From assembly GCA_001779205.1 (NCBI GenBank), contig MFJM01000023.1:1-38824 (forward strand): a stretch of DNA of 38,824 nt, written 5' to 3'. The notes below the pieces were generated by a model, which saw only the letters and a program-made list of their open reading frames with translations, did not search any database and was not told where the DNA came from. Origin of the DNA: Candidatus Gottesmanbacteria bacterium RIFCSPHIGHO2_02_FULL_39_14. Its GTDB lineage: Bacteria > Patescibacteriota > Microgenomatia > 2-02-FULL-39-11. Positions 1-38,824 of the stretch are shown piece after piece (position 1 is the first letter of the stretch; every line of letters starts with the position of its first letter). Both the position numbers and the translations under genes were made by a program.

Positions 1-2
1 CC

Positions 3-842
3 TGGACTTCTTTTATTAATAGCATCAGGGAATTAAAGCTAAACGATTTAAAATTTATCAAATCCCGACGTGAAGTTGTGCAAAATACAGCTCCGGTTAT
101 TAATTTATTGTTACCGGTATTTAATTATTTAAAAAAGAACAGCAATCCGATTGATTACCTTTCGATGAATCAGAAAAATAAAAATACCTGGTTAATTAAT
201 CATCCGTTAGTAAATCCAGTCAATCTTCCTTTAAATAATACAATCTCCGGAAAAAACTTTGACACTTTGCGTTACATAAACGTTGTTGATCCGTCTAAAC
301 AAGAAAAAAGAAATGGAGATTGGCTTGACGGCAAGCCGGTCAGCAATGAAAAGGTTAAAGAAGGTGATGGCATAATTTTAACCGAAAGCAGCCAAATAAA
401 TGGCTTGAATAACTTAATCATCAGCGGCAATCATCAAGATGCGATTGCTTCAAAAGAGGCAATAAAGGAAATATTAAAGTTCTTGGATTTGCCTGAAATT
501 GAGGTAACAAAAGAATCTGTTGTTCCCGATTTATCCGAAAAAACTATATTATCAATTACTTCGGATAACGATTTAAATATGGTTTTACAGGGAACGGATA
601 AATCCCTAGCCGAAAGTGAAGCAAATATCTTGATTAAAATAGATCCAAGTGAAGGAACTTATAATTTAAGAATAAAAGCAAATCAGAATACAAACAATAC
701 TCTATATACAATGCTTCTAAAAAAGGAGGAAGAAGTTAAGAATCAAATATTTCAACTTAAACTTAAGAAGAATCAATGGACAGAATTTAAACTTATTTAT
801 TCTCCTACAAAACCAGCTATTTTTCAGCTTTTACCGATATAA
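3..842 (+). CDS. C-terminal part of a probable alpha/beta hydrolase (5' end outside window)
   Basis: The reading frame is open to the left edge of the window, so this is the 3' part of a longer gene. A GTG at 78 is only an internal codon. The segment with GDGII followed about 25 residues later by SGNHQDAI and an amphipathic helix resembles the end of PGAP1/LCAT-like alpha/beta hydrolases, where a GDGTV motif precedes the catalytic histidine near SG.SH. On that reading the histidine of GNHQDA would be the catalytic one. The serine nucleophile would lie outside the window. The last ~120 residues look like an extra beta-rich domain (many Asn, Lys, Ile and short strands), perhaps extracellular. 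The gene stops 6 bases before the 3' end of the tRNA, which lies on the other strand. The family call is an inference from short motifs; an unrelated surface protein is possible. Confidence 0.5.
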   Translation, partial: WTSFINSIRELKLNDLKFIKSRREVVQNTAPVINLLLPVFNYLKKNSNPIDYLSMNQKNKNTWLINHPLVNPVNLPLNNTISGKNFDTLRYINVVDPSKQEKRNGDWLDGKPVSNEKVKEGDGIILTESSQINGLNNLIISGNHQDAIASKEAIKEILKFLDLPEIEVTKESVVPDLSEKTILSITSDNDLNMVLQGTDKSLAESEANILIKIDPSEGTYNLRIKANQNTNNTLYTMLLKKEEEVKNQIFQLKLKKNQWTEFKLIYSPTKPAIFQLLPI

Positions 843-848
843 ATTGGG

Positions 849-923
849 TGCTCGCGCCTGGATTTGAACCAGGGACCTTTCGGATGTGAACCGAACGCTC
901 TAGGCCTTCTGAGCTACGCGAGC
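849..923 (-). tRNA. tRNA-Val (anticodon CAC)
   Basis: A full cloverleaf can be folded by eye on the minus strand: 7-bp acceptor stem (GCTCGCG with CGCGAGC), a D stem GCTC/GAGC with a 10-base loop, anticodon stem TTCGG/CCGAA with loop TTCACAT, a 5-base variable region, and T stem CCTGG/CCAGG with loop TTCAAAT. Loop position 33 is T, so the anticodon is CAC, which reads GTG valine codons. The discriminator is A. The bases after it read CCC, so the 3' CCA is not encoded and must be added by a nucleotidyltransferase. It is the only tRNA in the window. Confidence 0.93.
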
Positions 924-933
924 AATTTGTTAC

Positions 934-963
934 ATTATAACGAAATGAGTCTTGCCATAGCAA
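934..963 (-). promoter_or_regulatory. Promoter of the tRNA-Val gene
   Basis: On the minus strand there is a -35-like TTGCTA (958-963), an 18-base spacer and a perfect -10 TATAAT (934-939). Transcription would start around 927, a few bases before the tRNA 5' end at 923. The -35 hexamer directly touches the -35 of the opposite lepB promoter. Confidence 0.65.
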
Positions 964-981
964 CACAAATATACCTATAAT
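952..981 (+). promoter_or_regulatory. Promoter of lepB (very short or no leader)
   Basis: On the plus strand there is TTGCCA (952-957), an 18-base spacer and a perfect TATAAT (976-981). The -10 ends only 5 bases before the lepB ATG at 987, so the predicted start of transcription falls at or next to the start codon, which would give a leaderless mRNA. No Shine-Dalgarno sequence is present, in line with this. Confidence 0.6.
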
Positions 982-986
982 AAATC

Positions 987-1700
987 ATGCCAATTAGCAA
1001 AAATAATAAACCTTCTGTTGTCCTAAACCTACCTAAAAACGAACAACAAAGTCATGTAGCTGTAACTAAAAATACAGTGAATTATGAAGAAGAAGATGAA
1101 AATTTAAAGACAAAAGAATCCTTTATTGTGATTAAACTTTTTAAATCAACCTTAAACTTCTTTTTTGATTTCCTGGAAACGATTGTGGTGGCCTTATCCG
1201 TTTTTGTGGTAATTTATCTTTTTGTCATGCAACCTCATGAAGTTAAAGGCAGCTCTATGGAACCGAGTTTTAAAAACAACGAATATATTATTACTGACAA
1301 AATAAGTTACCGCTTGGGTGAACCACAAAGGGGAGAAGTAGTTATTTTTAAAGCTCCCGTCAATCCTGATGTTGATTATATTAAAAGAATTATAGGCTTA
1401 CCAGGTGAAAAAATAATGGTCAGCAAAGGAAAAGTATATATAAATAACAAATTATTAAACGAACCATACCTTGATGAAATTACTCCTCTTTTTCCCGGCG
1501 GTTATATTGAGGATGGGGAGGTCATAAGCATTCCCGAAGATCATTATTTTGTAATGGGTGATAACAGACCGCACAGTTCCGATTCCAGAGAATTTGGGCC
1601 GATTAACAAGAAACTTATTATAGGAAAAGCAGTTTTCAGATATTGGCCGATTAATGAGCTTGGTATAGTCCCCCGTATCAGTTATCGCCTGGGAGTTTAA
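987..1700 (+). CDS. lepB: Signal peptidase I
   Basis: Type I signal peptidase, a membrane serine protease with a Ser/Lys dyad that removes signal peptides from exported proteins. The 237-residue protein has a ~55-residue charged cytoplasmic N-terminus, one membrane segment (about 62-81), and then the S26 catalytic domain. The nucleophile is Ser90 in GSSMEP. The general base is Lys133 in DYIKRIIGLPGE. The conserved box GDNRPHSSDSREFG lies at 191-204. One N-terminal membrane helix is the usual Gram-positive layout, and the acidic stretch EEED before it is unusual. Start: ATG at 987, just behind a strong -10. The last 23 bases overlap the end of parB, which converges from the other strand, so no separate terminator fits between them. 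Confidence 0.95.
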   Translation: MPISKNNKPSVVLNLPKNEQQSHVAVTKNTVNYEEEDENLKTKESFIVIKLFKSTLNFFFDFLETIVVALSVFVVIYLFVMQPHEVKGSSMEPSFKNNEYIITDKISYRLGEPQRGEVVIFKAPVNPDVDYIKRIIGLPGEKIMVSKGKVYINNKLLNEPYLDEITPLFPGGYIEDGEVISIPEDHYFVMGDNRPHSSDSREFGPINKKLIIGKAVFRYWPINELGIVPRISYRLGV

Positions 1701-2511
1701 GAAGAAGCTGATGCATTTTTTTGACAGCCATGGTAGTATCTTCAGGTTTACCCCTGAAAATAATTTGTATTTTAGCAGAAACAGTTGATTGGTTAACCTT
1801 AACAATAGTTTTGAGCCTTTCTGATAATTGTTTGGCGAAAGACTCCAGCTCGATACTTTGAATTCTTTCTTCACCTTTTCTGACGGGAAGAGATTTTTCT
1901 TCTTTTATTCTTCTGACCAAATCCTCAGTCCGACGGACCGAAGATCCTTCGGTCAATATTTTCTTATAAGCACCTATCATCAGCTTAACATCTCCAAGAC
2001 CAGCTAGGGCTCTGGCATGTCCTTCGGATAGATCTTCCGAAATCAATCCGTCTTTAATTGCATCAGGCAATGTTAGAAGTCTGAGGGTATTAGAAACATA
2101 TGCCGGACTTTTACCTATTCTCTTGGAAATTTCCGTTACCGTCATATTATAATCGTCAATAAGCCTATGAAAACCCTGCGCCCTTTCAATGGGATTGAGA
2201 TCTTCCCTCTGAACGTTTTCCACCAGTGCCAACTCCAACATGCCCCTGGTATCGGTTTCTTTAACTACAACAGGTATGCTTTTGAGACCGACTATTTTTG
2301 CTGCCCTCCAACGTCTTTCGCCGGCAATGATTTGATATCCGGCAGGAGTTTTGGCTACAACCAAAGGTTCAAGAATACCATGCTCTTTGATTGATTCTAC
2401 CAAGTCGACTAATGACTCACTTTTTATAAGATTTCTAACCTGAAGAGGATTAGGTTGTAACAGATTTACATCCAATTGAATCAATTCCTGAAAAATTGAC
2501 TGTTCTGCCAT
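1678..2511 (-). CDS. parB: Chromosome partitioning protein ParB (Spo0J family)
   Basis: ParB binds parS sites near the origin, acts as a CTP-dependent clamp and helps segregate chromosomes with ParA. The 277-residue protein has the N-terminal ParB/Sulfiredoxin domain with GERRWRA (64-70, CTP-binding box) and ENVQRED (98-104), followed by a helix-turn-helix DNA-binding region (about 120-145, with EISKRIGKSPAYVSN) and a shorter C-terminal dimerisation domain. No ParA gene and no parS-like palindrome was seen in this window, so the partner must be elsewhere. It is the last gene of the minus-strand series, 4 bases after rpmA, probably co-transcribed with rplU-rpmA. Its 3' end overlaps the 3' end of lepB. 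Confidence 0.94.
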   Translation of the reverse strand: MAEQSIFQELIQLDVNLLQPNPLQVRNLIKSESLVDLVESIKEHGILEPLVVAKTPAGYQIIAGERRWRAAKIVGLKSIPVVVKETDTRGMLELALVENVQREDLNPIERAQGFHRLIDDYNMTVTEISKRIGKSPAYVSNTLRLLTLPDAIKDGLISEDLSEGHARALAGLGDVKLMIGAYKKILTEGSSVRRTEDLVRRIKEEKSLPVRKGEERIQSIELESFAKQLSERLKTIVKVNQSTVSAKIQIIFRGKPEDTTMAVKKMHQLLLKLPGDN

Positions 2512-2515
2512 ACGT

Positions 2516-2761
2516 TTAAATCACTTCAATTATTTGGTGACTGAGCTTTTTTTTAAAATTTATAATACCTTCTTTTACGGCGAAAAGAGTAAAATCTTTA
2601 CCCATTTTAACCCCAATACCTGCATGAAATTTTGTACCCTTTTGCCGAATAATAATATTTCCCGGGATTACCTTCTCTCCACCGAAGATTTTTACACCCA
2701 ATCTTTTAGAAGTAGAGTCGCGATTGCCTTTGGTAGTTCCTCCGGTTTTTATATGTGCCAT
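2516..2761 (-). CDS. rpmA: 50S ribosomal protein L27
   Basis: Ribosomal protein bL27, whose N-terminal tail reaches towards the peptidyl transferase centre. It has 81 residues, close to the usual 84-90. It shows the family pattern [15 protein letters not shown]...[28 protein letters not shown]. The N-terminus begins directly with MAHIKTGG, so there is no cleavable Firmicutes-type extension. It lies 55 bases downstream of rplU, the usual L21-L27 order, but the small ORF often found between them is missing. Upstream bases include AAGG about 9 bases before the ATG, a weak ribosome binding site. Confidence 0.96.
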
Positions 2762-2788
2762 ATGAATACCCTTGTCAAAATTCCTTTC

Positions 2789-2803
2789 TGGAGTTTACCT
2801 CCA
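2789..2803 (-). other. Small hairpin in the rplU-rpmA spacer
   Basis: TGGAG and CTCCA form a 5-bp stem around a 5-base loop, between the rplU stop and the rpmA start. It has no T-run behind it, so it is not a normal terminator. It could modulate translation or RNA processing of rpmA, or be chance. Confidence 0.25.
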
Positions 2804-2816
2804 CTTTTCAGATGTG

Positions 2817-3146
2817 TCAAGAAATTTTTTTCACAGCTTTAATATCATTAACTTCTATATCTGTTAAGTAAGGTCTGAAGCCTATTTTTCTTCTGTAATG
2901 AACTTTTGATTTAAATTTCATAACCTGGATTTTATCTCCCTTATATTGTCTGATAATTTTGCCTGACAATTTAATACCCGTGACAATAGGCGAACCAATT
3001 AACAGAGAATCATCCATTCGCACGAGCAGAATTTTTTCAAAATTATATTTTTCTCCTTCTTTTTGCGGAACTTTATCAACGGTAACTATTTTTCCCGGAT
3101 TAAGTATATATTGTTTACCACCGATATCAGCGATAGCGTATTTCAT
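2817..3146 (-). CDS. rplU: 50S ribosomal protein L21
   Basis: Ribosomal protein bL21, which binds 23S rRNA in the large subunit. It has 109 residues, typical for the family (about 100-105). Diagnostic parts are the N-terminal YAIADIGGKQY, the central G..V.GPI-like segment around LLIGSPIVTGIKL, and the C-terminal KFKSKVHYRRKIGFRPYLTDIEV, the RNA-binding region. It is followed by rpmA and parB in the same direction. A promoter inside the end of rodA (TTGTGA, 17 bases, TATAAT) lies just ahead of the ATG, so the ribosomal genes can be expressed separately from rodA. Confidence 0.96.
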   Translation of the reverse strand: MKYAIADIGGKQYILNPGKIVTVDKVPQKEGEKYNFEKILLVRMDDSLLIGSPIVTGIKLSGKIIRQYKGDKIQVMKFKSKVHYRRKIGFRPYLTDIEVNDIKAVKKIS

Positions 3147-3154
3147 GAATGTCT

Positions 3155-3183
3155 ATTATAGATGATAAATTATCTTATCACAA
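3155..3183 (-). promoter_or_regulatory. Promoter of rplU-rpmA-parB
   Basis: Minus strand: -35-like TTGTGA (3178-3183), 17-base spacer, perfect TATAAT (3155-3160). The -10 ends 8 bases before the rplU ATG at 3146, so the leader would be nearly absent. The -35 sits inside the last codons of rodA. Confidence 0.55.
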
Positions 3184-4240
3184 GGAGCTTTTTAGGTATG
3201 ACGGAGGTTAAACTGGAAACTAAACCAAGACTGATATAGGTACTGACAATGGAACTTCCGCCGTATGACAGCAAAGGTAAAGTGATACCGGTAATCGGCA
3301 GGAGTCCTAAATTCATAGCAATATTAATGAAAATTTGAGCAAATATCTGACAAAAAATTCCGACAGCCAACAGCCGTCCTAGTCGGTATTCAGAATTTAG
3401 GGCTATTAGTAATATTCTGACCAGAATAATGATATATAAAATGAGAAGTATAAAACCACCGAAAAATCCTAATGACTCTACCAGGGAAGCAAAAATAAAA
3501 TCTGTCTGGTATTCGGGCAGAAAAAGAAGACGACTTTGTGTTCCACGTCCGAGACCTAAGCCGGCCAGACCTCCAGATCCAATGGCGATCATAGACTGGA
3601 TAGCATTATAACCGGCACCTGAGGGATCCAAATTAGGATTGATAAAAGAAAACAGACGCTGCTTTTGATAATCCTTTAAGATTAACCAAATGCCGGGTAA
3701 TAATGTAAAAAAAGATAAAAAACCGGTTAACAAAATTGAGATATAAACACCAGATATAATAAGAAGTCCGGTAAAGAAGGAAAGATAAATTATGGCATTA
3801 CCCAAATCAGGTTGAAGAAATATTAATACCAGAAACGGCAAAAAACCCAATGTATAGCCGACAATAGAGACAGGACCCGGCTGATTATCTTTACTTAAGA
3901 ACGAGGCGAAGGTGATGATGATCAACGGCTTTAATATTTCTGATGGCTGAAGGATAAAAAATCCAAAATCAATCCAACGGTGAGCACCGCGGATTTGGGG
4001 GAGGAGAAAAATAATCAGTAAAAAAATTACAGAAAAGATATAAAACTGGAAAGTATATTTTGGGATGAACCTAATGTCAAGTGAAGTGAACATCAGATAT
4101 AAGAAGACACCAATAAGAGAATAAATTAACTGGGGACCGGCAAGATTGGGACTAGTGGACAGAAGTAGAAAGATACTGATGCCGGAAATACTTAATGAAG
4201 GCAAGAGAAGAAAAGGATCTAGCCTTCGGAAATAATTCAT
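3170..4240 (-). CDS. rodA: RodA-type SEDS peptidoglycan polymerase
   Basis: SEDS-family glycosyltransferase that polymerises lipid II into glycan strands in the membrane, usually with a class B PBP during elongation. The protein is 356 residues with about ten membrane segments. Family marks are GAHRWIDFGFFILQPSE, FLQPDLGNA, GAGYNAIQSMIAIGSGG, FLPEYQTDFIFA (with the conserved Asp) and the C-terminal PLLSYGGSSIV. RodA rather than FtsW is preferred because a second SEDS gene lies inside the dcw cluster (11427-12539), and this one is short and lacks a long N-terminus. Its ATG overlaps the ileS stop (ATGA), so translation is probably coupled to ileS. No elongation-type PBP2 gene is beside it. Confidence 0.88.
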   Translation of the reverse strand: MNYFRRLDPFLLLPSLSISGISIFLLLSTSPNLAGPQLIYSLIGVFLYLMFTSLDIRFIPKYTFQFYIFSVIFLLIIFLLPQIRGAHRWIDFGFFILQPSEILKPLIIITFASFLSKDNQPGPVSIVGYTLGFLPFLVLIFLQPDLGNAIIYLSFFTGLLIISGVYISILLTGFLSFFTLLPGIWLILKDYQKQRLFSFINPNLDPSGAGYNAIQSMIAIGSGGLAGLGLGRGTQSRLLFLPEYQTDFIFASLVESLGFFGGFILLILYIIILVRILLIALNSEYRLGRLLAVGIFCQIFAQIFINIAMNLGLLPITGITLPLLSYGGSSIVSTYISLGLVSSLTSVIPKKLLVIR

Positions 4241-7179
4241 ACCTTAATTATTTTATCATCGTCCCCTTTTTCCAATTCTACAGCCAGCGTTTCTCTTTTG
4301 ATATAATCTGTATATTCCTCAGGCCAACTTTTTAGAGTAAGAATTATTTTGTCAGTTATTAAGAAACCCAAATCTTTTCGTTTGATTTGAATATTTCTGA
4401 CCAGTTCCCTAGCTTCTCCTTCTTTATCAAGAAGGTCTTTTGATACTTTGACTTCTTTTGCCGGATAAATAAGGTTACCGTTTATAAAAAGGTTTTTAAT
4501 GTTCAGCTCGGTTAAGACAATTTGCCAAAGTTGATCATTGACCTTTTTCAATCTATTGTCTGATTTTATTTCCAGTTTGATTAGAGGCTGGCGAACTTTT
4601 ATTCCTTTTTCCTTTCTCTGTCTATGTCCTTTTTCAACTAACTTTCTTACCCATATCATTTGATTTTCCAATTTTTTATCAATCAATTGTTTATTAACAA
4701 CTGGCCAACTAGAAAGATGTACGGATATTCCATCTGTCAGGTTAAGGAATATATTTTCGCTCAGAAAAGGAATAAATGGCGAAAGAATCTTGGATAAAGT
4801 CAACTGAATTGTATATAAAGTCCGATAACAGTTATTTTTATCTTCCAAATAATTGGAAGTCGGACCTACCCTGTCTCTGGAACGCCGGACGTACCACTGT
4901 GAGAGATCAGTAACAAAATCTTCCAAAGTTAAAGAGGCATTATGAACATCATAAATCAATAAAGAATCATTAACTGTAATTAAGATTGAATTTAATCGGG
5001 AAAGTATCCAACGATCGAGAAGGTTTGGCACAGTCAGGTAGTTTTTCTGATCAGGGATAAATCCGTCGATATTGGCATAGGTTATAAAAAAATTATAGAC
5101 ATTCCATAAAAGCAGGTGGAATTTTCTTCTGGTTTCGTCGGCTCTTTTAAAGCCGAAGAGAATATTCTGTTCAGGATCCTGCTTAACAAACATCCAGCGC
5201 ATAACATCTACACCAATTTTATCGGCTGCAGTATTGAATTCGATAGCGTTACCCCAGGATTTATGCATAGGCCGACTATCCTCACCCAAAAGCGTGGCAA
5301 ATCCCAGTACGGTTTTGAAGGGGTTAGTCTTTTCAAGAACAGTACCCATAACCAGAAGTGAATAGAACCAGTTTTTAAACTGACCAGGAAAAGATTCAGT
5401 GATAAAATCAGCCGGAAACCATTTTTTCCATTCAGATCTAGCAGTTTTATACAGAGGCGAACCCTGGTTGTTCTTAGTAATAGTGGAAAAACTTATTATC
5501 CCGGCATCCAGCCAGGGGTTGCCGACGTCAGCAATTCGTTCAACAGCGCTTTGACACTTAGTGCAGATTATTTTAACTTCATCAATCCAAGGTTTATGGG
5601 GTGAGTGGCCGGAAAACTTTTCCCAACCTTTGACGGCTTTTTTTTGTAATTCTTCTTTTCCGCCTATTACTTCAAAATAAGCACACTGTGAGCACTCATA
5701 GATAGGCAAAGCCAAACCCCAATAACGATTTTTTTTGGAGATCAACCAATCGTGCATGTTCTCCAACCAATCAAGTTCCCGTTGCCGACCAAAAGCAGGA
5801 AGCCATTTAATATGACGGCTAACGTCTTTCAACTGTTGTCTAAGAGTGCGTTTTTTATCGTCTGTGGGATCAATTTTATCCATAGCAATATACCACTCCT
5901 TGGCTACCTTCCAGACAAGCTCGGTCTTGCAGCGCCAGCAGCGGGGATAGCGATGTTTAATTTTTTGCGTTTTTAATAAAAAGTTACGACCTTCATTTTT
6001 TAAATAATCAAGAATTATTTCAGGTTGCCTTTTGGCATTTTTTCCTGATAACTGCCCAAAACCTTGCCGATAATCAGCATTATCACAAATTACAGGATTT
6101 ACCAAAGGAAGATTAAGCTTTTTGCCTAATTTAAAATCTTCCTCTCCGGTTGAAGGGGAGGTATGTACCAGACCAGTCCCCTCTTCTATGCTAATCGGCA
6201 TCAGCTTCTCATCGGTAACAACAACAGCATGAAACAATTCGGGACTTTTATTTTGGGCTTTGACGACATTAGGAAGATGATCATAAGGAGCAATATATTT
6301 AAGACCGGAAAGAGCTTCTCCTTTGACTTCTTTTACTATTTTAATATCAGATTGGGGAAAGACGGACTTAACCAAATCTTTGGCAACCCAATATTTATTT
6401 TGGTTAACTTCAACCAGCGAATAAGACAGGTCTTTCCCTACAGCAACAGCTGTATTGGCAGGAATAGTCCAGGGAGTAGTCGTCCAGACCGTGAGATATT
6501 CTTTATCACAGCCAATAATAGGAAATTTTAGATAAACAGTTTCATGAGATACTTCCTGATAATCTTCCGTTAAAATTTCGTGTTGGGAAATGGCTGTTTC
6601 GCATCTTGGACACCAGGGAACCACATCATTTCCTTTATAGATCCATCCTCTTTTCCAACAAACCTTCAAAAAATGCCAGATCATATAATTATTCTCATCC
6701 GACATGGTGTAATAAGAGTTTTGCCAATCCATGAAGTAGCCTAACCTGATGCTTTGTTTGGTTTGGATGGCAGCATATTTATAGACGCGTTCTCTACAGA
6801 GATTGACAAATTTAGAAATGGACTTTTCCTTGTCCCCGGCAACTAAATTCTCAATGTCTTTTTTGCTTTTTAAGCCAAGCTCTTTCTCTACTTCCACTTC
6901 AACCCAAAGACCCTGGCAATCAAAGCCATTTTGAAATCGCTGGTTAAATCCCTTAAGATTGAAGAAACGCTGCCAAAGATCTTTGTAAGTTCGTCCCCAA
7001 GCATGATGAACACCCATGGGATTATTAGCGGTTATCGGACCATCAAAAAAGGAAAACCGGTAGCTCGACCTTGTATTTTTATCGAGATATTTAGCCAGTA
7101 TATTATTTTTATGCCAATAAGCTAAAACTTCTTGTTCCAATCTTACAAAGTCTACATGAGGACTGACTGGTTTGAACAT
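4237..7179 (-). CDS. ileS: Isoleucyl-tRNA synthetase, divergent form
   Basis: Class I aminoacyl-tRNA synthetase charging tRNA-Ile, 980 residues, close to the family size. Visible parts are the Rossmann fold with a HIGH-type motif in the form GVHHAWGRTYKD (about 56-66), a zinc-like WCPRCETAISQHE, the editing (CP1) domain with WTTTPWTIPANTAVAVG and GTGLVHTSPSTGEEDF, a second pair CWRCKTELVW, and ECSQC/CTKCQ. The KMSKS-type loop reads PMHKSWGN (about 637-644), followed by the anticodon-binding domain. HHAW and MHKSW are departures from HIGH and KMSKS that I recall from Chloroflexi-like class I ligases. Valine or leucine specificity is less likely because of the editing-domain pattern and length. 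It lies 16 bases after ftsZ and overlaps rodA by 4 bases. Confidence 0.85.
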   Translation of the reverse strand: MFKPVSPHVDFVRLEQEVLAYWHKNNILAKYLDKNTRSSYRFSFFDGPITANNPMGVHHAWGRTYKDLWQRFFNLKGFNQRFQNGFDCQGLWVEVEVEKELGLKSKKDIENLVAGDKEKSISKFVNLCRERVYKYAAIQTKQSIRLGYFMDWQNSYYTMSDENNYMIWHFLKVCWKRGWIYKGNDVVPWCPRCETAISQHEILTEDYQEVSHETVYLKFPIIGCDKEYLTVWTTTPWTIPANTAVAVGKDLSYSLVEVNQNKYWVAKDLVKSVFPQSDIKIVKEVKGEALSGLKYIAPYDHLPNVVKAQNKSPELFHAVVVTDEKLMPISIEEGTGLVHTSPSTGEEDFKLGKKLNLPLVNPVICDNADYRQGFGQLSGKNAKRQPEIILDYLKNEGRNFLLKTQKIKHRYPRCWRCKTELVWKVAKEWYIAMDKIDPTDDKKRTLRQQLKDVSRHIKWLPAFGRQRELDWLENMHDWLISKKNRYWGLALPIYECSQCAYFEVIGGKEELQKKAVKGWEKFSGHSPHKPWIDEVKIICTKCQSAVERIADVGNPWLDAGIISFSTITKNNQGSPLYKTARSEWKKWFPADFITESFPGQFKNWFYSLLVMGTVLEKTNPFKTVLGFATLLGEDSRPMHKSWGNAIEFNTAADKIGVDVMRWMFVKQDPEQNILFGFKRADETRRKFHLLLWNVYNFFITYANIDGFIPDQKNYLTVPNLLDRWILSRLNSILITVNDSLLIYDVHNASLTLEDFVTDLSQWYVRRSRDRVGPTSNYLEDKNNCYRTLYTIQLTLSKILSPFIPFLSENIFLNLTDGISVHLSSWPVVNKQLIDKKLENQMIWVRKLVEKGHRQRKEKGIKVRQPLIKLEIKSDNRLKKVNDQLWQIVLTELNIKNLFINGNLIYPAKEVKVSKDLLDKEGEARELVRNIQIKRKDLGFLITDKIILTLKSWPEEYTDYIKRETLAVELEKGDDDKIIKV

Positions 7180-7195
7180 AAGGATAATGAGGCAA

Positions 7196-8281
7196 TTAAT
7201 GTTTTCCCTGTCTTAAAAAGGCGGGAATGTCCCATTCATCTTCATCTTCCCCGTTTTCCGGAATTAGAGATGTATCCGAAATTCCTTCAGTATCCGCTTT
7301 GACGGACAGTTCTCTCAACTTTTTCTTAGTTTCATCAAAACCGGTTGCCACAACCGTAATTTTTACCTGATCGACCATTTGCTCATCAATTGTAGCTCCA
7401 AAAATGATATTGGCATCAGGATCTACAGAGGCAGCGATTAATTTGGCGGCTTCATCAACTTCGTTCATAGTTAAGTCAGTGCCGCCGGTCACGTTAAAGA
7501 GAATTCCCTTAGCCCCGTCGATGGAGATTTCCAAAAGCGGAGAAGAAATAGCCATTCTGGCAGCCGCGGTAGCACGGTTCTCACCAACTCCTGTACCGAT
7601 TCCCATCAGGGCAGATCCGGCATTTTTCATGATCGTTCTGACATCGGCAAAATCAACATTGATTAAACCCGGTAAGGTAATAAGATCCGATATTCCGGTA
7701 ACACCCTGACCTAAAACGGAATCCACTATTTTAAAGGCGTCCACGAGAGTCATTTTTTTATCAACGACATCTAAAATTCTTTGATTGGGGATGACAATAA
7801 GGGTATCGACTTTTTCCTTAAGGTTGAGGATCCCTTCGTCGGCAGTTAACATACGTCTCGTGCCTTCAAAAGTAAACGGTTTGGTAACCACAGCGACAGT
7901 CAAACCATTATTTTCACGGGCAATTTCCGCAATAATCGGAGTGCCACCGGTTCCGGTACCTCCTCCCTCACCGCAAGTTAAAAATACCATATCAGAATCA
8001 AGTAAGGCTTCTTTTATCTTTTCCCGGGATTCTTCGGCAGCCTGACGGCCGATTTCCGGATCGCCTCCGGCACCCAAGCCCTTAGTCAGATCGTCTCCGA
8101 TTTGAATTTTGACGGGTGCGCTGCAGGTTAAAAGCGCCTGGGCATCAGTATTAATACCGATGAAATCAACACCCTGAACCTGGGTAGAATTCATCATAGA
8201 GTTGATGGCGTTACAGCCACCGCCTCCTATACCAACAACCTTAATCTTGGCAAATCTGGCAATATCAGGTTTTATTAACAT
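7196..8281 (-). CDS. ftsZ: Cell division protein FtsZ
   Basis: Tubulin-like GTPase that forms the Z-ring and recruits the division machinery. The 361-residue protein has the N-terminal GIGGGGCNAIN, the tubulin signature GEGGGTGTGGTP (104-114; Glu where Met is common), the synergy-loop region NVDFADVR, and a short acidic linker. The tail DIPAFLRQ (351-358) is the conserved peptide that binds FtsA and other partners. The linker is very short. It lies 2 bases downstream of ftsA, the classical order, so the two are almost certainly co-transcribed. The ATG has no clear Shine-Dalgarno sequence. Confidence 0.97.
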   Translation of the reverse strand: MLIKPDIARFAKIKVVGIGGGGCNAINSMMNSTQVQGVDFIGINTDAQALLTCSAPVKIQIGDDLTKGLGAGGDPEIGRQAAEESREKIKEALLDSDMVFLTCGEGGGTGTGGTPIIAEIARENNGLTVAVVTKPFTFEGTRRMLTADEGILNLKEKVDTLIVIPNQRILDVVDKKMTLVDAFKIVDSVLGQGVTGISDLITLPGLINVDFADVRTIMKNAGSALMGIGTGVGENRATAAARMAISSPLLEISIDGAKGILFNVTGGTDLTMNEVDEAAKLIAASVDPDANIIFGATIDEQMVDQVKITVVATGFDETKKKLRELSVKADTEGISDTSLIPENGEDEDEWDIPAFLRQGKH

Positions 8282-8283
8282 AA

Positions 8284-9594
8284 CTAAGGAAGAAATGATT
8301 TTACCAAATCAACTACTTTTTTGACAACTCCTTGTACCGGAGTACTATCCACATATTTACTTAACTTACTGATGGAGAATTTTTCCTTGGAAACAACTCC
8401 TGTTTTAGCCCCATAAATAACCAATCCTGCGGCCGTTGCGTAAGAAGGATTAATTACCTCATCGATTAATCCGGTTAAATTTTGGGGTATTCCCAGACGA
8501 ACCTGCATGGCAAGATTCCGACGGGCAGCTTCAACAACACCGAGGGTTTCAGCACCCCCACCGCAAACCACTACTCCAGCAGGAGTTAATCCTCCAAATC
8601 CGCTTTTTTTTATTTCCAATCCAACCATGGTGAATATTTCATTTAAACGGGGCTTGATAATACCGTCAATTAAAGTTTTACGTGAGGCTTTAATTAATCC
8701 TTCGGGAAGATTTAAAGATGATAAATTTATATCCTCAGCGTCTTCCCCTTTATGTTTTTCTTTTTTGGTGGGAACAGCGGCTTCTTCCGATATGATCGGA
8801 GGAATATTTTTTTTATTTAAAAGAAGCTTGATATTTTCAGCACTTTCCAAGGATATTCTTAATCCTATGGCTAAATCGTTAGTAATATTTCTGGCACCAA
8901 TTGGCAAGACGGATGAATAGGAAAGTGCTCCGTCAATATAAATACAAATATCCATCGTTCCAGCTCCAAGATCAACCATAACCACTCCTAATTCTTTTTC
9001 AGTTTCTGTTAGTACAGAGGATGAGGACGCCAATCCATTAAAAACAAAGCCCATGACGTCAATACCCACCAATGAGGCACACTTTTCCATATTTTTTAAG
9101 GCAGTTGATCCGGCAGTTATCAAATGAGTATTAACTTCTAATCTGACACCGGTCATACCGACCGGATCTTTAATCCCCTCCTGACTATCAACAATAAATT
9201 CCCTGGGCAATACATGGAGAATTTCCCTGGTTGAAGGCATGGAGACAGCCCGGGCGGCATCGACAGCTCTTTTAACATCATCCGGAGTTATTTCCTTGTG
9301 CGGTTCGGCCACAGCAACCACTCCATGAGAATTCTGAGAGGCTATATGAGAGCCACCTATGGAAAAAAAGGCAGAAGAAATTGAATAGCCGGCCATACGT
9401 TCGGCGGCCTCCAAACTTTGAACAACGCTTTTGACGGCATCTTCAATATCGACGATTTGTCCTTTTTTTATGCCCCGGCTCATATTAGTAGAAACGCCAA
9501 TAATATTTAAATGGCCGGTTTCCGGAACAGAAGCAATAATAGTCGTTACCTTGGAACTGCCAATATCAATTCCGGCAATTATTCTCTTAGTCAT
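8284..9594 (-). CDS. ftsA: Cell division protein FtsA
   Basis: Actin-like ATPase that tethers FtsZ to the membrane and signals to the septal wall synthases. Visible are the phosphate-1 loop IAGIDIGSSKVT at the N-terminus, the SHS2/1C region with FSIGGSHI, phosphate-2 GVVMVDLGAGTMDICIY, and the adenosine motif VVVCGGGAETLG. The last ~14 residues (VKKVVDLVKSFLP) form an amphipathic helix typical of membrane anchoring. A TTG at 9603 would add three residues, but the ATG at 9594 gives the usual MTKRIIAGIDIG start and is preferred. Neither start has a good ribosome binding site. It lies between ftsQ and ftsZ in the standard dcw order. Confidence 0.95.
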   Translation of the reverse strand: MTKRIIAGIDIGSSKVTTIIASVPETGHLNIIGVSTNMSRGIKKGQIVDIEDAVKSVVQSLEAAERMAGYSISSAFFSIGGSHIASQNSHGVVAVAEPHKEITPDDVKRAVDAARAVSMPSTREILHVLPREFIVDSQEGIKDPVGMTGVRLEVNTHLITAGSTALKNMEKCASLVGIDVMGFVFNGLASSSSVLTETEKELGVVMVDLGAGTMDICIYIDGALSYSSVLPIGARNITNDLAIGLRISLESAENIKLLLNKKNIPPIISEEAAVPTKKEKHKGEDAEDINLSSLNLPEGLIKASRKTLIDGIIKPRLNEIFTMVGLEIKKSGFGGLTPAGVVVCGGGAETLGVVEAARRNLAMQVRLGIPQNLTGLIDEVINPSYATAAGLVIYGAKTGVVSKEKFSISKLSKYVDSTPVQGVVKKVVDLVKSFLP

Positions 9595-9629
9595 TGAAGG
9601 CAATATTTGTTAATAATTGATAATTTTTT

Positions 9630-10310
9630 TTATTCATTTTTCAGAATGACAAGCGGTTTTTCAAAGCGGAAATCTATTTTACTAATAAATTTCCCCTCTA
9701 TTCTAAACCTTGAGATAATTGTTTGTAAAGAGGCGCCGGTTGATAAAGGGTCAAAATTGTAAGGAAGCAAAACTTCGACAGAATCGTCAATCAAGACATT
9801 AATTTCCGAATTATTATCAACAAAATTTACCCGGCTGAGAAACAGATCTCCCTTATGCAATTCGTTAATTAAGGAGATAGCTTTTAACAGACGCCAATCA
9901 GGGGTTTTACCACTTAAAGTAACACTGGACAAGTATATCTGCGGGAAAGTGTCAACTGAGGTGTTATTTTCGGCAGGAAAACCTTCAGCGTCGATAAATA
10001 AAGGTTTATCGTAGGACATTAACCTGGCCACAGGTTGGCGCCAGGTTAATTCCAAAAATAAAACACCTGGAAATTTTTTAGTCAGCTTAACATTTTTTAA
10101 ATAGATATTTTTAGCCAAGATCAGATTAATGATTTTTTCTGAATTTAGAAATAGTAGATTAGTTCCATTAAAAACAGATAATCCGCTTACTTTGTTATTA
10201 CTGGAAATTAGATAAATTTTTTTGATTTTAAAACCTTCCCAAATAATATTTAAGCCGACCAATAATATTATTAATAGCAGAAAATAAAATTGACGGATTT
10301 TATTCCTCAA
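9630..10310 (-). CDS. ftsQ: Cell division protein FtsQ/DivIB
   Basis: Bitopic division protein that scaffolds FtsL and FtsI at the septum. It has a short cytoplasmic end, one membrane segment (about residues 5-25), then a POTRA-like domain (LISSNNKVSGLSVFNGTNLL... VKLTKKFPGVLFLEL) and a beta domain ending in a FRIEGKFISKIDFRF strand pair. A longer reading from TTG at 10325 is possible. However, GGAGG lies 8 bases before the TTG at 10310, inside the extra codons, so 10310 is chosen. This gives about 226 residues and an 11-base overlap with the murG end. Sequence conservation is low, as is normal for FtsQ; position between murG and ftsA supports the call. Confidence 0.85.
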   Translation of the reverse strand: MRNKIRQFYFLLLIILLVGLNIIWEGFKIKKIYLISSNNKVSGLSVFNGTNLLFLNSEKIINLILAKNIYLKNVKLTKKFPGVLFLELTWRQPVARLMSYDKPLFIDAEGFPAENNTSVDTFPQIYLSSVTLSGKTPDWRLLKAISLINELHKGDLFLSRVNFVDNNSEINVLIDDSVEVLLPYNFDPLSTGASLQTIISRFRIEGKFISKIDFRFEKPLVILKNE

Positions 10311-11424
10311 CTGAAAAACCTCCAATATTAGTTATGTTTGTCAGAATCAAATCAGTTATTTTTTTTACCCCGGTAAATTGCCAATCCTGAAATACATCTG
10401 TATTCACTGTTTTAATATCTTTTTCCAACATCTTTATGATGGTCAATAATAAAATTTTACTTTTTAATTGTTGCTGATTTAAAACTTCTGCCAAACCTGC
10501 CTTGATTAGTATCTGGGCATTATCCCATTGTTCATTATAAGCTGCCCAGGGAAGCGGTATCAGAACAGCCTTCTTCCGATGGATTAGAATTTCGGCAACA
10601 GTATTAATCCCGGAGCGCCCAATTACCAGTGCGGAATTTTTGATGACTTCACCAACCTGATCATAATCAAGGTAAGGTATAAGATAATAATTCGGGGACT
10701 TAAGTTTAGCTAAACGATGATAATCAGCTCCTTGAGCACTTTCACCGCAGACATGAAAAATACGATATTTTTTTAACAAATTTGGTATGATTTCAAATAG
10801 AAGACTATTGATTGATCGTGATCCAAGACTCCCTCCTGTAACGTAAATTAAGGGTAATCGGGTATTACCAAACAGAGTCAGACCAGTATCATGGGGATTA
10901 ATTATTGATTTTCTGACAGGTAATCCGGTCATTACTATCCGACTTTTTAAGGGTACTCTTCTGGTATTAGCGAATGATAAACAGGTAAATTTAGCAATTA
11001 AGGCGATAAAACGATTAGTCAAACCCATTATTCTAGTTTGTTCATGAGTGATTACGGGAATACCCAATACAAAAGCTGATAGACTGACAGGTAAAGCAAC
11101 ATAACCTCCGAAAGATAATACTAATACAGGTTTAAACCGCAAAAGATAAAATAAGCTCTGTATAAATCCTAATGGGATTTTTAACAGTGAATGTATCCAC
11201 TGCCAGGAAAAATGCCGTTGTAATCTGCCAGTAGTAAGGGCCAGGAAGGGAATTTTTAATTTGGAAAGCGAGTTAAATTCCAAGGAAAATGTTTTATCAC
11301 CCTCTAAAGCAAATTTCCGACCAATATAATAGATATTTAGATTCTTATGGCGGCGCAATTCTTCAATTACGGCCAAGGCAGGTGAAAAATGGCCGCCACA
11401 AATGAATAGAGAAATTTCACCCAT
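10300..11424 (-). CDS. murG: UDP-GlcNAc:lipid I transferase MurG
   Basis: Peripheral membrane GT28 enzyme that adds GlcNAc to lipid I to make lipid II. It has 374 residues, slightly above the usual ~360. Seen: the N-terminal loop ICGGHFSPALAVIEEL (the usual GGTGGH is shortened), FGGYVALPVSLSA, the second loop HEQTRIMGLTNR, YVTGGSLGSRSIN in the C-terminal domain, and RSGINTVAEILIHRKKAVLIPLPWAAYNEQWDNA, which corresponds to the UDP-GlcNAc-binding region. The shortened first glycine loop is notable but the rest of the signature is complete. It lies 2 bases after ftsW and overlaps ftsQ, in the normal dcw order. Confidence 0.93.
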   Translation of the reverse strand: MGEISLFICGGHFSPALAVIEELRRHKNLNIYYIGRKFALEGDKTFSLEFNSLSKLKIPFLALTTGRLQRHFSWQWIHSLLKIPLGFIQSLFYLLRFKPVLVLSFGGYVALPVSLSAFVLGIPVITHEQTRIMGLTNRFIALIAKFTCLSFANTRRVPLKSRIVMTGLPVRKSIINPHDTGLTLFGNTRLPLIYVTGGSLGSRSINSLLFEIIPNLLKKYRIFHVCGESAQGADYHRLAKLKSPNYYLIPYLDYDQVGEVIKNSALVIGRSGINTVAEILIHRKKAVLIPLPWAAYNEQWDNAQILIKAGLAEVLNQQQLKSKILLLTIIKMLEKDIKTVNTDVFQDWQFTGVKKITDLILTNITNIGGFSVEE

Positions 11425-11426
11425 GA

Positions 11427-12539
11427 TTATTTTTTTCGGACCGTAAATTTACTAATATTGATAAGAATACCAATAGACATTAACGAAATGATAAGATTTG
11501 ATCCGCCGTAAGAGATAAAAGGAAGAGGTATACCGGTTAAGGGAAAAATAGCCACCATGGCGCCAAGATTGATTAATATTTGAAATCCGAAAAGGGATAA
11601 TATTCCGGCAGATAATAAAAGAGAAAATTTATCCGGGGAATTTTTAGCCAAAAGATAAATACGATAAAGAAAATAAATATAAAAAACCAGTAAAAAACAG
11701 GTTCCTAAAAATCCAATTTCTTCCCCAATGATGGCAAAAATGGAATCGGTGGTGGCTTCCGGCAAGAACTGATATTTTTGACGAGAGGCACCTAAACCTA
11801 AACCAAAAAAACCACCCGAACCTAAAGAAATTAAAATTTGTCTTATATGATACGAAGAACCTAATGGATCACTATTTGGATCAAAATACGTCATTAATCT
11901 TTGATAACGATATGGGGAAATAATAGACAAAAATATTATCGCTAAAACTACCCCTGGAATGAGTATCATAAAATGAGAGAGGGGAGATGAAGATATAAAG
12001 TAAACCACTAAAAATATCGTTGTTAAAATCACCCCCGTACCCAAATCCGGTTGAATAATTACTAAACCAACAACAAATCCCAATAGCAAGACGAAGGAGA
12101 ATAATCTTCCTTTCTCTTTATTTGATAACCAGGCTGATAAATACAATATAAGACTAATTTTGGCAAGTTCTGATGGTTGAAATGTAAATTGGCCGATACC
12201 GATCCAGCGTCTGGCTCCCTGGAATTTAAGACCAATCCCCGGGGCAAGGACAGCGATCAGTGAAATAATGGTAATAAGCAATACAGGTACGGAGAGAAAG
12301 TAATATTTCTGATAATGGATACGAGAGAGTATACCCAAGAGGATAAAACCTACTACTGCCCAAATAATTTGATCTTTGACGAAATGGTATTTATCTGAAA
12401 AAGCTTGAAAGGCAGCTACGTTGGACGCTTCATAAATCATCACGATGCCAAAAACCGCTAATAATAAGGGCATCAGAACAAGTAAATAATCAACTTTTTT
12501 TTCTTGAGGCAAAAACTTTAGATACTCTCTTTTTCTCAT
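11427..12539 (-). CDS. ftsW: FtsW-type SEDS septal peptidoglycan polymerase
   Basis: SEDS glycosyltransferase acting with FtsI at the septum. It has about ten membrane segments and the family marks GARRWIGIGQFTFQPSELAK, IIQPDLGTG, SSYHIRQILISLGSGG, FLPEATTDSIFAIIGEE (conserved Asp) and PFISYGGSNLI. An earlier ATG at 12560 would add seven residues. The ATG at 12539 forms a TAATG stop-start overlap with mraY and is chosen; no ribosome binding site distinguishes them. The gene sits between mraY and murG. In many bacteria murD separates mraY and ftsW; here it is missing. Confidence 0.93.
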   Translation of the reverse strand: MRKREYLKFLPQEKKVDYLLVLMPLLLAVFGIVMIYEASNVAAFQAFSDKYHFVKDQIIWAVVGFILLGILSRIHYQKYYFLSVPVLLITIISLIAVLAPGIGLKFQGARRWIGIGQFTFQPSELAKISLILYLSAWLSNKEKGRLFSFVLLLGFVVGLVIIQPDLGTGVILTTIFLVVYFISSSPLSHFMILIPGVVLAIIFLSIISPYRYQRLMTYFDPNSDPLGSSYHIRQILISLGSGGFFGLGLGASRQKYQFLPEATTDSIFAIIGEEIGFLGTCFLLVFYIYFLYRIYLLAKNSPDKFSLLLSAGILSLFGFQILINLGAMVAIFPLTGIPLPFISYGGSNLIISLMSIGILINISKFTVRKK

Positions 12540-13576
12540 TAACTTATAAAAGCCAGCCATAAACCGATCATGGCTAAAACTAAAGTGGCCAGCCAGGCTC
12601 GGAAGACGATAGTTGATTCATGCCATCCTTTTTCCTGAAGCCAGAGATGCAATGGAGCTACCCGCATAATTTTTTTCCCGGTATATTTTTTACTTAACAA
12701 TTGAATAAGCGAGGTTAATATTTCCAATACAAAAATACCACCAATAATTATTAGAGAAAAAGATTTCCCCAATAAGAGACCGATAACGCTTAATGTTGCT
12801 CCGAAAGACAAAGCCCCAACATCCCCTAAAAAAATTCTGGCCGGATAGATATTGAAATAGAGAAAAGCGATTAATCCTCCGAGCCAAATAGCAATGAATA
12901 ACGTTAATGGAGTATCTAAAATGGAATTGGAAATTACCCAAAAAGCAATCAGACAGATCAGCAAAACTCCCGTAGCCAGACCATCCAGACCGTCAGTTAT
13001 ATTAAAGGCATTGGCGAAGGAAATTATGACGAAAGTTGAAAAAATTACATAAAACACGCCTACCTGCCAAACTCCAAAAAAAGGGATGTTAATGATCGAT
13101 ATCTTGAGTTCATTAAAAAGCCAAAAAGAAATGAGGAGTGAAATGATGATCTCCAAAATTAGTTTATGCCTTAATTTCAGACCGAAAAAATGTTCTTTTT
13201 TGCCAAAAAATATCTTTTTTATATCATCATAAAGTCCAATTAATCCGAAAGATATAAAAGTAAAAAGCAGAATTTTGATTTCAACGATAATATTGGCATA
13301 TATTGAAGTTATTGGTATCCAAAAGAAATATAAAACAGGAAAAGTCAGAAGGAAGAGTAACGTAGTAGTCAGAATCAGCAAAAATCCTCCACCGATGGGA
13401 ATTCCGGCTTTTTGGCTATGATAGGCATCAAAAATAGGTGTCGGACGGTTTAAAGCATCGATGGTAACCTGAGGCTGCCTTTTAAATTTGAGTTTATAAA
13501 GAAGGTTAATAAAGGGTATGATTGTTGACGAATTCACCAAAAAAGAAATAATTAAAACCGCTAAAACAAATCCCAT
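12539..13576 (-). CDS. mraY: Phospho-MurNAc-pentapeptide transferase MraY
   Basis: Integral membrane enzyme that transfers phospho-MurNAc-peptide from UDP to undecaprenyl phosphate, making lipid I. It has 345 residues and about ten membrane helices. Key motifs are GGGFLLIL near the N-terminus, GLYDDIKK with the paired aspartates, NAFNITDGLDGLATG, IFLGDVGALSFG, and the C-terminal histidine loop MRVAPLHLWLQEKGWHES. The histidine motif (usually APxHHHxE) is degenerate, with LHLWLQ in place of the triple histidine, which is worth noting. A TATAAT touches the ATG directly and cannot act as its promoter. It starts 1 base after dgkA. Confidence 0.94.
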   Translation of the reverse strand: MGFVLAVLIISFLVNSSTIIPFINLLYKLKFKRQPQVTIDALNRPTPIFDAYHSQKAGIPIGGGFLLILTTTLLFLLTFPVLYFFWIPITSIYANIIVEIKILLFTFISFGLIGLYDDIKKIFFGKKEHFFGLKLRHKLILEIIISLLISFWLFNELKISIINIPFFGVWQVGVFYVIFSTFVIISFANAFNITDGLDGLATGVLLICLIAFWVISNSILDTPLTLFIAIWLGGLIAFLYFNIYPARIFLGDVGALSFGATLSVIGLLLGKSFSLIIIGGIFVLEILTSLIQLLSKKYTGKKIMRVAPLHLWLQEKGWHESTIVFRAWLATLVLAMIGLWLAFIS

Positions 13577-13577
13577 A

Positions 13578-13979
13578 TTATAGAATATTAAAATAGAGAG
13601 TGATTAACTTAGGCAAAAAGATAGATAAGCCAATGATTACGGTTCCGATGGCCATAACCAAAACCATACCGGCTGATATATCTTTGGCAATTTTGGCCTC
13701 TTTTTTCCATTCATTGGTAATTAAATCAGTCATAGCTTCAACAGCAGTATTGATCATTTCGGCTCCCAAACCAAAAACTATACAAATAATCAGAAGTAAC
13801 ATTTCCAAGCGGGAAATCTCCAAAAGAAAGGCGAACAGAAGGACTAAGGCAGATATCGAGAGATGTATTTTGAAATTCTGTTGCGTAGAAAGAGCCCAAT
13901 TGATGCCCCGAAGGGCATTTTTAAATGACAGGTGGTAATGTTTTAATCTGGTAAGAAAATATTGATGAGTTGTTGGCAT
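13578..13979 (-). CDS. dgkA: Diacylglycerol/undecaprenol kinase DgkA
   Basis: Small membrane kinase. In Gram-positive-type bacteria this family phosphorylates undecaprenol, supplying the carrier lipid used by MraY. The 133-residue protein has three to four membrane helices and the family signature in EMINTAVEAMTDLI (catalytic Glu and Asn region), then KIAKDISAGMVL. The N-terminal cytoplasmic part with SFKNALRGINWAL is also typical. Undecaprenol is inferred as substrate from the position directly before mraY. A TATAAT at 13990-13995 lies 10 bases before the ATG, but no convincing -35 was found. Confidence 0.92.
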   Translation of the reverse strand: MPTTHQYFLTRLKHYHLSFKNALRGINWALSTQQNFKIHLSISALVLLFAFLLEISRLEMLLLIICIVFGLGAEMINTAVEAMTDLITNEWKKEAKIAKDISAGMVLVMAIGTVIIGLSIFLPKLITLYFNIL

Positions 13980-13989
13980 TATATTAATT

Positions 13990-13995
13990 ATTATA
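13990..13995 (-). promoter_or_regulatory. Possible -10 element before dgkA
   Basis: A perfect TATAAT on the minus strand lies in the 49-base spacer between the FemAB-like gene and dgkA. No good -35 was found 16-19 bases upstream. In DNA this AT-rich such hexamers arise by chance, so this is only a candidate internal promoter. Confidence 0.25.
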
Positions 13996-14028
13996 GAACA
14001 ACTAATAAAAAAGATGGTAAATCAGATT

Positions 14029-15051
14029 TCAATAACCTTTCATTATTTTTCTGAGATATTCTACAGTATAAGTCTTAAGGTAGGATAGTTTATTAACAGG
14101 CAAATCCCGGCAATGATAATATTCAATAATTCTACCACCAAACCCTTTCTTAAAAAGAGTTAAATTATTCCAGGGATGTCTATTTCTGAAAGGAGGGGCA
14201 ATTCCCCAAAAATTATACATTTTCATCTGTCTTTTTTTAGCTTGCCGAATTGCCTGCCATTGAAGAAGATAATTAACTGGAATTTTCTGCTGACGGGAGG
14301 CGCTATGATGATATATAGCCTGATTCTGATAAAAAATTATAATAGCCGCCGACAGAAGTTTTTTCTGATAATAACCTTTAAAGATAAGCGCTTGATGTTG
14401 GCTTCCGAAAATTTCAAATTCCTCCTTGATTCCCTGATGTTTAGCGAAATGTTGACGCTTGGCGGTCAAATGATAAAGATCCAGAAATTCGTCTAGATCT
14501 TTCCGATCAGCACTGGTATTTATAACAATATTATTTTTTAATGCCCAACGAATCAAATAACGGGTTGTTTTTCTCATGCTTTTTAGCAGGTCATCTTCAC
14601 TTTTATCAAGATCAAGCACCCAACAATACTCCCCATCTAAACTGGCTATAGGAGAATTGACAAATCCCATCTTATTAAACAGCCGATCCAGATTATTTTG
14701 CGGCAGGACTAACGGGCTAAGACGGACAAAAGAAGCTTTTTCAATCTTGGAAAGTTGAATTAAATAATTCTTTAGAAAGTATAAGACAGGCTTATCCCAT
14801 TGAGATAAAATTGGACCGTGTCTTATATGTAAAAATATTCCACGGCGGGCATTAACTTTAACAAGCTGAAATATGCCTATTAAAACATTATTGTCATTAA
14901 AAAGACCGTAACGGTTGAGAAAAAGAACTTTTTTATCCCTTGTCCGGTTGATTGTTTCACCCCAATTCCATGACTGAAAGAAACTCTGCGGTGAATGAGA
15001 GGTGATAAATTTTTCCCATTGATTTTTATCGTCTATTATTTTTATCCGCAT
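14029..15051 (-). CDS. FemAB/FemX-like aminoacyl-tRNA-dependent peptidyltransferase
   Basis: Fem-family enzymes use aminoacyl-tRNA to add amino acids to the stem peptide of lipid II (or UDP-MurNAc-peptide), building interpeptide bridges. The 340-residue protein has the double GNAT-like fold. Seen are FFQSWNWGE near the N-terminus, FVRLSPLVLP, LDLDKSEDDLLKSMRKTTRYLIRWALK (typical of the Fem core), a helical connection, and YNFWGIAPPFRNRHPWNNLTLFKKGFGG near the C-terminus. The coiled-coil arm of true FemA/B is not obvious, which is more like FemX. The gene overlaps the DegT gene by 26 bases and lies inside the dcw cluster, so a role in wall precursor modification is likely. The amino acid added cannot be told from the sequence. 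Confidence 0.85.
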   Translation of the reverse strand: MRIKIIDDKNQWEKFITSHSPQSFFQSWNWGETINRTRDKKVLFLNRYGLFNDNNVLIGIFQLVKVNARRGIFLHIRHGPILSQWDKPVLYFLKNYLIQLSKIEKASFVRLSPLVLPQNNLDRLFNKMGFVNSPIASLDGEYCWVLDLDKSEDDLLKSMRKTTRYLIRWALKNNIVINTSADRKDLDEFLDLYHLTAKRQHFAKHQGIKEEFEIFGSQHQALIFKGYYQKKLLSAAIIIFYQNQAIYHHSASRQQKIPVNYLLQWQAIRQAKKRQMKMYNFWGIAPPFRNRHPWNNLTLFKKGFGGRIIEYYHCRDLPVNKLSYLKTYTVEYLRKIMKGY

Positions 15052-16282
15052 ATTTTCTAATTAATTCGACGATATACCCCGAGTCTTTATCAGTCAAAGA
15101 GGGATAAGTAGGTAAATTGAGAGAAAGACTGGCCATTTTTTCTGCATATTCACTCGACCCTTTAGTATAAGCTATTTTATCGAATTCTACACCGGCAGGA
15201 TCGATTACATTGGCATACCATAATCCAAGAAGGATATGATATTGACGAAAAAATCGATATAGTTTATCCCGGTTTTTGACTAGAATATTGAATCTGAGAT
15301 AAATAGCCTCTTTATTGTCCGGAGGCAGGAAAATATTATTGATATCTTTTAACTGTCTAAAATAGAAACGGGCAATTGCCTGACGACGGACATTAAATAA
15401 AGAAAGTTTCTTAAGTTGATGATAAGCCAAACGGGCTAATGCATTGGGTAATTTGTAAGGTATGAAGGATGGTAAACCTCCTGTTAACTCTATAGGTTCA
15501 ATTGGCTTGGAAAGGAGGGTAATTTTTTGAAAGCAATAAAGTATAAATTTCCCCAGATAATAATTGTATAAAGGCAGAATGAAAAAAAAAGCCAAAGGGT
15601 GAATAACTTGCTTTACTATCCATTTATAATCAGGATAAGATAGACTAGAATAAATGTTTGATAGATTCTTTAAATTCTCAGATTTATTTCTGATAAAAGC
15701 AGCACCACCAAAAACGGAGGAAATGACCTTATCCCGCCCGAAACTGAAAAAAGCAGCATCGCCGAAACTACCTATCCTTTTACCCTGATGAGTAGCTCCT
15801 AAAGAATGTGCACAGTCTTCTATTAGTATGAGATTATATTTTTGAGTAATTTTTTTTATCATGTGAATTTGGGCAGGTATACCGAAAGTATGTTGAACAA
15901 TAATTGCCTTCGTTTTATCAGTAATATATTGTGTTAATTGAGCAGGATCAATATTAAGACTGTTGTCAATATCGGAATAGACCGGTTTAGCACCAACCCA
16001 AATAATAGGATCGGGTACAGCTACACAGGTAAATGACTGGATAATTACTTCCATTCCCGGTCCGATATTAAAGCTTTTAAGAAGACAATATAGAGCCGAA
16101 CGGCCGCTATTAAACAAATATACCTGGTTCACCTGAAAATATTTCTTAAACCAGGAGATGACTTTTTTTTCCCAGCTACCCTTTTGCCAATTATAAATGT
16201 TTAAAAGGCTAGAAGCGGCTTGTCGAACATCATCAGGCTTAGTATTGGGAGATAAAGATATGGCTATTGGTCTATCGAACAT
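15026..16282 (-). CDS. DegT/DnrJ/EryC1/StrS family PLP aminotransferase
   Basis: Fold-type I PLP enzyme of the sugar aminotransferase family, which usually converts nucleotide-linked keto-sugars to amino-sugars. The 418-residue protein shows the early FNSGRSALYCLLKSF, GMEVIIQSFTCVAVPDPI, the PLP-contacting Asp156 in LIEDCAHSLGA, FGDAAFFSFGRDKVISS with the presumed Schiff-base Lys185, and a C-terminal small domain. A stretch near residues 225-260 is strongly hydrophobic (FFILPLYNYYLGKFILYCF) and may touch the membrane, which is unusual for this family. It forms TAATG with the murF stop and overlaps the FemAB-like gene. A role in modifying wall or surface sugars is inferred; the substrate is unknown. 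Confidence 0.85.
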   Translation of the reverse strand: MFDRPIAISLSPNTKPDDVRQAASSLLNIYNWQKGSWEKKVISWFKKYFQVNQVYLFNSGRSALYCLLKSFNIGPGMEVIIQSFTCVAVPDPIIWVGAKPVYSDIDNSLNIDPAQLTQYITDKTKAIIVQHTFGIPAQIHMIKKITQKYNLILIEDCAHSLGATHQGKRIGSFGDAAFFSFGRDKVISSVFGGAAFIRNKSENLKNLSNIYSSLSYPDYKWIVKQVIHPLAFFFILPLYNYYLGKFILYCFQKITLLSKPIEPIELTGGLPSFIPYKLPNALARLAYHQLKKLSLFNVRRQAIARFYFRQLKDINNIFLPPDNKEAIYLRFNILVKNRDKLYRFFRQYHILLGLWYANVIDPAGVEFDKIAYTKGSSEYAEKMASLSLNLPTYPSLTDKDSGYIVELIRKYADKNNRR

Positions 16283-17901
16283 TATATTTTAATAAAAAAA
16301 GAAATCCACTTGAAGGATTCTTTACCGGCAAAAAGTATAACAGAATCATAGGTTAATTCTTCGCGGATTCTTGTGACTGTCTTATTATCTGCTAATAATA
16401 GTTTGGCAATTCTTTTCTCCGAGTGGTTTATTCCGGACAATAAATCAGGATAATTATTGAGATTAGTCGTAATCAGAAAATGGCAGATATCGCCGGCTTT
16501 TTTGCCAATATTTTGATGGAACTCCCTGCTTTTATTACCTAATTCTATCAGAGGATTTAAGAAAATTACCCGCAGACCATGATATAACTTAAGATAATTA
16601 ATCGCTGACAAAATCCCTTCATAATTAACGTTAAAGGTATCGTCAATCAAGGTAAGATTCTTAGTATCTCTGACTATTTGCATGGTTTTAGCCGGCGGGG
16701 TTATGGTCGAAACCTCTTTTTGGATAACAGGCATTGACACACCCAATAGATTAGCAGCAGAAATTGCCAGGACAAGATTGTCAATATTCTGTTCACCGAT
16801 AAGGTTAGCTTTAAAGTGGAAAAGACGGTTATTTAATTTCAAATCAAACTGAAGAAATGTTTTATTTATCTGCCGATTTTTTGTCATTTCTGATTTGTTA
16901 ATTAACAGCATATTATCCAGCCGTTTCTTTGCTTTAACGATCATTGGTTTTAAAAGCGGATCGGGGCTGTTAATGATTGCCAATCCACCTGAGGGTAGAC
17001 TGTCAATGAGTTCAAACTTAGCCTTAATAAGGTTTTGCCGGGATCCGAATAAATCAAGATGTTGTGAGCCAAGAGCAGTAATAATACCAGTGTGAGGAGA
17101 AACTAATTGACAAATTTTATTGATTTCTCCCCTTCTATAAGCACCCATCTCCACTATAAAAAAATCTATATTTTCATTTAGATTTAGATTAATATGGCGG
17201 GCAACGGACAGGTCGGTATTAAAACTGCCAGGGGTGGCGGAAACTTTATATTCGGCAGATAATATTTTTTCTAGAAATGTTTTAGTTGAGGTTTTACCAA
17301 AACTGCCGGTGATAGCAATAACTTTGAGTCGGGAAAGACGGCGGATTTTAAATTGGGCTTGTTTATAAATAATCAATCTGAAAAAGTGGGAAGGAAGATT
17401 GAAAAACGTAACCGATAAAACAACGGAAGGGGCTAATATTTTATCAAGCAGCGGACCAAGAAGAAGCACAGACACCCAATAAATATTAATTAGCGGGAAA
17501 AATTGAATACTTAATACCGCTATGATAATTAATACTGATTTAGGTGTAAATACGGGCAGACGCCATTTCTTTAAATACAAATCACGGATTGACAAAACAA
17601 GTTCTAAAATCCAGGTGAACCAAAACAGATAAAAAGAATAAATAATTACGGCAAATGAAGGAATTTCTCCTCTTAGGCGAGAATTGAAAATGGGAAAAAT
17701 ATAAATTAGTATGAATAAAATCCACTTAAAAATTGAGAGCTTATTGAATATTAACTGCCGGCCTTGATGGGTTTTTAAAAAAGACCAAAAACGGTCCCAA
17801 CGATATTCTTTTAATTGCCAAAGATAAGTCTGATAGAACACCTGCCTGAGGGAGCGAACAATAAAAGCTAATAAAATAATAAAAGCGATAATACTAATCA
17901 T
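16282..17901 (-). CDS. murF: Membrane-anchored MurF-like Mur ligase
   Basis: Mur ligase family protein, most like MurF, which adds D-Ala-D-Ala to the stem peptide using ATP. It has 539 residues. Residues ~1-180 hold four or five hydrophobic membrane segments (about 2-18, 58-75, 82-104, 121-155) in place of the soluble UDP-binding domain. The ATP loop AITGSFGKTSTKT follows at 196-208, then FIVEMGAYRRGEI, ITALGSQHLDLFGS (metal and carbamylated-lysine region with KAKFEL), the hinge, and the MurF-like LIDDTFNVNYEGILSAINYL and NPLIELGNKSREFHQNIG. MurF is preferred over MurE/MurD because of that DD.N.N motif and the position in the dcw cluster. The membrane part is the odd feature and suggests a lipid-linked substrate or a membrane complex with MraY. 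Confidence 0.82.
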   Translation of the reverse strand: MISIIAFIILLAFIVRSLRQVFYQTYLWQLKEYRWDRFWSFLKTHQGRQLIFNKLSIFKWILFILIYIFPIFNSRLRGEIPSFAVIIYSFYLFWFTWILELVLSIRDLYLKKWRLPVFTPKSVLIIIAVLSIQFFPLINIYWVSVLLLGPLLDKILAPSVVLSVTFFNLPSHFFRLIIYKQAQFKIRRLSRLKVIAITGSFGKTSTKTFLEKILSAEYKVSATPGSFNTDLSVARHINLNLNENIDFFIVEMGAYRRGEINKICQLVSPHTGIITALGSQHLDLFGSRQNLIKAKFELIDSLPSGGLAIINSPDPLLKPMIVKAKKRLDNMLLINKSEMTKNRQINKTFLQFDLKLNNRLFHFKANLIGEQNIDNLVLAISAANLLGVSMPVIQKEVSTITPPAKTMQIVRDTKNLTLIDDTFNVNYEGILSAINYLKLYHGLRVIFLNPLIELGNKSREFHQNIGKKAGDICHFLITTNLNNYPDLLSGINHSEKRIAKLLLADNKTVTRIREELTYDSVILFAGKESFKWISFFIKI

Positions 17902-18620
17902 TATTTATTAATTACAGGTCTAAGATATTTGATAAAAATATCCGTGTTCTCGTAAACAAAAGCGTGACCAACACCATTGACTATAATTAGACAGCTTTTG
18001 GGAATGAGACGTTTCATTTTTTTAGCAATTGAAATGGGTACAAGCGAATCCTGCCTACCCCAGATTAAAAAGGTAGGAACAGTTATTTTTGCCAACAGAA
18101 AAGTAAGTTTTTCGCTGACCACATTTTGGAACGTTTCCCTCAGATGTTGATCCGTATGATAAAAATCAGAAGCTCCGGCTAATTTATAGAGAACTTTTTG
18201 GGAAATATTTTTGAAAACGGATAGAAAGGGCAGACTAAATATTAGTTTTCCTAATTTTGCCAGCAGGAGAAAAAAAATAACTTTTTCCCGTGGTACAGGC
18301 GGAATACCAGGAACTCCTGTCAGGATTAATTTATTTATTTTTTCAGGATTTATAACGGCCAATTTTATCCCAATCCGACCACCGAATGAATGACAAATAA
18401 AATTTGCTTTATTAATATTATTTTGTTTTAAAAAATTAACGACAAAGAATAAATAATCATCCAGTTTAAACGACTTTTCCGGTTTATTTGATTTTCCAAA
18501 ACCCGGCAGGTCAGGACAATACACCCGATAGCCCATCTTAGACAGAGAGTTACTAAGGGAGGTAAATTTTTTACTGTTTAAATTCCAACCATGGAGAATG
18601 ACAAACGGGATTTTTTTCAT
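17901..18620 (-). CDS. Alpha/beta hydrolase
   Basis: Alpha/beta hydrolase fold enzyme of about 240 residues. Seen are the oxyanion-hole segment VILHGWNLNSKKF, YRVYCPDLPGFGKS, the nucleophile elbow CHSFGG (Ser), a lid region with hydrophobic residues (about 130-170), the acid in IWGRQDSLVP, and the catalytic His in VNGVGHAFVYE. The triad is therefore complete. The ATG at 18620 (MKKIPFVILHG) starts just before strand 1 and is preferred; a TTG at 18659 would add 13 residues. Its stop overlaps the murF start codon, implying coupled translation. The substrate is unknown. Its place in the wall operon suggests an esterase or thioesterase acting on wall precursors or lipids, but this is a guess. Confidence 0.85.
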   Translation of the reverse strand: MKKIPFVILHGWNLNSKKFTSLSNSLSKMGYRVYCPDLPGFGKSNKPEKSFKLDDYLFFVVNFLKQNNINKANFICHSFGGRIGIKLAVINPEKINKLILTGVPGIPPVPREKVIFFLLLAKLGKLIFSLPFLSVFKNISQKVLYKLAGASDFYHTDQHLRETFQNVVSEKLTFLLAKITVPTFLIWGRQDSLVPISIAKKMKRLIPKSCLIIVNGVGHAFVYENTDIFIKYLRPVINK

Positions 18621-18680
18621 ATCCGACAGAGTTTTTCTTGACGGTAACAGATTTAGCAAGATTTCTTGATCTTTGAAAAT

Positions 18681-20000
18681 TTAAAATTTAAGTTTTAAAC
18701 GGTTCACTTCAATGTTATTTAGACCGCTGTTTATTCTATTTTTTACGATATTAACCTTACCGTTTTTTAATTCCATAAATTGATTATCCGGCAGGTCCTG
18801 ACTTACAACCATTCCGCTGCCAACATAGGAATGACGGCCGATCTTGATACCAGGCATTAAAGAGGTATTAATGCCTATCCGTGACTCACTACCTACAACA
18901 ACGCCTAATTTTGTGCGGCCGGTGTTAATTTTCTTACCTTCAATGACCGAATTAACAGTCTGGCCGTCCAGACGGTAATTAGCCACAACTGCACCTGAAC
19001 CGAAGGCGCAATTATCCAAGATGACTGAATCGCCAACATAATTTCCATGAAACCAGCAATTATTACCTACAAAACTTCTGGCTATTTCACAATTAAAACC
19101 CACAATACAATTTTGACCTATCATCGATTCCCGAATAAGAGAATTCTGTCCAATGAGCGTCCCACTGCCGAGATATACCGGACCGACTAACTTAACATTC
19201 TCCAAGATGGTGACATTATCTTCAAGATAGACTTCTCCTTCTATTTTGACAGATTTATCGATTTTTACTTTTTTTATTTTAGATTTAATCCGGGAAAGAA
19301 AATATGAAGTTATATCCAAAACATGCCAGGGATATTTTAGATAACCCCAATAACCGTTATAAGATAGTAATTTAAATATCTGGCCGGCAGAAATCAGCTT
19401 ATCTTTAGCTTTTTCATAAAGATCATCATCTTTAGTAGCACATTTCTCAATTGCCTCAATAAGCGATCGACTGTTGCGAAAGTAATCAAATACAAGTGAT
19501 GCTATATTAGACTTGAGTTTGGCGGGGGGAGGCTTTTCAACTATCCCGGTGACAATATCATGGTCTGCAGTCAGATAGCCTAAGGGAGCGTACGATTTAA
19601 GATTTTTTCCCACCATAATTCCGTCAGGTTTTTGACGGTAAACGGTCATGAATTGCTGTAATAAGTAATCCTCGAAAACATCCGAGGGGCCAACAATCAG
19701 AATTGGCTGATTATCCACTTCTTCTTTGACAGAAAGAATTGCTCCTGCCATGCCTAATTTATTTTTCTGTATGACAACCTGAATATTTTGTTGGGAATTA
19801 TCTGCCTTTAATCTGTTACAGAGAGCAACATTTCTGTAACTGGCGACCAGATAGAAGTTTTTTATTCCGATTTTAATCAACTGGTTTAGAGAATGCTGAA
19901 TAAGCGTTGAGTTGAAAAAATTAATAAATAATTTATCTTCAATTGGCCATAGCCTTCCGGAATCGCCTGCTGCTAAGAGAATCGCTTTTAATTCTGACAT
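18681..20000 (-). CDS. Bifunctional sugar-1-phosphate nucleotidylyltransferase/acyltransferase, GlmU-like (archaeal type)
   Basis: Two domains: an N-terminal nucleotidyltransferase fold (about 1-235, with AILLAAGDSGRLWPIEDK and ILIVGPSDV) and a C-terminal left-handed beta-helix of hexapeptide repeats (about 245-420: VKIDKSVKIEGEVYLEDN, GSGTLIGQNSLI, GINTSLMPGIKIG). The helix ends like the archaeal Sulfolobus ST0452-type enzymes (DGQTV...EGKKINTGRTKLGVVVG), not like proteobacterial GlmU. The likely role is making UDP-GlcNAc from GlcN-1-P via acetylation and uridylation, which feeds MurA next door; this comes mainly from context. The loop AAGDSGRLWP is slightly off the usual AAGxGTRMxP. It starts 5 bases after murA. 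Other sugar-1-phosphates are possible. Confidence 0.8.
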   Translation of the reverse strand: MSELKAILLAAGDSGRLWPIEDKLFINFFNSTLIQHSLNQLIKIGIKNFYLVASYRNVALCNRLKADNSQQNIQVVIQKNKLGMAGAILSVKEEVDNQPILIVGPSDVFEDYLLQQFMTVYRQKPDGIMVGKNLKSYAPLGYLTADHDIVTGIVEKPPPAKLKSNIASLVFDYFRNSRSLIEAIEKCATKDDDLYEKAKDKLISAGQIFKLLSYNGYWGYLKYPWHVLDITSYFLSRIKSKIKKVKIDKSVKIEGEVYLEDNVTILENVKLVGPVYLGSGTLIGQNSLIRESMIGQNCIVGFNCEIARSFVGNNCWFHGNYVGDSVILDNCAFGSGAVVANYRLDGQTVNSVIEGKKINTGRTKLGVVVGSESRIGINTSLMPGIKIGRHSYVGSGMVVSQDLPDNQFMELKNGKVNIVKNRINSGLNNIEVNRLKLKF

Positions 20001-20005
20001 ATTAA

Positions 20006-21328
20006 TTAATCTGACATACGTTTAATAAAAACGCCAAGACTGCCAAGGCGATGTTCAATATTTTCATAACCCCTGTCCAGATGATTAATACCATAAATGA
20101 TGCTTGTTCCTTCAGCGATTGAGGCGGCTAAAACTAGTGTAGCTCCAGCCCTAAGATCAGCTACCTCTAAAACAGCCTCATGGAGATGAGTACGACCGCT
20201 AATTTTAACAGCCTGAGCAGAATGGTGATTACCATTCCAGTTAAAATTGTAAAAAGAGTGCGGATTGTTTACATGAGGATGATAATGATCAATTTTAGCA
20301 CCCATTTTCCTCAGCTGATTAACATAATTAAATCTGTCTTCAAAGATGGTTTCATGGATAATGGAAAGACCTTCAACCTGCGTCATTAGTAAAGCCCAAG
20401 GAGCCTGCCAATCAGTCATAAAACCGGGATGAGGTTTGGTGACTATACGGGAAGGATTAAGACGGTTAACGCTTTTAAATAAGATTCGTTCAGAATCGAT
20501 AATCTGATAATGAACACCGATTTTATCCAGACTTTTTAAAAAAACGGATAAATTAGTACTTTGCGCACCTGAAATAAGAATCTGACCGCCTGAGGCTAGG
20601 GCGCCAATGGCAAAAGTGACTACCTCATTCCTATCGGGCATTATCTTATAGTCGCAACCAGAAAGTTTTTTTACTCCATTTATCACTATTGATCTTCCTT
20701 TAAGTCTTTTGATCTTAGCACCCATCAGACAGAGTATGTTTATTAAATCATCAACTTCCGGTTCCAACGAGGCATTTTCTAAAACAGTCTCTCCCTCGGC
20801 TTTAACGGCAGACAGAAGAAGTGTTTCCGTACCGGTATGGGTATTTTTAGGAAATCTGAATCTTGTTCCCTTTAATTTATGACATGAAGCCTCAAAAAAA
20901 CCATCCGCATATTTTATCTTAGCTCCCATTTTCTTTAATCCTTCAATATGCCAATCTACCGGTCTTTGCCCCAAACGACAACCGCCCGGATTAGGAACCT
21001 TCGCCTTACCGAAACGTTGCAATAGGGGTCCTAACACCATGGTGGCAGTGCGATAGAGTCCTCCCATATCCAAAGGCAGGCTATATTTATGTAAACCATC
21101 ACCGCGGATATTCATTGTATGATTTGAGTAAAAACGGACTTTAACTCCCAAAAATTTAACCAGATCAGCCGTTCCGGTAACAGAGGTAATTAAGGGGATA
21201 TTTTGGACATGAATATTTTTATCGGACAAAAGCCCGGCTAAAATTACCTTCATGGCCACATTTTTGGCACCGGAGACCGTAATTTCTCCCCTGATTTTTC
21301 TGCCTCCCTGAATAATTAATTTATCCAT
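20006..21328 (-). CDS. murA: UDP-N-acetylglucosamine 1-carboxyvinyltransferase MurA
   Basis: First committed enzyme of peptidoglycan synthesis, transferring enolpyruvate from PEP to UDP-GlcNAc in the cytoplasm. It is 440 residues, slightly longer than the usual ~420. The EPSP-synthase-like fold is shown by the N-terminal GGRKIRGEITVSGAKNVAMK (Lys22-Asn23) and the active-site loop PNPGGCRLGQRPVDWH, with catalytic Cys117. The cysteine predicts fosfomycin sensitivity, unlike Chlamydia or Mycobacterium, where it is Asp. Also seen are TGTETLLLSAVKAEG and the substrate-binding Asp in GFMTDWQAPW. It follows murB by 14 bases and precedes the GlmU-like gene. No Shine-Dalgarno sequence is visible. Confidence 0.95.
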   Translation of the reverse strand: MDKLIIQGGRKIRGEITVSGAKNVAMKVILAGLLSDKNIHVQNIPLITSVTGTADLVKFLGVKVRFYSNHTMNIRGDGLHKYSLPLDMGGLYRTATMVLGPLLQRFGKAKVPNPGGCRLGQRPVDWHIEGLKKMGAKIKYADGFFEASCHKLKGTRFRFPKNTHTGTETLLLSAVKAEGETVLENASLEPEVDDLINILCLMGAKIKRLKGRSIVINGVKKLSGCDYKIMPDRNEVVTFAIGALASGGQILISGAQSTNLSVFLKSLDKIGVHYQIIDSERILFKSVNRLNPSRIVTKPHPGFMTDWQAPWALLMTQVEGLSIIHETIFEDRFNYVNQLRKMGAKIDHYHPHVNNPHSFYNFNWNGNHHSAQAVKISGRTHLHEAVLEVADLRAGATLVLAASIAEGTSIIYGINHLDRGYENIEHRLGSLGVFIKRMSD

Positions 21329-21342
21329 ATATAATATAAAAT

Positions 21343-22338
21343 TCAGATTTCATCTACTAAAACTACCTCCAGTTCCAGATTTACGGAAAATTTTTTTCTG
21401 ATTTTATTTCTGGCCAGATCTATTAATTTTAACACATCTGAGAATTTAGCTTCACCTTTATTGATAAGAAAATTGGCATGCTTATCTGAAAACATAATAT
21501 TACCAATAGTTTTTCCTTTAAGCCCCACAGCCTCCAAAAGGAAACCTGCAGAACAGGTGTAATTGGGAGTTGTTAATCTTATGGCCTGACTTTTTTCTAT
21601 ATTACGAAAGAGACAACCGGCGGTTAAACTTCCCGAGGGTTGAGTTTTTTGCCTATAGTCAAGAGCTTGTTTGGCAATTGTCCAAAGTTTATCTTTATTA
21701 TTTTTTAGTAATGATATGGTAACGGTTAAAACAATATCTTTTGTTTTTTGAATAACAGAACGGTCATAATTGAAGCGGAAATAACCTCTGGGAACTTCGA
21801 TGATACCTTTTTGAGGACGATATATCCGGGCACTGACAAGGGTATCTCCGAAAAATTTACCCTGTTTCAGGTTATGAGCATTAATCCAGATAGCCCCGCC
21901 AACCGTCCCAGGTTGGCCGAGGAAATACTCCAAACCGGACAGTCCCTGTTCAACGGTGTTTCTAACGAGTCTATTAATAGACACTCCACTATCGACTTCC
22001 AAATAGACTTTATCTACATACGAATTGGTTTTGGATTTTGTAAAACGCCTGCCGGTTAATCCTTTAAAACAGATATCTGCCGATTCATTTTTTATAACCA
22101 GTCCACGGAATCCCTTATCGGGAAAAATTATATTTGTACCACCGCCTAAAACAAAATAATTAACTTTGAATTTTTCCGCTATGGTGAGGGCATTGACTAA
22201 ATCCTTAGAATTTCCGGCCTTAAAAAAAAGATCGGAGGGACCGCCAATCTTAATACTGGTATATTTTTTTAAAATTTCATTTATCAGTACCCTATTTACT
22301 CCTAATCTACTGATTATTTCCTGATAAGGTGAATTCAT
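21343..22338 (-). CDS. murB: UDP-N-acetylenolpyruvoylglucosamine reductase MurB
   Basis: FAD/NADPH enzyme reducing the enolpyruvyl group to lactate, forming UDP-MurNAc. It has 331 residues. The FAD_binding_4 domain shows TSIKIGGPSDLFFKA, NYFVLGGGTNIIFPDKGF, and LEYFLGQPGTVGGAIWINAH. The C-terminal MurB domain shows LTAGCLFRN, AGFLLEAVGLKG and FSDKHANFLINKGEA. The proton donor position, Ser in E. coli (GSFFKNP), appears as Cys in GCLFRN. This substitution is reported in part of the family, so activity is still expected. It shares an ATGA-type overlap with murC. A weak GAAAG precedes the ATG. Confidence 0.94.
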   Translation of the reverse strand: MNSPYQEIISRLGVNRVLINEILKKYTSIKIGGPSDLFFKAGNSKDLVNALTIAEKFKVNYFVLGGGTNIIFPDKGFRGLVIKNESADICFKGLTGRRFTKSKTNSYVDKVYLEVDSGVSINRLVRNTVEQGLSGLEYFLGQPGTVGGAIWINAHNLKQGKFFGDTLVSARIYRPQKGIIEVPRGYFRFNYDRSVIQKTKDIVLTVTISLLKNNKDKLWTIAKQALDYRQKTQPSGSLTAGCLFRNIEKSQAIRLTTPNYTCSAGFLLEAVGLKGKTIGNIMFSDKHANFLINKGEAKFSDVLKLIDLARNKIRKKFSVNLELEVVLVDEI

Positions 22339-23753
22339 TGTTCTTTCAATAAATTAAGTATGGAGGGATGCCATTTATTCAAATTACCGGCTCCCATGGT
22401 GACGATAATATTTTGTGCTGTTAATTTATTTTTTAAAAGTTTCAAAGCTGTTATCTGGTTTTTTACGTAATAGGCATTATTTCTAAGACGGTTAATCCCG
22501 GCTACTACATCCAAAGAATTAATCGATTTATCAAATTTTTCCCTGGCCGAGGGAAAAATATCAGCTATCAAGACATCATCAGCCTTAATAAATGAAGAAA
22601 CAAATTCCTCAAGAAGTATTTTAGTTCTGGAAAAGGTATGGGGTTGGAAAATAACAGTCAACCGATAATCGGGATACCAGTCTTTAAAGGCTGAAAGAGT
22701 GGCCTTTATTTCACTGGGATGGTGAGCATAATCATCATAAAGCAAAATATTATTTTTTTGTCCAATCAGTTCAAAACGTCGATTACAACCCGTATATTTT
22801 TTTAAATATTCCCTTATTTTATTCCAGGGCAAACCAACCTCTTGGGCAATAATTGAAGCCGCCAAGGCATTGAGAAGATTATGCCTGCCGGCAACATTAA
22901 TTATTAATTCACCAAGACGGATGTTTTTACTCTCTATGGCGACAAACGATGTTTTACCTGACTGGAAATATTTTTCAATCCGATAATCAGAGGTAGGAGA
23001 AAATCCGTAGGTAATGACTCTGGAAGATTTAAATTTATCAATCATGTCAGCTACAACAGGATTGTCAAGACATACTATTAACGTTCCCCGATAATCCAAT
23101 TTTTGGGAAAAATCCAAATAAGCCTTTTTAACTTCTGCCAAATCACTGAAACTATCAGGATGATCAAATTCGATATTAGTGATGACGGCAATTTTGGGGT
23201 TTAACCAAAGGAAGCGAGGCGTTCTATCGGTTAACGGGCAAGTCATGTATTCATCTGCTTCGGCGATGAAAAATTTCCCCTGACCATAGTGGCCAGCCGG
23301 TCCAATATTGTTTATAAAAGCAGTACCGATGGAATATGACGGATCGTAACCTGCCTCTTTTAATATAAGAGCAATCATTGAAGCGGTGGATGTTTTGCCA
23401 TGACAGCCGGATACGGCAATACCGAATTTATCATTCATTAGCATACCTAAATAACGACCATGCATAAATGTCGGAATTTGCATTTTTTTAGCCTGAAGTG
23501 CTTCCGGATTAGTAGCGCCACCATGAGCCCCGGTTACTACAACCAAATTAATGTCCTTATTTATATGTTGCGGGGCAAAACCATGCAAAACTCTAATTCC
23601 AATTTGGTCAAGTATGGGATCGGTTGAGAATTTTTCTTCAACATCCGAGCCAGTAACCAGGTAACCTTTTTCTTTAAGATAAACAGCCAGGGCAGTCATA
23701 GCAACTCCTTTGATACCTACCAGATGAGCTTTGGGGGGAGTTTTTTTCATCAT
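22335..23753 (-). CDS. murC: UDP-N-acetylmuramate-L-alanine ligase MurC
   Basis: Mur ligase adding L-alanine to UDP-MurNAc in the cytoplasm. It has 472 residues, the usual length, with all three domains. The N-terminal UDP-binding Rossmann domain has HLVGIKGVAMTALA and VTGSD. The ATP domain has the P-loop SGCHGKTSTASM (115-126), EADEY and ITNIEFDHPD. The C-terminal domain has YDDYAHHPSEIKATL and VIFQPHTFSRT. It therefore keeps the UDP-sugar domain that MurE and MurF lack here. It starts 2 bases after pgeF and overlaps murB by 4 bases. Two adjacent ATG codons (23753 and 23750) are possible starts. Confidence 0.95.
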   Translation of the reverse strand: MMKKTPPKAHLVGIKGVAMTALAVYLKEKGYLVTGSDVEEKFSTDPILDQIGIRVLHGFAPQHINKDINLVVVTGAHGGATNPEALQAKKMQIPTFMHGRYLGMLMNDKFGIAVSGCHGKTSTASMIALILKEAGYDPSYSIGTAFINNIGPAGHYGQGKFFIAEADEYMTCPLTDRTPRFLWLNPKIAVITNIEFDHPDSFSDLAEVKKAYLDFSQKLDYRGTLIVCLDNPVVADMIDKFKSSRVITYGFSPTSDYRIEKYFQSGKTSFVAIESKNIRLGELIINVAGRHNLLNALAASIIAQEVGLPWNKIREYLKKYTGCNRRFELIGQKNNILLYDDYAHHPSEIKATLSAFKDWYPDYRLTVIFQPHTFSRTKILLEEFVSSFIKADDVLIADIFPSAREKFDKSINSLDVVAGINRLRNNAYYVKNQITALKLLKNKLTAQNIIVTMGAGNLNKWHPSILNLLKEQ

Positions 23754-23755
23754 AG

Positions 23756-24406
23756 TTATTTGATCATCAATAAATTATAATTTCTTTGGTCGGTATGATC
23801 CCGTCGATACGAATAATAATCGTCAGAACAATTAGTACAAATATTAACATCGTCAATGCTATGTTGAAGAACTCCTTTATTTTTAAGCTGAAATATTGCT
23901 ACCAGAGACAGGTTCAAATAATAATTATTTTCTTTTTCTTGAAAAAAAGGCTGGTCCGGGGCGATAATATTCATAAATTTCTTTATTAATGATTTATCCA
24001 CTTGATAACAACAAACACCGATATGAGGTCCAATGCCTACTTTGACATTTATACTGTCAACCCCGTACAAAGAAAGTTCTTGAAAAGCGTTAGTTATTAA
24101 ACCGGCAAATAAACTCTTCCAGCCAGCATGGAGTGCTAAAATTACTTTTTTATCAGGAGCATAAATAAAAATCGGTAAGCAATCAGCTGTTCTAATGGTT
24201 AAAATACACTTTTTGGAGGAAATTAATCCATCAGAGTTACGGTGAAAAATACTTTTTCCGACGATTCCGATTTTATTTTGATGCATTTGTCCGCAAGAAA
24301 TGCTTTTACCAATTAACTTAAGAAAATTACCAGACCTACTTTCATAACGATTTAAAAAGTAATGATCAATTGATTTTTCTTTACTAAGAAGAGTTGACTG
24401 AACCAT
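23756..24406 (-). CDS. pgeF: Peptidoglycan editing factor PgeF (YfiH/LACC1 family)
   Basis: Cytoplasmic zinc enzyme of the YfiH family, older name polyphenol oxidase/laccase domain. In E. coli it removes wrongly built UDP-MurNAc-L-Ser from the wall pathway; relatives act on purine nucleosides. The 216-residue protein shows the metal-site pattern: CGQMHQNKI (His42), RTADCLPIFIY (Cys76), LALHAGWKS (His93), GPHIGVCCYQV, and CTNCSDDYYSYRRD. It lies between murE and murC and overlaps murE by 23 bases. Genetic linkage to murC fits a proofreading role after MurC. The length is slightly short for the family (~240). Confidence 0.92.
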   Translation of the reverse strand: MVQSTLLSKEKSIDHYFLNRYESRSGNFLKLIGKSISCGQMHQNKIGIVGKSIFHRNSDGLISSKKCILTIRTADCLPIFIYAPDKKVILALHAGWKSLFAGLITNAFQELSLYGVDSINVKVGIGPHIGVCCYQVDKSLIKKFMNIIAPDQPFFQEKENNYYLNLSLVAIFQLKNKGVLQHSIDDVNICTNCSDDYYSYRRDHTDQRNYNLLMIK

Positions 24407-25619
24407 ATAGAGCTTTTAAAACAGCCTGTTTTTCATCCCAAGGATATTCATCTTTACCGTAACACATTGATTTTTCATGGCCTTTGCCGCAGCAGATAAC
24501 AGTATCTCCGGGCTTTGCCAACCGTCTAATGGCAAAATTTATAGCTTCCTGCCGGTCGGGAATTCTGAAGAAATATTTTCTACCATTATGGAAGTGTAAT
24601 TTAGCATCAGATTTGTTCATTTCGATGACTTTTTTACTTAAGAGACCTTGAGCAATTTGGTTAATTATTGATCTGACATCTTCGGTCCGTGGATCTTCAG
24701 CGGTAAGCACGGTAATATCGGCAAATTCTCCCGCAGTTTTACCCATGATCGGTCTTTTTAAATAATCTCTTAAACCAGCGGCGCCAAAAACAGCGATAAC
24801 CCGTTTCGGTGTAAATTGACGGACTGTGATAAGAACTTGTTTTAAAGCATTGATTTTATGGGCAAAATCAATATAGATTCGGAAATGCTTTTTTGTTTTT
24901 ATTTCTTCCAATCTGCCAGGAACCCCAGGAAATGTTCGGATGGCCTTTTGAATATATTGATCACCAATTTTAAGAATTTTGGCTACTGTTACAGCAGCTA
25001 AAATATTGTATTTATTGTAGTTGCCCAACAAATGGGGATTTAACGGGATGTCAAATGTTTTAGAGAAAGGTTTCTTTTTTAGAGAAAAGGTTAATATATT
25101 GCCTGTAACCTTTTTTTTTAAATAGGAAAAATTTTCATCGTCTGAGTTAAGAATTGCATATTTGGCACCTTTTAATATTTTGGCTTTAGCGGAGAGATAG
25201 TTTTTCATGTTTTTATGATAGTCCAAATGTTCATGTGAAATATTGGTTATAACGGCAATATCAATATGAATTCCAGAGACGCGATACTGATCCAAAGCAT
25301 GAGAAGTAACTTCCAATACAAGATAAAGACTAGCTGCTTTTTGTGCCTGATAAATAAGTCTTTGCAATTTATATGGTGAAGGGGTAGTTACATGAAATCC
25401 AGTATCCAGATGTTTTCCTTGCAGGTTGGCTTCAACGGTAGAGATGAATGAAACCGGCAAATTGGCTGTTTTAAGGATGTGATAAACAAGGTGGGTGGTG
25501 GTTGTTTTTCCATCAGTACCGGTAATTCCGATGACGGTCATTTTCTTGGCCGGAAAACCATACCAATAAGAAGAAAATAAGGCAGAAAGAAAATGATAGA
25601 TATTTTTTAGATACTGCAT
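24384..25619 (-). CDS. murE: MurE-like Mur ligase without N-terminal UDP-binding domain
   Basis: Mur ligase adding the third amino acid of the stem peptide. It has 411 residues against the usual ~490. The P-loop GITGTDGKTTTTHL comes already at residues 32-45, so the N-terminal domain that binds the UDP-sugar (about 80-90 residues) is missing. A stop codon in frame 12 bases upstream of the ATG excludes a longer version. The rest is MurE-like: LEVTSHALDQYRV, ITNISHEHLDYHKNMKNYLSAKAKI (metal and carbamyl-lysine), FPGVPGRLEEI, and IYIDFAHKINALKQVL. The substrate motif reads EDPRTED where diaminopimelate enzymes have DNPR; the arginine is kept, which leans towards diaminopimelate but does not prove it. 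It follows ftsI and overlaps pgeF. Confidence 0.85.
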   Translation of the reverse strand: MQYLKNIYHFLSALFSSYWYGFPAKKMTVIGITGTDGKTTTTHLVYHILKTANLPVSFISTVEANLQGKHLDTGFHVTTPSPYKLQRLIYQAQKAASLYLVLEVTSHALDQYRVSGIHIDIAVITNISHEHLDYHKNMKNYLSAKAKILKGAKYAILNSDDENFSYLKKKVTGNILTFSLKKKPFSKTFDIPLNPHLLGNYNKYNILAAVTVAKILKIGDQYIQKAIRTFPGVPGRLEEIKTKKHFRIYIDFAHKINALKQVLITVRQFTPKRVIAVFGAAGLRDYLKRPIMGKTAGEFADITVLTAEDPRTEDVRSIINQIAQGLLSKKVIEMNKSDAKLHFHNGRKYFFRIPDRQEAINFAIRRLAKPGDTVICCGKGHEKSMCYGKDEYPWDEKQAVLKALYGSVNSS

Positions 25620-25658
25620 TATTCTTGAAGGTTAATTATATCAGACGAAAGTGGAAGA

Positions 25659-27338
25659 TTAAAAAATGGCCGGGATATTATAGTAGGATATGAGTTCTTT
25701 TGCTATATTAAAAAATAAGGGAGCGGCTGTTTCCGAACCCCAGGGTGATGAAGTAGGTTCAGTTAAGGTGACTAGCATAATTATTCTAGGATTATCAGCC
25801 GGGAAGAAGCCTATAAATGAAGCTATGGTCTTTTCCGTGTCATAATGTCCGGCAATGGGAATTTGAGCGGTACCGGTTTTACCCGCTATGCGAATTCCGA
25901 CGGGCTTTAAAAATTTAGTTTCCCCTTTTTCAACGGCATTTACCATCATTTCAGTCACAATCCCAGCAGTTTCTTTTTTAAAAACGGCGGAAACGATATG
26001 AGGTTTTATCTTAATAACTTTTCCCTGACGATCTTCCAGCCGATCGACAAGATAAGGGGTAACCAATTTCCCTCCATTGGCGATAGCGGCTGAGACGCGT
26101 ATCATTTGCAGCGGTGTAATGGCTATTCCCTGACCAAAGGAAGCGGTGGCATAATCTATGGGGTACCATTTATTAACATCCCTCATATGTGGAGTCTGTT
26201 CATCCTGTAAGTCGATCCCGGTCAATTCTCCTAATTTTAACCTTTCTAAATAAGAAATAAGATTAGCCTGACCTAGTTTTTCCATAATGAATACCATCCC
26301 GACATTAGATGAGAATTGGATAATTTCAGGTATCTTGATGAGCCCATGATACTGGTTATTCCAAGTTTTGATAGTGTAATTGCCAACTTCAACGGGTCCT
26401 GACTCCAGGAATTCATCGGTCGGAGAAACACTGTCTTGATCGATAGCAGCGGCCATAATCAGTGTTTTGAAAGTTGAACCAGGTTCATACGATAAAGCGA
26501 TGGCCGGATTTTTGTAGCTTTCTTCGGAATATTGCTGACGTGTAGAAGGATCATAAGAAGGAAGAGAAGCCATTCCCAGTATAGCACCGGAATACGGATT
26601 CATTACAATAACTGTTCCCCGTGAAGCTCCGTATTTTTGAATACCTTCGGTTAGCTTTTCTTCGATAGTGAATTGGACAGTTTTGTCTAAATGTAAATAT
26701 AAGTCGCGACCGTCCTCTGAGGGTAAAACCTGGCGGGATCCGGATAAAATCAGCCTACCCAAAGCATCTTTCTCCTCCTTAAGAATACCAGATCTGCCTT
26801 TTAATTGGTCGTTATAATATCCTTCAAGCCCAAAATATCCCTGATCTTTACCATTATGGTCTTTTCCGACAAAACCAAGAAGATGTGCTGCCATGGAAGC
26901 TTCAGGGTAAAATCTTTTGCTATCATCCACAAAACCTATGCCCGGCAGATTTAAATTTTTCAATTTTTCAACCGGACCGGTGTCAACTTTATCGGCAATC
27001 GGGATCCATTTGCTTCGATTATTATTTAATTTGGCTGATATCGAAGCTTCATCTATATTTAAGTTTGCAGAAAGTTTTCCAATAGCATCCTCTCTATTTT
27101 TAATATTTTGAGGTTCGGCAAAAACCAGGAAGGCAGGCATATTAATGACTAAGGAGCTGCCATCGGAAGTGTAAATACCGCCCCGTTTAGCTTTGATTTC
27201 GAGGGAGCGGTCCAATTGTGATTGGCTTAATCCTTTAAGAGATTCACTTTTGACGATCTGCCAATAAAATAAACGGTAGACAATAATACCCGCAATGATT
27301 ATAAAAAGAAAAAAGACCAAAAATAATCTTTTCTCCAT
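25659..27338 (-). CDS. ftsI: Class B penicillin-binding protein, FtsI/PBP3-like
   Basis: Septal peptidoglycan transpeptidase. One N-terminal membrane segment, then the PBP dimer domain with RGGIYTSDG, then the transpeptidase domain with the catalytic SxxK in GSTFK, SxN as FSSN and KTG in AGKTGTAQI. Numbering from a TTG at 27350 these lie at about 292, 347 and 491; from the ATG at 27338 they are 4 lower. The ATG gives MEKRLFLVFFLF directly before the membrane helix and is preferred, though the TTG overlaps the ftsL stop and could also serve. About 560 residues is normal. No C-terminal PASTA repeats are seen. It sits between ftsL and murE and pairs with FtsW from the same cluster. It is the only PBP in the window. 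Confidence 0.95.
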   Translation of the reverse strand: MEKRLFLVFFLFIIIAGIIVYRLFYWQIVKSESLKGLSQSQLDRSLEIKAKRGGIYTSDGSSLVINMPAFLVFAEPQNIKNREDAIGKLSANLNIDEASISAKLNNNRSKWIPIADKVDTGPVEKLKNLNLPGIGFVDDSKRFYPEASMAAHLLGFVGKDHNGKDQGYFGLEGYYNDQLKGRSGILKEEKDALGRLILSGSRQVLPSEDGRDLYLHLDKTVQFTIEEKLTEGIQKYGASRGTVIVMNPYSGAILGMASLPSYDPSTRQQYSEESYKNPAIALSYEPGSTFKTLIMAAAIDQDSVSPTDEFLESGPVEVGNYTIKTWNNQYHGLIKIPEIIQFSSNVGMVFIMEKLGQANLISYLERLKLGELTGIDLQDEQTPHMRDVNKWYPIDYATASFGQGIAITPLQMIRVSAAIANGGKLVTPYLVDRLEDRQGKVIKIKPHIVSAVFKKETAGIVTEMMVNAVEKGETKFLKPVGIRIAGKTGTAQIPIAGHYDTEKTIASFIGFFPADNPRIIMLVTLTEPTSSPWGSETAAPLFFNIAKELISYYNIPAIF

Positions 27339-27346
27339 TTTCTCAG

Positions 27347-27646
27347 TCAATGAAGCCCGTTTTCGGCAGCCGCCAATGATTGAGGACCGTAAAGAGAAAT
27401 AAGCGTTTTTTGTTGATTAAATCCCAGCAGTTTAGCTTTTTGGGTGATGGTCAATATTGAAGAAGCAGAGGCTACTTTTTGTGAAAGAAGAGCGTTTTCG
27501 TATTGTAATTTTTTAAGCATAGATGTTAAATTTTCGAATTCGCGTCCGGAAGTTGAATCGAAATTAACAATCGATACCTTCAGTATAATAAATAAACAGC
27601 TGATAAATACGGTTATAATAGTTTTAAACCTTAAACCTGCAATCAT
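27347..27646 (-). CDS. ftsL: FtsL-like septum protein
   Basis: Small bitopic division protein of 99 residues. A membrane segment at about 8-26 is followed by a heptad-like region (EFENLTSMLKKLQYENALLSQKVASASSIL) likely to form a coiled coil with an FtsB-type partner. FtsL is weakly conserved in sequence, so the call rests on size, topology and position between rsmH and ftsI. The C-terminal IT.KAKLLGF segment fits the FtsL family, which often has a motif around A..LG. Its ATG overlaps the rsmH stop by 4 bases. No separate ftsB gene is seen. Confidence 0.75.
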   Translation of the reverse strand: MIAGLRFKTIITVFISCLFIILKVSIVNFDSTSGREFENLTSMLKKLQYENALLSQKVASASSILTITQKAKLLGFNQQKTLISLYGPQSLAAAENGLH

Positions 27647-28524
27647 AATTTTTCTGCTACCCTTAATTTGGCGGAACGGCTTGAGGAATTTTCCCTAATT
27701 TCCTGATAATCGGGTATAACAGGTGACCTGGTGATGATTAATAATTCTTTGTTCCTGGCTGTCTGTTTCATAAATTTTTTAACCAATCTGTCTTCCAGCG
27801 AATGATAACTTATGACAGTCAATCGTCCACACTCTCTTAAAAGAGAGGCCGCCTGAGGCAATCCTTTCTCAATATTTATTAAATCCGAATTAACTTTAAT
27901 CCGGATGGCCTGAAAAATCCTGGCTAAAACCGAATTTTTATTAACACCTTTGACGTTTTTAATCCCAGCCAGAATTGTTTCTCTTAATTTTTCGCTAGTC
28001 TTTATATCTCCTTTTAAGGTACGGGTGCGAACAATAGCCTCAGCAATTGACCGAGAATAGAGTTCTTCAGAATATTTTGTAAAAATTTCATAAAGTTCCT
28101 CCGCTTGGTATTTATTGACAATATCAACCGCCTTCAGTGCAGATCGTTGGTCAAACCTCATATCAAGAGGCTCATTCTTTTGAAAAGAAAAACCCCGATT
28201 TGACTGTTCTATCTGATATGAAGACAGCCCAAAATCAAATATAATACCGTCAACGCAGCTTATACCCTTTTTGGCGGCAATCACCGTCAGATCGGCGTAA
28301 TTTCCATGGTATAGATCCAAATTAGCAATTTTTCTTTCCTTAAGAATCCTTAAAGGAAATTCATCCTTATCTATCCCGAGAACATAACCTTTTCTTTTGA
28401 TTATTTCCAAAGCATAGCCGCCAAAACCTACGGTGGCATCAATATATGATCCGCCTTTTTTAATTTTTAAAAGTTCTATAACTTGGGGAAGGAGTACCGG
28501 ACGATGATAATTATCTAAAATCAT
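27643..28524 (-). CDS. rsmH: 16S rRNA (cytosine1402-N4)-methyltransferase RsmH
   Basis: SAM-dependent enzyme that methylates C1402 of 16S rRNA in the decoding site; old name mraW. Seen are NYHRPVLLPQVIELL, the SAM loop DATVGFGGYALEI, GIDKDEFPLRIL, FDFGLSSYQIEQSNRGFSF, LDMRFDQR, and near the end RVLARIFQAIRIKVNSDL-type and VISYHSLEDRLVKKF segments. The ATG at 28524 (MILDNYHRPVLL) gives a 293-residue protein and is preferred because family members start a few residues before PVLL. An ATG at 28572, inside mraZ, would add 16 residues. No ribosome binding site favours either. It lies between mraZ and ftsL. Confidence 0.95.
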   Translation of the reverse strand: MILDNYHRPVLLPQVIELLKIKKGGSYIDATVGFGGYALEIIKRKGYVLGIDKDEFPLRILKERKIANLDLYHGNYADLTVIAAKKGISCVDGIIFDFGLSSYQIEQSNRGFSFQKNEPLDMRFDQRSALKAVDIVNKYQAEELYEIFTKYSEELYSRSIAEAIVRTRTLKGDIKTSEKLRETILAGIKNVKGVNKNSVLARIFQAIRIKVNSDLINIEKGLPQAASLLRECGRLTVISYHSLEDRLVKKFMKQTARNKELLIITRSPVIPDYQEIRENSSSRSAKLRVAEKL

Positions 28525-28541
28525 AGGCAGATTAATTTTAG

Positions 28542-28934
28542 CTAGGAAATCTCTGCCCGGTACTCCTCCCATTTATCTTTACTCCAAATTTCAAAATGAT
28601 CGCCGGCACCGATAATGATTACCTTTTGATTAATCCCGGCAAATTCCGACATAGGTTCGGGAATAATAAATCTTCCCTGACTGTCTAACTCTATTAGAAT
28701 TGCTTCAGAACACATTTTTCTTCTTAAATCCCGTCCCTGTTTATCTGAAAATAGCGGCCGCGAAAGCTCGGGTAAAGTAACTGTCTCCCAAGTTTTTTCT
28801 GTGAAGCCAAAAATACATTCTTCAAAGCCGATAGTTAGAACTACCCGAGGGCCGGCCAGTTCCTCCCTGATTTTTTTAGGCAAAGCCAACCGGCCACCTT
28901 CCATTAAATTTGGTTCAAACGAGCCTAAAAGCAT
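28542..28934 (-). CDS. mraZ: Transcriptional regulator MraZ
   Basis: AbrB-like DNA-binding protein, first gene of the dcw operon, which represses its own promoter in E. coli. The 130-residue protein (usual ~145) has two SpoVT-AbrB swapped-hairpin units. The first unit has GSFEPNLMEGGRLALPKKIREEL, the second LDSQGRFIIPEPM. The typical D.KGR/DxxGR motif is EGGR in the first repeat and DSQGR in the second. Three MraZ-box-like repeats lie directly upstream, which supports autoregulation. The start ATG at 28934 has no Shine-Dalgarno sequence. Confidence 0.95.
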   Translation of the reverse strand: MLLGSFEPNLMEGGRLALPKKIREELAGPRVVLTIGFEECIFGFTEKTWETVTLPELSRPLFSDKQGRDLRRKMCSEAILIELDSQGRFIIPEPMSEFAGINQKVIIIGAGDHFEIWSKDKWEEYRAEIS

Positions 28935-28950
28935 AGGTATCTACAATCTT

Positions 28951-28980
28951 CACCATTTATCACCATTTAATACCATAATG
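28951..28980 (-). promoter_or_regulatory. MraZ operator: three 10-bp-phased TGGT boxes
   Basis: On the minus strand three direct repeats follow each other with exact 10-base spacing: ATGGTATTAA, ATGGTGATAA and ATGGTGAAGA. They overlap the -10 and the transcription start of mraZ. E. coli MraZ binds three TGGG repeats spaced by 5 bases, also a 10-base period, so this is a very likely MraZ-binding site and represses the whole dcw series. A degenerate fourth unit (ATTGTAG) may follow. Confidence 0.75.
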
Positions 28981-29004
28981 CAACGGGCATCAACATTTTG
29001 TCAA
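28975..29004 (-). promoter_or_regulatory. Promoter of mraZ and the dcw cluster
   Basis: Minus strand: perfect -35 TTGACA (28999-29004), 18-base spacer, -10 CATTAT (28975-28980, four of six matches). Predicted start of transcription is near 28968, giving a leader of about 33 bases. The first MraZ box overlaps the -10. It lies in the 104-base gap after the PilM-like gene, and no terminator is visible in that gap, so read-through from upstream is possible. Confidence 0.7.
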
Positions 29005-29038
29005 GAGGGAACTGAAAGGAAGGGATTAATCAGTAAGA

Positions 29039-30598
29039 TTACTTTTGGCCGAGGATGATGACAAAATCGTATTGGGAATCATCAGCAAGAGTTTCAATAG
29101 TCGAGGTGTCAAAATCTTTAGCCAAATCACTAATTACCAAAGGAAGATATTTTCTGCCTACTTCTTTTACCCTGATAACCGTCTTACTGTAGTCATCACG
29201 ATCGGCATTGCCAATGGTAACTTCCCGGTAGCCTAAATCTTCAAGCTTTTCGGCACTGGATTTGGCAAAACCGGTTTTATCCGTTCCATTTAAGACTTGT
29301 AATTTAACATCACTTCTCTTTTGATTAGGATCGATAGTGGGTGAAGGAGTAACGGAGGGAGTGGGAATAACAGTCGGTGTCGGGCTAGGTACAGATAAAA
29401 ACGGCAAACGGAATTGTCGGCTTTGGCCAATTAAAAGATAACTGCCGACAATTATGAGGAAGATCGCTGCAAATAGACCAGTTAAGACTAACCGGTTAGC
29501 AAAGAAAGCCGACAAACCACTTTTGCGGTATTCAACTATTGTCTGACCCAGCATTGATTCGTTGGAGGTAGCAGGCTCTGGGGAAGGTACCTCTTCAACT
29601 TCCATCTTAACAGGAGAAGGCGCAGGCTCAGGAGGGAACGAGGTATTTATGGTGGTTGGGGGGGCGGGAAGTTCTTCCACTTTTATATTTTTCAAGTCAA
29701 CTGCGAAATTGGGTACATCAGACATTTTTGCCAGGTTAATAAGACCCAAAACCTTATCAAAATACATCAGAGGAACCCCGCCCGTATCGAAAGTGATTTT
29801 TTGCCCAGACAATAATTCTTCCAGAAGAGTACCCATTTTATAGACAGTTATAGAGGACTCTTCTGAAAGATCAGTTGCTGACAATTCCAGTGATTTTTCC
29901 CCGGCAATGATAAGTTTATTGGCAGTTAGATTATTTTTTTCATGTAATTTCTTGATTAAAGTTTTAATTTCAGCATTAATATTTTTTGGGGTAGCCTTTT
30001 TTTCCATGGTATCCAACGGACCATTTTCATCAAAAATCACCAGATTTAAAAATTGATTAATATCAAGATAAATAACTTTTTCGTTGTTGCCGATAAGAGG
30101 CTTAATCAGAGCATAAATGGAAAAAGCATTAGACGATAGAAAGGTTAACTTCAACGAAGCATTTTTTAAAGCTCTGGAATAAGCTAAGACTAAAGAGAGT
30201 GGAATAGCGGTAAAAACAATCTCTTTATTATCTTCGACGTTAATTTCTTTATAAAAATTTTCATATAGAGTGATATCCAGGGGAAGGAATTCTTTGGCTT
30301 TTTCGATAACTTCATCAGTGGTATTTTTTTTACCTGATAAAGAAAATCTTTTGATAATAACCTGGTTATCCGGTAAAACTGTACTGACTTGGTTGTCTTT
30401 TATTTCTGCAGGATAGGCGCTTTTTAAGAGTTCTTTAATGGTAGTTGCTAATTGATCATTTTCAAGTAAATCTTGATGGGGGGGTTTTTCCGAAAGAACT
30501 TTGCGTGAAACGGCCGAGATTTTTTCGTCCTTTGCTAATAATCCTTTTTTTGTGGCAATGGCTTCAATTGAACTTGAGGAGAGATGTAAATAAATCAT
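29039..30598 (-). CDS. PilM/GspL-like actin-fold protein fused to a LytR_C domain
   Basis: Protein of 519 residues with an unusual layout. Residues ~1-300 look like the actin-like cytoplasmic domain of PilM/GspL: LHLSSSSIEAIATKKG at the start, EKAKEFLPLDI near 99, and VIYLDINQFLNLVIFDENGPL at 175-195, like the phosphate-2 strand pair of PilM but with poor phosphate-binding glycines. A Pro/Glu-rich stretch (311-343) and one membrane helix (about 370-391) follow. Then comes a Pro/Thr/Ser-rich outer linker (402-425) and a C-terminal LytR_C-type domain (429-517: VKLQVLNGTDKTGFAKSSAEKLEDLGY, with TVIRVKEVGRKYL). GspL has the same inside-membrane-outside order, but with a different outer domain. 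Lost ATP residues suggest a scaffold. It lies between a small anchored protein and mraZ, so a link to division or wall synthesis is inferred. Confidence 0.65.
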   Translation of the reverse strand: MIYLHLSSSSIEAIATKKGLLAKDEKISAVSRKVLSEKPPHQDLLENDQLATTIKELLKSAYPAEIKDNQVSTVLPDNQVIIKRFSLSGKKNTTDEVIEKAKEFLPLDITLYENFYKEINVEDNKEIVFTAIPLSLVLAYSRALKNASLKLTFLSSNAFSIYALIKPLIGNNEKVIYLDINQFLNLVIFDENGPLDTMEKKATPKNINAEIKTLIKKLHEKNNLTANKLIIAGEKSLELSATDLSEESSITVYKMGTLLEELLSGQKITFDTGGVPLMYFDKVLGLINLAKMSDVPNFAVDLKNIKVEELPAPPTTINTSFPPEPAPSPVKMEVEEVPSPEPATSNESMLGQTIVEYRKSGLSAFFANRLVLTGLFAAIFLIIVGSYLLIGQSRQFRLPFLSVPSPTPTVIPTPSVTPSPTIDPNQKRSDVKLQVLNGTDKTGFAKSSAEKLEDLGYREVTIGNADRDDYSKTVIRVKEVGRKYLPLVISDLAKDFDTSTIETLADDSQYDFVIILGQK

Positions 30599-30606
30599 CT
30601 TTTTAT

Positions 30607-30612
30607 ATTATA
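30607..30612 (-). promoter_or_regulatory. Possible -10 element before the PilM-like gene
   Basis: A perfect TATAAT on the minus strand ends 8 bases before the ATG at 30598. No matching -35 was found at normal spacing, so this is a weak candidate for an internal promoter. Confidence 0.25.
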
Positions 30613-30619
30613 GTTTATT

Positions 30620-31069
30620 TTACAACTTGTAGGTATTCCAGTAAACAGAAACCCCGCTCTTGGCATTAAATTTAAGGGATAAATCAATACTTTCAACTGC
30701 TGAATCATAAACACATTTACCACTAGAGCACGTCCCAAGAACAATGTCATTCCTTTCCACATCTTTCTGACCACTTAGAATAATTTTACCCAGCACCCCT
30801 CTAGGTAAATTATTACCAGTAAGGTAGGTCAATTCATATTCAATTGATTCTACATCTGCCGGAATACCAGATACTCGCAAAACTACGGCACGATTATTAT
30901 TTTGCGGAGTTAATTCAACCTTAATATCATCCGATATGGTAGGTAGAACTCTGGTAGGTGTTGGGGAAACAGGAACCTCCTGTTTATTATTTTTAAAACG
31001 ACTTAAAAATAGAATTGAAGCAATCAGAATTAGGAAAAATAAACCTGCTGGTATAATAATTTTTTTCAT
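30620..31069 (-). CDS. Small membrane-anchored extracytoplasmic protein, function unknown
   Basis: I do not recognise a named family. The 149-residue protein has a positively charged start (MKK), a membrane segment or uncleaved signal (about 5-23), a Pro/Thr linker (PVSPTPTRVLPT), and a beta-rich outer domain of ~105 residues. The motif GTCSSGKCVYDS has two cysteines four residues apart that may form a disulfide or bind metal. The strand pattern (VVLRVSGIPADVESIEYELTYL, then ESIDLSLKF) suggests an Ig-like sandwich. There is no lipobox cysteine. Its ATG overlaps the glyS stop (ATGA), and it lies 21 bases before the PilM-like gene, which has a similar Pro/Thr outer linker; the two may work together at the cell surface. 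Confidence 0.6.
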   Translation of the reverse strand: MKKIIIPAGLFFLILIASILFLSRFKNNKQEVPVSPTPTRVLPTISDDIKVELTPQNNNRAVVLRVSGIPADVESIEYELTYLTGNNLPRGVLGKIILSGQKDVERNDIVLGTCSSGKCVYDSAVESIDLSLKFNAKSGVSVYWNTYKL

Positions 31070-32361
31070 ATAGATGTTTGGTGTAATTGTTTAGTGAAAA
31101 ATTCAATTAAGTTTTCTTTTTTTACTCTTTCCTGTTTGGTAGTATCACGAAATCTCACCGTCACTGTATTGTCTGAAAGTGTATCATAATCCACAGTGAG
31201 ACAAAAAGGCGTACCGATCTCATCCTGAGAATAATAGCGTTTGCCTATATTCCCCCGAGAATCCCATGCAACATAATAATTTTTGGATAGAGATTGATAA
31301 ATTTCCCTGGCAATATCCACTAACTCTTTCTTATTGGCCAGTAAAGGAAAGACAGCTGCTTTAAAAGGAGCAAGGATCGGATTAAGTTTTAAAATAACCC
31401 TGTCATTTTCTTCATGATAAGCGTCGATGAGAAAAAATAATGCTGCTCTATCAACCCCTCCCGATGTTTCCAAAACAAATGGAGTATATTCTTCATTAGT
31501 TTGGGAATCTTTATATGTTAATTTATGTCTTCCCAAATCCCAATCACCTCGGTGATGAATTCCTTCAAACTCTTTCCAACCAAAAGGAGAATTATATTCT
31601 ATATCTGTGGCAAAACGCGCGTAATGTGCCCGTTCATCCGCCTTATGATCTCGAAGACGTAAGTGTTGGGCTTTAATACCAAGCTTTACATACCACATCA
31701 TCCTTTTCTTTTTCCAGAATTCAAACAGTTTTTCTGCTTCTTTTTCGTTAGGTTTAACAAAATACTCAAGCTCCATCTGTTCAAATTCTCTGCTTCTAAA
31801 ACTAAAGTTACCTGGAGTAATTTCATTTCTGAACGCTTTGCCTATTTGAGCAATGCCGAAGGGAATTTTTATTCTGGTAGAATTAACTACATTTTGAAAA
31901 TTTACAAAAACACCTTGTGTTATCTCCCCACGAAGATATGCTTTAAGTTTGGGCTCAGTCGTTCCCAATAAAACTTCGGTCAGCAAATTAAAAGATTTAG
32001 GTTCTGTCCAATCAATTTTTTTACCTTGATGAATTTTCTCATGTTCTTTTTTTAAATCAACGTAATCTGCTCTTATTCTTTGATGACAAATCTTGCATTC
32101 AATAAGGGGGTCTGTAAAAGCATCCAAGTGGCCTGACGAACGCCAAACTGCGGGATTCATAATTATAGCCGCATCAATACCGACAACGTCAGGCCGATCG
32201 TAAACCATATTTTTCCACCACTGCCTTTTAATATTTTTTTTCAATTCAATCCCTAAAGGACCATAATCCCAAAAACCAGACAGTCCTCCATATATCTCAC
32301 TACCGGGATAAATGAATCCCCTTCTTTTGGCAAGACTGATAATTTTATCCATCAAATCCAT
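31066..32361 (-). CDS. glyS: Glycyl-tRNA synthetase (single-chain type)
   Basis: Class II enzyme charging tRNA-Gly, the alpha2 type found in archaea, eukaryotes and many Gram-positive and CPR bacteria. Seen are the class II motif 1 region, SLAKRRGFIYPGSEIYGGLSGFWDYGPLG, a zinc-like CKICHQRIRADYVDL, motif 2 GKAFRNEITPGNFSFRSREFEQMELE, GIHHRGDWDLGRH, FVLETSGGVDRA (motif 3) and the anticodon-binding domain. A longer reading from ATG 32433 would add 24 residues (ILRFARSLAYARDDKK), but these come from the palindromic repeat at 32368-32467. The ATG at 32361 (MDLMDK) or 32352 (MDK) gives the normal start. Length is then ~431 residues. Confidence 0.93.
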   Translation of the reverse strand: MDLMDKIISLAKRRGFIYPGSEIYGGLSGFWDYGPLGIELKKNIKRQWWKNMVYDRPDVVGIDAAIIMNPAVWRSSGHLDAFTDPLIECKICHQRIRADYVDLKKEHEKIHQGKKIDWTEPKSFNLLTEVLLGTTEPKLKAYLRGEITQGVFVNFQNVVNSTRIKIPFGIAQIGKAFRNEITPGNFSFRSREFEQMELEYFVKPNEKEAEKLFEFWKKKRMMWYVKLGIKAQHLRLRDHKADERAHYARFATDIEYNSPFGWKEFEGIHHRGDWDLGRHKLTYKDSQTNEEYTPFVLETSGGVDRAALFFLIDAYHEENDRVILKLNPILAPFKAAVFPLLANKKELVDIAREIYQSLSKNYYVAWDSRGNIGKRYYSQDEIGTPFCLTVDYDTLSDNTVTVRFRDTTKQERVKKENLIEFFTKQLHQTSI

Positions 32362-32367
32362 TTTTTT

Positions 32368-32467
32368 GTCATCTCGAGCGTATGCGAGAGATCTAGCGAA
32401 GCGTAATATTTTTATTTTACGGTCCGATTTCATTCGGACCTAGATTTCTCACTTTGTTCGAAATGAC
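32368..32467. repeat. Nested palindromic repeat element between recO and glyS
   Basis: A left arm (32368-32396, GTCATCTCGAGCG... ending ATCTAG) and a right arm (32440-32467, CTAGATTTCTC... ending GAAATGAC) form an imperfect inverted repeat of about 28 bases. Between them lies a perfect 7-bp hairpin (GGTCCGA / TCGGACC, 32421-32440). The arms resemble the dispersed GTCATTTCGAGCGAAGCGAGAAATCT-type palindromes seen in many CPR and Bacteroidetes genomes; that comparison is from memory. There is no T-run, so it is not a typical terminator. In one frame it reads LRFARSLAYARDDKK, which gives false N-terminal extensions. Confidence 0.75.
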
Positions 32468-32468
32468 C

Positions 32469-33020
32469 CTATAGTAATTTTGATAATAAAACATTGCTCT
32501 GAATTTTTCTCTCACAAACTTCTTCCAAAACCGTATCCAAGACTCTACCAACCAATTTTTTATCCCGCGGAAGAAATCCCAACTCCATCAAGAGAAAATT
32601 AGCAAAATCCTCAGTTAATTTTATCTCATCGACAGTGAAAGCACTATTTAATATGTGCAAATCGGAAAGCAGACGATTAAAAATAAGAGATTGCTCTTCC
32701 TTTTCAGGAAGAAGTTTATTGATTAATTCAATCATTTTATAAGCGCAAGCAATCCGCGAAAGGTGTGTTTTTAGTTCAGAAAAATGATTTAGCGGTTCGA
32801 CATCTGTAACAATATCGAAAGTTTTACCTTTGGCTAAATACAATTTTACATGGTTTAACAGATCCAAGTGGGGAGATCGACGACTGTTAATTTTTCTTAT
32901 ACCCCGGGCTAAGACAATCATAAGGCCCTGATCTTTTGATAAGACGGTTAAACGATTATCTGTCTCACCTATTTTATTTTTCCTGACAACCAGGCATTCA
33001 ATCTTGTAAGATCTGATCAT
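32469..33020 (-). CDS. recO: DNA repair protein RecO (short form)
   Basis: RecO helps load RecA onto SSB-coated single-stranded DNA in the RecFOR pathway. The N-terminal OB fold is clear: YKIECLVVRKNKIGETDNRLTVLSKDQGLMIVLARGIRKINSRRSPHLDLLNHVKLYL. The helical C-terminal part follows (AYKMIELINKLLP, LLMELGFLP). It is only 183 residues against ~240. The C-terminal zinc finger with four cysteines is missing; one cysteine (EEVCERK) remains. Short RecO is common in CPR genomes as I recall. Its ATG overlaps the DUF4012 stop by 4 bases. The palindromic element begins 2 bases after the stop. Confidence 0.88.
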   Translation of the reverse strand: MIRSYKIECLVVRKNKIGETDNRLTVLSKDQGLMIVLARGIRKINSRRSPHLDLLNHVKLYLAKGKTFDIVTDVEPLNHFSELKTHLSRIACAYKMIELINKLLPEKEEQSLIFNRLLSDLHILNSAFTVDEIKLTEDFANFLLMELGFLPRDKKLVGRVLDTVLEEVCERKIQSNVLLSKLL

Positions 33021-34924
33021 GGGATGATTAATGTCTTATCGGTTTCGAGGATGAATTTATCATGAAACTTATTAAAATTAACTTCAAATTCATCCTTATC
33101 GGTACCAGGCTGTTTTTGGATTAATAAAGTATATGGTTTCTGACTAATTAATTTTTTTGGCAATTTATATTTTACTTTTACTTCAGCTGATCCTTGAGGT
33201 TTAATTGTTAAAAATCCTTCGAAAACGGTTTTCCCTGTTTCTTCATAGGAAAGTGTAGGTTGTTCCGACCCAGTAAATTCAATCAGGGTACTTCCCAAGG
33301 GAACGTAAATTCTCAACCAATTGCGGAGTATTCCGTTAAGACATAACTGACCTGCTTCCAGATTGCAGTTGGAGGCAGGTGCCGGATTCTTGTAGGTCAG
33401 GGAAAGAGAGTTAATAATCTCTCCCCCTTCCCGATTAATTTCCAGTTTGGCAATATTTTCCACAAAAAGATTGGACTTTGCGCCTGCGAAGTTTACATTA
33501 TTAACATGAAGATAATCACCCTCAAATTCTTTTATTCTCCCGGCGAAATTCAAAGATTCTATTCCCTTTTGAGCCTCTTCGTCCTTAAAATAGAAAAGAA
33601 TGTGTTTTTGTTGGGCCTCGCTAAGAAACATCTGAAACAGCTTTCCCCAATATTGTGAAGGCGAAACACCCAGAGCCCTTTGCATAATCTGATAGAGGAG
33701 TGTTCCAATAATGCCCTTTCGGTCTTCACGAAGATAGGCTACCGGACGGGTGGCATAATCTTCCAGTTCATAGATGACTTTGGGACAATCACAACGAGCA
33801 TCCAATTCCCCCCCGAAACTTCGTCCGGCAATACTAAATTCTCCAAGAATCTTAACTGTTTCAACCAGAACATGAGTATCGAGAGCAATAATTCCATTAT
33901 ATTGACCTAAGTCAACATCAGAATCGGACAAAAGCTTTTCGAAGGCATTCATAGATACCACAAAATCCGGTGATAGATTACTGTCTCTTAACTGATAGTT
34001 TTTAACATCCTTATGGTAAGTCAATATTTTCTCGGGAGCCGGAAATTGTCTTTTTTTGGCTTCGTCGAGTTTATAAATATCATCAGACCTTTCTACGGTT
34101 AATTTGCCTTTATCAACTTTGAAAATGGCAAAAGCCGTCATAAATCCGCCTGTTGCTCGGAGTTCGGCATCATTCTGAAAGATAATCAGATATCTTTGAC
34201 TTTCCCTCACGCCTAAAATTTGGGGCAGTTTTTTCAAAAAGGGCTGAGCCTCAACGAAAAGATCTGCTGTTTGGCTGAACAGTTCTTTACCTTTGACCAA
34301 TCTGTCTCTTATTTCCCTGTTACCTATTTTTTGGGGATAGCGGTTGAAATCAACTACTTCAATTTCTTTTTGAGCGAGGGTAAGTTTGGCGGCAATTTTA
34401 TCAATATTAGGAATAACTTTATCGATTGTCTCGATAGCTGTTTTTATTCTTTCATCAACTGTACCGGCAACAAATTTTGATTGACCTTTAAGGCCTAATA
34501 AATCGGCATAAGGAATGATTGTATTAACAGATTCCTCCAGAGCTTGAACCGAGTAAATGGCAGCCGAGATCAAATGACGAGAGTCTCTCTGGTATGGGCC
34601 GATAAGGGGAAAAAATGAAATCCAATTCAGTCTCTCTGCCGAATTGTCCAATTCATTTAAATCTTTTTTTAATTGATTAAGATTATTATTGACACCCTCC
34701 AAATCCTGATTTTTACCGGAGGTATAGACGGCGTTAGCGCTAATTCTGACACGTTGGACATCCTTTAAAAGCTCCCTTACGGGAAAATAAATTGCCAAAA
34801 CCAAACCCAGTATTAGTCCTACTATCAATCCTAGAGTGAGGAATAAGCTTTTTTTTTGTTTTGCCGCAGCGGGAATATTATCAGTGAAATTTATTTTAGT
34901 AAATCCCAGAACGGAATTAGCCAT
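33017..34924 (-). CDS. DUF4012 membrane-anchored protein
   Basis: Protein of 635 residues with a short cytoplasmic end, one membrane segment (about 26-48) and a long outer part. A helical region (50-225) with several heptad-like stretches is followed by the DUF4012 core, from about 235: RYLIIFQNDAELRATGGFMTAFAIF, SPDFVVSMNAFEKLL, GIIALDTHVLVETVKILGEFSI, and a C-terminal beta domain with LTYKNPAP and KVKYKLPKKL. DUF4012 has weak resemblance to LytR-CpsA-Psr enzymes, which attach glycopolymers to the wall, but no catalytic residues can be named. It sits directly after the sugar transferase, 1 base apart, so a role in placing surface glycans is a reasonable inference. Confidence 0.85.
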   Translation of the reverse strand: MANSVLGFTKINFTDNIPAAAKQKKSLFLTLGLIVGLILGLVLAIYFPVRELLKDVQRVRISANAVYTSGKNQDLEGVNNNLNQLKKDLNELDNSAERLNWISFFPLIGPYQRDSRHLISAAIYSVQALEESVNTIIPYADLLGLKGQSKFVAGTVDERIKTAIETIDKVIPNIDKIAAKLTLAQKEIEVVDFNRYPQKIGNREIRDRLVKGKELFSQTADLFVEAQPFLKKLPQILGVRESQRYLIIFQNDAELRATGGFMTAFAIFKVDKGKLTVERSDDIYKLDEAKKRQFPAPEKILTYHKDVKNYQLRDSNLSPDFVVSMNAFEKLLSDSDVDLGQYNGIIALDTHVLVETVKILGEFSIAGRSFGGELDARCDCPKVIYELEDYATRPVAYLREDRKGIIGTLLYQIMQRALGVSPSQYWGKLFQMFLSEAQQKHILFYFKDEEAQKGIESLNFAGRIKEFEGDYLHVNNVNFAGAKSNLFVENIAKLEINREGGEIINSLSLTYKNPAPASNCNLEAGQLCLNGILRNWLRIYVPLGSTLIEFTGSEQPTLSYEETGKTVFEGFLTIKPQGSAEVKVKYKLPKKLISQKPYTLLIQKQPGTDKDEFEVNFNKFHDKFILETDKTLIIP

Positions 34925-34925
34925 C

Positions 34926-35585
34926 TTAAACTGCTCCCTTGCCTGTAATCATGGCCAGGGGTGTTTTTAAAAGAATTTTAATATCATACCACAAGGATCG
35001 TTTGCGAACATAATCAGCATCCATAGCAATCCGTTTATCAAAATTGACTTCCGACCGGCCAGAAACCTGCCAATAACCGGTTATTCCCGGTTTGATTGAG
35101 AGAACTCTTCTGACTAAGGTTTTGGTAGTGGGATATTTTCTTTGCTGATTTTCGAGTTCATCCGGATAATAAGCCCTGGGACCTACCAGACTCATATCTC
35201 CTTTGAGAACATTAAGAAGTTGCGGCATTTCATCCAATGAATGCTTTCGCATAAATTTACCAAGAAAAGTCACCCGGGGATCTTTCTTTAATTTATAACT
35301 ATTTCTTTTGTATTTTGCATAAAGAGTTGAAAATTTGGGATCATGCCTTAATAACATATGGGCATTGACGATCATTGAGCGAAATTTATACATTTTAAAC
35401 AACCGACCATCCTTACCTACTCGTTCAGGAGTGTCTGCAAAAACTGGACCGAATTGATCAATTTTAATTAAAATTGCTAAAATGAGACAAAGCGGCGTAA
35501 ATAAAACCAATAAAACGGCGGACAGAACAATATCGATTATTCTTTTGGCAAAGCTATCATATAGTTCTCCCCGAATAATTTCCAT
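34926..35585 (-). CDS. Polyprenyl-phosphate sugar-1-phosphate transferase (bacterial sugar transferase family)
   Basis: Initiating glycosyltransferase that transfers a sugar phosphate from a nucleotide sugar to undecaprenyl phosphate to start an exopolysaccharide or glycan chain. It is ~219 residues, the size of the catalytic domain alone. It has [27 protein letters not shown] (reentrant membrane helix), [45 protein letters not shown] (active-site region) and [14 protein letters not shown]. The five-helix N-terminal part of WbaP/WcaJ is missing. A TTG at 35597 would add four residues; the ATG at 35585 is preferred. It follows manC by 12 bases and is probably co-transcribed. Confidence 0.92.
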
Positions 35586-35597
35586 ATTTTGCGGCAA

Positions 35598-36677
35598 TCA
35601 GACTAAGTGTTGATTTTCCGATTCACCTAATCTCTCCACTAATTTTTTTATTTTAGGAACTGAATTCTTATGACAGACTAAAACAACATCATGAGTATTG
35701 ACTACTAAATAACCGTTAAGATCAATGGTAACTACTAACTGATCCGTATAATTATAAACCAGGGAATCCAGACAATCAGTGACTACCACTTTTCCTCGAA
35801 CGACATTATTATTCCGTGAGGTTTGCAGCGCTTCTTTTAAGGCTTCCCAAGCACCTATATCACTCCAGCCTAAATCAGCCGGGATAACGTAAGCCATAGC
35901 TGGGTTTATTTTCTCTAGAATAGCATTATCAAAAGAAATTTTAGGCATCTGCGGATAAATTTTATCTAAAACGCTCTTAAAATTATTACTGACTGCTTTT
36001 TTTAAATCGACCATATGGCGGAAAATTTCCGGCTGAAATTTTTTAAAGAGCGTCCAAAGGAAAAGCGGAGTGGTGACAAAATAACCAGTATTCCAGGCAT
36101 ATCGTCCACTTTGAAAATAGCTTTCCGCTTCCTTTAAATCAGGCCGGTAGAAAAATGAAGAAAAAGTATAAAAAGGTATATTATCGATTGTTGTGGCAAT
36201 TTTGCCAAACTTGATCCAGCCTAAATTTTGACTGGCAAATCGGGGTTTTTGGCTAATAAAAATCATTTGCTGGGGTTTTTTAGAAATAACTGAACGACAA
36301 ACCTTGAGGATTTTTTTGAAAACCCCCATGTTTTTAATCAGATGATCACTCCAGAGTATAACGATCGGTTCCCGGGGATATTTTTTGACAAAAATCGAAG
36401 TAATTAAGGCAACGGCAGGACCAACATCTCTAGTTTCAGGTTCGACAATAATGTTTTCCTGTGGAAGAAAAGGTAATTGTTTCTGGACCGCGGATAGATA
36501 TTTATAATTAGTTGATAAATAGATATCTTTCCAGTCAAAATCCGGTAAAAGTCTCTCTATAGATAATTGGAGTGTCGACTTGTCATCGATAACCGCCTCA
36601 AATTGTTTTGGTGAACTTCTTCGGGAAAGCGGCCATAGTCTGGTTCCGACACCACCGGCAAAAACAATGGCTTTCAT
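35598..36677 (-). CDS. manC: Mannose-1-phosphate guanylyltransferase
   Basis: Makes GDP-mannose from mannose-1-phosphate and GTP. The nucleotidyltransferase signature AIVFAGGVGTRLWPLSRRSSPKQF is at the N-terminus. Others seen are NIIVEPETRDVGPAVALI, VILWSDHLI, WNTGYFV and PADLGWSDIGAWEAL. The protein is 359 residues, so it holds the GMP domain only and lacks the C-terminal phosphomannose isomerase domain of bifunctional ManC. It overlaps the glycosyltransferase by 4 bases (ATGA) and precedes the sugar transferase, so it likely feeds GDP-mannose to these enzymes. Confidence 0.93.
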   Translation of the reverse strand: MKAIVFAGGVGTRLWPLSRRSSPKQFEAVIDDKSTLQLSIERLLPDFDWKDIYLSTNYKYLSAVQKQLPFLPQENIIVEPETRDVGPAVALITSIFVKKYPREPIVILWSDHLIKNMGVFKKILKVCRSVISKKPQQMIFISQKPRFASQNLGWIKFGKIATTIDNIPFYTFSSFFYRPDLKEAESYFQSGRYAWNTGYFVTTPLFLWTLFKKFQPEIFRHMVDLKKAVSNNFKSVLDKIYPQMPKISFDNAILEKINPAMAYVIPADLGWSDIGAWEALKEALQTSRNNNVVRGKVVVTDCLDSLVYNYTDQLVVTIDLNGYLVVNTHDVVLVCHKNSVPKIKKLVERLGESENQHLV

Positions 36678-37822
36678 AATAATTGATAATCCAAATAATA
36701 TTGGTAAATTTTTTGTTTCATTTTCCGAATAAATATCTTCTTAGAAAAGCGAAGTGAATTATTCCTACAGATTTTTGGATCAAAACGATTTTTCAAGAAA
36801 GCTTTTATGGCTTTAATTAAAGCCTTTTCATTTTTATTATAGTAGAATAAACCAGTCGCTTTATCTATTATACTTTCAGTTGCACCACCTTCCTTCAAAG
36901 CGATTACCGGTCGGCCACAAGATTGCACTTCAAGAGGCGTTAAACCGAAATCTTCCATACCAGGAAAAATAAGAGCCAGGCAATTTTGATAATACCAACA
37001 CAATTTCTGATCTGTCAAACTTCCTTCGATAAATTCAACATTTTTTGGCGCAATTTTCTTAAGTCTTGCCTCATCAATACCTGAACCGATGATTTTCAAC
37101 CGGAATGGCAAATATTTAAAAGCGGACACAGCATAATCTAACCGTTTATAGGAAACTAACCTTGAAACAATCAAAAAATAATTTAAGAGAGGGGGAGACT
37201 TAGGCAAGACGAAAGCATCGGTATCAACAGGAGGGTATATTACTTCACTTTTTCGATGATAATAGTGGGTAATCCTTTTTTTTACCGTTTGGGAAATGGC
37301 TAAATAGTAATCAGGTCTTCGTGAAGAAATAATATCCCAGCGCCTCATGCTGGGAAAAACCATTTTCATACCATAGCGGACTAACGGATTTAATAGTCCG
37401 AATGAAGGTTGTCGGTAATATTCTTTAAAGCCACTCCATAAATATCGGGTTGGCGTTAAATTATAACAAATATGAAGTGTATCCGGTTTGGTAATAATAC
37501 ATTTGGCATCCTGAGAGGTAATACTTATGACAATATCGAAATCGTCAAAGGAAAATTTTTCAAAGATATAAGGAGTAATAAGTGGTAAAATTTCCTGCAA
37601 ACGGAATGAAGCGGGAAGAAATCTTATAAATGAATCTTCAATCTGAAAATGGTAAGCCCACTTAGCGCTTTTTTGATCATAGATAGCAGTATAGAGAGGA
37701 GAGGAAGGCCAAATTTCTTTTAAGGCAAGCAGGATTCTTTCCGCACCGCCGAATTTAACCACGCGATCGTAGACTAAAGCAACTTTTAAACTGGTATAAT
37801 CAGCCGCCTTTTTTTGATTCAT
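36674..37822 (-). CDS. Glycosyltransferase family 4, probable mannosyltransferase
   Basis: GT-B glycosyltransferase of 382 residues. The N-terminal acceptor domain begins VALVYDRVVKFGGAERILLALKEI, and DTLHICYNLTPTRYLWSGF resembles WbaZ-type mannosyltransferases. The C-terminal nucleotide-sugar domain has SEVIYPPVDTDAF, YFLIVSRLVSYKRLDYAVSAF, and the E-x7-E region in MEDFGLTPLEVQSCGRPVIALKEGGATE. The donor is probably GDP-mannose because manC follows with an ATGA overlap; the acceptor is unknown. It lies 7 bases after the sulfatase-like gene. A second, distinct glycosyltransferase is not seen in the window. Confidence 0.88.
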   Translation of the reverse strand: MNQKKAADYTSLKVALVYDRVVKFGGAERILLALKEIWPSSPLYTAIYDQKSAKWAYHFQIEDSFIRFLPASFRLQEILPLITPYIFEKFSFDDFDIVISITSQDAKCIITKPDTLHICYNLTPTRYLWSGFKEYYRQPSFGLLNPLVRYGMKMVFPSMRRWDIISSRRPDYYLAISQTVKKRITHYYHRKSEVIYPPVDTDAFVLPKSPPLLNYFLIVSRLVSYKRLDYAVSAFKYLPFRLKIIGSGIDEARLKKIAPKNVEFIEGSLTDQKLCWYYQNCLALIFPGMEDFGLTPLEVQSCGRPVIALKEGGATESIIDKATGLFYYNKNEKALIKAIKAFLKNRFDPKICRNNSLRFSKKIFIRKMKQKIYQYYLDYQLL

Positions 37823-37829
37823 TGTTTTA

Positions 37830-38824
37830 TTATTTATCCTTTTTTATTTCCAAAATCTTATAAGGATAGGTCATGTTGCCTAAATAATAGCGTTCTTCCA
37901 ATAAGGGGATATTTTGTTTCAAAAACTTATTAATGATCAACCTGAAGGAGTTAACCGGAGAACTAATTTTATTAAGCAATAAGTAGTCTCTATCAGGAAA
38001 ATAAACGGCATTGAAGATAGACATCTTGGTATCAATTTCCGACTTTTCCGCTTTTTCCCAATCAAAGTTATTTTTATCGTTTTCATATCTATTCGGATAA
38101 GGCCCTTCATCAGCCTGAAGAATAATTACTGAATTGGGTGTTTTTTCCAGGATGGCGTTGACGAGAATTGACAACCTGGAATTCAAAAAGACGAGTTGAT
38201 CCAAATATTTCCGGTTATTATCCAGCAATTTATCCTTATCGTCTGTCAAAAATCCTCCCTCAGCGTTAAAAACAAAAGGCTCGTGAGGAATTATTAAATG
38301 AGCAAAAACAAAAGTAGGCTCTTTATCTTCTGCCACTTTTGGAAGTTTATCTAACTGATAACGAATTCTTCTCCATTGTGCATATCTGGTATCTATAAGA
38401 GGCAGTTTAAATTCTCTGGCTAGAGGAAGGAAAACAGTATTATTAATTAAAACTGCCGAAAACTCAGAGATATAACCTAAATTGACAGTTATATCAGCCA
38501 ACCTGTTTTTACTGGTCGGCCACCACCAGGATCCGAAATGATAATAGCGATAACCGAATTTTTTTAATATGCGAGCTAATTGCTGGTTTTGAATCAGGTC
38601 AACGATAGGCATCCAATCCTTACTTTCTGCATCATTATTTTTTATTAATTCGTTTAAATAATTCAAATTAAGAGATGAGGCGATGGAATGAGCTGAAGAA
38701 TAATAATTAGCCCAACTGCCATTTATTATTTGGAAGCCTTTATCCTGTAAGTACTGTAAAAAAGGGGAATTGTCATACTGATAAATATTTAAAAGAGTAT
38801 CGGATGCGGCATAGCGATCGAGAA
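37830..38824 (-). CDS. Sulfatase/LTA-synthase-like alkaline phosphatase superfamily protein (5' end outside window)
   Basis: The frame is open to the right edge, so the N-terminus is outside the window; a TTG at 38666 is only internal. At the edge the protein reads LDRYAASDTLL...YDNSPFLQYLQDKGF, then SAHSIASSLNLNYL. This fits sulfatase-like proteins (LTA synthase, phosphoethanolamine transferase), where LDGY...S..L is the metal-binding start and the TA.S...SLN region holds the nucleophile. The later segments FVFAHLIIPHEPFVF and VIILQADEGPYPNRY match the HxPH.P and SDHG metal motifs, with Glu for His in the second. A membrane region ahead of the window is expected. It is the first visible gene of the surface-glycan group and may add phospho-groups to glycans or lipids, but the substrate is unknown. 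Confidence 0.72.
   Translation of the reverse strand, partial: LDRYAASDTLLNIYQYDNSPFLQYLQDKGFQIINGSWANYYSSAHSIASSLNLNYLNELIKNNDAESKDWMPIVDLIQNQQLARILKKFGYRYYHFGSWWWPTSKNRLADITVNLGYISEFSAVLINNTVFLPLAREFKLPLIDTRYAQWRRIRYQLDKLPKVAEDKEPTFVFAHLIIPHEPFVFNAEGGFLTDDKDKLLDNNRKYLDQLVFLNSRLSILVNAILEKTPNSVIILQADEGPYPNRYENDKNNFDWEKAEKSEIDTKMSIFNAVYFPDRDYLLLNKISSPVNSFRLIINKFLKQNIPLLEERYYLGNMTYPYKILEIKKDK

Follow-up and report, generated by a model that had tools for sequence, protein, structure and literature searches.

The protein encoded at 16282..17901 on the reverse strand of the window, that is, of the whole 38,824-nucleotide stretch of contig MFJM01000023.1 from Candidatus Gottesmanbacteria bacterium RIFCSPHIGHO2_02_FULL_39_14 analysed here, is a MurF-type ligase with intact catalytic residues, the sole MurF found in this organism, which is integral to the membrane and accompanied by a conserved hydrolase partner. 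It belongs to a subfamily distinct from classical MurF. MurF is regarded as a soluble enzyme acting on UDP-MurNAc-tripeptide ahead of MraY, and the standard protein carries a soluble UDP-binding domain at its N-terminus. A phrase search of the open-access literature, extended by wider searches, returned no earlier report of a membrane-bound or membrane-anchored MurF.

Catalytic core and membrane domain of the window MurF

The open reading frame (539 amino acids, ATG start; all window features given below lie on the same reverse strand) was defined from the ORF itself, profile matches and a structural model. Pfam placed the Mur ligase middle domain (Mur_ligase_M) at residues 197-383 (16753..17313) and Mur_ligase_C at residues 407-527 (16321..16683), the latter with 25.1 bits, slightly below the cut-off of 28.4, while no Pfam domain was detected in residues 1-196. 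The top NCBIfam match was TIGR01143 (murF), with a score of 212.8 bits that is below the curated cut-off of 288.6; residues 182-526 aligned on profile positions 65-405, so that the alignment begins at position 65 of 418 and leaves domain 1 unmatched. We compared the ATP-loop lysine, the Mg-binding glutamate and histidine, the carbamylated-lysine position and the DD motif, and found that K203, E251, H281, K295 and D421 correspond to K111, E158, H188, K202 and D331 of E. coli MurF. The ATP loop GSFGKTS (residues 199-205, 17287..17307) and DDTFNVNYEG (residues 420-429, within the C-terminal domain), both named in an earlier note on this DNA, were located, and the MurF fingerprint DDxFNxN plus ELG is retained. 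Within its own genome the window protein is the top match of E. coli MurF, and the AlphaFold2 model of the full protein matched the MurF crystal structures 4qf5, 3zl8 and 1gg4 in Foldseek. The MurF identity proposed in that note is supported, and the coordinates and strand of the ORF are correct. The middle and C-terminal domains, the catalytic residues and the DDxYNxNP and ELG motifs are common to classical MurF and the window protein, which unlike the former has no domain 1, carries five transmembrane helices and a replaced KGSR loop, groups in a separate clade and has a hydrolase partner.

Where other Mur ligases have domain 1, the window protein has an all-helical domain with five transmembrane helices (residues 1-188, 17338..17901), as judged from hydropathy, AlphaFold2 and charge pattern. 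Hydropathy gave five hydrophobic segments ahead of the P-loop (1-19, 55-73, 85-103, 122-140 and 144-162), and the AlphaFold2 model, built from an alignment of 22 sequences (mean pLDDT 89.5, pTM 0.85), placed helices at 2-30, 54-75, 83-109, 120-138 and 142-188, with the first strand not before residue 193; helices were called from these two sources, and the alignments consisted of the window protein and sequences from related loci. Modelled alone, the N-domain formed the same helices (pLDDT 88.5), and Foldseek matched it to no PDB structure at E <= 0.001. The earlier proposal of a multi-pass membrane domain with four or five segments replacing the UDP-binding domain therefore stands, hydropathy and model agreeing on five segments, and the structure prediction that it called for is helical throughout to residue 188, with no UDP-binding domain.

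Across 39 homologues the mean numbers of lysine plus arginine per loop were 5.8, 0.2, 3.0, 0.3 and 6.6, in accordance with the positive-inside rule, and therefore an N-out, C-in topology is predicted, with the catalytic part and both conserved loops in the cytosol. The first of these loops, WQLKEYRWDR (residues 28-37, 17791..17820), follows the first helix, and the second, PVFTPK (PxxTxK; residues 116-121, 17539..17556), includes P116; in the alignments W28, Q29, K31, E32, Y33, R34, D36, R37 and P116 are near-invariant. When the same N-terminal region was sought in other CPR MurF proteins, as had been suggested, it was found in dozens of genomes, and this recurrence with near-invariant positions makes the architecture more than a chance occurrence. 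The assembly is fragmented and incomplete (72 contigs, 85.5% complete), which could favour the joining of an unrelated membrane ORF to MurF by assembly or gene calling; such an artefact is refuted by conservation and is practically out of the question, since architecture and gene order are alike in many independent genomes, some of them closed, and the AlphaFold model is a confident single chain.

Six Mur_ligase_M proteins were found in the genome, namely MurE, the window MurF, MurC, two MurD-like proteins and MurT. No second MurF, the finding that would have spoken against the earlier note, appeared among these six in an assembly that is 85.5% complete. The two MurD-like genes (940-2358 and 949-2373 of their own stretches), both with a similar gene next downstream in the same orientation, may reflect either duplication or contamination (3.6%). 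The MurT gene lies beside a GatD-like gene on contig 64 (244-2316 of that stretch), and amidation of the stem-peptide D-Glu on the lipid-linked precursor is therefore expected in this organism.

Distribution, phylogeny and gene partners

Sampling covered Patescibacteria and Bacillota, the latter set being centred on a Clostridiaceae MAG. A profile of the long N-domain was matched in 56 of 287 Patescibacteria genomes, and shorter versions with two or three helices were present in others; Gottesmanbacteria, Gracilibacteria, Peregrinibacteria, Magasanikbacteria, Kerfeldbacteria, Dojkabacteria and Andersenbacteria are among the carriers named. Patescibacteria contain three types of MurF: the classical one, the membrane one and an N-domainless one, whose P-loop lies at about residue 29-51. 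The N-domainless proteins share the absence of domain 1 with the window MurF but, unlike it, group with classical MurF, keep KGSR, and have neither transmembrane helices nor a hydrolase neighbour. Among 150 Bacillota genomes a MurF-profile search returned a membrane MurF as the best MurF match in six, and the N-domain search added one further carrier; the other matches in these genomes resemble other Mur ligases. These seven Bacillota genomes rule out an oddity confined to the CPR, and the membrane MurFs are better described as a separate MurF subfamily that includes Bacillota.

A tree built on the catalytic core, from which the N-domain and two long-branch rows were excluded, separated 43 membrane MurFs of both phyla from 37 classical and N-domainless MurFs with an SH-aLRT value of 100, obtained by a quick method with no bootstrap. 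Since the core by itself separates the family, we reject the view that membrane MurF is a classical MurF to which an anchor was recently fused. Descent of the N-domainless proteins from membrane MurF is likewise unsupported, given that they group with the classical type.

Membrane MurF is also set apart by its neighbour. Among loci with enough upstream sequence, an alpha/beta hydrolase gene lies directly upstream in 57 of 67 membrane-MurF loci (51/61 in Patescibacteria and 6/6 in Bacillota) versus none of 57 classical or N-domainless loci (Fisher p 2e-25, for loci that are not fully independent). The two genes overlap most often by 4 bp; the window hydrolase (17901..18659) overlaps murF by a single base. 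Reverse searches returned it as the only match in its own genome of the Bacillota and short-type hydrolases, and an HSFGG nucleophile motif with candidate downstream aspartate and histidine residues was recognized in all eight hydrolase sequences inspected. Our guess is that this partner, conserved in two phyla, might be an esterase or peptidase that works in the cytosol on the intermediate handled by MurF. The window MurF combines all the features that delimit the subfamily, namely the transmembrane domain with a Q-x-x-EYR-type motif, placement in the core clade and the upstream hydrolase.

The window itself is a dcw-type cluster, ten of whose genes were identified by family searches and the others read from the sequence, in the order mraZ, rsmH, ftsL, a transpeptidase gene, murE, pgeF, murC, murB, murA, a GlmU-like gene, the alpha/beta hydrolase gene, murF, degT, femAB, dgkA, mraY, ftsW, murG, ftsQ, ftsA and ftsZ. 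A cassette of four genes, hydrolase, membrane murF, degT and femAB, is conserved also outside dcw clusters; its last two members encode here a DegT/DnrJ/EryC1-type aminotransferase (15026..16282) and a FemAB-family protein (14029..15051). MraY (12539..13576; phmmer with E. coli MraY, E 1.5e-36) is encoded a few genes downstream of murF, in the same cluster.

Domain 1 loss and the changed C-terminal loop

MurE of the same window (411 amino acids, 24384..25619) also lacks the N-terminal UDP-binding domain, an observation absent from the earlier note, and MurC (472 amino acids, 22335..23753) is complete with domain 1. MurC retains the domain in the sampled genomes, the listed full-length profile matches starting at positions 1-3, while the MurE proteins scoring over the cut-off are without it in each of the 49 Patescibacteria genomes sampled that have a membrane or N-domainless MurF; their matches begin at profile positions 55-76, and the P-loop, in those inspected for it, lies at residue 35-50. 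Four Patescibacteria genomes with a classical MurF encode a MurE with a domain ahead of the P-loop; in three of the four, this leading domain resembles a MurC-like rather than a MurE-like Rossmann domain. MurE is complete in the Bacillota with membrane MurF. Within the sampled genomes, domain 1 has consequently been lost from MurF alone or from MurE and MurF together, and never from MurE with an intact MurF, a phyletic pattern that comes from related, non-independent lineages. Loss at the end of the pathway is what would be expected if the last ligations had shifted to a lipid-linked substrate.

The second distinctive region is the C-terminal loop, AGKE in the window MurF (residues 525-528, 16318..16329). 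Classical MurF has a KGSR-like sequence at this place, and the loop aligns with GKGHE of MurE. At the KGSR-loop positions most membrane MurFs carry glutamate and arginine or lysine, versus lysine and serine in all 36 others. The loop type co-segregates with the neighbouring gene, being ENDLPD-like in membrane MurFs beside ddl, EGK/EGR-like beside degT and femAB, as in the group of the window MurF, and KGSR-like in classical and N-domainless proteins; no mixed loci were seen. In S. aureus MurE, Glu-460 touches the incoming lysine and the E460A variant has very weak activity (PMC3829189); from the Lys-457 and Glu-460 described in that work, we read Glu-460 as the glutamate of the KGxE loop.

These features bear on the identity of the group that is added. 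In the sister subgroup ddl adjoins membrane murF, which supports genuine MurF activity in that group. The Ddl of the window's own subgroup is either distant, divergent or not detected, and the added group is for that reason uncertain. Searches of the genome's own contigs with E. coli and Bacillota queries found an alanine racemase and a DacA-like protein and detected neither Ddl nor MurI in this 85.5% complete assembly; several relatives had no Ddl match or CarB-like matches alone, and several had divergent Ddl-like proteins. The latter are ATP-grasp proteins (one at 4001-5077 of its stretch), some encoded as adjacent pairs and some as frames of about 800 amino acids with two matches. It could be argued that the MurF-like ligase of this subgroup adds a residue or dipeptide other than D-Ala-D-Ala, prepared by the DegT and FemAB neighbours, as the co-segregation of the changed specificity loop with degT/femAB, the lack of a detected Ddl in this genome and the similar searches in relatives might suggest. 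We regard this as improbable, since the fingerprint is retained, the window protein is the best match of E. coli MurF in its genome, and the genome also encodes alanine racemase and a DacA-like protein, while the divergent Ddl-like proteins of several relatives and the incompleteness of the assembly weaken the argument from absence. Such a change would in any case be compatible with ligation on a lipid-linked acceptor rather than strictly opposed to it.

Proposed ligation on a lipid-linked acceptor

The closest precedent is MurT, of the MurT/GatD lipid II amidotransferase, a Mur ligase that lacks domain 1 and acts on lipid-linked precursors, as we propose for membrane MurF. The substrates of MurT are lipid I and lipid II, for which, the authors of its structure argue, a UDP domain is not needed and would collide with the membrane (PMC6113224; PMC6085368; PMC3266927). 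Unlike the window MurF, MurT has no transmembrane domain, carries a Cys4 zinc ribbon and requires GatD; the MurT model was not among the NCBIfam matches of the window MurF, whose neighbours are the hydrolase and DegT, not GatD.

By analogy, membrane MurF may finish the stem peptide on lipid I or II at the inner, cytosolic surface of the membrane; the loops WQxKEYRxDR and PxxTxK would lie close to the pyrophosphate, at the place where UDP is bound in classical MurF. MraY would then act early. In the Patescibacteria with membrane MurF it might act after MurD, on UDP-MurNAc-dipeptide, since MurE also lacks domain 1 there, and in the Bacillota with membrane MurF after MurE, on the tripeptide. We consider the chances evenly balanced that this five-helix MurF, its catalytic domain in the cytosol, completes the stem peptide on a lipid-linked acceptor after an early MraY step. 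The fuller proposal, in which the membrane MurF and hydrolase finish the peptide on the lipid carrier after early MraY action and the added group is in the window's subgroup perhaps not D-Ala-D-Ala, falls somewhat short of even odds.

Alternatively, membrane-anchored MurF may still act on UDP-MurNAc-tripeptide, the helices holding it by MraY for direct hand-on and UDP being bound weakly or by the middle domain. The intact catalytic core, the nearness of mraY and the N-domainless MurFs, which indicate that domain 1 can be lost with no membrane domain gained, would all suit this arrangement, as would the in vitro formation of UDP-MurNAc-tripeptide by MurT (mentioned in PMC3266927 as data not shown), from which it follows that a missing domain 1 does not exclude a UDP substrate. 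Retention of the UDP substrate leaves unexplained, however, why the loss of domain 1 from MurE is confined to organisms in which MurF lacks it as well, and why the polar cytosolic loops are conserved and the C-terminal loop changed; we hold it to be plausible but rather doubtful. Action on a lipid-linked substrate, which the earlier note had put forward as possible, is now better motivated by the contrast between MurE and MurC, the MurT precedent and the weak use of dipeptide by MraY, a dipeptide-only analogue being a weak substrate of the B. subtilis enzyme (PMC4987650). Counted against it are that same weakness of the dipeptide for B. subtilis MraY and the existence of soluble N-domainless MurFs with no helices.

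The occurrence of membrane MurF in two phyla, together with its hydrolase and changed loop, suggests that the rule 'UDP-pentapeptide first, lipid second' may not hold for all bacteria. If true, lipid-linked completion would mean revising the order in which textbooks have peptidoglycan precursors made, and there is a fair chance that membrane MurF alters the order of these steps in its carriers. Membrane MurF also offers a way into the cell-wall chemistry of Patescibacteria that have not been cultured.
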